A model generated the notes under the pieces. That model was not told the DNA's origin. It did no database searches and was given only the letters and a program-made list of their open reading frames with translations. From Algibacter sp. (lineage in GTDB: Bacteria > Bacteroidota > Bacteroidia > Flavobacteriales > Flavobacteriaceae), in assembly GCF_029245835.1 (NCBI RefSeq), contig NZ_JAQWOO010000032.1, positions 1 through 64,000 on the forward strand: a stretch of DNA of 64,000 bases. The letters are read 5' to 3'. Made by a program: the position numbers and the translations under genes. Shown here piece by piece: positions 1 to 64,000 of this stretch (within the stretch, counting starts at the first letter, position 1; the number at the start of each line of letters is the position of its first letter).

Positions 1-104
1 AAAAAAGTGAGTTTGGCGATATAGAAATCGCTTTGCTCTATTTTAACAACATTATTATTTACTATTAAAACAAAGAGCGTCAAAATAAAACCTAAATGAC
101 CAAA

Positions 105-150
105 AATAAAAAGATCGCCTAAATTGTTTTTAGACGACCTCGTTTTTTTA
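105..150. terminator. bidirectional Rho-independent terminator candidate
   Basis: TCGCCTAAA (115-123) pairs with TTTAGACGA (129-137, one wobble/mismatch), with T-rich flanks on both strands; lies downstream of the minus-strand gene ending at 261. Confidence 0.5.
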
Positions 151-260
151 TTTGTCTAAAGCTAAATTGATTTAGCCTAGTAAATGTGTTAAATAGGTTG
201 TGTTTGAATATGATGCATCAGCGTGTCCTTATGCTCTGAAAAATAGTGATAGCCGTTTAT

Positions 261-1049
261 TTATTTCAATTCTAAAATTTCAATATTTTTGAATTCTACA
301 GGATGACTTTCGCTCTGTAAAGCAATATAACCGCCTGTTAGAGGTTGCCCATCTTTAGCTTTCCATGCTTCTGAAAAATCAGTTAAATCACCACCTACTT
401 GAGGTTTGGTATAAGTCAGAACAATGTCGTTATTTATTTTATGCGTTATTGTGTCGTTTTTTACAATCACCTCCGCAGTAACCCATTGCTCGCCATAAAA
501 TGTTTTTGAATTTGATTCTGTACAATGGTCGGTTTTTAAATGACCTTCCATGACTACATGAGTACCTGGGGTGCATAAGTTTCCAGTAGGGCGTTTTATA
601 GTTTTATCAACTCCTCCTAAAAGTTGCACTTCAATACTAAGTGGGAAATTTTGATCTATACCTATGCTTTCTGGAGATTGGCAATGAATCATAATACCAC
701 TATTTCGCTCTGCCCAATCTGCACCTCCTGCAACCTGTTCGCCAGTAAAGAGGTACTGCATTCTAAATTTATAATTAGAAAATGGCGTTTTATAAAACAG
801 ATGCCCGAATGAATTATTAAAATTATCGTAGCCGTCATAGGCTACTTTTATAATACCGTTTTCTGCTCGAAACGTATTATCAGGATTTTCACCTAATGGA
901 TACCCCTTTATTTTTACAATCCAATCGTTTAAATTTTCACCGTTAAATAAGGGTTCCCAATTTTCTGCAACTTCAGTAGTTGTTTTTTCTTTACAGCTTA
1001 CTGCTAATAAAAATGTGGTTATTAAAAATAATTTAAAAATATTTTTCAT
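261..1049 (-). CDS. DUF1080 (3-keto-disaccharide hydrolase-like) lipoprotein
   Basis: lipobox LLAVSC; WEPLFNGENLNDWIVK and later DUF1080-like motifs. Confidence 0.8.
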   Translation of the reverse strand: MKNIFKLFLITTFLLAVSCKEKTTTEVAENWEPLFNGENLNDWIVKIKGYPLGENPDNTFRAENGIIKVAYDGYDNFNNSFGHLFYKTPFSNYKFRMQYLFTGEQVAGGADWAERNSGIMIHCQSPESIGIDQNFPLSIEVQLLGGVDKTIKRPTGNLCTPGTHVVMEGHLKTDHCTESNSKTFYGEQWVTAEVIVKNDTITHKINNDIVLTYTKPQVGGDLTDFSEAWKAKDGQPLTGGYIALQSESHPVEFKNIEILELK

Positions 1050-1064
1050 GTTTCTGATAGTTAA

Positions 1065-1670
1065 TTAAATGGACCAAGCCTTACCGTTTGTAAGATTTTC
1101 TAAAGAAGTACATCCTATTTGTTCACCAGGAATAGGATCGTATGCTAAAACATGTTCTCCAACCTGTTCACTAGTTTTATAAGCCCAAACTGAAGTATTT
1201 CTAATATTCGTGAGTGTGTTAAAAATAATAGCATCTTCATGGTCTTCATTGTGTTTGTCGCCATAAAATTTCTGTTGTTCTTTGCTAGATCTTAAATATT
1301 TAGCGAGTAGAATATCATAATCTTCTTTTTTTATAACGGAGAGGTTATCATCAACAATATTTAGAGCCTTAAAAATAAGCTCTATTCCTTTTTTGAACTT
1401 AATTTTCTCTTCGTCTTCATAAACTTTAAAAACAAATAAATCTATAAATTCTGGAACGTTTACCTCTAAAGCTCCAGGCGAACTTTCAGTTTTAGGTAAA
1501 ATTAAATCAACCAAATTTGTTAAAACAGTGCCTTCTGTGATAGATAAAAATTGCGGTGCCCAAATTTTGGGTTCTGTTTTACAACTATGAAGTAAACTTA
1601 GTATTGATGGCGCAGCAACTGTATATCCTAAGGTTAGTCCTAATCCTTTTAAAACGTCTCTTCTATTCAT
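1065..1670 (-). CDS. gluconate 2-dehydrogenase subunit 3 family protein (Tat-type N-terminus)
   Basis: MNRRDVLKGLG... twin-Arg N-terminus; adjacent to GMC oxidoreductase. Confidence 0.8.
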   Translation of the reverse strand: MNRRDVLKGLGLTLGYTVAAPSILSLLHSCKTEPKIWAPQFLSITEGTVLTNLVDLILPKTESSPGALEVNVPEFIDLFVFKVYEDEEKIKFKKGIELIFKALNIVDDNLSVIKKEDYDILLAKYLRSSKEQQKFYGDKHNEDHEDAIIFNTLTNIRNTSVWAYKTSEQVGEHVLAYDPIPGEQIGCTSLENLTNGKAWSI

Positions 1671-1672
1671 GA

Positions 1673-3382
1673 TTACAAGCTTTTAAATTGTTTAGCGGCA
1701 TGATTTGCCGCTCTTGCGGTAATTGCCATGTATGTTAAGGAGGGGTTTTGGCAACCTGAAGATGTCATACAAGCACCATCAGTAACATAAACATTAGTAA
1801 CTGTATGAATTTGATTGTATTCGTTTAAAATGGATGTTTTTGGGTTCTTACCCATGCGAGCAGTTCCCATTTCATGAATTCCAATGCCAGGTGCGGCTAA
1901 TTTATTGAAGGTTTTGATGTCTCTAAACCCTGCTTTTTCTAGCATTTCGCTAGCTTGTTGAATCATATCTTTACGCATAATTAGCTCATTTTCTTTCCAC
2001 TCCGCATCAAAAGTTATGGTAGGTAAGCCCCAATCATCTAGTTTATCATAATCAAGTGTCATTTTGTTGTCATGATTTGGTAAACATTCCCCAAAACCTC
2101 CCAGTCCCATGCGCCATTCACCAGGTTCTAATATTTTCTCTTTGTATTCTGCACCATAAGCAAGTTCTGCAACATGTTCTGAAATAGCACCTCTTCCAGC
2201 GCCTCCTTGATATCCATAACCTCGCAAGAAATTTTTATTTGTAGTTTTTTCATTTCCTAAATTTCTAAATCTCGGAATATAAATTCCCGTTGGACGTCTT
2301 CCTTTGTAATATTTATCATTGAATCCGTCAAATTTTCCTGATGCACCAGCTCCTAAATGATGATCCATAATATTATGACCTAATTCTCCTGAATCATTGC
2401 CTAATCCATTTGGAAAACGATCTGATTTAGATTGAAGCAAAATAGATGCTGATGCCATAGATGATGCGCAACAAAAAATTATTTTAGCATTAAAAACAAA
2501 CGTTTCTTTAGTTTCAGTATCAATAACTTTTACGCCAGTTGCTTTTTTTGAATCGGCATCATAAATAATTTCGTGTACTATAGAATTGGGTCTTAAGGTC
2601 ATATTACCTGTAAGTTCTGCGGCAGGTAAGGTTGAAGAATTACTGCTAAAATACGCTCCGAATGGGCAGCCTCTTCTGCATCTGGCTCGGTATTGGCATT
2701 TGCTCCTTCCGTTATAAGCTTTAGAACTATTTATATGTGCAGTTCTTCCTATAGTAAGAAGTCTATCATCATAATTTTTAGAGAGTTGATTTTTTAAATG
2801 TTCCTCAACACAATTTAATTCCATGGGAGGTTCAAAAATACCATCAGGTAATTGAGGTAATCCTAGGTTCTCACCGCTAACTCCAATATAGCTTTCAACA
2901 TAATCATACCAAGGGGCGAGATCTTTATAGCGAATTGGCCAATCTACACCATGACCATCTTTTTTGTTAGCTTCAAAATCTAAATCGCTCAATCTGTAGC
3001 TTTGTCTGCCCCATGTGATTGATCGACCTCCAACATGATAACCGCGCATCCAGTCAAAACGTTTTGTTTCGTTATAGGGGTGTTTTAAATCGTCTACAAA
3101 CCAATGTTTACTTTCAAATTTTGTAGTATACCTAGTTCTACTTTGCTTTAACTGTCTTGCTTTATCTTCTTCAGTAATGTAGTTTCTTAATTCCATATCC
3201 CAAGGGTCAAGGTTTGCCGTTGGGTAATCAGTAATATGTTTTATCATACGACCACGTTCTAAAACCAGTGTTTTTAGGCCTTTTTCGCATAACTCTTTGG
3301 CAGCCCAACCCCCGGAAATACCGGTTCCAATTACTATAGCGTCATAAGAGTTCGGGGCGTTGCTTATTTCTTCTTTAGTCAT
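1673..3382 (-). CDS. GMC-family FAD-dependent oxidoreductase (sugar dehydrogenase large subunit)
   Basis: GTGISGGWAAKEL dinucleotide-binding motif, GMC C-terminal HEMGTARMG...NVYVTDGACMTSSGCQNPSLTYMAITARAA. Confidence 0.88.
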   Translation of the reverse strand: MTKEEISNAPNSYDAIVIGTGISGGWAAKELCEKGLKTLVLERGRMIKHITDYPTANLDPWDMELRNYITEEDKARQLKQSRTRYTTKFESKHWFVDDLKHPYNETKRFDWMRGYHVGGRSITWGRQSYRLSDLDFEANKKDGHGVDWPIRYKDLAPWYDYVESYIGVSGENLGLPQLPDGIFEPPMELNCVEEHLKNQLSKNYDDRLLTIGRTAHINSSKAYNGRSKCQYRARCRRGCPFGAYFSSNSSTLPAAELTGNMTLRPNSIVHEIIYDADSKKATGVKVIDTETKETFVFNAKIIFCCASSMASASILLQSKSDRFPNGLGNDSGELGHNIMDHHLGAGASGKFDGFNDKYYKGRRPTGIYIPRFRNLGNEKTTNKNFLRGYGYQGGAGRGAISEHVAELAYGAEYKEKILEPGEWRMGLGGFGECLPNHDNKMTLDYDKLDDWGLPTITFDAEWKENELIMRKDMIQQASEMLEKAGFRDIKTFNKLAAPGIGIHEMGTARMGKNPKTSILNEYNQIHTVTNVYVTDGACMTSSGCQNPSLTYMAITARAANHAAKQFKSL

Positions 3383-3625
3383 TACAAAGTTTTTTCATTT
3401 TTAAATATTTGAAAATATGGTATTAAATTTAATTTAATATGGCAATTTTTTGTTATAAAAATAGAGAAATTAATAATTTAATTCATAATTATTAGAAAAT
3501 TAACTAATTTGGCCAGTAAATTTTTTTTAGTATTTCATATCATAAAAACACCACGTTTTTAAAATGATATATTTTTTTCATATCACAATATTTTAATTAT
3601 ATATTCAATTTAATATTAGATATCC

Positions 3626-4585
3626 ATGAAAAGACGACAATTCGTAAAAAGAACAACTCAGGCAAGTGTGGCTGTTTCGATGCTTGGTTTTGCAGCCTGT
3701 AAAAGTGATAAAAAAAACGACAAAGTAGAAAATGAGATAATAAATGATGAGACTTCTTTGTTTTTCAAAATGTCTTTGGCTGAGTGGTCGTTGCATCGTA
3801 CTTTATTTGATAAGAAAATGGATCATTTAGACTTTGCTGCCAAATCTAGAAGCTTTGGTTTTGATGGTGTGGAATATGTTAATGGGTTTTTTAAGGATAA
3901 GGCCAAGGATATGTCTTACCTAAAAGAAATGAAATTAAGAGCAAATGCTGAAGGACAACAAAATGTACTAATTATGATTGATGGTGAAGGTGCTTTGGCA
4001 AATGTAGATATTAAAAAAAGAATGGAAGCGATTGAAAATCACTACAAGTGGGTTGAAGCTGCACATTTTTTAGGGTGTCACGCCATCCGTGTTAATTTAG
4101 CAGGTGGTATTGATAAAAAAGAAGCTGTTAAAGCAAGCGTAGATTCCTTAAATAAACTTTCTGAGTTTGCAAAAGGTTCAAATATCAATATATTGGTTGA
4201 AAATCATGGCGGGTTTTCTTCTAATGGCGAATGGATGCAAGAGGTGTTTTCAGAAGTGAAAAATGAAAATTGCGGCACACTGCCAGATTTTGGTAATTTT
4301 TGCATTACAAAAGATAAAGATAGAAATTGTATTGAAGCTTATGATAGATATAAGGGCATGCAAGAATTGTTGCCTTTCGCTAAAGCGGTAAGTGCAAAAT
4401 CTTATGATTTTAATGAAGCTGGAGATGATACAAAAATCGATTACTATAAAATCATGAAAATGGTAAAGGACTCTGGCTATAAAGGTTTTGTTGGTGTAGA
4501 ATATGAAGGCAACATTAAATCAGAAGAAGAAGGTATCCAATTAACCAGAGATTTATTGACGCGAGTGGGAAAACAACTCTCATGA
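3626..4585 (+). CDS. TIM-barrel (hydroxypyruvate isomerase-like) exported protein
   Basis: MKRRQFVKR Tat-like signal with lipobox GFAAC; xylose isomerase-like TIM barrel motifs (ILVENHGG, VGVEYEG). Confidence 0.78.
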   Translation: MKRRQFVKRTTQASVAVSMLGFAACKSDKKNDKVENEIINDETSLFFKMSLAEWSLHRTLFDKKMDHLDFAAKSRSFGFDGVEYVNGFFKDKAKDMSYLKEMKLRANAEGQQNVLIMIDGEGALANVDIKKRMEAIENHYKWVEAAHFLGCHAIRVNLAGGIDKKEAVKASVDSLNKLSEFAKGSNINILVENHGGFSSNGEWMQEVFSEVKNENCGTLPDFGNFCITKDKDRNCIEAYDRYKGMQELLPFAKAVSAKSYDFNEAGDDTKIDYYKIMKMVKDSGYKGFVGVEYEGNIKSEEEGIQLTRDLLTRVGKQLS

Positions 4586-4617
4586 TTTTTTTAACGAATT
4601 AGCCTTAATATTTTAAC

Positions 4618-5790
4618 ATGGAAAACATGAACAAGAATAGACTCTTTTTGGCAAGTTGCCTTGCTTTAATCACCACAGCTATGACTTTTGCTATTCGAGC
4701 AAGGTTGGAAACCGTTTTTGGACCAGAAGGTATTGGCTTAACCTTAGAGCAAATTGGTTATGCGTTTACGCCTGCTTTTTTTGGGTTCACACTGGCAATG
4801 ATTTTTGGTGGTCCTTTAGTGGATTTTCTGGGGATTAAAAAAATTACTTGGATAGCTTTTGTAACGCACGCCATTGGAATTATCTGGACTATAATGGCCG
4901 ATTCTATGAGTGCTCTTTTTATCGCTACTTTATTTGTTGGAATTGGTAACGGTATGGTTGAAGCGGCATTAAACCCTATGATTGCATCCATGTACACAGA
5001 AGAAAAAACTAAAATGCTTAATAGGTTTCATGTATGGTTTCCTGGAGGTATTGTAATTGGTGCTATTGTAGGTTGGTTAGTGATGGATGTTATGGGGCAA
5101 AGTTGGCAGATTATGGTAGCCACATTGTTTATACCTTTAGTTATTTATGGCGTTTTGTTTTATGGTCAAAAATTTCCAGTTACAGAGCGTATTCAAATGG
5201 GCATTAGTAATAAAAAAATGTTTTCAAGTATAGGTAAACCGCTATTCTTGTTTGTGGCGTTTTGCATGTTTTTAACAGCAGCTTCAGAATTAGGAACTAC
5301 ACAACGCATCGAATCTCTTTTAAAAGAATCTGTTGCTGTTCCACTTTTGGTTTTGGCATTTATAAATGGGATTATGGCCTTGGGGCGATTATTTGCAGGT
5401 CCTGTAGTTCATAAACTCAAACCAGCTGGTATGTTGTTGTATTCAGCAATATTTACGTTTATAGGTTTATGGTTACTCACTGTAGCCAGTGGTGGAATGA
5501 CTTTTGTTGCAGCAGCTGTTTTTGCCATTGGAGTTACGTTTTTCTGGCCAACCATGTTAGGTTTTGTGGCAGAATATTTACCTGAAACAGGAGCTTTAGG
5601 TTTGTCTATTATGGGAGGCGCTGGTATGTTTTCAGTGTCATTAGTACTACCGATTATGGGAAAATTAATGGATGAAGCTAATGCAGTAGAAGCTTTAAGA
5701 ACCATGTCGATACTTCCAGCAATACTTATTGGTGCTTTTATCGGACTTAATATTTACATGAAAAAAAGAAGTAAAACAGAACAAGTATAA
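4618..5790 (+). CDS. MFS transporter
   Basis: about 12 hydrophobic segments; MFS-like organisation; sits inside sugar catabolic cluster. Confidence 0.8.
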   Translation: MENMNKNRLFLASCLALITTAMTFAIRARLETVFGPEGIGLTLEQIGYAFTPAFFGFTLAMIFGGPLVDFLGIKKITWIAFVTHAIGIIWTIMADSMSALFIATLFVGIGNGMVEAALNPMIASMYTEEKTKMLNRFHVWFPGGIVIGAIVGWLVMDVMGQSWQIMVATLFIPLVIYGVLFYGQKFPVTERIQMGISNKKMFSSIGKPLFLFVAFCMFLTAASELGTTQRIESLLKESVAVPLLVLAFINGIMALGRLFAGPVVHKLKPAGMLLYSAIFTFIGLWLLTVASGGMTFVAAAVFAIGVTFFWPTMLGFVAEYLPETGALGLSIMGGAGMFSVSLVLPIMGKLMDEANAVEALRTMSILPAILIGAFIGLNIYMKKRSKTEQV

Positions 5791-5797
5791 TTAAAAT

Positions 5798-6949
5798 ATG
5801 TCAAGAAAATTAAGAATGGGAATGATTGGAGGTGGCACTGGTTCGTTCATTGGGGATGTTCACAGAAAGGCTTCTTCTATAGATGGGATGATAGAACTAG
5901 TTTGTGGCGCTTTTAGTAGTAGTGCAGAAAAATCAATAGCTTCAGGAAAAGCATTATTTCTTCCGGAAGACAGATGTTACGGTAGTTTTGAAGATATGAT
6001 TTTAAAAGAAAAAGCACTTCCTGTAAGTGAGCGTATGGATTTTGTGGCTATTGTAACGCCGAATCATATGCATTTTCCGCCCGCAAAATTAGCTTTAGAA
6101 AGTGGGTTTCATGTAGTTTGTGATAAACCGATGACACTCACTTTAGATGAAGCTATCGCATTAGAAAAAATTGTTGCTAAAAGCGGAAAACTTTTTGCTT
6201 TAACCCATAATTATACGGGACATCCACTTGTAAAACAGGCGAAAGCTATGGTTGCTAAAGGCGATTTAGGTGAAATAAGAAAGATTCAAGTACAATATTT
6301 ACAGGGTTGGTTATCTACCGCAGTTGAAAAAACAGGACAGAAACAAGCGTCTTGGAGAATGGACCCTAAGAAGTCAGGAATTGGTGGAGCTTTAGGCGAT
6401 ATTGGTACCCATGCTGAAAATTTAGTGGAGTACATTACAGGTTTAAAAATTGATGAATTAGCGGCAGATTTAGGTCGGTTTGGCGACGGTAGAATTCTTG
6501 ATGATGATGGTAATTTATTACTCAGAATGGAAAATGGAGCAAAAGGCACGATGTCAATTTCTCAAATTGCTTTAGGTGAAGAAAATAATTTGGCTATTAA
6601 AGTTTATGGCGAAAAGGGCAGTTTAGAATGGCATCAAGAAAATCCAAATCAATTGATAACGCGTTGGTTGGAACAACCTGTGAAAGTTTTTACTCCAAAT
6701 GGGAATGATTTATATGATGAAGCTTTGAATGTGTCGCGTATTCCAGCAGGACATCCTGAGGGGTATTTAGAAGCTTTTGCAACCATTTATAAAAATTTTG
6801 CAATACATCTTATGGCTGTTTTAGACGGGAAAACTATCGAAAAACCAGATTATCCAACAGTTAAAGATGGTGTTCGAGGTATGAAATTTATTTATGCTGC
6901 GGTTGAGAGTGATAAGCATAATGCAGCTTGGACAAAATTTAATGAGTAA
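5798..6949 (+). CDS. Gfo/Idh/MocA family oxidoreductase
   Basis: GMIGGGTGSFIG, VCDKPMTLTLDEA motif. Confidence 0.88.
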   Translation: MSRKLRMGMIGGGTGSFIGDVHRKASSIDGMIELVCGAFSSSAEKSIASGKALFLPEDRCYGSFEDMILKEKALPVSERMDFVAIVTPNHMHFPPAKLALESGFHVVCDKPMTLTLDEAIALEKIVAKSGKLFALTHNYTGHPLVKQAKAMVAKGDLGEIRKIQVQYLQGWLSTAVEKTGQKQASWRMDPKKSGIGGALGDIGTHAENLVEYITGLKIDELAADLGRFGDGRILDDDGNLLLRMENGAKGTMSISQIALGEENNLAIKVYGEKGSLEWHQENPNQLITRWLEQPVKVFTPNGNDLYDEALNVSRIPAGHPEGYLEAFATIYKNFAIHLMAVLDGKTIEKPDYPTVKDGVRGMKFIYAAVESDKHNAAWTKFNE

Positions 6950-6952
6950 TTC

Positions 6953-6985
6953 AGACCTGTTAGGTTTTTGAAACCTGATAGGTCT
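6953..6985. repeat. family A palindrome
   Basis: AGACCTGTTAGGTTTTTGAAACCTGATAGGTCT. Confidence 0.75.
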
Positions 6986-7022
6986 TAATATAGAAAAGAA
7001 ATCTAAAAGTTATAAAATGAAT

Positions 7023-7116
7023 TTGGCGGATATGCCCGCGTTAGGGATTGAACGGCATGTTGGAGCTCCTCGCAGAGAGCGACTAGTGAAAGCCCGACCC
7101 TTCTGGGTAACGCCAA
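7023..7116 (+). repeat. family C structured intergenic element, copy 1
   Basis: TTGGCG...GCGTTAGGGATTGAACGG...AAAGCCCGACCC...GGGTAACGCCAA; terminal arms complementary. Confidence 0.75.
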
Positions 7117-7143
7117 AAAAACAAATAATAATTGAGTTCTAGT

Positions 7144-7173
7144 TCTTCCCTTTTGGGGAGGTTAGGTGGGGCT
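7144..7173 (+). repeat. family B repeat (TCCCnTTTTGGGGAGGTTAGGnGGGGCT)
   Basis: TTCTTCCCTTTTGGGGAGGTTAGGTGGGGCTTTT directly upstream of ATG 7189. Confidence 0.75.
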
Positions 7174-7188
7174 TTTAGATATAGAAAG

Positions 7189-8241
7189 ATGAAAACAATA
7201 AAAGGACCAGCGGTTTTTTTAGCTCAATTTGCAGGAAGTAAAGCGCCATTTAATAGTTTAGATGGCATGTGTAAATGGGCTGCGGATTTAGGTTATAAAG
7301 GCATACAAATTCCAACTTGGGAACCTAATTTGATAGCTATTGAAAAAGCTGCTGAAAGCCAAACGTATTGTGATGAGCTAAAAGGAAAAGTAAATTCGTA
7401 TGGCTTAGAAATTACAGAATTATCAACACATTTACAAGGGCAATTGGTGGCTGTAAATCCTGCTTATGACGCTATGTTTGATGGTTTTGCACCAAAAGCG
7501 GTTAGAGCTAACCCGAAGGCAAGAACGGATTGGGCTATAGATTTCGTAAAAAAAGCGGGCACAGCGAGTGGAAGATTAGGTTTGAAATCGCACGCCACAT
7601 TTTCAGGGGCATTATTATGGCATACCATGTATCCGTGGCCACAACGACCAAATGGTTTGGTAGAGTTAGGTTTTGAAGAATTAGCAAATAGATGGCTACC
7701 TATTTTAAATCATTTTGATGGGCATGGTGTTGATATTTGTTATGAATTGCATCCTGGGGAAGATTTGCATGATGGTGTAACATTCGAACGTTTTTTAGAA
7801 GTAACAAATAATCATACGCGTGCTAATATTCTTTATGACCCCAGTCATTTTGTACTTCAACAATTGGACTATTTAACATTTATAGATTACTATCATGAGC
7901 GCATTAAGGCGTTTCATGTAAAAGATGCTGAGTTTAATCCAACAGGAAAACAAGGTGTTTATGGCGGGTATTCTGATTGGAAAGGTCGCGCTGGACGGTT
8001 TCGTTCTCTAGGGGATGGACAGGTGGATTTTAAAGGTATTTTTTCAAAATTGACGACTTATGATTGCGATGTTTGGGCTGTTATGGAATGGGAATGTTGT
8101 ATTAAATCTTCAGAACAAGGCGCAAAAGAAGGCGCACCATTTATAAAAAAGCACATTATTGAAGCTGCAAAGCGTAGTTTTGATGATTTTGCAGGCGGTG
8201 AAACAGACGAAGATTATTTAAAAAGTATTTTAGGTATATAG
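7189..8241 (+). CDS. sugar phosphate isomerase/epimerase (TIM barrel)
   Basis: ORF track starts at TTG 7132 but that N-terminus translates the repeat; ATG 7189 gives MKTIKGPAVFLAQF; motifs CYELHPGEDLHDG, FHVKDAEF. Confidence 0.85.
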   Translation: MKTIKGPAVFLAQFAGSKAPFNSLDGMCKWAADLGYKGIQIPTWEPNLIAIEKAAESQTYCDELKGKVNSYGLEITELSTHLQGQLVAVNPAYDAMFDGFAPKAVRANPKARTDWAIDFVKKAGTASGRLGLKSHATFSGALLWHTMYPWPQRPNGLVELGFEELANRWLPILNHFDGHGVDICYELHPGEDLHDGVTFERFLEVTNNHTRANILYDPSHFVLQQLDYLTFIDYYHERIKAFHVKDAEFNPTGKQGVYGGYSDWKGRAGRFRSLGDGQVDFKGIFSKLTTYDCDVWAVMEWECCIKSSEQGAKEGAPFIKKHIIEAAKRSFDDFAGGETDEDYLKSILGI

Positions 8242-8252
8242 CATACATCCTA

Positions 8253-9047
8253 ATGAAAAGTATTTTAATCCTATTAATAAGTCTATTACTTTTTAGGTGT
8301 AATAAAAAGCAATCCGAAGAAGTTATAAAAGAAGAGCAAAAAGAGTTAATTGAGCCAACAAAACCAGAAGAAACTGAGTTATACGAGCCCGTACCTCCTT
8401 CAGTTAGCCCAAAAGGTCAAAATGGAGTTCCTAGTGATGCTATGGTGTTGTTTGATGGTAGTAATTTAGATGAATGGGAGATGGCTTATGGAAATGACGA
8501 AGTTACTTGGATTTTGAATGACGATGATAAAAGTATGACGGTTCATAGAACTGATGGTGTTAAAAATGCAACAATTCAAACCAAAAAAGTATTTGGTTCT
8601 GTGCAACTTCATATGGAATGGAAATCTCCAGAGGAAATAAAGGGCGATGGACAACATAGAGGGAATAGTGGCGTATTTCTTCAAGGAACATACGAAGTAC
8701 AAATTTTAGATAATAATGATAACGACACCTATGTAAATGGACAAGTAGGGGCTATTTACAAACAATCTGTTCCGTTGGCTAAAGCGTCAGTGCCAACCGG
8801 AGAATGGAATACTTACGATATTATTTACCATGCACCAGAGTTTAATGAGTTAGGTGAAAAAACAAAATCGGCAACTATAACGGTTCTTCATAATGGGGTT
8901 TTAATTCAAGATCATTTTGAAATAAAAGGGAGCACCGAATATATTGGTTGGCCAAATAATTCAGCACATGGAAAGGCGCCTATAAAACTTCAGGATCATG
9001 GTGATGCTGTAAGTTATAGAAATATTTGGGTTCGAGAGTTAGATTAA
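8253..9047 (+). CDS. DUF1080 (3-keto-disaccharide hydrolase-like) protein
   Basis: AMVLFDGSNLDEWE...GNSGVFLQGTYEVQILD typical DUF1080 motifs. Confidence 0.85.
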   Translation: MKSILILLISLLLFRCNKKQSEEVIKEEQKELIEPTKPEETELYEPVPPSVSPKGQNGVPSDAMVLFDGSNLDEWEMAYGNDEVTWILNDDDKSMTVHRTDGVKNATIQTKKVFGSVQLHMEWKSPEEIKGDGQHRGNSGVFLQGTYEVQILDNNDNDTYVNGQVGAIYKQSVPLAKASVPTGEWNTYDIIYHAPEFNELGEKTKSATITVLHNGVLIQDHFEIKGSTEYIGWPNNSAHGKAPIKLQDHGDAVSYRNIWVRELD

Positions 9048-9060
9048 AAAAAATAGAATT

Positions 9061-9095
9061 AATAAATACACGATTCTAATCGTACTTTTATTTAT
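9061..9095. terminator. Rho-independent terminator candidate
   Basis: AATAAATACACGATTctAATCGTACTTTTATTT inverted repeat. Confidence 0.6.
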
Positions 9096-9216
9096 CAAAA
9101 CTTATAATTTTTAAATTTTTTAAAACAAAATATCAGAAAAAAAGAGATTTACATAATTTTTGTCAAAAACCATATCATTTTTAGGCGTTTATAAAATAAA
9201 GTCTTAGTTTTACAGC

Positions 9217-9291
9217 ATGGAAAATTTAAAAAATAAAATACGTTATGTGTTTCGCAGGTTGCCCGCAAGCAATCCCCGTCGCCGCTTTTAA
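9217..9291 (+). CDS. putative arginine leader peptide 1 (MENLKNKIRYVFRRLPASNPRRRF)
   Basis: ATG 9217 to TAA 9291; 6 of 24 residues Arg (CGT, CGC, AGG, CGT, CGC, CGC); upstream of arginine operon; not in ORF track. Confidence 0.68.
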   Translation: MENLKNKIRYVFRRLPASNPRRRF

Positions 9292-9399
9292 TCTTCATTT
9301 AAAGCAAAAACCAGTACGTAATTTAATTTTTTCATAGTGTCCAATTTTTTTATCATAGCAGTTCAAAATAAAGTTAATTCATTAATTAACAATAATAGT

Positions 9400-9429
9400 A
9401 TGTGCCGTATTTTTCCACGTCGCCCGTAA
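9400..9429 (+). CDS. putative arginine leader peptide 2 (MCRIFPRRP)
   Basis: ATG 9400 to TAA 9429; 3 of 9 residues Arg; followed by mutually exclusive hairpins. Confidence 0.5.
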   Translation: MCRIFPRRP

Positions 9430-9470
9430 GGGTGTGTTCAAAACTTATTGAACTAGGTGAGTCCAGTTCA
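9417..9470 (+). promoter_or_regulatory. candidate arginine operon attenuator / alternative hairpins
   Basis: GTTCAA (9436-9441)/TTGAAC (9448-9453) competes with TGAACTaGG (9449-9457)/CCAGTTCA (9463-9470); a CGCCC(GTAA)GGGTG hairpin covers the end and stop of leader 2. Confidence 0.5.
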
Positions 9471-9515
9471 GCTATCGAAAACAGAAAATAATAGACATTC
9501 AATACAAAAAAGGAA

Positions 9516-10133
9516 ATGAAGGTTGTAATAGCCGATAAATCACATATTAAATACGCAGAGGTAATCTGTGAAACTATTGCAGAGTCTGCAGCGGTAAGAG
9601 GAACCGGTATCGCTAAACGTACTCCAGAATATATTTCAACTAAAATGGAAAACGGTAATGCGGTTATTGCATTAGATGGCGATAAATTTGCAGGTTTCTG
9701 TTATATAGAAAAATGGGGTCATGGTAAGTATGTTGCTAACTCAGGATTGATTGTTCATCCCGATTATAGAGGGGTTGGGCTTGCAAAAAAAATTAAGCAT
9801 AAAGTATTTCAGCACTCCAGAAAAAAATTTCCAGATGCTAAAGTATTTAGTATAACTACAGGTTTTGCGGTTATGAAAATGAATACAGATTTGGGTTATC
9901 GACCTGTTCCCTTTTCAGAATTAACAGACGACCCTACGTTTTGGGACGGTTGCCAAACTTGTAAAAACTATGATGTTTTAACGCGTACTAACAGAAAAAT
10001 GTGTTTGTGTACAGGGATGCTTTACGATGCCAAAGCAAAAAATAATTCAGGAGCTAAAAAAATTAAGGATAAAGCGTTTAAGAGGTTAAAGCATATTAAA
10101 GAAACCATGTTTCTAAAAAAAGATAAAAAGTAG
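9516..10133 (+). CDS. GNAT family N-acyltransferase, likely first step of arginine biosynthesis
   Basis: SGLIVHPDYRGVGLAKKIK acyl-CoA motif; first gene of the arginine operon. Confidence 0.75.
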   Translation: MKVVIADKSHIKYAEVICETIAESAAVRGTGIAKRTPEYISTKMENGNAVIALDGDKFAGFCYIEKWGHGKYVANSGLIVHPDYRGVGLAKKIKHKVFQHSRKKFPDAKVFSITTGFAVMKMNTDLGYRPVPFSELTDDPTFWDGCQTCKNYDVLTRTNRKMCLCTGMLYDAKAKNNSGAKKIKDKAFKRLKHIKETMFLKKDKK

Positions 10134-10167
10134 ATTACCGCTTTTGCGGGAATAAAAAATAATTAGA

Positions 10168-10185
10168 TTTCCACGAAGGTGGAAA
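10168..10185. repeat. short palindrome TTTCCACgaagGTGGAAA
   Basis: perfect inverted repeat just upstream of argG. Confidence 0.6.
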
Positions 10186-10199
10186 AAAAACAACTAAAA

Positions 10200-11375
10200 A
10201 TGGAAAAATTAGTAATAGCATACAGTGGCGGTTTAGATACTTCGTATTGTGCAGTTAGTTTATCAAAAGCATATGATGTTCATGCAGTAAGTGTGAACAC
10301 GGGAGGATTTACTAAAGAAGAAATAAAACATATTGAAAGTAACGCCTATAAAATGGGTGTTTCAACGTACAAGAATATTGATGCGATCTCTACATTTTAT
10401 CAAAAAGTAGTCAAGTATTTGATATTTGGAAACGTATTAAAAAACAATACGTATCCTTTATCCGTGAGTGCAGAACGTATTATACAAGCTATTGAGATTG
10501 TTGAATATGCTAAAAGCATAGATGCAGAATATATTGCACATGGTAGTACCGGAGCAGGTAACGATCAAGTACGTTTTGATATGATTTTTCAAACATTGGC
10601 GCCAAATATTAAAATTATTACACCAATTAGAGACCAAAAATTAACGAGACAAGAAGAAATAGATTATTTAAAATCTGAAGGCATTGATATGTCTTGGGAA
10701 AAATCAAAGTATTCTATAAATAAAGGGCTTTGGGGAACAAGTGTTGGAGGTGTTGAGACTTTAAATTCTGAAAAACCATTACCAAATGAAGCGTACCCAT
10801 CACAATTAAAGCATGCCGAAGACGAAAAAGTGAAATTAACTTTTTTAGAAGGTGAATTGGTTGCCGTAAATGGTATAGAAAACGATCCGGAAATTAATAT
10901 CGAGGTTTTAAATAATCTGGCATCGCCTTATGCTATTGGTAGAGATATTCATGTGGGTGATACCATTGTTGGGATTAAAGGGCGTGTTGGTTTTGAAGCT
11001 GCGGCGGCTTTAATTACTATTAAAGCACATCATTTGTTAGAAAAGCATAACTTGACTAAATGGCAATTACAACATAAAGAATATCTGTCTAGTTTTTACG
11101 GCATGCATTTACATGAAGGACAATATTTGGATCCTGTGATGCGAAACATTGAAGCATTTTTACAAAGTAGTCAAGAGATGGTTTCTGGTGATGTTACAGT
11201 AACTTTAAAACCGTATCACTTTTCACTGGATGGCATTGTTTCAAAACATGACTTAATGAGTGCTAAGTTTGGAAGTTATGGTGAAGAAAATAAAGCTTGG
11301 ACTGCTGACGATGCTAAAGGGTTTATTAAAATTCTAGGAAATCAAAACAAAATTTACAGACAAGTAAATTCTTAA
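10200..11375 (+). CDS. argG: argininosuccinate synthase
   Basis: AYSGGLDTSYCAVSL, AHGSTGAGNDQVRFD; start revised from GTG 10179 (inside palindrome) to ATG 10200. Confidence 0.93.
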   Translation: MEKLVIAYSGGLDTSYCAVSLSKAYDVHAVSVNTGGFTKEEIKHIESNAYKMGVSTYKNIDAISTFYQKVVKYLIFGNVLKNNTYPLSVSAERIIQAIEIVEYAKSIDAEYIAHGSTGAGNDQVRFDMIFQTLAPNIKIITPIRDQKLTRQEEIDYLKSEGIDMSWEKSKYSINKGLWGTSVGGVETLNSEKPLPNEAYPSQLKHAEDEKVKLTFLEGELVAVNGIENDPEINIEVLNNLASPYAIGRDIHVGDTIVGIKGRVGFEAAAALITIKAHHLLEKHNLTKWQLQHKEYLSSFYGMHLHEGQYLDPVMRNIEAFLQSSQEMVSGDVTVTLKPYHFSLDGIVSKHDLMSAKFGSYGEENKAWTADDAKGFIKILGNQNKIYRQVNS

Positions 11376-11385
11376 GATATGATTG

Positions 11386-11417
11386 AGGTCTGCGAGGTTT
11401 TTAAACCTTGTAGGTCT
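11386..11417. repeat. family A palindrome (wobble subtype)
   Basis: AGGTCTGCGAGGTTTTTAAACCTTGTAGGTCT. Confidence 0.75.
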
Positions 11418-11435
11418 GTAAAAAGAAATGTCAAA

Positions 11436-12419
11436 ATGAAAAAAATAAAAGCAGGAATTATTGGAGGTGCTGGCTATACGGCAGGTGAATTAATTAGATT
11501 ATTAATTAATCATCCAGAAACTGAAATTGATTTTGTATTCAGTACAAGTAATGCTGGAAATAACATTAGTAAGGTGCACCAAGATTTAGTTGGGAGTTTA
11601 GACTTAAAGTTTACAGATACCGTTAACCCAAATGTTGATGTATTGTTTTTGTGTTTGGGTCATGGGAATTCGGTAAAGTTTTTATCTTCAAATACGTTTT
11701 CTGATAACACAAAAATTATTGATTTAGGAAATGATTTTAGATTGGAAGCTGATAAGGTTTTTAATGGAAAGACTTTTGTTTATGGTTTGCCTGAATTACA
11801 AAGAGAAGATATTAAGAGAGCAAAATATATTGCAAATCCAGGGTGTTTTGCTACAGCGATTCAGCTCGGGTTATTGCCTTTAGCAGATAAAGGTTTGTTG
11901 AATAATGATGTGCATATTAATGCCGTAACAGGAGCAACGGGAGCAGGAACATCGTTATCTGCAACCACCCATTATACTTGGAGAGATAATAATTTTTCGT
12001 ATTATAAACCATTTACGCATCAGCATTTAGGAGAAATTAATCAGTCGGTAAATCAGTTACAAAATGATTTTTCGTCAGAGATTATTTTTATGCCTAACCG
12101 AGGTAATTTTTCGAGAGGTATATTTGCTACGATTTATACTGATTTTGAAGGCTCTGTTGAAGAAGCAAAAGCGATGTACAAAGCGTTTTATGCCACTGCT
12201 AAATTTACGTTTGTTTCTGATGATTTTTTACATATGAAACAGGTGGTGAATACCAATAAATGTTTGGTGCATTTACATAAGCATAATGGTAAGTTGTTGA
12301 TTACGAGTGTTATTGATAATTTATTGAAAGGGGCTTCTGGTCAAGCAGTACAGAATATGAATTTAATGTTTGGTTTAGAAGAAACAAGAGGGATACAATT
12401 GAAGGCTACTTATTTTTAA
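11436..12419 (+). CDS. argC: N-acetyl-gamma-glutamyl-phosphate reductase
   Basis: MKKIKAGIIGGAGYTAGELIRLL, ANPGCFATAIQLGLLPL; start revised to ATG 11436. Confidence 0.93.
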   Translation: MKKIKAGIIGGAGYTAGELIRLLINHPETEIDFVFSTSNAGNNISKVHQDLVGSLDLKFTDTVNPNVDVLFLCLGHGNSVKFLSSNTFSDNTKIIDLGNDFRLEADKVFNGKTFVYGLPELQREDIKRAKYIANPGCFATAIQLGLLPLADKGLLNNDVHINAVTGATGAGTSLSATTHYTWRDNNFSYYKPFTHQHLGEINQSVNQLQNDFSSEIIFMPNRGNFSRGIFATIYTDFEGSVEEAKAMYKAFYATAKFTFVSDDFLHMKQVVNTNKCLVHLHKHNGKLLITSVIDNLLKGASGQAVQNMNLMFGLEETRGIQLKATYF

Positions 12420-12420
12420 G

Positions 12421-12452
12421 AAGCCCCACCTAACCTCCCCATAGAGGAGGAA
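12421..12452 (-). repeat. family B repeat, inverted arm
   Basis: AAGCCCCACCTAACCTCCCCATAGAGGAGG. Confidence 0.75.
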
Positions 12453-12570
12453 ACTATTGCGGAACGATACGTTGATGACGTTAGAACTAGGATAAGAGAT
12501 TCTTCTAACATAGAGGTAATTAAAATGTATTAGTGAAAAAAATAATAACTTAAAATAAAAGTTCTTTTTT

Positions 12571-12599
12571 TCTCCCCTATGGGGAGGTTAGGAGGGGCG
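12571..12599 (+). repeat. family B repeat
   Basis: TCTCCCCTATGGGGAGGTTAGGAGGGGCG upstream of proC. Confidence 0.78.
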
Positions 12600-12609
12600 C
12601 ATTATAATT

Positions 12610-13404
12610 ATGAAAATAGCCATTATAGGTACCGGAAATTTAGGAAGTTCTATTGCTAAGGGATTGATTGGAAATAAATCGTTTACATCGTTGTATTTAA
12701 GTGATATTAACACAGGAAATGTTGACCAGTTTAGTGCTGTGGATGGTGTGGTGGTTACTAATGATAATGCGTTAGCTATTGCAGCATCAGATGTTGTGAT
12801 TTTTGCGCTTCAGCCGAAGCATATTGATAAGGTTTTGGCAAATGTTGCTAATCAGATTACAAAAAAGCATGTGGTAATGTCGGTTGCTGCAGGTGTTGGG
12901 ATTGCTAGAATTGAAGGCGTTATTGGCGATGATAAAATGATTATTCGTGTAATGCCTAATACTGCAATATCTATTGGAAAATCGATGACTTGTTTAGCGT
13001 CGAATGCTAATGCCAAGTCAAAAATGGATATGGCAAAAGGGATTTTTAATCAGTTGGGAACTACGATGGTGATTCCTGAAGATCAAATTCAAGCTGCTAC
13101 CGTTATTTGCGCTAGTGGTATTGCGTTTTGGATGCGTTTAGTGCGTGCCACAACTCAAGGTGCAATTCAGTTAGGTTTTGAGTCTCATGAAGCTCATGAA
13201 TTAGCCCTACAAACGTGTTATGGTGCGGCAAGTTTATTGATAGAATCGGGAAGACATCCTGAGGAAGAAATAGACCGTGTAACCACACCAAGTGGATGTA
13301 CTATTGAAGGCTTAAATGAGATGGAACATCAAGGTTTAAGCTCTTCGCTTATTAAAGGGATTACTGCATCTTTTGAGAAAATTAATCAATTAAAGAAAAA
13401 CTAA
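12610..13404 (+). CDS. proC: pyrroline-5-carboxylate reductase
   Basis: KIAIIGTGNLGSSIAKGL; MSVAAGVG, RVMPNTAISIGKSMT. Confidence 0.92.
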   Translation: MKIAIIGTGNLGSSIAKGLIGNKSFTSLYLSDINTGNVDQFSAVDGVVVTNDNALAIAASDVVIFALQPKHIDKVLANVANQITKKHVVMSVAAGVGIARIEGVIGDDKMIIRVMPNTAISIGKSMTCLASNANAKSKMDMAKGIFNQLGTTMVIPEDQIQAATVICASGIAFWMRLVRATTQGAIQLGFESHEAHELALQTCYGAASLLIESGRHPEEEIDRVTTPSGCTIEGLNEMEHQGLSSSLIKGITASFEKINQLKKN

Positions 13405-13405
13405 T

Positions 13406-14554
13406 ATGTCATTATTTAATGTTTATCCACTTTATGATGTAACACCAGTTTCAGGAAAAGATGTTTTTGTTTACGATGAAAAAGGAACTGAATATTTAGA
13501 CCTTTATGGGGGGCATGCCGTAATTTCTATTGGACATGCGCACCCTAAATATGTAGAAGCTGTTACGAATCAGGTTTCAAAACTTGGTTTTTATTCTAAT
13601 GCCGTACAGAATCCTTTGCAGGTTGAATTGGCTGATAAAATTGAAGCGCTCTCAGGTTGCAAAGACTACGAATTGTTTTTGTGTAATTCTGGGGCAGAGG
13701 CCAATGAAAATGCTTTGAAATTAGCCTCTTTTAAAACAGGTAAATCTAGAGTTATTGCTTTTAAAAACGGATTTCATGGAAGAACTTCGGCAGCAGTAGC
13801 AGCAACTGACAATACAAATATTATTGCTCCTATAAATGCACAACAGAAAGTAACTATTCTTGAGTTGAATGATATTTTAGGTGTTAAAGCCGAATTAGAA
13901 AAGGGTGATGTTTGTGCGGTAATTGTGGAATTTATTCAAGGTGTAGGTGGTTTAGATCAGGCGCATACTGAATTTTTTGAACAGGTTGATTTGCTTTGTA
14001 AAGCCAATAACACGATGTTTATTGCAGATGAGGTTCAGTCGGGTTACGGACGGTCGGGAAAATTCTTTGCGTTTCAATATTATCGTGTTACGCCAGATAT
14101 CATTTCTATTGCAAAAGGTATGGGGAATGGTTTCCCTATTGGAGGTATTTTAATTCATCCAGATATTGAAGCCAAGTTTGGCATGCTAGGAACTACTTTT
14201 GGTGGAAATCATCTTGCTTGTGCAGCTGGTTTATCAGTTTTAAATGCGATTGAAGACCAAAGCTTAATGGATAATGTTAATACGATGTCTGCTTACTTTA
14301 TAAAATTGGCGGAATCTATTCCCCAGGTAAAAAAGATTAAAGGACGCGGATTAATGTTAGGTTTAGAATTTGATTTTGAAGTTGGCAACCTTAGAAAAAA
14401 ACTAATTTATAATCATCATATTTTTACTGGAGGTGCATCAAATAAAAAGGTATTGCGAATTTTGCCACCATTAACCGTTAGAAAAGAACATATTTCTATG
14501 TTTTTTGAAGCATTAATTGAAGCATTAGCTGAAGTTGAATTAACCGTTGAATAA
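13406..14554 (+). CDS. argD: acylornithine aminotransferase
   Basis: NSGAEANENALKLA, FHGRT, IADEVQSGYGRSGKFFAF. Confidence 0.9.
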   Translation: MSLFNVYPLYDVTPVSGKDVFVYDEKGTEYLDLYGGHAVISIGHAHPKYVEAVTNQVSKLGFYSNAVQNPLQVELADKIEALSGCKDYELFLCNSGAEANENALKLASFKTGKSRVIAFKNGFHGRTSAAVAATDNTNIIAPINAQQKVTILELNDILGVKAELEKGDVCAVIVEFIQGVGGLDQAHTEFFEQVDLLCKANNTMFIADEVQSGYGRSGKFFAFQYYRVTPDIISIAKGMGNGFPIGGILIHPDIEAKFGMLGTTFGGNHLACAAGLSVLNAIEDQSLMDNVNTMSAYFIKLAESIPQVKKIKGRGLMLGLEFDFEVGNLRKKLIYNHHIFTGGASNKKVLRILPPLTVRKEHISMFFEALIEALAEVELTVE

Positions 14555-14557
14555 ACC

Positions 14558-15751
14558 ATGAATACACTATTATCTATAGAAACAAGAAACGCGGTTTTAC
14601 TTAAAATGGCTGTGCTTTTAGAGCGAGAGCGCCATGCGATTATCGCTATTAATATGAAAGATTTAGGCGCTTACAAAGGGGATGATATCTCTATGTTTGA
14701 TCGTTTAAAAGTTGACGATGCTAAGGTAGATGAAATGATAAAATCTGTAACGCATTTAGCATCTCAAGAAGACCCAGTTGGTGTTGAGCGTTTCAGTTTT
14801 AAACATGAGAATGGTATGCAGGTTTATAATAAAACAGCATCATTTGGTACGGTTTTAATTATTTATGAATCTCGACCAGATGTTACGGTTGAAGCTGCTG
14901 GTATTGCCTTTAAATCAGGAAACAAAATTTTACTAAAAGGTGGTAAAGAATCTTTAAAATCAAATTTAAAGATTGTAGCATTATGGCACGAAGCTTTAAA
15001 CGAATTTGGTGCTTCTACTGATTGGGTTGAGTATTTACAATTCAATAGAACCGAGACCCAAGCCTTTTTAGAAAAACCAACTCAAAAAGTAGACTTAATC
15101 GTTCCTCGTGGCGGAGAACGTTTAATTGCTTTTGTAAAAGAACATGCCACCTGTCCTGTGATTATTAGTGGTCGAGGAAACAATTTTGTGTATGTGCATG
15201 AAGAAGCTGATTTGAATATCGCTTTAGATGTGATTATGAATGGGAAATCAAAAATATCAGCTTGTAATGCAGTAGATAAGGTTTTGATAGATCAAAATCT
15301 ACCTAATAAAAATGAATTTGTAAAAGCCTTAATTTCAAAATTAAAGGATTTTAAAATTGAAGTCTTAGGGGATGATGTAATTGCTGAAACTAATGCACTT
15401 GAACGTATTAAATCGGATGCTATTTGGTATGAAGAATTTTTAGATTATAAAATATTAATTGGAGAAATAGGTTCTAATCAAGATACTATTGCTATGATTA
15501 ATAAATATTCTGGAGGGCATTCATCTGTTATTGTAACATCAAATGAAGTTGAAGCTAAATTATTTATGGAAAATGTTGATACTGCTGCAGTGTACCATAA
15601 TGCATCTACGCGTTTTACAGATGGCGGACAATTAGGTTTAGGTGGCGAGTTAGCCATAAGTACAGATAAATTACACCAACGCGGTCCAATTGGTTTACAA
15701 CATTTGGTAACAAATAAATGGTATGTTCATGGAAATGGACAAATACGATAA
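14558..15751 (+). CDS. proA: glutamate-5-semialdehyde dehydrogenase
   Basis: YESRPDVTVEAAGIAFKSGNKILLKGGKE, VPRGGERLIAFV. Confidence 0.93.
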   Translation: MNTLLSIETRNAVLLKMAVLLERERHAIIAINMKDLGAYKGDDISMFDRLKVDDAKVDEMIKSVTHLASQEDPVGVERFSFKHENGMQVYNKTASFGTVLIIYESRPDVTVEAAGIAFKSGNKILLKGGKESLKSNLKIVALWHEALNEFGASTDWVEYLQFNRTETQAFLEKPTQKVDLIVPRGGERLIAFVKEHATCPVIISGRGNNFVYVHEEADLNIALDVIMNGKSKISACNAVDKVLIDQNLPNKNEFVKALISKLKDFKIEVLGDDVIAETNALERIKSDAIWYEEFLDYKILIGEIGSNQDTIAMINKYSGGHSSVIVTSNEVEAKLFMENVDTAAVYHNASTRFTDGGQLGLGGELAISTDKLHQRGPIGLQHLVTNKWYVHGNGQIR

Positions 15752-15753
15752 AC

Positions 15754-16518
15754 ATGCAAAAGAAGAAACGCATTTTACTTAAAATAGGTTCTAATACGCT
15801 AACCAAGGAAACCGATAATATCTCTAGAGGTAAAATTGAGGACATTGCAAGTCAGATAGCAAAGCTTAAAGATACGCATGAGTTTGTTATTGTAAGTTCT
15901 GGAGCTATTGCTGTGGCTAAACAATTTGTAAAATTGGAAAGTCAACGTAAAGAACTTTTTGTAAAACAAGCATTAGCGTCTATAGGTCAACCACATCTTA
16001 TTCGAATCTATCAAGAGATTTTTAGAGAATATGGCCTACTAACATCACAATGCTTATTGTCGTATTCAGATTTTGAAAAAAAGGAAAGTAAAACCAATAT
16101 TGTAAACACCATTAATGTATTGGTTAACAATAATTACATTCCAATAATTAATGAAAATGATACCGTTGCTACAGATGAAATTAAATTTGGGGATAACGAT
16201 AAATTGGGTGCTTTAACAGCATCGCTATTAAAAGTAGATTTGTTTATAATAGCCACTAATACAAATGGTATCTATACCAAACAGTCTATTGAAAATAACA
16301 CGCCCGAAACTATTAAGGAAGTGTCAGATTTTGAGGCATTAAAACAGCAAGTCGTTAACTCAAAATCATCGCACGGTAGTGGTGGTATGCAATCGAAAAT
16401 AGAAGCCGCTTCAGTGACTAAAAAAGTAAATATAGAAACATGGATTGTAAACGGACTGGAAGATAATTTTATAGTAAACGCTATGGAAAATAAGGTGCCG
16501 TTTACTAAAATAAAATAA
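15754..16518 (+). CDS. proB: glutamate 5-kinase (short, no C-terminal PUA region)
   Basis: ILLKIGSNTLT, VSSGAIAVAK, NENDTVATDEIKFGDNDKLGALTA; start revised to ATG 15754. Confidence 0.9.
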   Translation: MQKKKRILLKIGSNTLTKETDNISRGKIEDIASQIAKLKDTHEFVIVSSGAIAVAKQFVKLESQRKELFVKQALASIGQPHLIRIYQEIFREYGLLTSQCLLSYSDFEKKESKTNIVNTINVLVNNNYIPIINENDTVATDEIKFGDNDKLGALTASLLKVDLFIIATNTNGIYTKQSIENNTPETIKEVSDFEALKQQVVNSKSSHGSGGMQSKIEAASVTKKVNIETWIVNGLEDNFIVNAMENKVPFTKIK

Positions 16519-16545
16519 CCTGCGAGGTTTTAAAAACCTTGTAGG
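16519..16545. repeat. family A palindrome (wobble subtype)
   Basis: CCTGCGAGGTTTTAAAAACCTTGTAGG. Confidence 0.75.
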
Positions 16546-16557
16546 TTTAGAAACAAA

Positions 16558-17000
16558 TTGGATAAATTTGAATTAAAATATATTACCACTAAAAGCTCTT
16601 ATTATAAAGAAGCAGTTGTAATTAGAGAAAAACTATTTTTCAGAATATGGATAATAGTTTAAATTTAATTAATGATGAATTTGAGTCTGAAGGGATTCAT
16701 TTAGTGTGTTTAAATAAAGGTAAAGTTGTTGGTGTTGGACGTTTAAATATTGAAAACGAAACGAGCGTTATTTCTCAAATGGCCATAGAGAAGTCGTTGC
16801 AAACACATGGCATTGGAACAAAAATAGTAAAGGAATTAATAAGATATAGTAAGGAGAAGAACATAGCTAAAATTGAATTAAGTGCTAGAGAAACAGCTAT
16901 AGCATTTTATGAGAAATTTGATTTTTTAGCCTTGGGAAATAAATATCCATCCAACAAAACAGGAATCATCCATCAAAAGATGGTATTGAAAATAGAATAG
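16558..17000 (+). pseudogene. GNAT acetyltransferase, apparently frameshifted near 16645
   Basis: in-frame N-terminal text LDKFELKYITTKSSYYKEAVVIREKLFFR (frame of 16558) runs into MDNSLNLINDEFESEGIHLVCLNKGKVVGVGRL... (ATG 16647) one frame off. Confidence 0.55.
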
Positions 17001-17005
17001 TAAAA

Positions 17006-17947
17006 ATGAAACATTACACATCCATAAACGATATAGATAACATCAATGCTTGGATTGAAGAAGCAAAAGCTTTAAAAGCAAATCCGCTCAAGCATATTGA
17101 ATTAGGTAAAAATAAAACCCTAGGTTTATTATTCTTTAATTCGAGTTTACGGACGCGATTAAGCACTCAAAAAGCAGCATTGAATTTAGGGATGAATCCG
17201 ATTGTTATGAATGTATCTGGTGATGCTTGGGGCATTGAGTTTGGTGATGGGACAGTGATGAATGGAAATACCGCAGAACATATTAAAGAAGCTGCAGCAG
17301 TGGTTTCTCAGTATTGTGATATTATAGCTGTAAGAGCATTTCCAACACTTATTGATAAAGCTAAAGATGAAAGTGAACAGGTATTAAAATCATTTACAAA
17401 GTTTGCTTCGGTGCCTGTTATCAATATGGAAAGTGCAACAGGACATCCACTGCAAGGTTTAACAGATGCTATTACGATATCAGAACACGCAAAAGTTAAA
17501 AAGCCAAAAGTGGTTCTAAGTTGGGCGCCACATATTAAAGCATTACCACATGCCGTAGCTAATAGTTTTACTCAGGCGATGCAAAAAATGGATGTTGAAT
17601 TCGTTATTGCTAACCCAGAAGGCTATAATTTGAATCCTGAAATTACTGGAGATACACCAATTTATCATAATCAATACGAAGCGTTTAAAGATGCCGATTT
17701 TGTATATACTAAAAACTGGAGTTCTTATGGTGATTATGGAAAAGTTGTAAATACAGACCCCAATTGGATGATAACTAAAAATAAAATAGGGGATGCTAAA
17801 TTTATGCATTGCTTACCAGTAAGACGGAATGTAGTTGTTGAAGATGCAGTTTTAGACAGCGATAGTTCATTGGTTATTCAACAAGCAAATAACAGAACTT
17901 ATGCCGCGCAATTGGTGCTTAAAAAGATATTAGAAAATATAAAGTAA
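17006..17947 (+). CDS. argF': N-acyl(succinyl)ornithine transcarbamylase
   Basis: FFNSSLRTRLSTQKAALNLGMN, MHCLPVRRNVVV; SOTCase/AOTCase-type; Ala at specificity position (VMNGNTAEH). Confidence 0.88.
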   Translation: MKHYTSINDIDNINAWIEEAKALKANPLKHIELGKNKTLGLLFFNSSLRTRLSTQKAALNLGMNPIVMNVSGDAWGIEFGDGTVMNGNTAEHIKEAAAVVSQYCDIIAVRAFPTLIDKAKDESEQVLKSFTKFASVPVINMESATGHPLQGLTDAITISEHAKVKKPKVVLSWAPHIKALPHAVANSFTQAMQKMDVEFVIANPEGYNLNPEITGDTPIYHNQYEAFKDADFVYTKNWSSYGDYGKVVNTDPNWMITKNKIGDAKFMHCLPVRRNVVVEDAVLDSDSSLVIQQANNRTYAAQLVLKKILENIK

Positions 17948-17955
17948 TACACAAC

Positions 17956-17982
17956 GTGCGAGGTTTCCAAAACCTTGTAGGT
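17956..17982. repeat. family A palindrome (wobble subtype)
   Basis: GTGCGAGGTTTCCAAAACCTTGTAGGT. Confidence 0.7.
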
Positions 17983-17992
17983 TTAAAAGTAA

Positions 17993-18025
17993 AGACCTGT
18001 CAGGTTTTTAAAACCTGACAGGTCT
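17993..18025. repeat. family A palindrome (perfect)
   Basis: AGACCTGTCAGGTTTTTAAAACCTGACAGGTCT. Confidence 0.85.
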
Positions 18026-18037
18026 GGTAAAAGCTAA

Positions 18038-18817
18038 ATGAAAGAAAAATTATCCATAGTAAAAATAGGAGGAAACATCATTGAAGATGAAGTGTCTTTA
18101 ATGGCTTTTCTAAAATTATTTTCTAATTTGGAAGGGAAGAAAATTTTGGTACATGGCGGCGGAAAACGAGCCACAAATATCGCTTCAAAATTAGGTATAG
18201 AATCGAAAATGATAAATGGTAGACGTATTACAGATGCTGAAACTTTGGAGGTGATTACTATGGTTTACGGTGGTTTGGTGAATAAAAATGTGGTTGCAAA
18301 ATTACAAGCGTTAAAAACAGATGCCATAGGATTAACAGGTGCAGATGTAAATAGCATTAAATCTGATAAGCGCCCCGTAAAAGATATCGATTTTGGTTTT
18401 GTTGGTGATGTAAAAGAAGTAGCTTATCAGTCGATTGACAAATTAATTCAAGCGTATTTTACACCTGTTTTTTGTGCGATAACGCACGATGGAAACGGAC
18501 AGTTGTTAAATACGAATGCAGATACCATAACATCGCAAGTAGCTGTTGGAATGAGTAATCTTTATGAAACATCAATTTATTATTGTTTTGAATTGAATGG
18601 GGTTTTAGAAGATATTAACGATAAAAACTCAGTAGTTAAGCATATTGATTCTAAGATTTATAAAGATTTATTAGAAAAAGGCATTATAGCAGATGGGATG
18701 CTTCCAAAACTAGAAAATTGTTTCGATGCTTTGAAAAATGGTGTTAATACTATAAATATGGGGAATACCTCCATGTTAACACAAGAAAATGATAATTTCA
18801 CCAAAATAACCTTATAA
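18038..18817 (+). CDS. argB: N-acylglutamate kinase
   Basis: VKIGGNIIEDE, LVHGGGKRATNIASKLG. Confidence 0.9.
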   Translation: MKEKLSIVKIGGNIIEDEVSLMAFLKLFSNLEGKKILVHGGGKRATNIASKLGIESKMINGRRITDAETLEVITMVYGGLVNKNVVAKLQALKTDAIGLTGADVNSIKSDKRPVKDIDFGFVGDVKEVAYQSIDKLIQAYFTPVFCAITHDGNGQLLNTNADTITSQVAVGMSNLYETSIYYCFELNGVLEDINDKNSVVKHIDSKIYKDLLEKGIIADGMLPKLENCFDALKNGVNTINMGNTSMLTQENDNFTKITL

Positions 18818-19891
18818 ATGGGACTAGAGAAATTAACAGATGATGCCATATCACTTTTAAAAAAGCTGATAGAAACACAATCCTTTTCTGCTGAAGAGGG
18901 TAAAACAGCATTGCATATTGAAGATTGGTTTAAAAGGTGTAAGGTCGATTTTAAACGTACAAAAAATAATGTTTGGGCTGTCAATAAGTATTTTGATGAA
19001 AGCAAACCAACGCTATTATTAAACTCCCATCATGATACGGTAAAACCAAATTCAGCATACACCAACGACCCATTTAAAGCTCATGTAGAAGATGGAAAAT
19101 TATACGGTTTAGGCAGTAATGATGCAGGTGGTTGTTTAGTGTCCTTAATTGCAACGTTTACTCATTTTTATAATCATACAGATTTAAAATATAATTTGGT
19201 TATTGTCGCTTCCGCGGAAGAAGAAAATAGTGGTCCTGATGGATTAAACAGTATGCTACCAATAATTCCGAAAATAGATGTAGCTATTGTTGGCGAACCT
19301 ACTTTAATGAATTTGGCTGTAGCCGAAAAAGGCTTAGTTGTTTTTGATGCTGTTATAGACGGTACACCAAGTCATGCAGCACATCCTAACGAGAATAATG
19401 CTATTTATAATAGTATTGGAGCATTACAATGGTTCGAAAACTTTAAGTTTGAAAAAGGCTCAAAAGCGTTGGGTGATGTGAAATTGACGGTGACTCAAAT
19501 TAATGCAGGTTCGCAGCATAATGTGGTTCCTGGACATGTAGATTTAGTGATTGATGTTCGGGTGAATGATGCGTATAGTAATGCCGAAATTGCAGAAATT
19601 TTGCAAGAGAAAGCACCAGTAACTAAAATTACACCACGTAGTTTGCGATTAAATTCATCATCCATTCCTGTGGAACACGATTTGGTAAAAGCTGGAATTG
19701 CTATGGGAAGAACAACTTATGGGTCGCCAACATTATCAGACCAAGCCGTATTATCTTGTCCGAGTTTAAAATTAGGACCAGGAGATAGTACACGTTCGCA
19801 TTCAGCTAATGAATTTATTTATGTGAATGAAATAGAAGAAGGCATACAAATTTATGTTGAGTTGTTAAATCGAGTAATAATTCCTGCGTAG
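18818..19891 (+). CDS. argE: M20 family deacylase (N-acylornithine deacylase)
   Basis: LLNSHHDTVKP, GSNDAGGCLVSL, SAEEENSGPDGL. Confidence 0.88.
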   Translation: MGLEKLTDDAISLLKKLIETQSFSAEEGKTALHIEDWFKRCKVDFKRTKNNVWAVNKYFDESKPTLLLNSHHDTVKPNSAYTNDPFKAHVEDGKLYGLGSNDAGGCLVSLIATFTHFYNHTDLKYNLVIVASAEEENSGPDGLNSMLPIIPKIDVAIVGEPTLMNLAVAEKGLVVFDAVIDGTPSHAAHPNENNAIYNSIGALQWFENFKFEKGSKALGDVKLTVTQINAGSQHNVVPGHVDLVIDVRVNDAYSNAEIAEILQEKAPVTKITPRSLRLNSSSIPVEHDLVKAGIAMGRTTYGSPTLSDQAVLSCPSLKLGPGDSTRSHSANEFIYVNEIEEGIQIYVELLNRVIIPA

Positions 19892-19902
19892 GCAGGAATC
19901 TC
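19879..19902. repeat. palindrome ATTCCTGCgtagGCAGGAAT overlapping argE stop codon
   Basis: TAATAATTCCTGCGTAGGCAGGAATC; the TAG stop is in the loop. Confidence 0.7.
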
Positions 19903-20009
19903 TTTAAAATATAAGTTTTTTTCATTGAGGAAAACTGATAGTAGAAAGTAAATACACTGAATGTTTTAAACGCGTTAGTGTAATATAAATAAAAGTTTAA
20001 TTAAAAATG

Positions 20010-20032
20010 AAAGCGGAGATTTCTGCTTTCGC
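20010..20032. repeat. palindrome ATTTCTGCtttcGCAGAAAT immediately before argH
   Basis: perfect 8-bp inverted repeat, about 8 nt upstream of ATG 20041. Confidence 0.65.
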
Positions 20033-20040
20033 AGAAATAT

Positions 20041-21315
20041 ATGAAACTCTGGGACAAAGGCATATCGATAGATAAAAAAATAGAACAATTTACTGTTGGA
20101 AACGACCGAGAAATTGATATTCATATAGCAAAGTATGATGTTATTGCATCAAAAGCGCATGCTAAAATGCTTCAAAAAATTGGGATTATAACTGTAGAAG
20201 AATTAGTCGATTTATTGAGCGGTCTAAAAACCTTAGAATTACAGATTGAAGATGGCACTTTTGTTATCGATGCTCAGTTTGAAGATGTACATTCTAAAAT
20301 AGAATTTGAATTAACCAAGTCTTTAGGTGAAGTCGGAAAAAAAATCCACACTGCACGTTCAAGGAATGATCAAGTTTTAGTGGCTTGTAATTTGTATTAC
20401 AAAGACCATTTAAAACTTATAAAAGATAAGACTAACACGCTTTTCGAAACGCTTTTAAGTTTAGCAGAAACCTATAAAGACAAAGTTTTACCGGGTTACA
20501 CGCATTTGCAAGTTGCTATGCCATCATCATTCGGATTATGGTTTTCTGCTTATGCAGAACTCATGATTGATGATGTGTTTTTATTAGATGCTGCCATTAA
20601 AACTGTAGATCAAAACCCATTAGGTTCGGCTGCAGGTTACGGCAGCTCATTCCCAATAGATAGAGAATTAACCACTAAAGAGATGGGTTTTGCGACGCTA
20701 AAATACAATGTTGTTGCAGCACAAATGGGACGCGGTAAAAACGAGCGCACCATTGCAGCAGCATTAGGAGGTTTATGTAACACGTTATCTCGTTTTGCTA
20801 TGGATGTGTGTTTGTATATGAGTCAGAATTTTGGTTTTATTTCTTTTCCTGATGAATTAACTACGGGCAGCAGCATTATGCCTCATAAAAAGAACCCAGA
20901 TGTATTTGAATTGATTCGCGGAAAGTGTAACAAGATTCAAGCTTTACAATCTGAAATGATTCTAATAACCAATAATTTACCAAGTGGTTATCACAGAGAT
21001 TTTCAGTTGCTAAAAGAAAATATGATTGCTGCTTTTGAAGAGTTAAAAGATATTCTAGATATTTTCAATTACTCGATTCAGCAAATCATTGTGAAAGATG
21101 TAGATGTTCACAGCGATTTGTATAAATATCTTTTTACTGTTGATAACATCAATACTTTGGTAGTTGAAGGTCAAAGTTTTAGAGAAGCTTACCAGAAAAT
21201 TGGAGGACAAGTGCAAGATGGGACTTATGTTCCTGATACTTCAAAAAAGCATACGCATGCTGGGAGCATTCATAATTTGTGTTTGGATGAAATAAAGGCT
21301 AAATTTCCTAAATAA
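20041..21315 (+). CDS. argH: argininosuccinate lyase
   Basis: ARSRNDQVLVACNLY, GSSIMPHKKNPDVFELIRGK. Confidence 0.94.
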   Translation: MKLWDKGISIDKKIEQFTVGNDREIDIHIAKYDVIASKAHAKMLQKIGIITVEELVDLLSGLKTLELQIEDGTFVIDAQFEDVHSKIEFELTKSLGEVGKKIHTARSRNDQVLVACNLYYKDHLKLIKDKTNTLFETLLSLAETYKDKVLPGYTHLQVAMPSSFGLWFSAYAELMIDDVFLLDAAIKTVDQNPLGSAAGYGSSFPIDRELTTKEMGFATLKYNVVAAQMGRGKNERTIAAALGGLCNTLSRFAMDVCLYMSQNFGFISFPDELTTGSSIMPHKKNPDVFELIRGKCNKIQALQSEMILITNNLPSGYHRDFQLLKENMIAAFEELKDILDIFNYSIQQIIVKDVDVHSDLYKYLFTVDNINTLVVEGQSFREAYQKIGGQVQDGTYVPDTSKKHTHAGSIHNLCLDEIKAKFPK

Positions 21316-21333
21316 TTTATATATGCTTTTAAA

Positions 21334-22242
21334 ATGAAATGGTATTGTCTTTTATTTGGTTTGTTGTTTGCTTTTAATAATGGATTCGCTCAAAATCAGG
21401 TAGTTAATCTATGGGATGAGATTCCAAATAGCCAAGAAACTACTGAGGAAGAACATATTGAAATAGATGGTATTGTTAAAATATCTTTAGTAAAAACACC
21501 TACATTAGAGATTTTTTTACCGCCAAAACGTACTTCTATTGATAAATCTGTGATTATTTGTCCTGGTGGTGGATATCGTATATTATCTTATGATTGGGAA
21601 GGAACTGAAATTGCAAAATGGCTAAATAGTAAGGGTATAGCGGCTTTTGTTTTAAAGTCAAGATTACCATTGTCAAAGTCATTAATTGTACCTCATGAAG
21701 CACCACTGCAAGATGCTCAAAGAGCAGTACGATGGGTAAGACACCATGCCGAAAAATTAGGTTTAAACCCGAATAAAGTAGGTGTGATTGGCTTTTCAGC
21801 AGGAGGGCATTTGGCTTCTACATTAGGCATTCAATTTGATTCTCCAAATAATTTCAAGGAACAAACCATAGATTCCGTTTCTGCTCGACCAGATTTTATG
21901 GCGCTAATTTATCCTGTGGTTACTATGATGGATGATTATACGCATAAAGGTTCTCAAAGAAATTTGCTAGGTGAAAATCCTAGTAAGGTTTTAAAAACAC
22001 AATATTCTAACGAGCTGCAAGTCACTCAAAATACACCACCTACATTTATTGTTCATTCTACGGATGATACGGTTGTGCCGGTTGAAAACAGCTTGAATTT
22101 GTATAAGGCTCTAAAAGACAAAGGTGTTAAAGCGGAAATGCATATTTACCCTCATGGTAGACATGGTTTTGGATTAGCTATTGGAAAAACGTATTTACAA
22201 TCATGGACAGATAGGTTTGAAGACTGGTTGAAATCTTTGTAG
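21334..22242 (+). CDS. alpha/beta hydrolase (acetyl-esterase/BD-FAE-like)
   Basis: signal peptide; ICPGGGYRILSYDWEG, GFSAGGHLAST. Confidence 0.82.
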   Translation: MKWYCLLFGLLFAFNNGFAQNQVVNLWDEIPNSQETTEEEHIEIDGIVKISLVKTPTLEIFLPPKRTSIDKSVIICPGGGYRILSYDWEGTEIAKWLNSKGIAAFVLKSRLPLSKSLIVPHEAPLQDAQRAVRWVRHHAEKLGLNPNKVGVIGFSAGGHLASTLGIQFDSPNNFKEQTIDSVSARPDFMALIYPVVTMMDDYTHKGSQRNLLGENPSKVLKTQYSNELQVTQNTPPTFIVHSTDDTVVPVENSLNLYKALKDKGVKAEMHIYPHGRHGFGLAIGKTYLQSWTDRFEDWLKSL

Positions 22243-22369
22243 AGCATTCCATCACAATTTTTTGGGTAAAATTAAAAGTAAGTTTGCCGAGTAAGAATTT
22301 ATTTAACTTTGTTAAATGTAAGCTTAAGTCGTGTAACACTCGATAAAGTTTGTCTTGCCCTGAAATATG

Positions 22370-22460
22370 GCTACAGCGGAGAAACAGAGCGAGGACTTGT
22401 AATCCTTCGATTCCGCCCAAGATAAATTACTTGCCCGACCCTTTTCGGATAACGCCCAAA
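22370..22460 (+). repeat. family C element, degenerate copy
   Basis: 3' end TTGCCCGACCCTTTTCGGATAACGCCCAAA matches family C; 5' half divergent. Confidence 0.45.
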
Positions 22461-22490
22461 TTAATAATCTATCTAAAATAAAAGCATTAA

Positions 22491-22518
22491 AAAAGCGCAC
22501 TGGTTACAATGCGCTTTT
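22491..22518. terminator. bidirectional terminator between convergent genes
   Basis: AAAAGCGCA ctggttacaa TGCGCTTTT. Confidence 0.7.
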
Positions 22519-22572
22519 AAGGACTTTCCACAAAATGTTTACTTTAATTTGTTTGTTGACTAACTCAAATAA

Positions 22573-23691
22573 TTAAATAATTGTGGATTGCCCTAAATGT
22601 ATATTGGTAAAGTTTAGATTTGTTTCGTCCGGATTTTGTATAAAATCTTCTATAAAATCGCCCACTTTTGTTGTGGTTATATTATCGTATTTGTTGTTTA
22701 AATCTGGCGTTGTAATATGCAGTTTAAGCGACTTGTCAACCCCTTCTCTAACTAAAGCTGCTTCTTCATAAAGTCCAAAATGATCTAACAACATAGCTGC
22801 CGCTAAAATTGAGGCAATAGGGCTTGCTATACCTTTATTGGCAGCTTTGGAATAAGCGCCATGTATAGGCTCAAACATAGCGTGTTTATCACCAATAGAT
22901 GCTGATGCTAATAGACCAATAGAACCCACGATAACGCTAGCTTCTTCTGATAGGATATCGCCAAACATGTTTTCGGTTAAAATAACATCAAACTGTCGCG
23001 GATGAATAATAAGCTCCATAGCGGCATTGTCAATATACATATAATGCACTCTTACATTGGGATATTGTGGCGCTATTTCTTTTACAATGCGACGCCAAAG
23101 CCGGGAGCTTTCCAAAACATTGGCCTTATCTACTAAAGTTAATTTATGTTTTCTGGATTGAGCCGCTTTGAATGCTAAATGTGTAATACGCTCAATCTCA
23201 AAACGGTTATATTCGCAAACATCTGAAGCTGTATTGCCATCGTCGCTTAAGTAACGTTTTCCATAATAAATTCCGCCAGTTAATTCGCGATAAATAAGAA
23301 TATTGGTGTCTTTTATTTGTTTTACTTTTAATGAGGATTTGCTTAGTAAATCTTCATAAGCGATTATTGGACGTATGTTTGTATATAAGCCTAGTTCTTT
23401 ACGAATGCCTAATAAACCTTGCTCTGGGCGAATTTTAGCATCTGGATCTTCATCAAATTTGGTGTCTCCAATAGCCCCAAATAAAACAGCATCTGCTTTT
23501 TTACAAATACTAATGGTTTCTTCTGGTAACGGATTCCCCGTTTTATCTATAGCACTTGATCCAATCAGAGCTTTTTGAAATGTAAATATGTGGTTAAATT
23601 CCATAGCAACAGCTTTCAAAACCTTAACGGCTTGAGCGATAACTTCTGGACCTATACCATCGCCTGGTAATACGGCAATATTTAATTTCAT
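22573..23691 (-). CDS. leuB: 3-isopropylmalate dehydrogenase
   Basis: IAVLPGDGIGPEV, ELTGGIYYGKR, ENMFGDILSEEASVIVGSIGLLASAS. Confidence 0.93.
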   Translation of the reverse strand: MKLNIAVLPGDGIGPEVIAQAVKVLKAVAMEFNHIFTFQKALIGSSAIDKTGNPLPEETISICKKADAVLFGAIGDTKFDEDPDAKIRPEQGLLGIRKELGLYTNIRPIIAYEDLLSKSSLKVKQIKDTNILIYRELTGGIYYGKRYLSDDGNTASDVCEYNRFEIERITHLAFKAAQSRKHKLTLVDKANVLESSRLWRRIVKEIAPQYPNVRVHYMYIDNAAMELIIHPRQFDVILTENMFGDILSEEASVIVGSIGLLASASIGDKHAMFEPIHGAYSKAANKGIASPIASILAAAMLLDHFGLYEEAALVREGVDKSLKLHITTPDLNNKYDNITTTKVGDFIEDFIQNPDETNLNFTNIHLGQSTII

Positions 23692-24867
23692 TTAAGCAGA
23701 AATAATGTCGTTGTATACTTTACTATTTTCTATAATTTTATGGATATCATTATCATCAACTTCTTTTTTCTTATCGGCAAAATCTAGAAAATTTGTATAG
23801 ATGACATCCAATTGAAGTTTTGTTAATTCGTATCCCACTTTTTTTGCTCTGTAAGCTAATGCTGCTCTTCCGCTTCTTGCTGTTAAAACAATAGCAGATT
23901 CGGTTACTCCAACTGCTTTAGGGTCTATTATTTCGTAAGTTTCACGATTTTTAATCACACCATCTTGGTGAATTCCAGAACTGTGCGCAAAAGCATTAGC
24001 ACCTACAATAGCTTTGTTAGGCTGTGTGTAAATCCCCATACTATCAGAAACTAATTGGCTAATACCGTAAAGCATTTCCGTTTTAATATTGGTATCAAGA
24101 TTTAAGTAAGGGTGTTGCTTTAAAATCATTACAACTTCTTCTAAAGCTGTATTTCCTGCGCGTTCTCCAATACCATTAACAGTACATTCAATTTGACGCG
24201 CACCATTGATAACGCCTTCAATAGAATTTGCAGTAGCTAACCCTAAATCGTTATGACAATGACAAGATAAAATAGCCTTTTCAATACCTTTTACGTTTTC
24301 TTTTAAGTATTTTATTTTTGCTCCATATTCACTTGGTAAACAATACCCTGTGGTATCTGGAATATTTAAAACTGTAGCTCCAGCTTTAATAACGGCTTCA
24401 CAAACACGTGCTAAATATTCGTTATCTGTTCTACCGGCATCTTCGGCGTAAAACTCAACGTCTTCAACAAAAGATTTTGCATAACTTACGGCTTTTACAG
24501 CACGTTCAATAATAGCATCTTGTGTCGATTTAAATTTAAATTTTATATGAGATTCTGATGTTCCAATACCGGTATGGATTCTTGGTTTTTTAGCATATTT
24601 TAATGCTTCACCAGCTACTTTTATATCATTTTCTACAGATCGGGTTAAACCACAAACGGTAGCGTATTTTACAATTTTAGAAATTTCTTCAACTGATTTG
24701 AAATCTCCGGGGCTAGATACCGGAAAACCAGCTTCAATAATGTCAACTCCTAATAAATCAAGCTGTTCAGCTATAATTAATTTTTGGTCAGTATTTAACT
24801 TACAGCCAGGGACTTGTTCACCGTCTCTTAACGTTGTATCAAAAATTTGGACTTTATTATCAGACAT
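23692..24867 (-). CDS. leuA: 2-isopropylmalate synthase (short form)
   Basis: [50 protein letters not shown]; 391 aa. Confidence 0.88.
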
Positions 24868-25009
24868 TTATTAAAATATATTTTCGTATTCTTATACGAA
24901 TGTATATTTTGGTTTATTAAATACCCAACTTTATATTTAATTTTTACGATGTTTAACTAGTTAAATATTGTTTTAAATAACTGAAAATCAGTTTTATATC
25001 ACTGTTTTT

Positions 25010-26569
25010 ATGACTATAACGAAAGAGCAAAAAGATAATTTATTTGTATTGATAAAATCGTTGTCTAAATCGGAAAAAAGGCAATTCAAACTTTATGTTG
25101 GTCGATTGGGTGTTAACGAAGACTCAAAATTCTTAATGCTTTTTAATATTCTGGACAAACTTTCGGTGTATGATGAAGCTGTTATTCTCAAAAAAGGCAT
25201 TGTAAAAAAACAGCAACTTTCAAATTTAAAAGCACACCTCTACAAACAAATTTTAATTAGTTTAAGATTAAATCCATCACATCAAGATATCCGAATTCAA
25301 ATCCGAGAACAGTTGGATTTTGCGACCATTTTATACCATAAAGGACTTTATAAACAAAGCTTAAAAATTTTAGATAAAGCTAAAAATTTAGCCATTTCAA
25401 ATGAAGAAAAAAATGTGGCTTATGAAATTGTTGAGCTTGAAAAAATTATTGAATCTCAGTACATTACAAGAAGTTTGAGCAATAGGGCAGATGAGCTTTC
25501 TATTCAAGCCAAAGCACTTAGTTTACAAAATGTTTTAGCAAGTAAATTATCTAATTTGTCACTTCAATTATATGGTTTATTCTTAAAAATGGGTTACATA
25601 AAAAATGATGAAGATTATCAAATTATAACAAAGTATTTTAACGATAGACTTCCTAAATATGATATTAATAAACTTGCATTTAGAGAAAAACTCTGGCTTT
25701 ATAAATCGTATTTATGGTATAGTTTTTTAACTGTCGATTTTTTGTCTTGTTATAAATATGCTTCAAAATGGGTTGATTTATTCTACGAAAATAAAGATAT
25801 GATTGCTTTAAATCCTGTGTTTTTCCTTAGAGGAAATCACTATTTATTGGAGTCCTTGTTTTATCTCAGACAATACGAGAAATTTAAGTTTTCTTTATCT
25901 AGATTTGAAGCTATTACGAAAGAAAAATGGTTTCCTTTAGATGATAATATTGATGGATTGGCTTTTCTATATATTTACAACAATAAATTTAATTTACATT
26001 TTATAGAAGGTAGTTTTCAAGAAGGATTGCCTTTAATTGATGAGGTTTTAGAGCGTTTAGAGAATTATAAAAATCGAATAGACGAGCATCATATTATGGT
26101 GTTTTATTACAAAATAGCAAGTATGTATTTTGGTGCTGGCGATAACAAAAAATGCATCTATTATTTAGAAAAAATAATTAGCAATAAATCATTACAAATG
26201 CGCGAAGATTTGTTGTGTTTTTCAAGAATTTTAAACCTAGTTGCACACTACGAAGCCGGATTGGATTATAATTTAGATGTTTTAATTAAAAGTACTTATA
26301 AGTTTTTGATTAAAATGGAAGATTTATATGAAGTCCAGAAAGAGTTTATAAAATTTTTGCGGGGTTTAGGGGATATTTATCCACACGAAGTAAAAGGAGA
26401 ATTCATAAAACTTCACAAGAAATTAAAGGAATTTGAAAACGATCCTTATCAAAGCCGTTCCTTTTTGTATTTAGATATTATCTCATGGTTAGAGTCTAAA
26501 ATAGAGAATAAGCCAATCGGACTTATTATTAGAAATAAGTTCAAAAAAATAGATCAAAATATGTCATAA
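25010..26569 (+). CDS. hypothetical protein, helical/TPR-like
   Basis: 519 aa intact ORF, repetitive helical character, no recognised catalytic motif. Confidence 0.65.
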   Translation: MTITKEQKDNLFVLIKSLSKSEKRQFKLYVGRLGVNEDSKFLMLFNILDKLSVYDEAVILKKGIVKKQQLSNLKAHLYKQILISLRLNPSHQDIRIQIREQLDFATILYHKGLYKQSLKILDKAKNLAISNEEKNVAYEIVELEKIIESQYITRSLSNRADELSIQAKALSLQNVLASKLSNLSLQLYGLFLKMGYIKNDEDYQIITKYFNDRLPKYDINKLAFREKLWLYKSYLWYSFLTVDFLSCYKYASKWVDLFYENKDMIALNPVFFLRGNHYLLESLFYLRQYEKFKFSLSRFEAITKEKWFPLDDNIDGLAFLYIYNNKFNLHFIEGSFQEGLPLIDEVLERLENYKNRIDEHHIMVFYYKIASMYFGAGDNKKCIYYLEKIISNKSLQMREDLLCFSRILNLVAHYEAGLDYNLDVLIKSTYKFLIKMEDLYEVQKEFIKFLRGLGDIYPHEVKGEFIKLHKKLKEFENDPYQSRSFLYLDIISWLESKIENKPIGLIIRNKFKKIDQNMS

Positions 26570-26787
26570 CCTGTTTTTTGCCTCAACGCGAATCTTGCCA
26601 AAAACGAACCACTGGAATCCTTTTTGCATCCCTCTGCTTAAGCCGTTTTAAAGAATCGTTTCATATTGTATTTGTAGAAGTTTAATAACTCAATTGAGAT
26701 TAAAAAATAAAAGTTTCTGCTAAAAAATTTGGATATTAACTTTTCTGAACGAATATTTGCACCCACAAAGTTCAAACACGTATTGAA

Positions 26788-26914
26788 ATGTTATCAAGAA
26801 AGGCAGAGGGATTAGACCCGTTGAAGCCTTAGCAACCCTTTAAACTTATTAAAGAAGGTGCTAAATTCTACTTAAACTACCAATTCATTTATTGGTGTTT
26901 GGATAGATAACCCC
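26788..26914 (+). promoter_or_regulatory. SAM-I (S-box) riboswitch
   Basis: TTATCAAGAAAGGCAGAGGGATTAGACCCGTTGAAGCCTTAGCAACCC...AAGGTGCTAAATTCTA...GGATAGATAA; S-box core, upstream of a methionine gene. Confidence 0.88.
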
Positions 26915-27025
26915 AAAAAAATTACTTCAAGTAATTTTAAAAATTCTTTATAACATTTTTCTAATAAGCACACTTTTTAAGTGCATTTTGACTTTTTAAA
27001 TTATTAATTAAAAAAAATTAGAAAA

Positions 27026-28300
27026 ATGAGCGATCAAAAATTAGCAACAAACGCATTACACGCAGGACATGATGTAGCAGCAAACGGTGGAACAAGAGCT
27101 GTACCAATTTATCAAACAACATCATATGTTTTTAACAACTCAGACCATGCGGCAAACCTGTTTTCATTACAAGAATTAGGATTTATTTATACCCGTTTAA
27201 ACAATCCAACAAACCAAATTTTACAAGATCGTTTAGCAGCTGTTGAAGGCGGAATTGGCGCGGTAGTTTTTGCGTCTGGAACAGCAGCGATTTCAACAGG
27301 ATTATTAACGTTATTAAAAGCAGGAGACCATATTGTAGCGTCAAGTAGCTTGTACGGAGGCACATACAATTTGTTAAGTGTAACCTTACCAAGATTTGGT
27401 ATTACAACAACCTTTGTAGATGCTTCAAACCCAGATAACTTTTCGGCAGCAGTGCAAGATAATACAAGAGCATTTTTTGTAGAATCTTTAGGGAATCCTA
27501 AATTAGATGTTTTAGATTTAGAAGCTATTGCAGAACATTCAAAAGCAGCAGAAGTGCCTTTTATAGTCGATAATACAGTGGCTACACCAGCATTGTTAAA
27601 TCCAATTAAGCATGGAGCAAACATTGTAATACACTCATTAACTAAATATATTGGCGGCCAAGGAACATCTCTTGGGGGTGCTATTATTGATGCAGGTACT
27701 TTTAATTGGGCAAACGGAAAATTCCCAGAATTTACAGAGCCATCTGCTGGTTACCACGGGTTAAAATATCATGATGTATTAGGTGCAGCATCTTTTACTT
27801 TCAAATTAATTTTAGAAGGTTTAAGAGATTTTGGAGGCGCTATAAGTCCAACAAATGCTTTCAATATTATCCAAGGTTTAGAGACGTTGCCAGTTAGAAT
27901 TAAACAACATAGTGAAAATGCTTTAGAAATAGCAACATGGTTGGAAGCGCAAGATGAAATAGCTTGGGTAAACTATCCAGGATTAAAAAGTAGTAAATAC
28001 AATGCCTTGGCAAACAAATATTTACCAAAAGGTCAAAGTGGTATCGTAACTTTTGGACATAAAGGCGGTTTTGATGCTGCTAAAAAAATAGCTGATAACA
28101 CTAAGTTGTTTTCATTGTTAGCCAATATTGGAGATACTAAATCTTTAATTATTCACCCAGGAAGTACAACACACCAACAATTAGATGAAGCAGAACAAGC
28201 TTCAGCAGGTGTGTCTGGAGATTTAATTCGTTTATCCGTGGGTATTGAAGATATTGACGATTTGAAAGCGGATTTGAAGCAAGCGTTCGCAACGATATAA
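27026..28300 (+). CDS. O-acetylhomoserine sulfhydrylase
   Basis: ATNALHAGHDVAANGGTRAVPIYQTTSYVF; PLP-type Cys/Met family; 424 aa. Confidence 0.9.
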   Translation: MSDQKLATNALHAGHDVAANGGTRAVPIYQTTSYVFNNSDHAANLFSLQELGFIYTRLNNPTNQILQDRLAAVEGGIGAVVFASGTAAISTGLLTLLKAGDHIVASSSLYGGTYNLLSVTLPRFGITTTFVDASNPDNFSAAVQDNTRAFFVESLGNPKLDVLDLEAIAEHSKAAEVPFIVDNTVATPALLNPIKHGANIVIHSLTKYIGGQGTSLGGAIIDAGTFNWANGKFPEFTEPSAGYHGLKYHDVLGAASFTFKLILEGLRDFGGAISPTNAFNIIQGLETLPVRIKQHSENALEIATWLEAQDEIAWVNYPGLKSSKYNALANKYLPKGQSGIVTFGHKGGFDAAKKIADNTKLFSLLANIGDTKSLIIHPGSTTHQQLDEAEQASAGVSGDLIRLSVGIEDIDDLKADLKQAFATI

Positions 28301-28313
28301 CTGAAATCATTAT

Positions 28314-28346
28314 AGACCTGTCAGGTTTTTAAAACCTGGCAGGTCT
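28314..28346. repeat. family A palindrome
   Basis: AGACCTGTCAGGTTTTTAAAACCTGGCAGGTCT. Confidence 0.8.
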
Positions 28347-28361
28347 AATAAAAATAAACCT

Positions 28362-31300
28362 TTGAAATATCCATTACAACACATCATTTTAAAAGATTTC
28401 ACGACCCAAAATGGTGTGCTTAATTCTGAAATAAAGTTAAGTTATCAAGTTTTTGGTAAACCCTTAGGACATGCACCAATAGTTTTGGTAAACCATGCAC
28501 TAACAGGGAACAGTGATGTTGCCGGAGATGATGGCTGGTGGAAAGATTTGGTAGGCGATGATAAGGTTATAGATACAAAAATCTATACCGTTTTAGCATT
28601 CAATATTCCGGGTAATGGTTTTGATGGATTTGTAATTGATAATTATAAAGATTTTGTGGCTCGAGATGTTGCAGAACTCTTTTTGAAAGGATTAAAAGAA
28701 TTAAATACAGGTAAGGTATTTGCTGCTATAGGCGGTTCTTTAGGTGGTGGAATAGCTTGGGAAATGGCAGTTCTAAAACCTGATTTTACAGAGCATTTAG
28801 TAGTTGTTGCTACCGATTGGAAATCGACAGACTGGTTAATTGCCAATTGTCAAATTCAAGAGCAATTCCTGTTAAATTCCAAACATCCAGTGCATGATGC
28901 TAGAATGCATGCTATGTTATGTTACCGCACTCCAGAGTCTTTCAAAGAGCGTTTTAAACGTTCTAAAAATGATGATTTAGAGATTTTTAATGTGGAAAGC
29001 TGGTTGTTGCATCATGGTAAAAAACTGCAAGAGCGTTTTCAATTATCGGCTTACAAGTTGATGAATCAGTTATTAAAGTCTATAGATGTTACAAAAGGCA
29101 GGTCGAGTAATTTTAATGTACTTGAAAATATAGAAGCTAAAATTCATATCGTTGGTGTAGATTCTGATTTATTTTTTACGGCAGAAGAAAATAGAGAAAC
29201 TCACAAACAGTTGGCGTTAACCCACCCTAATGTTACCTATAATGAAATTCATTCGGTACATGGGCATGATGCTTTTTTAATGGAATACGAACAACTCGAA
29301 AAAATTATAGAAGGCATTTTTGTGCCACATTCTAAAAGAAAACCTATGAAAGTATTAAAATTTGGAGGCAAATCTTTAGCCAACGGAAAAGGCTTGAGCA
29401 CGGTGCTTTCAATAATTAAAAATAAGGTAAATGATGGAGAGCGATTAAGTATTGTTGTTTCAGCAAGAGGTTCTGCTACCAATGATTTAGAAGTTATTCT
29501 GAATAAAGCTTTAAAAGGCGAGTCTTATAAAGAAGACCTAGAAACGTTTAAAAAATATCAAATTGAACCTTTAAAAAGCATCGATTTTTATGAAGAATTT
29601 TCAACCTTAGATAAGTTATTTGAAGGCGTTAGTTTACTTCGCGATTATAGTAAAAAAACAAAAGATAATATTTTAGCGCAAGGCGAATTATTATCCGTGA
29701 AACTCATTGCTAGTTTGTTAAACCAGCTGGGTATAAAAGCCAATGCAACAGATGCTCGGATATTTATTAAAACGGATGAAACTTTTGGTAATGCACAGCC
29801 TTTATCAAAAATATCAAAAGAAAACACACAAGCTTATTTTAGTAAAAATAAAGACACTATTAATGTCGTTACAGGTTTTATTGCTTCAAATTTAAAAGAC
29901 GAAACAACCACCTTAGGAAGAAATGGTAGTAACTATACAGCCGCTTTATTGGCTAATTTCTTAGATGCTGAAGAATTACAAAACTACACACACGTAAGTG
30001 GTATATATACTGCAGATCCTGTTTTAGTTCCGGACGCTAAACAAATTAGAGAATTATCATTTAGTGAAGCCAATGAATTAGCCAATTTTGGGACCTCTGT
30101 ATTACATGCAAAAACTATAATTCCTTTAGTTGAAAAGAATATCAACCTACGTATTTTGAATACGTTTAATGCAGATGATAAAGGCACCTTAATAACAGCA
30201 AAACCAAGTACTAAAGAGGTAACATCATTATCTATTTTAGACAATGTAGCGTTGCTGAACCTTGAAGGTCGAGGTTTACTTGGAAAGATTGGTGTGGATG
30301 CTAGAATATTTGGTGCATTAAGCAAATATGGCATTAGTGTAAGTATCGTGTCTCAAGGTTCTTCAGAACGAGGCATCGGTTTAATTATTGATGCAGACCA
30401 AGCAAATCAAGCCGTTATTGCTTTAGAGCGTGAGTTTGAAAGTGATTTTTATTCTCAAGATGTGAATAAAATTGCTGTGATTGATGACGTAGCGGTAATT
30501 TCTATTATTGGAATTGAACTGAGTTCATTTCATAAACCATTTAATGCCTTAATTAAAAATCAAATCACACCATTACTTTTTAATAATACCGTTACTGGAA
30601 AGAATGTGAGTTTGGTGGTTAAAAAATCGCAATTACATAAGGCTGTAAATGTGATTCATGGTGAAGTATTCGGGATTTCTAAAAAGATAAATATTGCTAT
30701 TTTTGGACACGGTGGTGTTGGTGGCGCTTTAATAAATCAAATTTTAAAATCGAAAGACGATATTGAGAAACGCAAAGGGATTAACTTAAATGTTTTTGCT
30801 ATTGCAAATTCTAAAAAACTGATTTTAAATAAAAATGGTGCTGATGCAAACTGGGAAGATGCTATAAAATACAGTGCGTACGAAAGTGCTATCGATGATA
30901 TTATTACCTATGCGAAGAACCACCATTTAGAAAACTTAATTGCGGTAGATAATACAGCGAGTTCAGAATTTTACCAGAATTATATTCCTTTAGTTGAAGC
31001 TGGTTTTGATTTAGTATCCTCTAACAAAATAGCGAATACTATTTCTCATGATTTTTACAAAGAATTACGAGTTCAATTAAAAGAAAATAATAAGCAGTAT
31101 TTATATGAAACTACGGTTGGCGCAGGATTACCGTTAATTGATACCATTAAATTGTTACATGAATCTGGAGAGAATATTACTAGAATTCGTGGTGTATTCT
31201 CTGGAACATTAAGTTATTTATTCAATAATTTTTCGGTTGAAGACAAGCCGTTTAGCGAAATTATTCAAGAAACTGTTGATAAAGGTTTTACAGAACCAGA

Positions 31301-31760
31301 CCCACGTGAAGATTTTTCAGGAAATGATGTAGCTAGAAAGCTTTTAATTCTTGCAAGAGAGTTAGATTTGCAAAATGAATTTGAAGATGTTGAGGTGTTG
31401 AATTTAATACCTGAAGCATACAGAGCTATTTCAGTTGAAGATTTTTTATCGCAATTGCATGTTTTAGACGACCAATATCAGAAGATAAAAGACGACCAAA
31501 AAGAGGGGCATGTGCTAAGGTATGTGGGCGATTTATCGGGAGATTTGTCACAAGAAAAAGGACGTTTAGAAGTGAAATTAGTTTCCATTCCAGAAGATAG
31601 TACGTTGGGTCATGTAAAGGGGTCTGATGCTATTTTTGAAATATTTACAGAAAGTTATGGGGAACAACCTATTGTGATTCAAGGTGCTGGAGCTGGGGCA
31701 GAAGTAACAGCAAGAGGCGTTTTTGGAGATATTTTGAGGTTGAGTAAGCATATTAATTAA
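28362..31760 (+). CDS. homoserine O-acetyltransferase / aspartokinase / homoserine dehydrogenase trifunctional fusion (TTG start)
   Basis: MetX-like LVNHALTGNSDV...GGSLGGGIAWEMA; aspartokinase MKVLKFGGKSLANGKGL; HSD NIAIFGHGGVGGALINQI, SGTLSYLFNNF. Confidence 0.88.
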   Translation: MKYPLQHIILKDFTTQNGVLNSEIKLSYQVFGKPLGHAPIVLVNHALTGNSDVAGDDGWWKDLVGDDKVIDTKIYTVLAFNIPGNGFDGFVIDNYKDFVARDVAELFLKGLKELNTGKVFAAIGGSLGGGIAWEMAVLKPDFTEHLVVVATDWKSTDWLIANCQIQEQFLLNSKHPVHDARMHAMLCYRTPESFKERFKRSKNDDLEIFNVESWLLHHGKKLQERFQLSAYKLMNQLLKSIDVTKGRSSNFNVLENIEAKIHIVGVDSDLFFTAEENRETHKQLALTHPNVTYNEIHSVHGHDAFLMEYEQLEKIIEGIFVPHSKRKPMKVLKFGGKSLANGKGLSTVLSIIKNKVNDGERLSIVVSARGSATNDLEVILNKALKGESYKEDLETFKKYQIEPLKSIDFYEEFSTLDKLFEGVSLLRDYSKKTKDNILAQGELLSVKLIASLLNQLGIKANATDARIFIKTDETFGNAQPLSKISKENTQAYFSKNKDTINVVTGFIASNLKDETTTLGRNGSNYTAALLANFLDAEELQNYTHVSGIYTADPVLVPDAKQIRELSFSEANELANFGTSVLHAKTIIPLVEKNINLRILNTFNADDKGTLITAKPSTKEVTSLSILDNVALLNLEGRGLLGKIGVDARIFGALSKYGISVSIVSQGSSERGIGLIIDADQANQAVIALEREFESDFYSQDVNKIAVIDDVAVISIIGIELSSFHKPFNALIKNQITPLLFNNTVTGKNVSLVVKKSQLHKAVNVIHGEVFGISKKINIAIFGHGGVGGALINQILKSKDDIEKRKGINLNVFAIANSKKLILNKNGADANWEDAIKYSAYESAIDDIITYAKNHHLENLIAVDNTASSEFYQNYIPLVEAGFDLVSSNKIANTISHDFYKELRVQLKENNKQYLYETTVGAGLPLIDTIKLLHESGENITRIRGVFSGTLSYLFNNFSVEDKPFSEIIQETVDKGFTEPDPREDFSGNDVARKLLILARELDLQNEFEDVEVLNLIPEAYRAISVEDFLSQLHVLDDQYQKIKDDQKEGHVLRYVGDLSGDLSQEKGRLEVKLVSIPEDSTLGHVKGSDAIFEIFTESYGEQPIVIQGAGAGAEVTARGVFGDILRLSKHIN

Positions 31761-31825
31761 ATAGACTTATTATTTCTGCGAAGGCGGGAATCTAGAAGTT
31801 CAAGCCTTATTGGTTGTCGAAAAAC

Positions 31826-31857
31826 AGACCTACAAGGTTTTGCAAATCTCGCAGTTC
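31826..31857. repeat. family A palindrome, reverse orientation
   Basis: AGACCTACAAGGTTTTGCAAATCTCGCAGTTC. Confidence 0.6.
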
Positions 31858-31896
31858 TGCTAGTAGATAAATATGATGTTTAGTTTGAAAACTGTT

Positions 31897-32002
31897 TTTG
31901 GAGGATAGGTGCATTAGGGATTGCAGAGGAAAGCTCACAGCCCGACGAAGGAGGTGCGAGGACTTGCAACGTAAAGCCCGACCCTTTAGGGTAATGCCCA
32001 AA
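31897..32002 (+). repeat. family C structured element
   Basis: GCATTAGGGATTGCAGAGG...AAAGCCCGACCCTTTAGGGTAATGCCCAAA. Confidence 0.72.
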
Positions 32003-32018
32003 TAAAAAAAATTAAAAT

Positions 32019-32051
32019 AGACCTTTCAGGTTTTCAAAACCTAAATGGTCT
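32019..32051. repeat. family A palindrome (degenerate)
   Basis: AGACCTTTCAGGTTTTCAAAACCTAAATGGTCT. Confidence 0.65.
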
Positions 32052-32062
32052 GAAACTAAGAA

Positions 32063-33238
32063 ATGAGCAAGAATAAAAAAAAAATTGAAACCGAAGCTAT
32101 AAGAATACAGAGTGAAAGATCTCAGTTTTCAGAGCATTCTACACCATTATATCTAACTTCTGGATTTGTATTTGACGATGCTGAGGACATGAGAGCATCA
32201 TTTGCTGAAGAAAAGCAACGCGATTTATACAGCCGTTATAGTAACCCAAACGTTAGCGAATTTGTAGATAAAGTTTGCGCCATGGAAGGTGCAGAAGCAG
32301 GTTTTGCATTTGCGAGTGGCATGGCTGCGGTGTTTTCAACATTTGCTACCCTTTTAGACGCTGGAGACCATGTGTTATCATGCAGTTCTGTATTTGGGGC
32401 AACTCATGGTTTGTTTACCAAATATTTCCCTAAATGGAATATTGAGTGTTCTTATTTTAATATTAATGAAGTTGATAGTATAGAGGGTTTAATTCAACCA
32501 AATACAAAGTTTATTTATGCTGAAACACCAACAAATCCTGGAGTGGATGTCTTAGATATGGATGCGCTGAGTGCTATTTGTAAAAAGCATAATTTGTTAT
32601 TGGTTATTGATAATTGTTTTGCGACGCCCTATTTACAAAACCCAATTAAGCATGGTGCTGATTTAGTGATTCATTCAGCTACCAAACTAATGGATGGACA
32701 AGGTCGTGTGCTTGGTGGCATTACAGTTGGTAAAAAAGAGTTGATTCGAGAAATTTATTTATTCTCTAGATTGACAGGGCCATCCATGAGTCCTTTTAAC
32801 GCTTGGGTATTATCTAAATCTTTGGAAACCCTTGCTCTTCGGGTTGAGAAACATTGTGAAAATGCTTTAAAATTGGCAATATATTTAGAGGCACATCCTA
32901 AAGTAAAATGGGTAAAATATCCGTTTTTAAAGTCTCATCCTAAATACGAAATTGCTAAGAAACAAATGCGATTAGGAGGTAATATTATTGCTTTTGAAGT
33001 GGAAGGTGGTTTAGATAGTGGTAGGGCCTTTTTAAATGCCATTAAAATGTGCTCATTATCAGCTAATTTAGGAGATACAAGGACTATTGTAACACATCCA
33101 GCAAGTACGACACATGCTAAGGTAGAGCAAGATGTAAAGGTTGCGGCAGGTATTACAGACGGTATGGTGCGTGTTTCAGTTGGTTTAGAACATGTGGACG
33201 ATATTATTGAGGATTTGGAGCAAGCTTTAGAAAACTAA
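32063..33238 (+). CDS. metZ: O-succinyl/acetylhomoserine sulfhydrylase-like PLP enzyme
   Basis: SERSQFSEHSTPLYLTSGFVFDDAEDM; Cys/Met metabolism family. Confidence 0.82.
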   Translation: MSKNKKKIETEAIRIQSERSQFSEHSTPLYLTSGFVFDDAEDMRASFAEEKQRDLYSRYSNPNVSEFVDKVCAMEGAEAGFAFASGMAAVFSTFATLLDAGDHVLSCSSVFGATHGLFTKYFPKWNIECSYFNINEVDSIEGLIQPNTKFIYAETPTNPGVDVLDMDALSAICKKHNLLLVIDNCFATPYLQNPIKHGADLVIHSATKLMDGQGRVLGGITVGKKELIREIYLFSRLTGPSMSPFNAWVLSKSLETLALRVEKHCENALKLAIYLEAHPKVKWVKYPFLKSHPKYEIAKKQMRLGGNIIAFEVEGGLDSGRAFLNAIKMCSLSANLGDTRTIVTHPASTTHAKVEQDVKVAAGITDGMVRVSVGLEHVDDIIEDLEQALEN

Positions 33239-33346
33239 GCTTTTCAAAGTTCTATTTAATGTGTGAATATTGACTGCTTTTTTTAAACTCCATAAATCAT
33301 CAGTAGAGGATAAAAAGAGAAACTCTATGTATTTTCATTATTATAG

Positions 33347-33401
33347 AAAAAACAACCCCGTTTTTATAGGCTTTTGGTCTGTTAACAGGGTTGTTTTTTT
33401 T
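33347..33401. terminator. terminator between convergent genes
   Basis: AAAAAACAACCC ... GGGTTGTTTTTTT. Confidence 0.75.
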
Positions 33402-33488
33402 ATTTGAGTTTACAACTTAGTTTCTAGTCTGTAAGTATTTATTGATAACCTTAATTATTATAATTACTTTAAACATATTCTACTTTAT

Positions 33489-34943
33489 TTAAAACATTCC
33501 AGGAATACCTGGAAGTTGTCCTACTAAGGCTAAGGAAACTATGCAAATAATAAACATGATACCTGGGATAATTAGTTTTTCTTTTAAGGACAATTCTTTC
33601 GCTCTTTCTTTATCGCCAATTAAGCCAAGGTTATCAAGTAACATGGTTAAGGCCCAACCAAAAACAGGGTTTACAAAAGCACAGGCAAAAATACAAGTAC
33701 CTGCACTTAGGGAGTCATTATGTTTTTGTACCATTTGCATCCCGGCCTCTAGTAATGGTAAAAATACACCAACAATAAGAGCGACTCTAAGTACGGGTTC
33801 CCACATGGCTAAGTCCATGGGGTAGCCAAAAATAGCAGCTAAAACACATAGCAATGCCGTAAGTATTGCGCCACCCGGAATTGGGCGTTTTGCAATTGCC
33901 GCAGGAATCATATAAGTTCCCCAAGAAGACGCTATATTTCCTCCTCCTAAAAAAGATCCTACAATTTGACGAATGGAAGCTACGGTCATGGTGTCATCAA
34001 CATCCATTAAAACATCTTTTGCTTTTTTAGGATAGTTTAATTCTTGAAATACGCGATGACCTAAATAATCTGGAGACCACATGGCTACTGCTAGAATAGC
34101 GAAAGGAATTACTGCTATATAATGGCTAAAATCTGGCCATCCTAGTTGCCAGCCTGTATGCTCTCCCCACCACCATAAAGGGTTCATATGTGGTAAACCA
34201 GGTTTTGTGGAAAACTCAAAATCAGCACCCATTGAAAAAGCAATAATACCAGCAAGAGCAGAGCATAAAGGAATAGCAAGCCATCTTTTTTTAATACGAG
34301 CTAAATAGGCGTAAATAAGAATAGTTACTCCAATAACTACAAACGAAATCGTACTTGTTTTAGCGTTTGAAGCCCAAGTTTCTAATTTTGTTATTTGACC
34401 AATAAGACCAACAGCGCCTAGATAAATAAGTAGACCGCCACGAACTCCTACACCTGTTAAGGTCATCAGTTTAGACCCTCCTTTTGTAATACTTAAAGTG
34501 AGTCCAAAAACACCAATAAGAATTCCTAAAGCAAGTGGATGTCCTCCTGCAGCAGCAATAACAGGTATTAAGGGTATCATGGGGCCATGTGTGCCTGCTA
34601 GATTTGCACGAGGATTAAGGATTGCAGAAAAGATAATAACAAAAATCCCGCCGGCTATCAATAGTTCATATCTAACATTTTCTGCAACAAATTCTGGCGA
34701 AAGACCAAATTGAGTTGCAAAAGCGGCTACCATTGCTGTTACCATGACAACTTTACCTATAGTTGCCGCTAAAGCAGGAACCCAATCTTCAATTTCAATA
34801 TTAAAATCTCTAAAGGGTAAATGAATGCGCCAACGGCGAAACTTCATAATAGATAATTCATGTTCTAAATAGTCTTCTCTTTTTTCAAATTCACTTGACT
34901 TTTTACGTTGCTCTTGGTAAGAGTTGTCTTTGTCTTTCTTCAT
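33489..34943 (-). CDS. multi-pass membrane protein, DUF3360-like putative transporter
   Basis: SEFEKREDYLEHELSIMKFRRWRIHLPFRDFNIEIEDWVPALAATIGK; ILNPRANLAGTHGPMIPLIPVIAAAGGHPLALG. Confidence 0.7.
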   Translation of the reverse strand: MKKDKDNSYQEQRKKSSEFEKREDYLEHELSIMKFRRWRIHLPFRDFNIEIEDWVPALAATIGKVVMVTAMVAAFATQFGLSPEFVAENVRYELLIAGGIFVIIFSAILNPRANLAGTHGPMIPLIPVIAAAGGHPLALGILIGVFGLTLSITKGGSKLMTLTGVGVRGGLLIYLGAVGLIGQITKLETWASNAKTSTISFVVIGVTILIYAYLARIKKRWLAIPLCSALAGIIAFSMGADFEFSTKPGLPHMNPLWWWGEHTGWQLGWPDFSHYIAVIPFAILAVAMWSPDYLGHRVFQELNYPKKAKDVLMDVDDTMTVASIRQIVGSFLGGGNIASSWGTYMIPAAIAKRPIPGGAILTALLCVLAAIFGYPMDLAMWEPVLRVALIVGVFLPLLEAGMQMVQKHNDSLSAGTCIFACAFVNPVFGWALTMLLDNLGLIGDKERAKELSLKEKLIIPGIMFIICIVSLALVGQLPGIPGMF

Positions 34944-35325
34944 CTATAAGTTCTGTTAATAAAATACAAATTCACTAAATTAGGAATAGAAAGGTTTATT
35001 TGTCTATTCTTAAAATGACTGTTACAAAACTAGTATGTTCACTGTCTTTCAAATATGAGAATTGTTAGTTTTTTTGTTTTTTTTTTTTTTTTCAGATTTA
35101 TATGTAAGTTTTTTAACTAAAGTTTTACTGATGTAAAAAGCCTATCATCGATGCAAAAGAAATGATTTAAACCTAAGTTTTGATTAGGTGGTATTTCAAT
35201 AATGTGTTTTTTTATGGTTTAGATAAGTGGATACTTAGTGAATAATTTTTAGAATACTGGTTTTTAATAAATTATAAGTTTTTGTAAAACTAATAGCACT
35301 CCACTAAAATACTTATATTAGCATC

Positions 35326-35745
35326 ATGCTATCTAAAAAAACAAAATACGGACTTAAGGCGTTAACTTTCATCGCAAGAAGTGAAAGTGATATGCCAGTT
35401 CAGGTTAGTCTGATTGCAAAAAGTGAACAAATTCCACCAAAATTTTTAGAAGGTATACTTTTAACCCTAAGAAAATCCGGTATTTTAGGTTCCAAAAAAG
35501 GGAAACATGGCGGCTACTATTTGCGACATAAACCTTCTGAAATAAAAATGACCGATGTGATGCGCGTTTTAGAAGGGCCAATTGCCATGGTGCCTTGTGT
35601 TAGTCTCAATTATTATGAAAAATGCGACGACTGCCCTGATGAAAACCTATGTAGTGTGCATAAACTCATGGTTCAAGTGCGTGATAATACACTTAAAGTG
35701 TTTAGAAATACGACTTTAGCTGATTTGTCTAATACTAATGTCTGA
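35326..35745 (+). CDS. Rrf2 family transcriptional regulator
   Basis: MLSKKTKYGLKALTFIA; RKSGILGSKKGKHGGYYL winged-helix; Cys-rich stretch. Confidence 0.9.
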   Translation: MLSKKTKYGLKALTFIARSESDMPVQVSLIAKSEQIPPKFLEGILLTLRKSGILGSKKGKHGGYYLRHKPSEIKMTDVMRVLEGPIAMVPCVSLNYYEKCDDCPDENLCSVHKLMVQVRDNTLKVFRNTTLADLSNTNV

Positions 35746-35843
35746 AGAATTCTCAATATTTTTCTGTATTTAACAAGATTATTCACTCTTTACTCTAAAA
35801 TTATTCCATTATTCTAAAAAGTTGTTAAATCTCTTTTTTGTCT

Positions 35844-35863
35844 TGTAAAATGTTTTACATTTG
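35844..35863 (+). promoter_or_regulatory. candidate operator overlapping a Bacteroidetes-type -7 box for the sulfate assimilation operon
   Basis: perfect palindrome TGTAAAAtgTTTTACA (35844-35859) overlapping TACATTTG (TAnnTTTG) at 35856-35863. Confidence 0.55.
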
Positions 35864-35906
35864 TATTCCCTACTAAATCGATAGGGTTAATATAAAACAA
35901 TTACAA

Positions 35907-36164
35907 ATGATTGCACAAATGTTAGTAAAAAACAAAGAAAAATCGACCTATAAGGAGGACAGTACCAATGAAAAACCTTTGAGAAGTGTTGTGAAATCTC
36001 TTAGTTGGAGAACCATTGGAACTTTAGATACGATTTTGATTTCTTGGTTGATAACAGGTAAGTTAGACTTAGCATTTTCAATCGGTGGTATCGAGCTGGT
36101 TACTAAAATGGTGTTATACTTTTTCCATGAGCGTGTTTGGAATTCAATTAAGTGGGGTAAATAA
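35907..36164 (+). CDS. DUF2061 membrane protein
   Basis: SVVKSLSWRTIGTLDTILISWLITG...FFHERVWN. Confidence 0.85.
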   Translation: MIAQMLVKNKEKSTYKEDSTNEKPLRSVVKSLSWRTIGTLDTILISWLITGKLDLAFSIGGIELVTKMVLYFFHERVWNSIKWGK

Positions 36165-36176
36165 ATAGCGATTAAT

Positions 36177-36797
36177 ATGTTTACAGATACTCAAATAGAA
36201 GAATTAAACAAAAGTTTTGAAAAAGCAACACCTTCTGAAATTATTCATAAGGCTTTTGAGCTTAATAAAAAAGCAGTTGTTACAACTAATTTCAGGCCTT
36301 ATGAAGCTGCTATTTTGCATGCAGTCAGTAAAATAGAATCTACGATTCCTGTGGTTTGGTGTGATACGGGTTATAATACACCTCAAACGTATAAGCATGC
36401 AGAACAAGTTATTAAAGATTTAAACTTAAATGTGTCTTTATATGTGCCAAAACAAACGTCTTCTCATAGGGATGTGGTTATGGGAATACCAAGTGTAGAT
36501 GCGCCAGAACATGGGTTGTTTACAGAGCAAGTAAAGCTTGAGCCCTTTAAAAGAGCCATGGATGAGCATAAGCCTAACGTTTGGTTTACAAACCTACGTC
36601 AAGGTCAAACTGCATTTAGAAATAGCATAGGGATTTTTAGCTTAAGTAAAGATGGCGTTTTAAAAGTGAGTCCATTTTATTATTGGTCTGATGAAAAACT
36701 AGATGCCTACCTTGGCGACAATAACTTACCAAACGAGTTTAAATATTTCGATCCAACAAAAGCATTAGAAAATAGAGAGTGTGGTTTACACGCTTAA
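36177..36797 (+). CDS. cysH: phosphoadenosine phosphosulfate (PAPS/APS) reductase
   Basis: WCDTGYNTPQTY; ENRECGLHA C-terminus; PAPS reductase family. Confidence 0.87.
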   Translation: MFTDTQIEELNKSFEKATPSEIIHKAFELNKKAVVTTNFRPYEAAILHAVSKIESTIPVVWCDTGYNTPQTYKHAEQVIKDLNLNVSLYVPKQTSSHRDVVMGIPSVDAPEHGLFTEQVKLEPFKRAMDEHKPNVWFTNLRQGQTAFRNSIGIFSLSKDGVLKVSPFYYWSDEKLDAYLGDNNLPNEFKYFDPTKALENRECGLHA

Positions 36798-36851
36798 TTT
36801 AGTTTACGGTCGCAGTCACGGTAAACACTAATAAAACTAAATAGAAACAAC

Positions 36852-36910
36852 AATATTCTTACTACACCCGAGTAAGAATCCCTCCCTTCTGGGGAGGTTA
36901 GGTGGGGCTT
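36852..36910 (+). repeat. extended family B module
   Basis: ATTCTTACTacacccgAGTAAGAAT + CCTCCCttctGGGGAGG + TTAGGTGGGGCT, ending about 4 nt before ATG 36914. Confidence 0.8.
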
Positions 36911-36913
36911 ATT

Positions 36914-37819
36914 ATGAAAAAAGACACATCAACTATCAATTCATTAGAAAACGAAGCGATATACATTATGAGAGAAGTGGCAGCGCAGTTTGAAAAGCCT
37001 GTGTTATTATTCTCAGGAGGAAAAGATTCAATTACGTTAGTAAGGCTGGCTGTTAAAGCATTTTATCCTGCAAAAGTGCCTTTTCCACTAATGCACATTG
37101 ATACTGGGCACAACTTTCCGGAAACAATTGAATTTAGAGACCGTTTGTGTAAGGAATTAGGTTTAGAATTGATTGTTAGAAATGTACAAGATTCTATTGA
37201 TGAAGGAAAAGTAAAAGAAGAATCTGGACGTTACGCAAGTAGAAATATGTTGCAAACGACGACACTTTTAGATGCGTTAGAAGAATTCAAATTTGATGCA
37301 GCTATTGGTGGAGCAAGACGTGACGAAGAAAAAGCAAGAGCAAAAGAACGTATTTTTTCAGTTCGTGATGATTTCGGACAATGGGATGAAAAAAATCAAC
37401 GCCCAGAGTTGTTTGATATGTTAAATGGAGAAATTGATCATGGTCAAAATGTTCGTGTATTCCCAATTTCAAACTGGACAGAATTAGATGTTTGGTCTTA
37501 CATAGAAAAAGAAAATATCGAAATTCCATCCATTTATTTTGCACACAAACGTAAAGTCTTTTTAAGAGATGGTATGATTTGGTCTGCTGAAGATGAAGTG
37601 GTTTATAGGGATGATAACGAAGAAGTATTAGAAAAAATGGTGCGTTTTAGAACCGTTGGCGATATGAGTTGTACTGCAGCAGTATTATCAGACGCTGTTT
37701 CAATTTCTAAAGTAGTGGAAGAAATTAGAGATTCTACAATATCAGAGCGTGGCGCACGTATTGATGATAAACGCTCTGAAGCAGCCATGGAAAAACGTAA
37801 ACAACAAGGGTATTTTTAA
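36914..37819 (+). CDS. cysD: sulfate adenylyltransferase subunit 2
   Basis: LLFSGGKDSITLVRLA, IGGARRDEEKARAKERIFS; start revised to ATG 36914. Confidence 0.93.
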   Translation: MKKDTSTINSLENEAIYIMREVAAQFEKPVLLFSGGKDSITLVRLAVKAFYPAKVPFPLMHIDTGHNFPETIEFRDRLCKELGLELIVRNVQDSIDEGKVKEESGRYASRNMLQTTTLLDALEEFKFDAAIGGARRDEEKARAKERIFSVRDDFGQWDEKNQRPELFDMLNGEIDHGQNVRVFPISNWTELDVWSYIEKENIEIPSIYFAHKRKVFLRDGMIWSAEDEVVYRDDNEEVLEKMVRFRTVGDMSCTAAVLSDAVSISKVVEEIRDSTISERGARIDDKRSEAAMEKRKQQGYF

Positions 37820-37820
37820 A

Positions 37821-37848
37821 AAGCCCACTAGCCCTCAGAAGGGGGAAC
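37821..37848 (-). repeat. family B inverted arm
   Basis: AAGCCCACTAGCCCTCAGAAGGGGGAAC. Confidence 0.6.
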
Positions 37849-37871
37849 TAGTAAGTTTGCTTATAACAAAT

Positions 37872-37899
37872 CCTGCGAGTTTTTAAAAACCTTGTAGGT
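37872..37899. repeat. family A palindrome (wobble subtype)
   Basis: CCTGCGAGTTTTTAAAAACCTTGTAGGT. Confidence 0.7.
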
Positions 37900-37923
37900 A
37901 TAAAAATTAAATTTAAAACAACA

Positions 37924-37980
37924 ATACTTTTACTTCACCCGAGTAAGAGTTCCTCCCTCTTGGGGAGGTTAGGAGGGGCC
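37924..37980 (+). repeat. extended family B module
   Basis: ACTTTTACTtcacccgAGTAAGAGT + CCTCCCtcttGGGGAGG + TTAGGAGGGGCC, ending about 4 nt before ATG 37985. Confidence 0.8.
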
Positions 37981-37984
37981 GCTT

Positions 37985-39232
37985 ATGGAAGTATTAAAAA
38001 TAGCAACAGCAGGAAGTGTAGATGACGGAAAAAGTACGCTAATAGGACGTATTCTTTACGATACAAAATCGTTAACTACAGATAAGTTAGAAGCCATTGA
38101 AAAAACGAGTAAACAACGTGGTTATGATTACTTAGATTTTTCATTAGCTACGGATGGTTTAGTTGCCGAAAGAGAACAAGGTATTACTATTGATGTAGCA
38201 CATATTTATTTTTCAACTAAAAAGAAAAGTTACATTATTGCAGATACTCCTGGTCATGTTGAGTATACAAGAAACATGGTAACCGGAGCTTCAACATCAC
38301 AAGCATCTATCATCTTAATTGATGCTAGAAAAGGGGTGATTGAGCAAACTAATCGTCACTTCTTCATCAATAATTTATTAAGAATTAAGGATGTGGTTGT
38401 TGCCATCAATAAAATGGACTTGGTTGATTATTCTGAAGCCACTTACAATAAAATTAAAGCTGATTTTTCTGAATTGATGAGCAAAAGAGACTATCAAGAT
38501 CAAAAAATAACATTCATCCCAGTGAGTGCTTTAAAAGGTGATAATGTTGTAAACAAATCCGATAAAATGCCATGGTATAAAGGTGAAGCTTTGTTGGAGC
38601 ATTTAGAACAATTAGATAAAGCTGATATTTTTAATGTGGGAACACCACGTTTTCCTGTGCAATATGTGGTTCGTCCAAAAACTGAAGAATTTCATGATTA
38701 TAGAGGTTATGCTGGAAAAGTTTATGGAGGCGATTTAAGTGTTGGTGATGACATTATTGTATTGCCCTCAAAAACACGTTCTAAAATAAAAGATATTTAT
38801 TTCTATGATGAAACTTATGAAACAGCTTCAAGACGCTCATCTGTAACCATTACTTTAGAAAACGATATTAATGTAAGTCGTGGAGACATGATTGTAAAAG
38901 AAAACGACTTACCAACAATTGATAAGCAATTTACTGCCAACATTTGTTGGATGGATTCAGAACAATTAACTCCTGGAGGAAAGTATATTGTTCAGCATGG
39001 TGTTAATAAAGTATTGGCTAAAGTGGATCGCATCAACCACAAAATAAACCCAGATTATTCAGGTTTTGAAAAGAACGTTACGGGTTTGTCAATTAATGAT
39101 ATTGCGTCAGTAAGTTTCAAATTAAACAAACCAATTTTTTATGATCAGTTTAAAAATCATAGAACAAACGGGTCTTTTATTTTAATCGATCCACAGTCAA
39201 ATCATACGGTTGGTGCTGGTTTTATCCAGTAA
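37985..39232 (+). CDS. cysN: sulfate adenylyltransferase subunit 1 (GTPase)
   Basis: GSVDDGKSTLIGRILYDTKS, DTPGHVEYTRNM, INKMDLV. Confidence 0.93.
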   Translation: MEVLKIATAGSVDDGKSTLIGRILYDTKSLTTDKLEAIEKTSKQRGYDYLDFSLATDGLVAEREQGITIDVAHIYFSTKKKSYIIADTPGHVEYTRNMVTGASTSQASIILIDARKGVIEQTNRHFFINNLLRIKDVVVAINKMDLVDYSEATYNKIKADFSELMSKRDYQDQKITFIPVSALKGDNVVNKSDKMPWYKGEALLEHLEQLDKADIFNVGTPRFPVQYVVRPKTEEFHDYRGYAGKVYGGDLSVGDDIIVLPSKTRSKIKDIYFYDETYETASRRSSVTITLENDINVSRGDMIVKENDLPTIDKQFTANICWMDSEQLTPGGKYIVQHGVNKVLAKVDRINHKINPDYSGFEKNVTGLSINDIASVSFKLNKPIFYDQFKNHRTNGSFILIDPQSNHTVGAGFIQ

Positions 39233-39262
39233 AAAGCCCCTAGCTCCCGAAGGGCGAAATAG
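39233..39262 (-). repeat. family B inverted arm
   Basis: AAAAGCCCCTAGCTCCCGAAGGGCGAAA. Confidence 0.55.
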
Positions 39263-39357
39263 CTAGGTTTGATAAAAATAAGTTTTCTTATAAGGTTTAA
39301 AAACCAAATAAGTATTGAAAAAATAAATAAAAATAAGTTGCTTCTCATGAGTAATAT

Positions 39358-39390
39358 TTTCTCCCTTTTTGGGAGGTTAGGAGGGGCTTT
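39358..39390 (+). repeat. family B repeat
   Basis: TTTCTCCCTTTTTGGGAGGTTAGGAGGGGCTTTT. Confidence 0.78.
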
Positions 39391-39398
39391 TAATAACA

Positions 39399-39454
39399 AT
39401 ATTCTTGCTTTACCCGAGTAAGAATTCCTCCCCTTTTGGGAGGTTAGGAGGGCC
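39399..39454 (+). repeat. extended family B module
   Basis: ATTCTTGCTttacccgAGTAAGAAT + CCTCCCCttttGGGAGG + TTAGGAGGGCC; abuts start region of the sulfite reductase. Confidence 0.78.
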
Positions 39455-39460
39455 TTGTAT

Positions 39461-42334
39461 ATGCAAAGTTTTAGAACAGAGTTTGAAAATCCAATTGTAG
39501 AAAAGGATATTATAGAATTAGCCAATAAAATTGAGCTTTTTCATAACGGTAAAATAGACGAAGAAAAATTTAGAAGTCTGCGTTTAGCACGTGGAGTTTA
39601 CGGTCAGCGTCAAGAAGGCGTTCAAATGATTCGTATTAAACTGCCTTACGGAAAAGTAAAAAGTAATCAATTACACAGAATTTCTGATGTTTCAGATGAA
39701 TATTCAAGAGGAAGATTACATATTACAACTCGTCAAGATATTCAAATTCACTATGTGGATTTGAATAGAACTCCAGAATTGTGGGCAGAATTAGAAAAAG
39801 ATGATGTTACGCTTAGAGAAGCTTGTGGTAACACCGTAAGAAACGTAACAGCAAGTGAGACTGCGGGTATCGATATTGATGAACCATTTGATGTGTCTCC
39901 TTATGCAGATGCGTTATATAAATTTTTCTTAAGAAACCCTATTTGTCAAGAAATGGGACGTAAGTTCAAGGTTTCTTTTTCATCATCTGATGAAGATACA
40001 GGATTGTCATACATGCACGATTTAGGATTTATAGCTAAGATTAAAAATGGAGAACGTGGTTTTAAAGTGATGATTGGTGGAGGATTAGGTTCTCAGCCTC
40101 GTATTGCAGATGTGTTATACGATTTCTTGCCTACGGATAAAATTATTCCAGTGATGGAAGGGGCTTTAAGAATTTTTGACCGTCATGGTGAACGTAAAAG
40201 TCGTGCTAAAGCGCGAATGAAATTCTTAATAAAAGATATAGGGCTAGATGCTTTTAAAGCTTTGGTTGAAGCAGAACAAAATGCGATTGAATTCAAATCA
40301 GTTGCCATTGATGTAGATGCTTATGAAGCTTCAGTGCCAGTTACTGTTACTGAAATTCCTGAAGTAAGTATTAAAGACCAACAAGCATTTGAAACTTGGA
40401 AGTCAACAAACTTAATGCCTCAAAAACAGGAAGGTTATGTGGCTATAGGTATTAAAGTACTGCTCGGAGATTTTTATACAGACAAAGCTAGGTTGTTAGC
40501 AGATTTAGTTGAAAACTATGCGGCTGGCGAGATTCGTTTATCACTTCGTCAAAATATAGTAATTCCTTTTGTGAAAAGAGAATTAATTCCGTTTTTCTAC
40601 ACAGAATTAGAGAAACTTGGTTTTGTTGAAGCAGGGTATAATAAAGCCATTGATATTACAGCTTGTCCCGGAACAGATACATGTAACCTTGGTATTGCAA
40701 GTAGTACAGGGATTTCTGTGGAATTGGAACGTATGCTTAAAGAGGAATATCCACAGTATTTGAAGAACGAAGATTTAGTGATTAAAATTAGTGGATGTAT
40801 GAATGCTTGTGGACAACATAATATGGCAAATATTGGTTTCCAGGGGATGACGGTAAGAACGCCAGATAAATTAGTTGCTCCAGCATTACAAGTATTGTTG
40901 GGAGGTGGTAATTTAGGAGACGGAAATGCAGCATTTGCAGATAAAGTAGTAAAAGTACCAAGTAAAAGAGGACCAGAAGCTTTAAGACTTATTCTGAATG
41001 ATTTTGAGGCTAATGCTAACGGAAAACCATTTGTTGAATATTACAAAGAAAAAGGTGAAAAGTATTTTTACGATTTCTTAAGTGATTTACAAGATGTTAC
41101 TAATTTAACTCAAGAAGATTTTATTGATTGGGGTGAAGAAGAGAAATATGTTAAAGAGATTGGGATTGGTGAATGTGCTGGTGTCGTTATCGATTTAATT
41201 GCTACTTTATTTTTAGAAAGCGAAGAGAAAATTGGAAATGCAAAAGAATCTTTTGATAATAAAGTGTATTCAAGTGCTATTTATCATGCTTATAGTTCTT
41301 TAGTTAATTCTGCGAAGGCGTTATTATTAGCTGAAAATAAGAAAACAAATACGCATGCCGGAATTATAAGTCAATTTGATGAGTTGTTTATTGAAAGCGG
41401 AAGTATAGATTTAGGTGCTTCTTTTTCCGAATTGATATATCAAATTAATAAATTTGCACCAACTAAAGATTTTGCTACAAAGTATATTGAGAATGCAAAT
41501 CAGTTTTTAGAAAAAGTAAGAGCTTACAGAGAAACTCAAACTAAACTAGAAAAAAAGCTGTTTAATAAAATAATGAGTATTAACAATCCAAAATTAACTG
41601 TTGTAGGTGCTGGACCTGGCGATGAAGATTTAATTACGCTTAAAGCAATTAAGGCGATTGAATCTGCAAACGTTATTTTATATGATGCGCTTATTAACGA
41701 ATCGTTACTTAAATATGCTTCAGAAGACACCGAGCTTATTTTTGTAGGGAAACGTAGAGGGTGTTATGCTTTTCAGCAGGAGCAAATTAATGAGCTAATT
41801 GTTACTAAAGCCAAAGCGAAAGGTCATGTAGTAAGATTGAAAGGTGGCGACCCATTTATTTTTGGTCGTGGTGCAGAGGAGATTGATTATGCAAGAGAAT
41901 TTGGTATAGAAACCTATGTAGTTCCTGGTATTTCATCGGCATTAGCGGTTCCGGCTTATCAAGGCATTCCGTTAACAAAACGAGGGGCTTCAGAAAGTTT
42001 TTGGGTAGTTACTGCAACTACAAAAGACCATGCTTTATCAAGTGATGTGGAGTTAGCAGCAAAATCAACTGCAACTATCGTTATTTTAATGGGTATGCAT
42101 AAGTTGAGTGAAATAGTTAAAGTGTTTTATGCTGAAAATAAAAGAAATACGCCTGTAGCTATTATTCAAAATGGAACCCGAGATAATGAAAATGTAGGTG
42201 TTGGAACGATACGTAACATTCAACAGGTTGTGAAAGAAAAGCAACTTGCAGCTCCAGCCATTATAGTGATTGGAGATGTTGTGAAAGAAAGAGCAACATT
42301 AGATTCGATATCAAAAGAAGTGGTTGAACAATAA
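39461..42334 (+). CDS. sulfite reductase - HEPN-like - uroporphyrinogen-III C-methyltransferase fusion
   Basis: ferredoxin-type sulfite/nitrite reductase motifs (TTRQDIQIHYV, CPGTDTCNLGIASSTG, SGCMNACGQHNMANIGF); HEPN-like SAIYHAYSSLVNSAKALLLAE; SUMT LTVVGAGPGDEDLITLKAIKAI, RLKGGDPFIFGRGAEE; Met at 39461 or 39455. Confidence 0.88.
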   Translation: MQSFRTEFENPIVEKDIIELANKIELFHNGKIDEEKFRSLRLARGVYGQRQEGVQMIRIKLPYGKVKSNQLHRISDVSDEYSRGRLHITTRQDIQIHYVDLNRTPELWAELEKDDVTLREACGNTVRNVTASETAGIDIDEPFDVSPYADALYKFFLRNPICQEMGRKFKVSFSSSDEDTGLSYMHDLGFIAKIKNGERGFKVMIGGGLGSQPRIADVLYDFLPTDKIIPVMEGALRIFDRHGERKSRAKARMKFLIKDIGLDAFKALVEAEQNAIEFKSVAIDVDAYEASVPVTVTEIPEVSIKDQQAFETWKSTNLMPQKQEGYVAIGIKVLLGDFYTDKARLLADLVENYAAGEIRLSLRQNIVIPFVKRELIPFFYTELEKLGFVEAGYNKAIDITACPGTDTCNLGIASSTGISVELERMLKEEYPQYLKNEDLVIKISGCMNACGQHNMANIGFQGMTVRTPDKLVAPALQVLLGGGNLGDGNAAFADKVVKVPSKRGPEALRLILNDFEANANGKPFVEYYKEKGEKYFYDFLSDLQDVTNLTQEDFIDWGEEEKYVKEIGIGECAGVVIDLIATLFLESEEKIGNAKESFDNKVYSSAIYHAYSSLVNSAKALLLAENKKTNTHAGIISQFDELFIESGSIDLGASFSELIYQINKFAPTKDFATKYIENANQFLEKVRAYRETQTKLEKKLFNKIMSINNPKLTVVGAGPGDEDLITLKAIKAIESANVILYDALINESLLKYASEDTELIFVGKRRGCYAFQQEQINELIVTKAKAKGHVVRLKGGDPFIFGRGAEEIDYAREFGIETYVVPGISSALAVPAYQGIPLTKRGASESFWVVTATTKDHALSSDVELAAKSTATIVILMGMHKLSEIVKVFYAENKRNTPVAIIQNGTRDNENVGVGTIRNIQQVVKEKQLAAPAIIVIGDVVKERATLDSISKEVVEQ

Positions 42335-42337
42335 ATT

Positions 42338-42943
42338 ATGGAAAGAAATAATTTATATCCTATTTTTTTGAAAGCTAAAAGCTTAAATGTGCTTATTGTT
42401 GGAGGTGGGAATGTCGCTGAAGAAAAATTAACGTTCTTATTAAAATCGAGTCCTGATGCACATGTAACTATGGTGTCGCCGATGTTTCTGGAGGGCACTA
42501 TAGCCCTTGCAAAAAAAGGATGTGTTACATTGGTTGAAGATGTTTATAAAAAAAAGTATATAATTGGCAAGCATATGGTTGTTGCAACGACAGATATACC
42601 TGATGTTAATGTTCAGGTTTGGAAAGATTGCAGAGCAGAATCCAAATTAGTAAATGTTGCCGATAATCCACCATATTGCGATTTTTATATGGGAGGTATT
42701 GTAACAAAAGGCAATGTAAAAGTGGCTATTAGTACTAATGGAAAGTCGCCAACCACCGCAAAACGTTTGCGTCAGTTTTTTGAGGATGTGATCCCTGAAA
42801 ATGTAGACGATTTGGTAAAGAATTTAAACGAGTATAGAAAAACAATAAAAGGGGATTTCGAAGAAAAAGTGGAAACTTTAAACGAATTCACAAAAGGATT
42901 AATTGAAACATCAGATAGAAAGATTAATCAAAAAGAAAAATAA
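42338..42943 (+). CDS. precorrin-2 dehydrogenase/sirohydrochlorin ferrochelatase (siroheme synthase N-terminal type)
   Basis: YPIFLKAKSLNVLIVGGGNVAEEKL, STNGKSPTTAKRLR. Confidence 0.9.
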   Translation: MERNNLYPIFLKAKSLNVLIVGGGNVAEEKLTFLLKSSPDAHVTMVSPMFLEGTIALAKKGCVTLVEDVYKKKYIIGKHMVVATTDIPDVNVQVWKDCRAESKLVNVADNPPYCDFYMGGIVTKGNVKVAISTNGKSPTTAKRLRQFFEDVIPENVDDLVKNLNEYRKTIKGDFEEKVETLNEFTKGLIETSDRKINQKEK

Positions 42944-43012
42944 TTACAATAATGTTACATGTGACCATTTAAAAGCAATAAGAATGAGCACATTAAAAAA
43001 AAGAATCATAGA

Positions 43013-44065
43013 ATGATTAAGACTGATATACTTATCATAGGTGCAGGACCAACAGGTTTATTTACTGTATTTGAAGCAGGATTATTAAAATTGAAATGTC
43101 ATTTAATTGACGCATTGCCGCAACCAGGAGGACAATGTTCTGAGATTTATCCTAAGAAGCCTATATATGATATTCCTGGATTTCCAGAAATTTTAGCTGG
43201 AGATTTAACTAGAAATTTATTGGAACAAGGCAAACAATTCGAGCCTGGATTTACGTTAGGTGAGCGTGCTGAAACTATCGAAAAACAAGACGATGGCTCT
43301 TTTATTGTTACTACAAATAAAGGGACACAACATCATGCGCCTATAGTTGCTATTGCAGGTGGTTTAGGGTCTTTTGAACCTAGAAAACCAGCTATTGAAG
43401 GTATTGCAGACTATGAAGATAAAGGTGTGGAATATATTATTAAAGACCCTGAGTTTTACAGAGATAAACGTGTTGTGATTTCTGGTGGTGGAGATTCTGC
43501 ATTGGATTGGAGTATTTTCTTGACAGATGTGGCTTCAGAAGTAACCTTAATTCATAGAAGAAACGAATTTAGAGGCGCTTTAGATTCTGTTGAAAAAGTA
43601 GGTGAGTTAACTAAAGCTGGTAAAATTAATTTAGTAACACCTGCCGAGGTAAAAGAATTACATGGTGATGGGAAAATTGAAGCGGTTAGTTATGTTAGAG
43701 ATGGCGAAACTATTAAAAAAGAAACAGACCATTTTATTCCATTATTCGGGTTGTCTCCAAAATTAGGACCCATAGGGAATTGGGGATTAGATATTGAAAA
43801 GAATGCGATTAAAGTTGATAATTCCCTAAATTACCAAACAAATATTCCTGGTATATTTGCTATTGGTGATGTAAACACTTATCCTGAGAAATTGAAATTG
43901 ATTTTATGTGGTTTCCATGAGGCTACTTTAATGTGCCAAGCGGCTTACAGAATTATTAATCCAGGAAAAAGATTAGTATTAAAATATACAACAGTTAGTG
44001 GTATTGATGGTTTTGATGGATCTCGTAAAGAAGCTCCAAAAGCAGTTGTTCAAGCCATTAATTAA
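43013..44065 (+). CDS. ferredoxin--NADP reductase-like FAD oxidoreductase (TrxR-like)
   Basis: DILIIGAGPTGLFTVFEAG, QPGGQCSEIYPKKPIYDIPG, SGGGDSALDW, FAIGDVNTYP. Confidence 0.88.
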   Translation: MIKTDILIIGAGPTGLFTVFEAGLLKLKCHLIDALPQPGGQCSEIYPKKPIYDIPGFPEILAGDLTRNLLEQGKQFEPGFTLGERAETIEKQDDGSFIVTTNKGTQHHAPIVAIAGGLGSFEPRKPAIEGIADYEDKGVEYIIKDPEFYRDKRVVISGGGDSALDWSIFLTDVASEVTLIHRRNEFRGALDSVEKVGELTKAGKINLVTPAEVKELHGDGKIEAVSYVRDGETIKKETDHFIPLFGLSPKLGPIGNWGLDIEKNAIKVDNSLNYQTNIPGIFAIGDVNTYPEKLKLILCGFHEATLMCQAAYRIINPGKRLVLKYTTVSGIDGFDGSRKEAPKAVVQAIN

Positions 44066-44100
44066 TGCAAATTATATAAAATTTAGTTTTGAAAATGACC

Positions 44101-44200
44101 TTGGCGGATAGCTGCATTAGGGATTGAAACGGCATCCTTTTTTGACATTAAAAGCAAAAAAGATATAGTGGAAAGCCCGACCCTTTAGGGGAATGCCAAA
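44101..44200 (+). repeat. family C structured element
   Basis: TTGGCGGATAGCTGCATTAGGGATTGAAACGG...GAAAGCCCGACCCTTTAGGGGAATGCCAAA with different internal hairpin (CTTTTTTG...CAAAAAAG). Confidence 0.75.
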
Positions 44201-44225
44201 ACATAAAAATGATTAATAAATATAA

Positions 44226-44255
44226 TCCTGCAAGGTTTTTAATACTTTGTAGGAT
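44226..44255. repeat. family A palindrome (degenerate)
   Basis: TCCTGCAAGGTTTTTAATACTTTGTAGGA. Confidence 0.6.
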
Positions 44256-44343
44256 TTAGTGTTTCATATAGGAGGGATTTAAAAGGATAAGTTTTACTTT
44301 TGTTTTCTGATATTTTAAGCACTAAATAATTCAAATCGCGCAA

Positions 44344-45087
44344 ATGAAAAGTTATAATGTTTGTTTGAAAGATACCGCAAAAACATTCACGAAAAGATTG
44401 TTTTATGCTTTATTTGATTGTGAGCAAGAGGAAGTTCATGAGCATTATTTAGAAGAAACATTTATTAAAATACTTACTAAGTTAGAGATAGAGAATGGCA
44501 AGGCAATTTGGGCGACATTTAAAACTGAACTTCCTGAAATAAGAAAGAAACTCGATTTAGATGCTATTGCTTTTGAAAATAATGACCCAGCTTCACACTC
44601 TTTAGCTGAAATTTATATGGCTTATCCTGGTTTTTATGCCATTTCAATTTATAGATTAAGTCATGCGCTTTATAAATTGGGGGTTTATATTTTACCAAGA
44701 ATGATGAGTGAATATATTCATGGGATTACAGGTGTTGATATTCATCCGGGAGCAACTATTGGTGAGTCTTTTTATATAGACCACGGAACTGGAATTGTAA
44801 TTGGGGAAACATCTATTATTGGTAACAATGTTAAGATTTATCAGGGTGTTACTTTAGGTGGTATTTCGGTATCAAAAAGTATGGCTTCCACAAAACGACA
44901 TCCAACTATTGAAGACAATGTGTGCATTTATGCTAATGCCACTGTTTTAGGAGGCGATATTGTGATAGGCGCAAATAGTATAATAGGCGCTAACGTTTGG
45001 ATTACCGAATCTGTGCCTGAAAATTCATTAGTAACGTATCAAACTGAAATTAAAATAAGACCAAGAAAAAATGGAATTCGAAAATAG
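44344..45087 (+). CDS. cysE: serine O-acetyltransferase
   Basis: hexapeptide repeats; GVDIHPGATIGESFYIDHGTGIVIGETSIIGNNVKIYQGVTLGG. Confidence 0.92.
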   Translation: MKSYNVCLKDTAKTFTKRLFYALFDCEQEEVHEHYLEETFIKILTKLEIENGKAIWATFKTELPEIRKKLDLDAIAFENNDPASHSLAEIYMAYPGFYAISIYRLSHALYKLGVYILPRMMSEYIHGITGVDIHPGATIGESFYIDHGTGIVIGETSIIGNNVKIYQGVTLGGISVSKSMASTKRHPTIEDNVCIYANATVLGGDIVIGANSIIGANVWITESVPENSLVTYQTEIKIRPRKNGIRK

Positions 45088-45961
45088 TATTATTGGTCAA
45101 ATAGGCAATACACCATTGGTTGAAGCTACACATTTGATATCAAAAAAAGGGGTTAGGCTATTTCTAAAATTAGAAGGGAATAATCCTGGTGGAAGTGTAA
45201 AAGATAGACCAGCTTTTAATATGATTAATGAGGCCTTAAAACGAGGTGACATTAAAAAAGGAGGCACTTTAGTTGAGGCTACCAGCGGAAATACTGGTAT
45301 TGCATTAGCTTTTATTTCCAAGCTTTTAGGATTGAATATGGTATTAATTATGCCTGAGAACTCAACTGAAGAGCGTGTTAAAACGATGCGTGCTTATGGA
45401 GCTGAGGTTATTTTAACACCTGCTGATGTTGGTATTGAAGGGTCTAGAGATTTAGCTTTTAAGCTTCGTGATGAAAAAGGCTATACGCTTTTAAATCAGT
45501 TTGAAAATGATGATAACTGGAAAGCGCATTATAAAACTACGGGTCCTGAAATTTGGGAAGCAACAAAAGGGAAAATTACACATTTTGTAGCCACCATGGG
45601 GACTACAGGAACAATAATGGGGACTTCTAGCTTCTTGAAAGAGAAAAATAAGGCTATTACAATTGTTGGCGCTCAACCTGCTGATGGAGCTAGAATACCT
45701 GGAATTCGTAAATGGTCTCCAGATTATGTGCCAAAGTTTTTTGATCGTTCTAAAGTAGATGTTGTTATTGATGTTACAGAAGAAGATGCTAAAACAACAA
45801 CCATAAATTTAGCCAAAGAAGAAGGTGTTTTTGCAGGTATGAGTAGTGGTGGTTCTGTGTATTGTGCTTTAAAAACAGCTGAATCTATTGATGAGGGCGT
45901 AATTGTGGCTATTATTTGCGACAGAGGCGATAGGTATTTGTCATCAACATTGTTTGAGTAA
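45071..45961 (+). CDS. cysM: cysteine synthase (CysM-like)
   Basis: IGNTPLVEATHL, NPGGSVKDRPAFNMI, EATSGNTGIALA; overlaps cysE by 17 nt. Confidence 0.9.
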   Translation: MEFENSIIGQIGNTPLVEATHLISKKGVRLFLKLEGNNPGGSVKDRPAFNMINEALKRGDIKKGGTLVEATSGNTGIALAFISKLLGLNMVLIMPENSTEERVKTMRAYGAEVILTPADVGIEGSRDLAFKLRDEKGYTLLNQFENDDNWKAHYKTTGPEIWEATKGKITHFVATMGTTGTIMGTSSFLKEKNKAITIVGAQPADGARIPGIRKWSPDYVPKFFDRSKVDVVIDVTEEDAKTTTINLAKEEGVFAGMSSGGSVYCALKTAESIDEGVIVAIICDRGDRYLSSTLFE

Positions 45962-45976
45962 ATCATTATGTAATTA

Positions 45977-46006
45977 TGCTACGAGATTTTTAAAACCTTG
46001 AAGGTG
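45977..46006. repeat. family A palindrome (degenerate)
   Basis: TGCTACGAGATTTTTAAAACCTTGAAGGTG. Confidence 0.5.
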
Positions 46007-46032
46007 TAATAAAATTAAATATTAAAAAGAAA

Positions 46033-46066
46033 AGACCTATCATGTTCTAGAAATATAACTGGTCTG
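46033..46066. repeat. family A palindrome (degenerate)
   Basis: AGACCTATCATGTTCTAGAAATATAACTGGTCTG. Confidence 0.5.
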
Positions 46067-46078
46067 AAAAAGAATAAC

Positions 46079-47092
46079 ATGTCAAATATAAAACAAGCTT
46101 TAAAAGAACGAATTTTAGTTTTAGATGGCGCTATGGGCACCATGCTACAAGCTTATAAGTTCACGGAAGACGATTTTAGAGGCGAGCGCTTTAAAGATTA
46201 TCCAACGCCATTACAGGGCAATAACGACTTGTTGTCTATTACGCAACCAGAAGCCATAAAAACGATTCACGGAAAATATTTTGAAGCTGGAGCAGATATT
46301 GTTGAAACCAATACGTTTTCAGGAACAACTATTGCCATGGCAGATTACCAAATGGAGGATTTGGTTTATGAATTGAATTATGAGTCGGCTAAAATAGCAA
46401 AAGAAGTTGCTGACGAATTTACAGCTAAAGAACCGCATAAACCACGTTTTGTTGCTGGATCTATTGGACCTACAAACAGAACAGCTAGTATGTCGCCAGA
46501 TGTAAATGATCCTGGATATAGAGCAGTAACTTTTGATGAATTAAGAATAGCATATAAGCAACAAGTTGAAGCTTTGGTTGATGGTGGTGTCGATTTATTA
46601 TTAGTTGAAACTGTTTTTGATACACTTAACGCGAAAGCTGCATTATTTGCTATTGAAGAAGTGAAAGATGAAAGAGATATAGATATACCAACCATGTTAA
46701 GTGGAACCATTACGGATGCATCAGGAAGAACACTATCTGGACAAACCGCTGAAGCTTTTTTAATTTCAGTATCCCATATTCCATTGTTGTCCGTTGGGTT
46801 TAATTGTGCTTTAGGAGCTAATTTATTACAACCCCATTTAGAGGCAATTGCGTCTAAAACAGAATTTGCAGTTTCTGCACATCCAAACGCAGGTTTACCT
46901 AATGCTTTTGGTGAGTATGATGAAACTCCAGAAGAAATGGGAGAGCAAATCGAAGAATATCTAAAGAAAAATTTAATAAATATTATTGGGGGTTGTTGTG
47001 GGACAAGTCCAGAGCATATTAGGGTTATTGCAAATATAGCTTCCAAATACAAACCGCGTCGTCATGCTGAACTAGTTTCGGCATCGCATTAA
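46079..47092 (+). CDS. metH: homocysteine S-methyltransferase module of split methionine synthase
   Basis: [39 protein letters not shown]; ends [11 protein letters not shown] from a dispersed repeat. Confidence 0.9.
47053..47092 (+). repeat. partial Bacteroidetes 'CGTCATGCTGAAC...' repeat half-site inside the MetH N-module gene
   Basis: CGTCGTCATGCTGAACTAGTTTCGGCATCGCATTAA encodes [11 protein letters not shown]. Confidence 0.7.
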
Positions 47093-47100
47093 AAAGAGGA

Positions 47101-49776
47101 ATGAAAGTTAAGCAAACAAAATACATGAAACTTTCGGGGTTAGAACCACTAATCTTGAATGAAAACAGTAATTTTATAAATGTTGGGGAGCGTACTAATG
47201 TTGCAGGCTCCCGAAAATTTCTTCGGTTAATTAAAGAAGAAAAATTTGATGAAGCTCTGGATATAGCAAGACACCAAGTAGATGGAGGTGCTCAAATTAT
47301 CGATATTAATTTTGATGATGGTTTGATTGATGGTAAACAAGCCATGATTCGTTTTTTGAATTTGATAGCTGCCGAACCAGATATTTGTCGTGTACCTATT
47401 ATGATTGACAGTTCTAAATGGGAAATCATTGAAGCTGGTTTGCAAGTGGTGCAAGGTAAATGTGTTGTGAATTCTATTTCACTTAAAGAAGGGGAAGACA
47501 AGTTTATTTGGGAAGCAAAGCAAATAAAACGTTACGGAGCTGCAGTGATTGTTATGGCTTTTGATGAAGTTGGGCAAGCCGATAATTACGATAGACGTAT
47601 AGAAATAGCAAAACGGTCTTACGATGTTTTAGTGAATAAAGTTGGTTTTCCTTCAGAAGATATCATTTTCGATTTAAACATTTTTCCTGTAGCAACAGGT
47701 ATGGACGAACACCGAAGAAACGCTATTGATTTTATAGAGGCCACACGATGGGTGCGTCAAAATTTAAAGAATGTTAGTGTGAGTGGTGGTGTGAGTAACG
47801 TATCGTTTTCGTTTAGAGGAAATAATGGCGTTCGTGAAGCGATGCACTCGGTATTTTTATATCATGCTATTCAAGCAGGTATGAATATAGGTATAGTAAA
47901 TCCTGCACTTTTAGAGATTTATGATGATATTCCAAAGGATTTATTAGAGCATGTTGAAGACGTTATTTTAGATAGAAGAGACGATGCTACAGAGCGTTTA
48001 CTAGATTTTGCAGAAACTGTTAAAGGCTCAAAAGTAGAAAAAGGACTGGATTTATCATGGCGAGAAAATCCACTACAGGATAGAATAACTCATGCTTTAG
48101 TAAAAGGGATAGACGCTTATATTATTGAAGATGTTGAGCAAGCAAGACAAGAAGCTAAAAAACCTATAGAAGTTATTGAAGGTCATTTAATGATTGGAAT
48201 GAATGTGGTTGGGGATTTGTTTGGCGCAGGAAAAATGTTTTTACCTCAGGTAGTAAAATCTGCGCGGGTTATGAAAAAGGCAGTAGGCTATTTAAACCCG
48301 TTTATAGAAGCTGAAAAAGGCGATAAACAAGAGCCTGTTGGTAAAATATTAATGGCAACTGTAAAAGGCGATGTGCACGATATCGGTAAAAACATTGTGA
48401 GTGTAGTATTGGCTTGTAACAATTATGAAATAGTGGATTTAGGTGTTATGGTACCACCTGAAAAAATTATTGAAACAGCTATTAAAGAACGTGTGGATGC
48501 TATTGGATTATCTGGATTAATTACACCATCGCTTGATGAAATGGTATATCTGGCAAAGGAAATGCAACGTCAGAATTTTGAATTACCATTATTAATCGGA
48601 GGCGCAACAACATCTAAAGCGCACACAGCAGTAAAGATTGATACGCAGTATAACAGTGCCGTAGTACATGTAAACGATGCTTCAAGAGCAGTAACGGTTG
48701 TGGGTGATTTATTGAATAAGAAAACATCACATGAGTATGTGTCAAAAATGAAAGCGGATTATGATGAATTCCGAATTAAGTTTTTAAAACGTGGTAAAGA
48801 GAAATCATATATTTCAATTGAAGAAGCTAGAAATAGAAAATATAAAATTGATTGGGAAACTTCTGAAATTTTAAAGCCAAAGGAATTAGGTGTTCAGATT
48901 TTAAAGCAATTAAGCTTAAAAGAATTAGAACCTTTTATAGATTGGAGTCCGTTTTTTAGAAGTTGGGATTTACATGGTAAATTTCCAGATATTTTAACGG
49001 ATAAAGTGGTTGGAGAGCAAGCAACAATTATGTACAATGAAGCTCAAGACATGATTCAAGACATCATAGCAAAACAACTTTTAAAACCAAAGGGTGTTTT
49101 TGGATTGTTTGAGGCAAATGCTATACATGAAGATGATATTTCTGTTCAGAAAAAAGGGAAAGAAGTAGCTGTTTTTAGAACCTTACGTCAGCAATTAAAA
49201 AAGCGTGAAGGGATTCCAAATCATGCTTTGGCAGATTTTATAGCACCAAAAGAATCAGGTAAAACGGATTATATTGGCGCCTTTTGCGTGGGTATTTTTG
49301 GAGCACAAGAATTAGCGGATGGTTATAGAGCTAAAGAAGATGATTATAATGCCATAATGGCGCAAGCCATAGCTGATCGTTTTGCAGAGGCTTTCGCTGA
49401 ATATTTGCATAAGCAAGTTAGAACGAAACATTGGGGCTATGCTGCTAATGAAGATTTAACAAACAATGATTTAATTAAAGAAAGTTATAAAGGCATTCGT
49501 CCTGCACCGGGGTATCCTGCGTGTCCTGATCATTTAGAAAAGGAAACGATTTGGGAATTGCTAGAGGTTGAAAAGCTAATTGGAGTAAAACTAACCGAGA
49601 GTTTAGCCATGTGGCCAGCAGCTGCAGTTTCGGGTTATTATTTTGGTAATCCGGAAGCTAAATATTTTGGTTTAGGTAAAATTACCGACGACCAAGTAAC
49701 GGATTATGCAACTAGAAAAGGCATCACTAAAGACAAGGCTAGAAAGTGGTTACATCCAACACTTGCAGAACAATAG
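47101..49776 (+). CDS. metH: methionine synthase folate/cobalamin/activation modules (split MetH)
   Basis: [34 protein letters not shown], activation domain [12 protein letters not shown]. Confidence 0.93.
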
Positions 49777-49778
49777 TT

Positions 49779-50012
49779 ATGAAGTTTATAGAGTTAACTT
49801 TAGGTAGTTATATTATATCTCATGGATATGATAATAAAAATAAAGAAGCATTACAACACGTTCATTCGGAAACATTTTCGAAAAAATTAGTTGCTATTTC
49901 TAGAATAAAATCTGTAAGCGAAAAATATATTTTAACGGATTATGTTGACGGCAGATGGATTTATTGGGAGTATAAAGAGGATTTCGAAGATGTGAAAAGA
50001 CTATTGGGTTAG
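49779..50012 (+). CDS. small hypothetical protein
   Basis: ATG 49779 MKFIELTLGSYIISHG...; in operon, 3' end overlaps family C element. Confidence 0.55.
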   Translation: MKFIELTLGSYIISHGYDNKNKEALQHVHSETFSKKLVAISRIKSVSEKYILTDYVDGRWIYWEYKEDFEDVKRLLG

Positions 50013-50105
50013 TAGTCCCTGCGTTAGGGATTGAACGGTTTGTTTGAGCTCCCCGACATAGGAGGGAGCGAGTAGTGAAAGCCCGACCCTTGTGGTAACG
50101 CCCAA
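50003..50105 (+). repeat. family C structured element
   Basis: TTGGG...GCGTTAGGGATTGAACGG...GAGCTCCCCGACATAGGAGGGAGCGAG...AAAGCCCGACCCTTGTGGTAACGCCCAA. Confidence 0.8.
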
Positions 50106-50183
50106 AGAATAAATTTAAAAAAGAAGTTATTTGTGCCTTAATTACCTAGAGCATAAAAAAAATAAATAATTAATAACAAATAC

Positions 50184-50230
50184 ACTTACCCGCCCGAGTA
50201 AGAGTTCCCCATTTGGGGTAAGGGGGCTTG
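50184..50230 (+). repeat. extended family B module
   Basis: CACTTACccgcccgaGTAAGAG + TTCCCCatttGGGGTAAGGGGGCT, ending about 5 nt before ATG 50235. Confidence 0.7.
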
Positions 50231-50234
50231 TAGT

Positions 50235-51191
50235 ATGAAAGTAACAGATCACATAAAAAACGCTAACGATAAAACTTTGTTTTCTTTTGAAGTTATACCA
50301 CCTAAAAAGGGAAAGAATATCCAGGATTTATATAATAATATAGATCCGTTAATGGAGTTTAAACCACCATTTATTGATGTAACAACCTCCCGTGAAGAGT
50401 ATGTTTATATTGATAAAGGTAATGGCCTATTAGATAAACGAATTACCCGTATGCGACCCGGTACTGTAGGGATTTGTGCTTCGATTATGCATAAATATAA
50501 AGTAGATGCTATTCCGCATTTATTATGTGGTGGATTTACCAGAGAGGAGACTGAATATGTCTTGGTTGATTGCCATTATTTAGGATTGGATAATGTAATG
50601 GCACTGCGTGGTGATTCGATGAAAGAGGAGGCTTATTTTACACCCTGCGAAGGTGGTCATGCCTATGCAAGTCAGTTGGTAGAGCAAATTGCAACATTGA
50701 ATAGAGGTAAATATTTGCATGATGATATTGTTGTTGAAAGTAATTCTGATTTTTGTATTGGGGTGGCTGGGTATCCTGAAAAACACATGGAAGCACCATC
50801 ATTAGCTACCGATTTAAAACGACTAAAAGCTAAGGTAGATGCTGGTGCTGATTATGTGGTAACTCAAATGTTTTTTGATAATAATAAGTATTTTGAGTTT
50901 GTAAAACAAGCGAGGGCTTTGGGTATTAAAGTGCCGATAATTCCAGGAATTAAGCCTATTGCTGTTAAGCGCCATTTGCAATTATTACCACAAGTATTTA
51001 AAATTGATTTGCCAGAAGATTTAATTGATGCAGTTGAGGGATGTAAAGATAATAAAGCCGTAAGACAGGTAGGTATTGAGTTTGCAATTCAGCAATCTAA
51101 AGAATTGAGGGCAGCAGGAGTGCCTGTGTTGCATTATTATTCTATGGGTAAGAGTGATAATGTAAAAGCCATTGCTGAGGCTTTATTTTAA
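50235..51191 (+). CDS. metF: methylenetetrahydrofolate reductase
   Basis: FSFEVIPPKKGKNIQDLY, NVMALRGD, GADYVVTQMFFDN. Confidence 0.94.
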   Translation: MKVTDHIKNANDKTLFSFEVIPPKKGKNIQDLYNNIDPLMEFKPPFIDVTTSREEYVYIDKGNGLLDKRITRMRPGTVGICASIMHKYKVDAIPHLLCGGFTREETEYVLVDCHYLGLDNVMALRGDSMKEEAYFTPCEGGHAYASQLVEQIATLNRGKYLHDDIVVESNSDFCIGVAGYPEKHMEAPSLATDLKRLKAKVDAGADYVVTQMFFDNNKYFEFVKQARALGIKVPIIPGIKPIAVKRHLQLLPQVFKIDLPEDLIDAVEGCKDNKAVRQVGIEFAIQQSKELRAAGVPVLHYYSMGKSDNVKAIAEALF

Positions 51192-51225
51192 ATATTCTGT
51201 TACATTTGTGGTACGTAATCCCTAT

Positions 51226-52326
51226 ATGAAATTAGTTTACACCTATGTGTTTTGTTTAATTTTTGCAGTTGCTTTTGCACAAGACAAAACGCACTCGTCT
51301 TATTTTGATGTTAATTATTATAAGGGCAATATTGCGCTTCACAATAACGAAATTCTTCATTTGATAACTGGGCATCCAGAGGGTGTTATTTTAAGTTGGA
51401 ATAAAAAAACCTATGGTTTTGAAGATTGGGAACAGCGTTTTAATTATCCAGATTATGGTGTCTCGTTTGCTTATCAAGGTATGAAAAGCCCTGTTTTAGG
51501 GAATAATTACTCGCTATATGCTCATTATAATTTTTACTTTTTAAACCGTAATTTGATGTTTCGTATAGGTCAAGGAATAGGGTATAATACCAATCCGTAT
51601 CATAGAGAAACTAACTTTAAAAATGTAGCATTTGGTACTAAATTTGGAAGTAGTACATATGTGATGCTTAATTATAAAAAGGAACGTATTATTGATAGGT
51701 TTGGTGTACAGGCAGGGTTTTCACTGATTCATTATTCTAATGCCAATGTGAAATCGCCAAACAATGGTACAAACTCTATAACTTTTAATGTTGGTCTTAA
51801 TTATAATTTGGAGGCTACTGATTTAGAATACCAAAATACCTTAGATAAAAAAGCAGACCAAGATTTTTCTGAATCTATTAAGTATAATTTAGTTTTTAGA
51901 ACGGGAATTAATGAAAGTGATATTGTAGGTAGCGGACAATATGCGATGTATGTGCTTTCTGCTTATGCAGATAAAAGAATTAATAAAACAAGTGCCTTAC
52001 AATTAGGTGCGGATATTTTCTTTTCAAATTTTTTAAAAGAGCTTATTTTTTATCAAAGTGTTGCTTTTCCTGAGAGAGGTTTGTCGGGAAATGAAGACCA
52101 CAAAAGGATTGGTGTTTTTGCTGGCCATGAACTTTTTATTAATAAAACATCCTTAATAACGCAACTGGGATACTATATATATTATCCATTTGATTTTGAA
52201 GGACAAACTTACGCTAGGATAGGGTTGAAACGTTATTTTTCAAAAAAGTGGTTTGGTGCTTTAACTCTTAAAGCGCATGGAGCGAAAGCTGAAGGTGTTG
52301 AATTTGGATTAGGTGTAAGGTTATAA
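51226..52326 (+). CDS. acyloxyacyl hydrolase / PagL-like outer membrane protein
   Basis: signal peptide MKLVYTYVFCLIFAVAFAQ; beta-barrel-like; LIHYSNANVKSPNNGTNSITFNVGLNY; start revised to ATG 51226. Confidence 0.68.
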   Translation: MKLVYTYVFCLIFAVAFAQDKTHSSYFDVNYYKGNIALHNNEILHLITGHPEGVILSWNKKTYGFEDWEQRFNYPDYGVSFAYQGMKSPVLGNNYSLYAHYNFYFLNRNLMFRIGQGIGYNTNPYHRETNFKNVAFGTKFGSSTYVMLNYKKERIIDRFGVQAGFSLIHYSNANVKSPNNGTNSITFNVGLNYNLEATDLEYQNTLDKKADQDFSESIKYNLVFRTGINESDIVGSGQYAMYVLSAYADKRINKTSALQLGADIFFSNFLKELIFYQSVAFPERGLSGNEDHKRIGVFAGHELFINKTSLITQLGYYIYYPFDFEGQTYARIGLKRYFSKKWFGALTLKAHGAKAEGVEFGLGVRL

Positions 52327-52337
52327 TTCAAATAATT

Positions 52338-52763
52338 ATGGAACAAAGATTAACAATTGTAACGCTAGGGGTAAATGATTTAAAAATTGCATCTGATTTT
52401 TATGAAAATAAATTTGGATGGAAGAAAACAAAATCTAGTAATGAGCACATTGTTTTTTTTCAATTGAATGGTATCCTTTTATCGTTGTATCCACGAAAAA
52501 AATTAGCAGATGATGCGAACGTAAGTGTTGAAGGGTCGGGTTTTGAAGGGTTAACTTTGGCTTATAATACCAGAACAAAAGAAGATGTTGATGAATTAAT
52601 CGAAACCCTTGAAAACAAAGGTGTTAAAATTGTGAAACGACCAGAAGATGCAGTGTGGGGAGGTTATAGTAGCTATGTTGCTGATATGGATGATAATCTT
52701 TGGGAAATTGCTTTTAATCCTTTTTTATCTTTAGATGAAAACGGAAATACATCAGAAGAATAA
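52338..52763 (+). CDS. VOC/glyoxalase family protein
   Basis: TLGVNDLKIASDFYENKFGWKK ... YVADMDDNLWEIAFNP. Confidence 0.85.
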   Translation: MEQRLTIVTLGVNDLKIASDFYENKFGWKKTKSSNEHIVFFQLNGILLSLYPRKKLADDANVSVEGSGFEGLTLAYNTRTKEDVDELIETLENKGVKIVKRPEDAVWGGYSSYVADMDDNLWEIAFNPFLSLDENGNTSEE

Positions 52764-52769
52764 ACTTAA

Positions 52770-53516
52770 ATGAAAAGTTTGAAATACATAGTTTTATTTT
52801 TTTTAATTATCGCTTGCGATAGTGAAGATACTGGTGATTGTTTTCAAAAGGCAGGCAGTGTTATTCAACAGGAAATTGCCCTTTCTAGTTTTGATAAAAT
52901 TCTGGTAAATAGAGATATTGAGTTAGTGATTAAGGAAGGGGTTGCTCAAAGCGTTATTATAGAAACAGGAAAGAATTTGATTAATGATGTGATTACTGAG
53001 GTTGTTGACGGCAGACTAATTTTAACTGATAACAATACATGCAACTATGTTAGAGATTATGGAATTACAAAAGTATATATAACATCGCCAAATATTACTG
53101 AAATAAGAAGTTCTACACAATATGATGTTAGTTCTGATGGGGTTTTAACCTATCCGAGTTTAACTGTTTTATCTGAGGATTTTGGTGCTCCTGGAACATT
53201 TAACATAGGAGATTTTAGGTTACAAATAGACAATGCAAGTTTCAGTTTAGTATTTAATAATCTGTCTGTTTGTTACATTTCTGGGGAGACAGATAATTTG
53301 AGTGTGACATTTGCAGCAGGAACCTCTCGATTTGAAGGACGAAATTTAATAGCCCAAAATGTTTTTGTTATAAATAGAGGTTCAAATGATATGATTGTAA
53401 ATCCGCAACAAGAAATTAAAGGTAGAATTTCTGGAATTGGAAATGTTATTTCTGTAAATACACCTCTAATTATTGATGTAGAAGAAGTCTACAGAGGACG
53501 ATTAGTTTTTGAATAA
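52770..53516 (+). CDS. DUF2807 (head GIN)-like lipoprotein
   Basis: lipobox FFLIIAC; FDKILVNRDIELVIKEGVAQSVIIETG. Confidence 0.72.
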   Translation: MKSLKYIVLFFLIIACDSEDTGDCFQKAGSVIQQEIALSSFDKILVNRDIELVIKEGVAQSVIIETGKNLINDVITEVVDGRLILTDNNTCNYVRDYGITKVYITSPNITEIRSSTQYDVSSDGVLTYPSLTVLSEDFGAPGTFNIGDFRLQIDNASFSLVFNNLSVCYISGETDNLSVTFAAGTSRFEGRNLIAQNVFVINRGSNDMIVNPQQEIKGRISGIGNVISVNTPLIIDVEEVYRGRLVFE

Positions 53517-54689
53517 TGCTACAGACTGTTTTGCAATTTCTAATTCTTCATCCGTAGGAATTATTAATACTTTTACTTTTGATGTTTCAGTACTAACAAC
53601 CGTTAATTTGTCTGGTCTTACTTTGTTTTTTTCTGTGTCTAAAGTAATGCCCAAATAATCTAAGTCTTCGCAAATGCGTTGTCTCATTTCAGGAGAGTTT
53701 TCTCCAATTCCGGCAGTAAAAACAATAGCATCTAATCCGTTTAAAATAGCGGTATAGCTTCCTATATATTTCTTTATACGATATGCATTCATTTGTAATG
53801 CTAACTGACAATTTTTATTGCCTTCTTCAGCTTCAGATAGAATATCTCTTAAATCACTAAACCCTGTTAATCCTAACATCCCACTTTTCTTTTGAAGAAT
53901 GTCATTAATTTCATCTAAGCTGTAATTAAATTTTTTTGCTAAATGAAAGATTAAAGACTGATCAATGTCACCAGAACGTGTTCCCATGATTAATCCATTA
54001 ACAGGAGAAAAACCTAGTGTGTGGTCGATACTTTTTCCATCTTTAACAGCGGTCATGCTGCACCCATTTCCTAAATGGATAGTTATAATTTTTGAATGTT
54101 GTTTGCCTAAATATGCAATAGCTTTTTCTGAAACGAATTTATGACTAGTGCCATGAAATCCATACATACGAATATGGTGTTTTTCTAAAAATTCATTAGG
54201 TATGGCATATTTATAAGCATGTTCTGGTATGGTTTGATGGAATGCTGTATCAAAAACGGCGACTTGTTTTGCGTTTGGAAATATCGCTTCAGCAACCTCA
54301 ATTCCTTCTAAATTGGCAGGGTTGTGTAAAGGTGCTAAGCTTGAAAGTGCTTTGATTTTATCTTTTACAGTTGGAGTAATCTCAGTAGTATCAGTAAAAT
54401 GTTTACCGCCATGAACCACACGATGTCCAACAATTTCAATGGCATCAGCAGATTTGATAATGCCTGTTTCTTTATCTAATAATTGTTTCGATAATAATTC
54501 TAACCCTACTTTATGGTTTGGTATAGCTTGTACAACTTCAATAGTGTCTTTTTTAGTTTTGAATTTGAATTTAGCGTCATCAAATCCAATACGCTCAATT
54601 AAACCAGAACAAAGAATGGTTTTTTCTGGCATTGAAAACAGTTGAAACTTTAGTGACGAACTTCCTGAGTTTAAAACAAGTACTTGCAT
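53502..54689 (-). CDS. ackA: acetate kinase
   Basis: VLNSGSSSLKFQLF, HRVVHGGKHF, FTAGIGENSPEMRQ. Confidence 0.95.
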   Translation of the reverse strand: MQVLVLNSGSSSLKFQLFSMPEKTILCSGLIERIGFDDAKFKFKTKKDTIEVVQAIPNHKVGLELLSKQLLDKETGIIKSADAIEIVGHRVVHGGKHFTDTTEITPTVKDKIKALSSLAPLHNPANLEGIEVAEAIFPNAKQVAVFDTAFHQTIPEHAYKYAIPNEFLEKHHIRMYGFHGTSHKFVSEKAIAYLGKQHSKIITIHLGNGCSMTAVKDGKSIDHTLGFSPVNGLIMGTRSGDIDQSLIFHLAKKFNYSLDEINDILQKKSGMLGLTGFSDLRDILSEAEEGNKNCQLALQMNAYRIKKYIGSYTAILNGLDAIVFTAGIGENSPEMRQRICEDLDYLGITLDTEKNKVRPDKLTVVSTETSKVKVLIIPTDEELEIAKQSVALFKN

Positions 54690-54690
54690 A

Positions 54691-56781
54691 TTAAAAGTCT
54701 TGAGCTTGAATTGCGGTTATAATTACGGTACTGTAAATGTCATCAGCAGTACAACCTCTACTTAAATCGTTTACGGGTTTATTTAATCCTTGTAGCATTG
54801 GCCCAATAGCTAATGCACCTGTTTCTCGTTGTACAGCTTTGTAAGTGTTGTTTCCAGTATTTAAATCAGGGAAAATTAAAACACTAGCTTGTCCTGCAAC
54901 CTCAGAGTCTGGTAATTTACTTTTTCCGATGCGCATATCTACCGCAGCATCATATTGTATAGGACCTTCAATTTTAATTTGAGGAGCTAGTTTTTTGACT
55001 ATTTCTGTTGCTTCTCTTACGCGCTCTACATCTTCACCTTTTCCAGAAGCACCAGAAGAATAGGATAACATCGCTACTTTAGGCTCTACACCAAAATCTT
55101 GAGCGGTTTTTGCTGATGAAATCGCTATTTCTGCTAACTGTTCTGCATTGGGGTTTGGATTGATTGCACAATCTCCAAAAATAGAAACGCGATCTTCTAG
55201 ACACATAAAGAATACTGATGATACAATATTAACTCCAGGTTTTGTTTTTATGAATTGTAATGCTGGACGTAACGTGTGTGCCGTAGTATGTACAGCACCA
55301 GAAACCATACCGTCTGCATGACCTTTATAAATCATCATGGTAGCGAAGTACGATACGTCTGACATGGTGTCTCGAGCCATATCTAAATTGATGTTTTTAT
55401 GCTTCCTTAACTCGTAAAATGTATTTACATAATCTTCAAAGTGAGGCGATTTTTGAGGAGAAATAATATTGACATCCTTTAAGTTTAAAGGGATATCTAA
55501 TTTTTCAACGGTTTCACTTATTTCTTCTTCATTACCTATTAAAGTTAAATCGACTACTTGAGCATCAATTAATCTGGCAGCGGCACGCAGGACACGTTCA
55601 TCATTACCTTCCGGTAAAACAATGTGCTTTTTGTTTTTTAAAGCACGTTGTAATAAGTTGTACTGAAACATTCTTGGTGTAAATATATCAGATTCGAATG
55701 TAATTAAGTCATTAGCCAATTTATCCGTATCAACATGTTTTTCAAACGTTGCGATGGAGGTCTCAATTTTTTCAATATTTTCAGCGTAAATCCTAGATTT
55801 TATTTTACCAATTTCATTGGCTACCAAGAAGGTGCCACCTTTTACACTTATGATTGGAACTATGCTTGAAAGTCCTTCTATCAATTTTAAAATAGATTCT
55901 TCAGGCAACAATCCACCAGTTAAAACAATTCCAGAAATTTTCGGATAATTTTTGGAAATATTAGCCTGAAGTGAACCTAAAATAATATCGGCTCTGTCTC
56001 CCGCAGTTATTACCAAGCAATCGTCTTTTAATTGAATTAGATAATTGCGAAGTTGCATGGTAGCTACGTTAAAACTGTCAACTTGGTTATTTATCATGTC
56101 ACGCCCAAAAAGAATATTGCCTTTTAGTTTTCTTACAATTTCCTTAACTGTAGGGCTTGCAAGACTGCTAATTTTAGGTATTACAGTAATATCAGTATTT
56201 CCCTTGATACGTTCTTTTAAAAGCTCTTTAAGGGTTTCAATATCTACAGGATTAATCTTATTGGTCATTATAGAAAGTACATCAACTTCCTCTTTAAAGG
56301 TGTCGTGTGCTAACTGAACGTTGTCGACAATTTCATTTAACGGTTTTCCATCACCTTGAGAAACAATAATAACAGGTAATCCTAAATTTTTTGAAATTAA
56401 CATGTTAATATCTAATTCAAGGCTAGAATTTTCATGAGAGAAATCGGTGCCTTCAACTAAAACGATATCAAATTTTTCCTCTAAATTTTTATATTTCTTA
56501 ATGATGTGATCTATAACATCACCAGACTTTCCTTTATTATATAAATCTAAAACTTCACTTCTGGTGTATGCAAAGGTTTTTTTATAATTAATATCAATTT
56601 CAAAATAGGATACCACGGTATTTATGTGGTTATCGGTTTCGCCTTCTTTTGTGTCTTCTATAATGGGCCTAAAATATCCCACTTTTGCAGTTTTACCTAA
56701 CAACATTCGCATTAGTCCAAGAACAACAATAGATTTACCACTATTAGGTTCAATGGTTGCAACATAAATTCCTTTACTCAT
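54691..56781 (-). CDS. pta: phosphate acetyltransferase (DRTGG-containing long form)
   Basis: YVATIEPNSGKSIVVLGLM; C-terminal LPEGNDERVLRAAARLID, PDLNTGNNTYKAVQRETGALAIGPMLQGLNKPVNDLSRGC. Confidence 0.94.
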   Translation of the reverse strand: MSKGIYVATIEPNSGKSIVVLGLMRMLLGKTAKVGYFRPIIEDTKEGETDNHINTVVSYFEIDINYKKTFAYTRSEVLDLYNKGKSGDVIDHIIKKYKNLEEKFDIVLVEGTDFSHENSSLELDINMLISKNLGLPVIIVSQGDGKPLNEIVDNVQLAHDTFKEEVDVLSIMTNKINPVDIETLKELLKERIKGNTDITVIPKISSLASPTVKEIVRKLKGNILFGRDMINNQVDSFNVATMQLRNYLIQLKDDCLVITAGDRADIILGSLQANISKNYPKISGIVLTGGLLPEESILKLIEGLSSIVPIISVKGGTFLVANEIGKIKSRIYAENIEKIETSIATFEKHVDTDKLANDLITFESDIFTPRMFQYNLLQRALKNKKHIVLPEGNDERVLRAAARLIDAQVVDLTLIGNEEEISETVEKLDIPLNLKDVNIISPQKSPHFEDYVNTFYELRKHKNINLDMARDTMSDVSYFATMMIYKGHADGMVSGAVHTTAHTLRPALQFIKTKPGVNIVSSVFFMCLEDRVSIFGDCAINPNPNAEQLAEIAISSAKTAQDFGVEPKVAMLSYSSGASGKGEDVERVREATEIVKKLAPQIKIEGPIQYDAAVDMRIGKSKLPDSEVAGQASVLIFPDLNTGNNTYKAVQRETGALAIGPMLQGLNKPVNDLSRGCTADDIYSTVIITAIQAQDF

Positions 56782-56946
56782 CTTTAGTTTTTAAGGTCAT
56801 ACAAATATAGGTCTTTAACTGCTTTTTGTAAAGACATATACCTTGCATTTAGTATTTAATAATACAAAATTAGTATCTTAAAGTGGTCATGAAGATGATA
56901 TTTGTCATACTTGATTAAAAAACTAAAAAATCTAAAAAAATGATAG

Positions 56947-57843
56947 TTATTTTATAGTTAAATCTCTAAACAAACTTTCTAAACTCGTATTCTTTTGATT
57001 CAGTTGCAAAATCTTCAATTGATTATCATGAGCGAAATCAAAAACGTAAGAGCGCATGTCTTCTGAGGTTTTAAACGTTATTTCGTAAACAAAATCGTGA
57101 GTATTCACAACTTTTTTAGCTTTAGGAAGTTTAAGTAAAAAGGCTTCTTCAATACGATAATCGAACTCAACAATCACCACCTGTTCTTTTTCATCTCTAA
57201 GGTCTTTCAGTTTTTTATCGGCAACTATTTCACCTTTATTTATTATGATAACGCGGTCGCACATCGCTTCAACCTCTTGCATGATATGTGTTGAAAGAAA
57301 TACCGTTTTTGTTTTTCCTATGGATTTGATAAGATTTCTAATGTCTACTAATTGGTTTGGATCTAAACCTGTAGTTGGTTCATCTAAAATTAAAACTTCA
57401 GGATTGTGTAATAAGGCAGTTGCTAAACCCACCCGCTGACGATAGCCTTTTGAGAGTTGACTAATTTTTTTGTGAGCTTCTGGAGTTAAGCCCGTTAATT
57501 CAACAACGTCATCAATACGTTGCTTACTTACTCCATATATTTTTGCGTTAAATGCTAAATACTCTTTAACATAGTGTTCTAAATATAAAGGATTGTGCTC
57601 TGGAAGGTAGCCAACGCTTTGTTGTACTTCTTTTGAATTGGTATCTACATGATAACCATTTACTTTGGCATGTCCTTCATTAACCTTTAAGTAGGTGGTT
57701 AAAATCTTCATCATTGTTGATTTTCCTGCACCATTCGGACCTAAAAAACCAACAATTTCTGGTTTGTCAATTTTAAAAGATACCTTGTTTAAGGCTCTTT
57801 GATTGCCATAAATTTTTGATACCCCTTCAACTTCAATAGACAT
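56947..57843 (-). CDS. gldA: gliding-motility-type ABC transporter ATP-binding protein
   Basis: GFLGPNGAGKSTMMKIL, SQLSKGYRQRVGLATALLHNPEVLILDEPTTGLDPNQ. Confidence 0.85.
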   Translation of the reverse strand: MSIEVEGVSKIYGNQRALNKVSFKIDKPEIVGFLGPNGAGKSTMMKILTTYLKVNEGHAKVNGYHVDTNSKEVQQSVGYLPEHNPLYLEHYVKEYLAFNAKIYGVSKQRIDDVVELTGLTPEAHKKISQLSKGYRQRVGLATALLHNPEVLILDEPTTGLDPNQLVDIRNLIKSIGKTKTVFLSTHIMQEVEAMCDRVIIINKGEIVADKKLKDLRDEKEQVVIVEFDYRIEEAFLLKLPKAKKVVNTHDFVYEITFKTSEDMRSYVFDFAHDNQLKILQLNQKNTSLESLFRDLTIK

Positions 57844-57949
57844 ATTTAAAATAATTTGTTCAAAAATAAATGATTATCCAATGTAATATAAGATTTACTA
57901 TAGAATCTTTAAAACTTTTCAGAAAATAAAAAAAAAGGTTTTATTGTAT

Positions 57950-57979
57950 TTTGATTTCTTAAAATAATAATTACTTTAG
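57950..57979 (+). promoter_or_regulatory. candidate Bacteroidetes-type promoter of the pheA operon
   Basis: TTTG at 57950-57953, 18-nt spacer, TACTTTAG at 57972-57979 (near TAnnTTTG). Confidence 0.4.
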
Positions 57980-57995
57980 CCACTCAATTATTACA

Positions 57996-58073
57996 ATGAC
58001 AAAAGGTTATACATATTTTAGCAATTGGTTTTATTTCTTTTTTAGCAAAAGGATCGAGACATTGTATGTGTAA
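57996..58073 (+). CDS. Phe/Tyr leader peptide MTKGYTYFSNWFYFFFSKRIETLYV
   Basis: 25 codons with 5 Phe, 4 Tyr, 1 Trp, cluster WFYFFF; followed by attenuator; not in ORF track. Confidence 0.9.
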   Translation: MTKGYTYFSNWFYFFFSKRIETLYV

Positions 58074-58106
58074 TTTATAACTATAAATTAAAATATGAGT
58101 CTCGAT
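58053..58106 (+). promoter_or_regulatory. antiterminator pairing of the pheA attenuator
   Basis: ATCGAGAC (58053-58060) complements GTCTCGAT (58099-58106); an internal hairpin TAATTTATAacTATAAATTA (58071-58090) lies between. Confidence 0.85.
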
Positions 58107-58125
58107 GAAAATCGAGACTTTTTTT
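58097..58125 (+). terminator. attenuator terminator
   Basis: GTCTCGAT-GAAA-ATCGAGAC perfect stem followed by TTTTTTTG. Confidence 0.92.
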
Positions 58126-58181
58126 GTTTTACTGGTAATACATTGAATTTATATATAAAAAATAGGATTAAAAGTTAAATT

Positions 58182-59009
58182 TTGATAAAAACAGTAGCTA
58201 TACAAGGTGTAAAAGGATCATTCCATCACATAGTGTCTCAGGAGTTTTTTAATAAACCTGTTGATTTTATTGAGTGTATGACGTTTGATAGGGTTGTAGA
58301 TTCTTTAATTACTAAAGAGTGTGATGCTGCTATTATGGCTTTAGAGAATTCTATTGCCGGTTCTATAATCCCTAACTATGCATTAATTGATAAATACGAT
58401 TTACATATTGTAGGGGAACATTATTTAGATATCCAGCATAATTTAATGGTATTACCAAATCAAAGTATTGCGGATATTAAGGAAGTGTATTCGCACCCCA
58501 TGGCGTTATTGCAATGTAAAGAGTTTTTTAAATTGCACCCGCACATTAAATTAGTTGAAGATAAAGATACTGCCGAAGTAGCACAACGGATTCAACAGAA
58601 ACAACTTAATGGTATTGGCGCTATTGCTAGTGTTGCTGCTGCTGAGATTTTTGAGTTAGATATTTTGGCTCGCAGTATTCAGACGATTAAGCATAATGAA
58701 ACCCGTTTTGTAATCGTTAAACGTACAAATTCTGAAGTACCAGAAAATGAAATAAATAAGGCTTCAATGAAATTTGAAGCGAACCATAAACGCGGAAGTC
58801 TCGCTACTATTTTAAATGTAATGAGCGATTGTAAGTTGAATTTAACAAAAATTCAATCGTTGCCAATTGTTGAAACACCATGGAAGTATGCCTTTTTTGT
58901 TGATGTTACTTTTGAAAGGTATGAAGATTTTAAAAAAGCAAAATCGATTATTGAAATTATGGGAGAAGGTTTTAAAGTTTTAGGAGAATATAAAAATGCA
59001 AAGTTATGA
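58182..59009 (+). CDS. pheA: prephenate dehydratase (TTG start)
   Basis: VAIQGVKGSFHHIVSQEFF, ALENSIAGSI, NHKRGSLATILNVM ... LTKIQSLPI ACT domain. Confidence 0.92.
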   Translation: MIKTVAIQGVKGSFHHIVSQEFFNKPVDFIECMTFDRVVDSLITKECDAAIMALENSIAGSIIPNYALIDKYDLHIVGEHYLDIQHNLMVLPNQSIADIKEVYSHPMALLQCKEFFKLHPHIKLVEDKDTAEVAQRIQQKQLNGIGAIASVAAAEIFELDILARSIQTIKHNETRFVIVKRTNSEVPENEINKASMKFEANHKRGSLATILNVMSDCKLNLTKIQSLPIVETPWKYAFFVDVTFERYEDFKKAKSIIEIMGEGFKVLGEYKNAKL

Positions 59010-60151
59010 TTGAGGCAGCTAACAGATTGCAAACGGTGGAAGAATACTACTTTTCAAAAAAATTAAGAGAAGTAAATTTGCTTATTGCAAGTGGTAAGCC
59101 TGTTATTAATTTAGGTATTGGTAGTCCAGATATGCAACCACCAAAAAAGGTGTTATCTGCTATTTCAGCAAGTTTTGAGAATCCTATTGCTCATAAATAT
59201 CAGAGTTATCAGGGGCTTCCAGAACTTAGAAATGCTATTGCTCGTTTTTATAAAACACATTTTTCTGTAAACCTAAGTGCAGGTACAGAGATTTTACCTT
59301 TAATGGGAAGTAAGGAAGGTATTATGCATATTTCTATGGCTTACTTAAATGAAGGCGACGAAGTGCTAATTCCAAACCCAGGATATCCAACATATCAATC
59401 GGTAACCAAATTGGTTGGTGCAAAAGGAGTACTTTATGAATTGGATGCCGCGAACAATTGGATGCCAGATTTTAATGCTTTAGAAAAATTAGATTTAAGT
59501 AAAGTTAAGTTAATGTGGGTTAATTATCCGCATATGCCAACAGGAGCAAAACCTAATAAATTTGTGTTTGAAGAATTGGTTGCTTTTGGAAAACGTCATA
59601 ATATTTTAATTGTAAATGATAATCCATATAGTTTTATATTAAACGATGCGCCTAAAAGTATTTTAAGTGTTGCAGGTGCTAAAGATGTGTGTTTAGAATT
59701 GAATTCTTTAAGCAAAACGTTTAATATGGCAGGTTGGCGTGTAGGCATGGTAGTGGGAGCAAGCGAGCATATTAATAATATTTTAAAAGTAAAAAGTAAT
59801 ATGGATTCGGGTATGTTTTATGGCATACAAAAAGGCGCTATTGAAGCTTTAAAATGTTCAAACATGTGGTTTGCTACATTAAATAATGTGTATCAAGAAC
59901 GCAGAAAATTAGTATGGCAATTAGCCGATGCACTAAATTGTACTTACGATAAGGAAGCTTCGGGACTTTTTGTTTGGGCAAAATTACCAGCATATTTAAA
60001 GTCTGAAGAGTTTATAGATTTAGTACTGAAAGAGAACCATATTTTTATTACACCTGGAACCATTTTTGGAACTAAAGGTGAAGGTTATATTAGGTTTTCT
60101 TTATGCGCATCAACAGAAGCTTTGGAGGAAGCGATAGCAAGAGTTACATAG
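59006..60151 (+). CDS. class I/II aminotransferase (aromatic pathway)
   Basis: INLGIGSPDMQPP, NPGYPTYQSVTKLVGA, SLSKTFNMAGWRVGMVVG. Confidence 0.9.
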   Translation: MIEAANRLQTVEEYYFSKKLREVNLLIASGKPVINLGIGSPDMQPPKKVLSAISASFENPIAHKYQSYQGLPELRNAIARFYKTHFSVNLSAGTEILPLMGSKEGIMHISMAYLNEGDEVLIPNPGYPTYQSVTKLVGAKGVLYELDAANNWMPDFNALEKLDLSKVKLMWVNYPHMPTGAKPNKFVFEELVAFGKRHNILIVNDNPYSFILNDAPKSILSVAGAKDVCLELNSLSKTFNMAGWRVGMVVGASEHINNILKVKSNMDSGMFYGIQKGAIEALKCSNMWFATLNNVYQERRKLVWQLADALNCTYDKEASGLFVWAKLPAYLKSEEFIDLVLKENHIFITPGTIFGTKGEGYIRFSLCASTEALEEAIARVT

Positions 60152-60194
60152 AGTTGGCAGTTTCAGTTTTCTGTAGTTATGAATAAAAAAGTAA

Positions 60195-60248
60195 AAAAAC
60201 ATTAAAAACACCCGAGTAAGAGTTTTCCCTTTTGGGGGGCTAGGGGCT
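60195..60248 (+). repeat. extended family B module
   Basis: ACACCCGAGTAAGAGTTTTCCCTTTTGGGGGGCTAGGGGCTTG, about 4 nt before ATG 60253. Confidence 0.68.
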
Positions 60249-60252
60249 TGTT

Positions 60253-61104
60253 ATGAAAAATATATACGCCATAGGAGTTGGATTAATAGGAGGAAGTCTT
60301 GCTATTGATATCAAAAAGAATAATCCGGATGTTATTATTCATGGTATTAGTAGAAAAGATGCTACGCTTAATACGGCTTTGGAGTTAGGTTTAATTGACA
60401 AAAAGGCGACTTTAGATGATCTTGGACAAGCTGATTTGGTGATTGTTTCCATTCCTGTTGATGCAACGGTGAAATTATTGCCAACTATTTTAGATAAAAT
60501 ATCTGATACAGGTTTGGTGGTTGATGCAGGGTCGACTAAAGAAGCTATTTGTAAGGCTGTTGAAAATCATCCTAAAAGAAGAAATTTTTTAGCGATGCAT
60601 CCTATTGCTGGAACAGAACATTCTGGACCAACAGCGGCTATTGAAGGTTTGTTTAAAGGCAAAACGAATATTATTTGTGAGGTTGAAAAAACAACATTTA
60701 AGCTTCAAGAAAAGGCATTAAAGTTGTTTACAGATATTGGGATGCGTATTCGTTATATGAATCCTGTAGACCATGATAAGCATATTGCTTATGTTTCCCA
60801 TTTATCACACATTAGTGCATTTATGCTAGGAAAAACGGTAATTGAAAAGGAGCGAAACGAACGTGATATTTTTGATATGGCTGGTAGTGGATTTGCTTCT
60901 ACGGTGCGTTTGGCTAAGAGTTCGCCCGAAATGTGGACACCAATTTTTAAGCAGAATAAGGCTAATGTTGTTGAAACCTTAGAAGAATATATTAGTAATC
61001 TTACTCATTTTAAGGAGTTAATGAAAAATGATAACTTTGACGCGATTTTTAATGAGATGAAAAACACCAACCATATAAAAGATATTTTGAATGGTATAAT
61101 ATAG
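60253..61104 (+). CDS. tyrA: prephenate dehydrogenase
   Basis: IYAIGVGLIGGSLAIDIKK, HPIAGTEHSGP, SHLSHISAFML. Confidence 0.92.
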   Translation: MKNIYAIGVGLIGGSLAIDIKKNNPDVIIHGISRKDATLNTALELGLIDKKATLDDLGQADLVIVSIPVDATVKLLPTILDKISDTGLVVDAGSTKEAICKAVENHPKRRNFLAMHPIAGTEHSGPTAAIEGLFKGKTNIICEVEKTTFKLQEKALKLFTDIGMRIRYMNPVDHDKHIAYVSHLSHISAFMLGKTVIEKERNERDIFDMAGSGFASTVRLAKSSPEMWTPIFKQNKANVVETLEEYISNLTHFKELMKNDNFDAIFNEMKNTNHIKDILNGII

Positions 61105-61105
61105 A

Positions 61106-61138
61106 AGGCTCCACCTAACCTCTCCAAAGGGGAGGAAT
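61106..61138 (-). repeat. family B inverted arm
   Basis: GGCTCCACCTAACCTCTCCAAAGGGGAGGAA. Confidence 0.75.
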
Positions 61139-61176
61139 GGTTTGCGCAAAATTACTCTGAATATGTTTGGAGTATG

Positions 61177-61209
61177 AGTTCCCCTCCTTGGAGGGGTTAG
61201 GGGTGGGTT
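61177..61209 (+). repeat. family B repeat
   Basis: AGTTCCCCTCCTTGGAGGGGTTAGGGGTGGGTT. Confidence 0.7.
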
Positions 61210-61302
61210 TTTGCGTTAGGGATTGAACGGCATGTTTGAGCTCCCCGACTTTTTAGGAGGGAGCGAGTAGTGAAAGCCCGACCCTTGTGGTAACGCCCAA
61301 AT
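61210..61302 (+). repeat. family C structured element
   Basis: TTGCGTTAGGGATTGAACGGCATGTTTGAGCTCCCCGACTTTTTAGGAGGGAGCGAGTAGTGAAAGCCCGACCCTTGTGGTAACGCCCAAA. Confidence 0.82.
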
Positions 61303-61370
61303 TAAGAGAAATAAATAGTAAAAAATAAATAGTAAACGTAATAGCTTTAGTGGCTTAATATTAAGTAAAA

Positions 61371-62453
61371 ATGGAAAACACAAAAAAAATGAGAACCTGG
61401 TTAGATGATTTAAACTTAGATCATCCGTTAGTAATAGCAGGTCCGTGTAGCGCAGAAACTGAAGAGCAAGTATTAAAAATTGCTCACGAATTGAAGGATA
61501 CCGATGTAAGCTATTTTAGAGCTGGGATTTGGAAACCAAGAACACGTCCAGGGAATTTTGAAGGTGTTGGAGCATTAGGCTTAAAATGGTTGCAAAAAGT
61601 AAAGGCAGAAACGGGAATGAAAGTGTGCACGGAAGTTGCCAATGCCGCCCACGTAAAATTAGCTTTAGAGCATGATATTGATTTATTATGGATTGGTGCA
61701 CGTTCTACAGTGTCTCCTTTTATCATGCAAGAGATTGCTGAAGCTTTAAAAGGTACAGATAAACCTGTTTTAGTTAAAAATCCAGTGAATCCAGATTTAG
61801 CCTTATGGTTAGGTGGTATTGAAAGAATTTATAGTTCTGGAGTTAAAAATATAGGGGCTATCCATAGAGGGTTTTCTACTTATGCAAAAACAAAGTATCG
61901 TAATACTCCAGAATGGCAATTAGCAATTGAGTTTCAAAATAAATATCCTGATATTCCTTTAATTAACGATCCGTCGCATATTACTGGTAAGAGAGATATG
62001 ATTCACGAAGTGTCTCAGGAGGCTTTAGATTTAAATTTTGATGGCTTGATGATTGAAACACATTACGATCCGGATAATGCTTGGAGTGATGCTGCACAAC
62101 AGGTTACACCTGCTACTTTAGTTCAAATTATGAAAGATTTAAAAATTAGAAAAGAAAGTAATTCTGAGGAGGAATATACAAAAACGTTGAATACCTTAAG
62201 AGCTCAGATTGATGTAGTAGATAATCAGATTATCGATTTACTAGGTAAGCGTATGCAAGCTGCTGATGGAATTGGCGAACTCAAGAAAAGTAAAAATGTT
62301 GCTGTTTTACAATCTAAACGTTGGAACGAGATATTAGGTAAAATGGTTTTAGAGGGAGAGCAACATGGCTTAAGTGAAGAGTTTATCTTGAGAATGTTTA
62401 AAGCGGTTCATCAAGAATCGATTAATCATCAAGAGAAAGTAATTAATGGATAG
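61371..62453 (+). CDS. DAHP synthase / type II chorismate mutase fusion
   Basis: PLVIAGPCSAETEEQVL, AIHRGFSTY, NDPSHITGKRD; C-terminal LNTLRAQIDVVDNQIIDLLGKRMQAADGIGELKK. Confidence 0.92.
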   Translation: MENTKKMRTWLDDLNLDHPLVIAGPCSAETEEQVLKIAHELKDTDVSYFRAGIWKPRTRPGNFEGVGALGLKWLQKVKAETGMKVCTEVANAAHVKLALEHDIDLLWIGARSTVSPFIMQEIAEALKGTDKPVLVKNPVNPDLALWLGGIERIYSSGVKNIGAIHRGFSTYAKTKYRNTPEWQLAIEFQNKYPDIPLINDPSHITGKRDMIHEVSQEALDLNFDGLMIETHYDPDNAWSDAAQQVTPATLVQIMKDLKIRKESNSEEEYTKTLNTLRAQIDVVDNQIIDLLGKRMQAADGIGELKKSKNVAVLQSKRWNEILGKMVLEGEQHGLSEEFILRMFKAVHQESINHQEKVING

Positions 62454-62474
62454 TAGCTATTAATTTTTTGACAT

Positions 62475-62505
62475 AAAAAAGCCTCGCAATTGCGAGGTTT
62501 TTTTT
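62475..62505. terminator. bidirectional Rho-independent terminator
   Basis: AAAAAAGCCTCGCAATTGCGAGGTTTTTTTT. Confidence 0.9.
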
Positions 62506-62523
62506 ATTTCAGAATAAGAAAAA

Positions 62524-63003
62524 CTATTGCTTATTTCTTTTAAAAAGGTAACGTGTTATAAAAATACCTTGTCCGTCTCCTTTTCCACCTTCGCTTTCAA
62601 CACCGCTCGTTACAAAAGCTAATTCCCAGCCTTCTTCAATCATGGTATTTATTTTGGATTCTATTATCGCATCATTTGCTGCAATATTTTGAAAACGGAT
62701 ACCGCCAATATTATAAAAGTTTAATAATTTGGTTTCGTCAAAACCTTTAACTCTTATTTCTCCACGTTTAGATTTGTTACGTCCATTATCATCTTCGGTT
62801 TGGGTAGATGTAAACTCTTTGTAATCTTTCTGATCATTGGCACTAATAATTCTAGAGCGTCCTAATCCATTAGGAACAATAGATTCTACACTTGTTACTA
62901 CTTTGTACTCTACTTGAGCGTTTGTATCAATGAAAGTCAATAAAGAAATGGCTAATACAATAAATAATTTTTTCATGTTGTTGATGTTTTTATAATTTGA
63001 CAA
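62524..63003 (-). CDS. hypothetical secreted protein
   Basis: signal peptide LFIVLAISLLTFIDTNAQ; likely start MKKLFIV at 62976; no recognised domain. Confidence 0.6.
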   Translation of the reverse strand: MSNYKNINNMKKLFIVLAISLLTFIDTNAQVEYKVVTSVESIVPNGLGRSRIISANDQKDYKEFTSTQTEDDNGRNKSKRGEIRVKGFDETKLLNFYNIGGIRFQNIAANDAIIESKINTMIEEGWELAFVTSGVESEGGKGDGQGIFITRYLFKRNKQ

Positions 63004-63062
63004 CTAATATACCTATTCTTACGTTTAAAATAATTTTTTTAAGTTATTTTTGGAGAATTGTT

Positions 63063-64000
63063 ATGACAGGACACGTTTACAAATCTACAGGGAGTTGGTA
63101 CACAGTTAAAACCGAATTAGGGCAAACTTACGAATGCCGTATCAAAGGGAAATTCCGTTTAAAAGGCATTAAAAGTACCAACCCTATTTCTGTTGGTGAT
63201 GTTGTAGATTTTGAATTAGAAACAGATAATAATACAGAAACAGGTGTTATTAATACTATTCATGATAGAAAAAACTACATTGTTAGAAAGTCTGTAAACC
63301 TCTCCAAGCAAACTCATATTATTGCTGCTAATTTAGATCAGGTTTTTTTAATGATTACCATTAATAATCCGCCAACGCTAACTAGCTTTATTGATCGGTT
63401 TTTAGTAACTGCGGAAGCCTATTCTATAAAAACGATTTTATTATTTAACAAGATTGATACTTATGACGAAGAGACTTTAAACGAAGTTAAATTTCTAGCT
63501 CATATTTATAGAGAAATTGGCTATGAATGTATTGGGGTTTCTGCTAAAACTGGAAAAAATGTAGATAAAGTAAAATCGCTAATGATTGGTAAAACAAGTA
63601 TGTTTTCTGGTCATTCTGGAGTTGGTAAATCAACACTTGTAAATACCATTGAGCCTTCATTAAATATTAAAACTAAAGAAATATCAACACAACATAGCCA
63701 AGGGCAACATACCACTACTTTTGCAGAAATGTTCGATTTAAGCTTCGGTGCAAAAATTATTGATACGCCAGGAATAAAGGGTTTTGGTATTGTTGATATG
63801 GAACCAGAAGAAATAGGGGATTATTTTCCTGAAATTTTCAAATTAAAACAAGATTGCAAATTCAATAATTGTTTGCATGTGCAAGAACCTAAATGCGCTG
63901 TAAAAGAAGCTTTAGATAGAGAAGAGATTGCATATTCACGCTATAGAAGTTATTTGCAAATGTTAGAAGGTGAAGATGAGCATTACCGTACCGATATTTG
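63063..64000 (+). CDS. rsgA: ribosome small subunit-dependent GTPase A (truncated by window edge)
   Basis: ATG 63063 MTGHVYKSTGSWYTVKTELGQTYECRIKGKFRLKG; SGHSGVGKSTLVN, TTTFAEMF, DTPGIKGFG; open at 64000. Confidence 0.92.
   Translation, partial: MTGHVYKSTGSWYTVKTELGQTYECRIKGKFRLKGIKSTNPISVGDVVDFELETDNNTETGVINTIHDRKNYIVRKSVNLSKQTHIIAANLDQVFLMITINNPPTLTSFIDRFLVTAEAYSIKTILLFNKIDTYDEETLNEVKFLAHIYREIGYECIGVSAKTGKNVDKVKSLMIGKTSMFSGHSGVGKSTLVNTIEPSLNIKTKEISTQHSQGQHTTTFAEMFDLSFGAKIIDTPGIKGFGIVDMEPEEIGDYFPEIFKLKQDCKFNNCLHVQEPKCAVKEALDREEIAYSRYRSYLQMLEGEDEHYRTDI

Follow-up and report, generated by a model that had tools for sequence, protein, structure and literature searches.

A conserved aromatic leader and terminator as the probable attenuator of the pheA operon in Algibacter sp. 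and other Flavobacteriaceae

INTRODUCTION

Attenuation by a leader peptide is a textbook mechanism, most known cases of which come from Proteobacteria and Actinobacteria. The Bacteroidota, to our knowledge, initiate translation without Shine-Dalgarno sequences. Is the pheA operon of the marine flavobacterium Algibacter sp., in which a short, strongly aromatic ORF and a terminator precede the first structural gene, controlled by ribosome-mediated attenuation, and which amino acids would such a leader report? An earlier note, made from the sequence of this locus alone, had proposed a complete Phe/Tyr attenuator whose antiterminator and terminator exclude each other, had named conservation of the mini-ORF and of a duplicated terminator arm in relatives as the check, and had thought such control little described in Bacteroidetes.

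The attenuation principle is old, and the pheA locus was already flagged in 2021. A study of Flavobacterium psychrophilum from that year gives strong indications that leader peptides attenuate amino-acid operons, together with a structured 5' element before pheA (and hisG) that is conserved in other Flavobacteriaceae (PMC9723704); its main text contains neither the leader sequence nor the arms, their spacing, the Tyr content, or the reach past the family. In Bacteroides thetaiotaomicron, leader-like small ORFs have been described (PMC7366714). As of 2010, leader peptides were known only from Proteobacteria and Actinobacteria, and Firmicutes were then added in a paper whose main text does not mention Bacteroidetes (PMC2965389). 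The Firmicutes and Actinobacteria leaders share with the present one the principle outside Proteobacteria, perhaps of independent origin, and differ in the genes and phyla concerned. The view that the system is little described therefore stands for its details, since we found no description of the anatomy, covariation, spacing, Tyr codon, or class-wide reach in the literature searched, but not for the pheA element as such; predictions of an earlier date may exist in Lopatovskaya et al. 2010 (cited in PMC4833913).

RESULTS

The operon and its neighborhood

We analyzed a window of 64,000 nucleotides (positions 1 to 64,000 of contig NZ_JAQWOO010000032.1 of Algibacter sp.), in which pheA heads a set of four genes.

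56947 to 57843, minus strand: ABC transporter ATPase gene, upstream of the leader.
58182 to 59009, plus strand: pheA, prephenate dehydratase, TTG start, first structural gene (Pfam PF00800, E 6.7e-56).
59006 to 60151, plus strand: class I/II aminotransferase, likely aromatic (PF00155), overlapping pheA by 4 nt.
60253 to 61104, plus strand: tyrA, prephenate dehydrogenase (NF006307 above cut-off, PF02153, and PF20463).
61371 to 62453, plus strand: DAHP synthase fused to a type II chorismate mutase (PF00793 and PF01817).

The best NCBIfam matches of pheA were prephenate dehydratase models, with scores under their strict cut-offs. The order pheA-aminotransferase-tyrA-DAHP synthase is found in 69/69 relatives with complete flanks, and from this gene content we conclude that the operon supplies both Phe and Tyr and also feeds the common pathway. 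The stretch separating tyrA from the DAHP synthase gene contains, at 61120-61210, a GC-rich element resembling an inverted repeat, with TCCCCTCCTTGGAGGGGTTAGGGGTGGG at 61180-61207; its core has two further copies in the genome.

Anatomy of the leader region

The DNA upstream of pheA contains the following elements, all on the plus strand.

57951 to 57979: putative promoter, with TTG at 57951-57953, an 18-nt spacer, and TACTTTAG at 57972-57979.
57996 to 58073: leader peptide ORF MTKGYTYFSNWFYFFFSKRIETLYV* by translation, with ATG at 57996 and TAA at 58071-58073.
58004 to 58076: 1:2 hairpin, in which segment 1 pairs with segment 2, from the minimum-energy fold of the full leader without a ribosome.
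58053 to 58060: segment 2, ATCGAGAC, a copy of the terminator 3' arm that forms the antiterminator by pairing with segment 3.
58071 to 58090: weak hairpin starting at the stop codon.
58097 to 58125: intrinsic terminator, consisting of segment 3 (GAGTCTCGAT), a GAAA loop, segment 4 (ATCGAGACTT), and a T run, from a pattern scan and folding.

The promoter-like site resembles the Bacteroidota promoter type, TTG...TAnnTTTG, with one mismatch. In most of 35 divergent representatives, TTG-18 nt-TAC(A/T)TTAG lies about 16 to 30 nt upstream of the leader ATG; the median 5' UTR given for F. psychrophilum is 24 nt (PMC9723704).

The leader has 25 codons, 10 of them aromatic (4 Tyr, 5 Phe, and 1 Trp), and the control codons Trp-Phe-Tyr-Phe-Phe-Phe occupy 58026-58043, as first described. 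The duplication of the terminator 3' arm was also confirmed: ATCGAGAC recurs at 58111-58118, and the terminator hairpin runs GTCTCGAT-GAAA-ATCGAGAC over 58099-58118 (GTCTCGAT at 58099-58106), followed by seven T at 58119-58125. The terminator scan reported GAGTCTCGATGAAAATCGAGACTT at 58097-58120 with 10 pairs. By RNA folding, the terminator alone has an energy of -14.3 kcal/mol (z -5.1 versus shuffled sequences) and the whole leader one of -31 kcal/mol (z -3.7). Since the ABC transporter ATPase gene upstream lies on the other strand, there is no other gene reading rightward whose transcription this terminator could end.

Without a ribosome, the minimum-energy fold of the full leader combines the terminator with the long 1:2 hairpin within the ORF. 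The earlier note had missed the latter, so that its attenuator becomes complete only once the 1:2 hairpin is added. It had instead placed a 9-bp hairpin at the stop codon. A hairpin is indeed present there, with 8 bp, a 4-nt loop, and an energy of -2.5 kcal/mol, but it was rejected as a conserved part, its median energy over 155 sequences being -1.0 kcal/mol, and it is probably incidental.

Conservation and covariation in the Flavobacteriaceae

We compared 198 pheA loci, namely 80 from named Flavobacteriaceae or unclassified relatives (Algibacter, Tamlana, Olleya, and Psychroserpens among them), the window's own, and those of other genomes of the genus and family. Two are cut by contig ends, leaving 196 with enough upstream DNA; some genomes were entered twice, and the distinct leader-terminator combinations number 155. 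An aromatic leader and a terminator lie upstream of pheA at 193 of the 196 loci, which bears out the conservation of the mini-ORF and of the arm duplication. At the other three (L134, L177, and L195), no aromatic leader is recognizable despite an orthologous pheA, and these are apparent losses or cases of altered operon structure. Locus L178 is unusual in its distances: leader and terminator are found about 390 to 240 nt before pheA, farther off than at other loci, and something may lie between the terminator and the gene.

Of 152 distinct sequences, 134 form all six core pairs between segments 2 and 3, and 17 form five of the six. A GTCTCG core in segment 3 goes with CGAGAC, or wobble variants of it, in segments 2 and 4, and a GTCCCG core goes with CGGGAC in both; single lineages combine ATCCTG with TAGGAT and CAGGAT or ATCCCG with CGGGAA and CGGGAT. 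Across the 35 divergent representatives, the cognate 2:3 duplex has a mean energy of -12.99 kcal/mol versus -10.22 +/- 0.41 kcal/mol with permuted partners (0 of 10,000 permutations, a comparison that ignores kinship). The peptide encoded by segment 2 is not kept in the same way: owing to a different reading frame, one group translates it as N-E-T and another as T-G, and in some species (L065 and L076), the stop codon precedes the segment. Since segment 2 covaries with the arms, shifts frame, or follows an early stop, selection appears to act on RNA pairing rather than on the peptide. A peptide constraint of the arrest-peptide type was rejected as the main one; the C terminus shifts frame or is lost while the RNA segment stays.

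The spacing is equally constrained. The aromatic block ends with a codon that starts 13 to 14 nt upstream of the segment 2 core in 128 of 134 sequences, and a ribosome covers about 12 nt past the codon that it is reading (PMC4833913). The end of the block would therefore be about the last stall site that leaves segment 2 free, whereas a ribosome at the stop codon would cover it.

Folding states

We folded the 155 sequences in the states expected along the leader. With the ribosome at the stop codon, 3:4 alone forms in all 155; if it is placed in the aromatic block instead and segment 4 is absent, 2:3 forms in 138, in agreement with the mutual exclusion of antiterminator and terminator. Adding segment 4 makes 3:4 the fold of lowest energy for most stalled complexes as well. 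The switch must therefore be kinetic, as in classical systems, and equilibrium energies alone are no test of it, because antitermination mostly appears only before segment 4 is made. When segment 3 is present and segment 4 absent, the equilibrium favors 2:3 over 1:2 in 106 of 155 sequences, so that termination by default would depend on the order of folding. The 1:2 hairpin is clear in the window sequence; its prefix fold reaches z < -2 in 15 of the 35 representatives, in which cognate partners also pair better on average than swapped ones, making its presence across the family moderately supported by these predictions.

Amino acids sensed by the leader

Numbered from segment 2, the aromatic block has the order F(-27) Y(-24) F F F(-15), and 73 of 134 sequences also have W at -30. 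The average leader contains 5.3 Phe, 3.3 Tyr, and 0.8 Trp codons, and a Trp codon occurs in 77% of the representatives. A leader that sensed Phe only, with its Tyr and Trp codons being neutral replacements of Phe or kept for RNA pairing, would fit the abundance of Phe, which is the commonest residue and occupies the positions nearest segment 2, as well as the location of the Tyr codons at 58008, 58014, and 58065 in the 1:2 stem; E. coli pheL, moreover, has Phe codons and neither Tyr nor Trp. Such a leader is harder to reconcile with the Tyr at -24, kept in 124 of 134 sequences even though TAT/TAC and TTT/TTC are one base apart, with the presence of at least two Tyr codons in every representative and likewise in leaders outside the family, and with tyrA lying within the operon in all relatives with complete flanks. 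The fixed Tyr codon and the presence of tyrA in the operon thus favor joint sensing of Phe and Tyr, and we regard sensing of Phe only as possible but doubtful.

Of the proposal that one leader senses several aromatic amino acids, the part concerning Tyr alongside Phe appears well supported by codon conservation and operon content, whereas Trp sensing is weaker and uncertain, its codon missing in 23% of the representatives. Integration by a single leader has precedents, as enterobacterial ilv and thr leaders contain control codons for several operon products (Ile/Val/Leu and Thr/Ile, respectively). The Algibacter leader resembles them in serving multiple products and differs in that these would be Phe and Tyr, perhaps with Trp.

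DISCUSSION

A model for attenuation of the pheA operon

We consider it very probable that this locus is a ribosome-mediated transcription attenuator of the Phe/Tyr operon pheA-aminotransferase-tyrA-DAHP synthase/chorismate mutase, in keeping with the anatomy and conservation described above. A short codon-rich ORF, an intrinsic terminator, an antiterminator that a ribosome can block, and a matching placement of the control codons are all present; these parts, their spacing, their mutually exclusive pairing, their covariation, and their conservation are properties of the DNA itself.

From them we infer how promoter activity, leader translation, stalling, termination, and the amino-acid response would fit together. 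Transcription would start shortly upstream of the leader ATG. With ample charged tRNA-Phe and tRNA-Tyr, the ribosome would reach the stop codon at 58071, its footprint would cover segment 2 (58053-58060), segments 3 and 4 would pair, and RNA polymerase would stop near 58125. When Phe (or Tyr) is scarce, the ribosome would stall in the WFYFFF block, disrupting the 1:2 hairpin and leaving segment 2 free to pair with segment 3 ahead of the synthesis of segment 4; the terminator would then not form, and the operon would be read. If the leader were not translated, the 1:2 hairpin would form first, making termination the default.

Could the 5' region instead be a structured UTR governed by a protein or metabolite, such as a riboswitch, an RNA-binding protein, or a T-box, with an incidental mini-ORF? 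The F. psychrophilum study classes the pheA 5' element simply as an original, structured cis-regulatory element (PMC9723704), and the terminator arm sequence is unusually conserved in the family. We nonetheless hold this to be highly improbable: the distance between the aromatic block and segment 2 is fixed while segment 2 changes frame, and no Rfam family, T-box and riboswitches included, reaches its gathering score at the locus, T-boxes and riboswitches giving no match at the leader even at E values up to 5. T-boxes were likewise not found in 7 Bacteroidetes/Chlorobi genomes (PMC2494555). No NCBIfam model matches the leader peptides.

Elsewhere in the window, the only Rfam matches are a SAM riboswitch and a Flavo-1 RNA. 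The former (26788-26913, 72.8 bits) lies upstream of an O-acetylhomoserine sulfhydrylase-like gene (27026-28300), which is followed by an ORF (28362-31760) that looks by eye like a homoserine acetyltransferase-aspartokinase/homoserine dehydrogenase fusion. The latter (44106-44186, plus strand, 57.3 bits) lies between a thioredoxin/ferredoxin reductase-like gene and a cysE/cysM-like pair, also named by eye.

Even less probable, in our judgment, is translational control of pheA, with the leader acting by ribosome re-initiation or as an arrest peptide rather than on transcription. The C-terminal residues LYV or GLL do recur in parts of the family, yet these residues vary by lineage and are absent where the stop codon is early; in addition, the leader stop codon is 108 nt from the pheA start, and a T run follows the hairpin throughout the family. 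An ordinary constitutive or boundary terminator preceded by a chance ORF in T-rich DNA has a negligible chance of being the answer and is already made very unlikely by the comparison, given the 193/196 conservation, the covarying third arm inside the ORF, the fixed spacing, and the absence of a rightward upstream gene, even though the genome is AT rich and one of the window's two ORFs of 14 to 45 codons in which 7 or more of 9 residues are aromatic is not the leader at 57996 but another at 35055 (none occurred in ten Markov-1 copies of the window).

Ribosome-mediated attenuation, thus retained, invites comparison with the E. coli pheA attenuator (pheL; RF01859 Phe_leader). Both have a short Phe-rich ORF, a terminator before pheA, an alternative antiterminator, and prephenate dehydratase as the first product. 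The Algibacter leader differs in containing 4 Tyr codons and 1 Trp codon beside its 5 Phe codons, where pheL has neither Tyr nor Trp, and in heading a joint Phe/Tyr operon, whereas in E. coli, tyrA lies on the opposite strand from pheA (MG1655 record). At our locus, RF01859 scored 15.8 bits (E 4.5), far under its gathering score of 55, so that no sequence kinship with the enterobacterial Phe_leader is shown.

Distribution and sister leaders

Outside the family, an aromatic leader and a terminator precede pheA at 23 of 37 loci of the order and class, with arms that differ from those of the family (GCCUCG, AUCCCGC, GACCGC, and others); at 20 of the 23, the 2:3 duplex is at least 2 standard deviations better than shuffled ones. 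Leaderless loci outside the family include those with a diverged PheA (family f4), those of reduced genomes of about 0.6 Mb, and seven with an orthologous PheA. A sample of the phylum added leaders at four further loci of the class and at two outside it (L245 and L246), and none at its loci where PheA is of another subtype. Since other PheA subtypes come without it, the leader seems to travel with one PheA lineage.

We also searched the same Algibacter genome for sister leaders at hisG, trpE, and ilvD. A His-rich leader, MTFIQLHHHFHICSQAK, precedes hisG (L239, contig C40), a Trp leader, MKTILNDTWWWCFRN, precedes trpE (L240, contig C2), and an Ile/Val-rich leader, MKKQFLNSICVIVIVNILQR, precedes ilvD (L242, contig C65), each followed by a terminator. 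The ORF of the hisG leader ends in a segment that pairs with the loop and 5' arm of the terminator. The stalled his and ilv transcripts fold a competing stem, and the trp transcript does so only with part of the terminator loop included. On this sequence evidence, Algibacter sp. seems to make general use of ribosome-mediated attenuation.

We are evenly divided on a broader proposal, namely, that one leader integrates two to three aromatic amino acids in the control of a joint operon and is an old Bacteroidota device, whose inheritance alongside one pheA subtype would predate the divergence of the orders of the class and which would have been retained despite the absence of Shine-Dalgarno initiation. 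If this were true, the pheA leader and those for His, Trp, and Ile/Val would together mean that in Bacteroidota the coupling of transcription to translation is close enough for a whole set of classical attenuators. The pheA leader would account for some of the structured 5' elements that are still uncharacterized in flavobacteria, and it leads one to expect leader genes missing from the annotation of many genomes. It also bears on how one leader may report Phe and Tyr jointly and, as a strictly conserved case in the Bacteroidota, would offer a ready test of the coupling between RNA polymerase and the ribosome without Shine-Dalgarno sequences.
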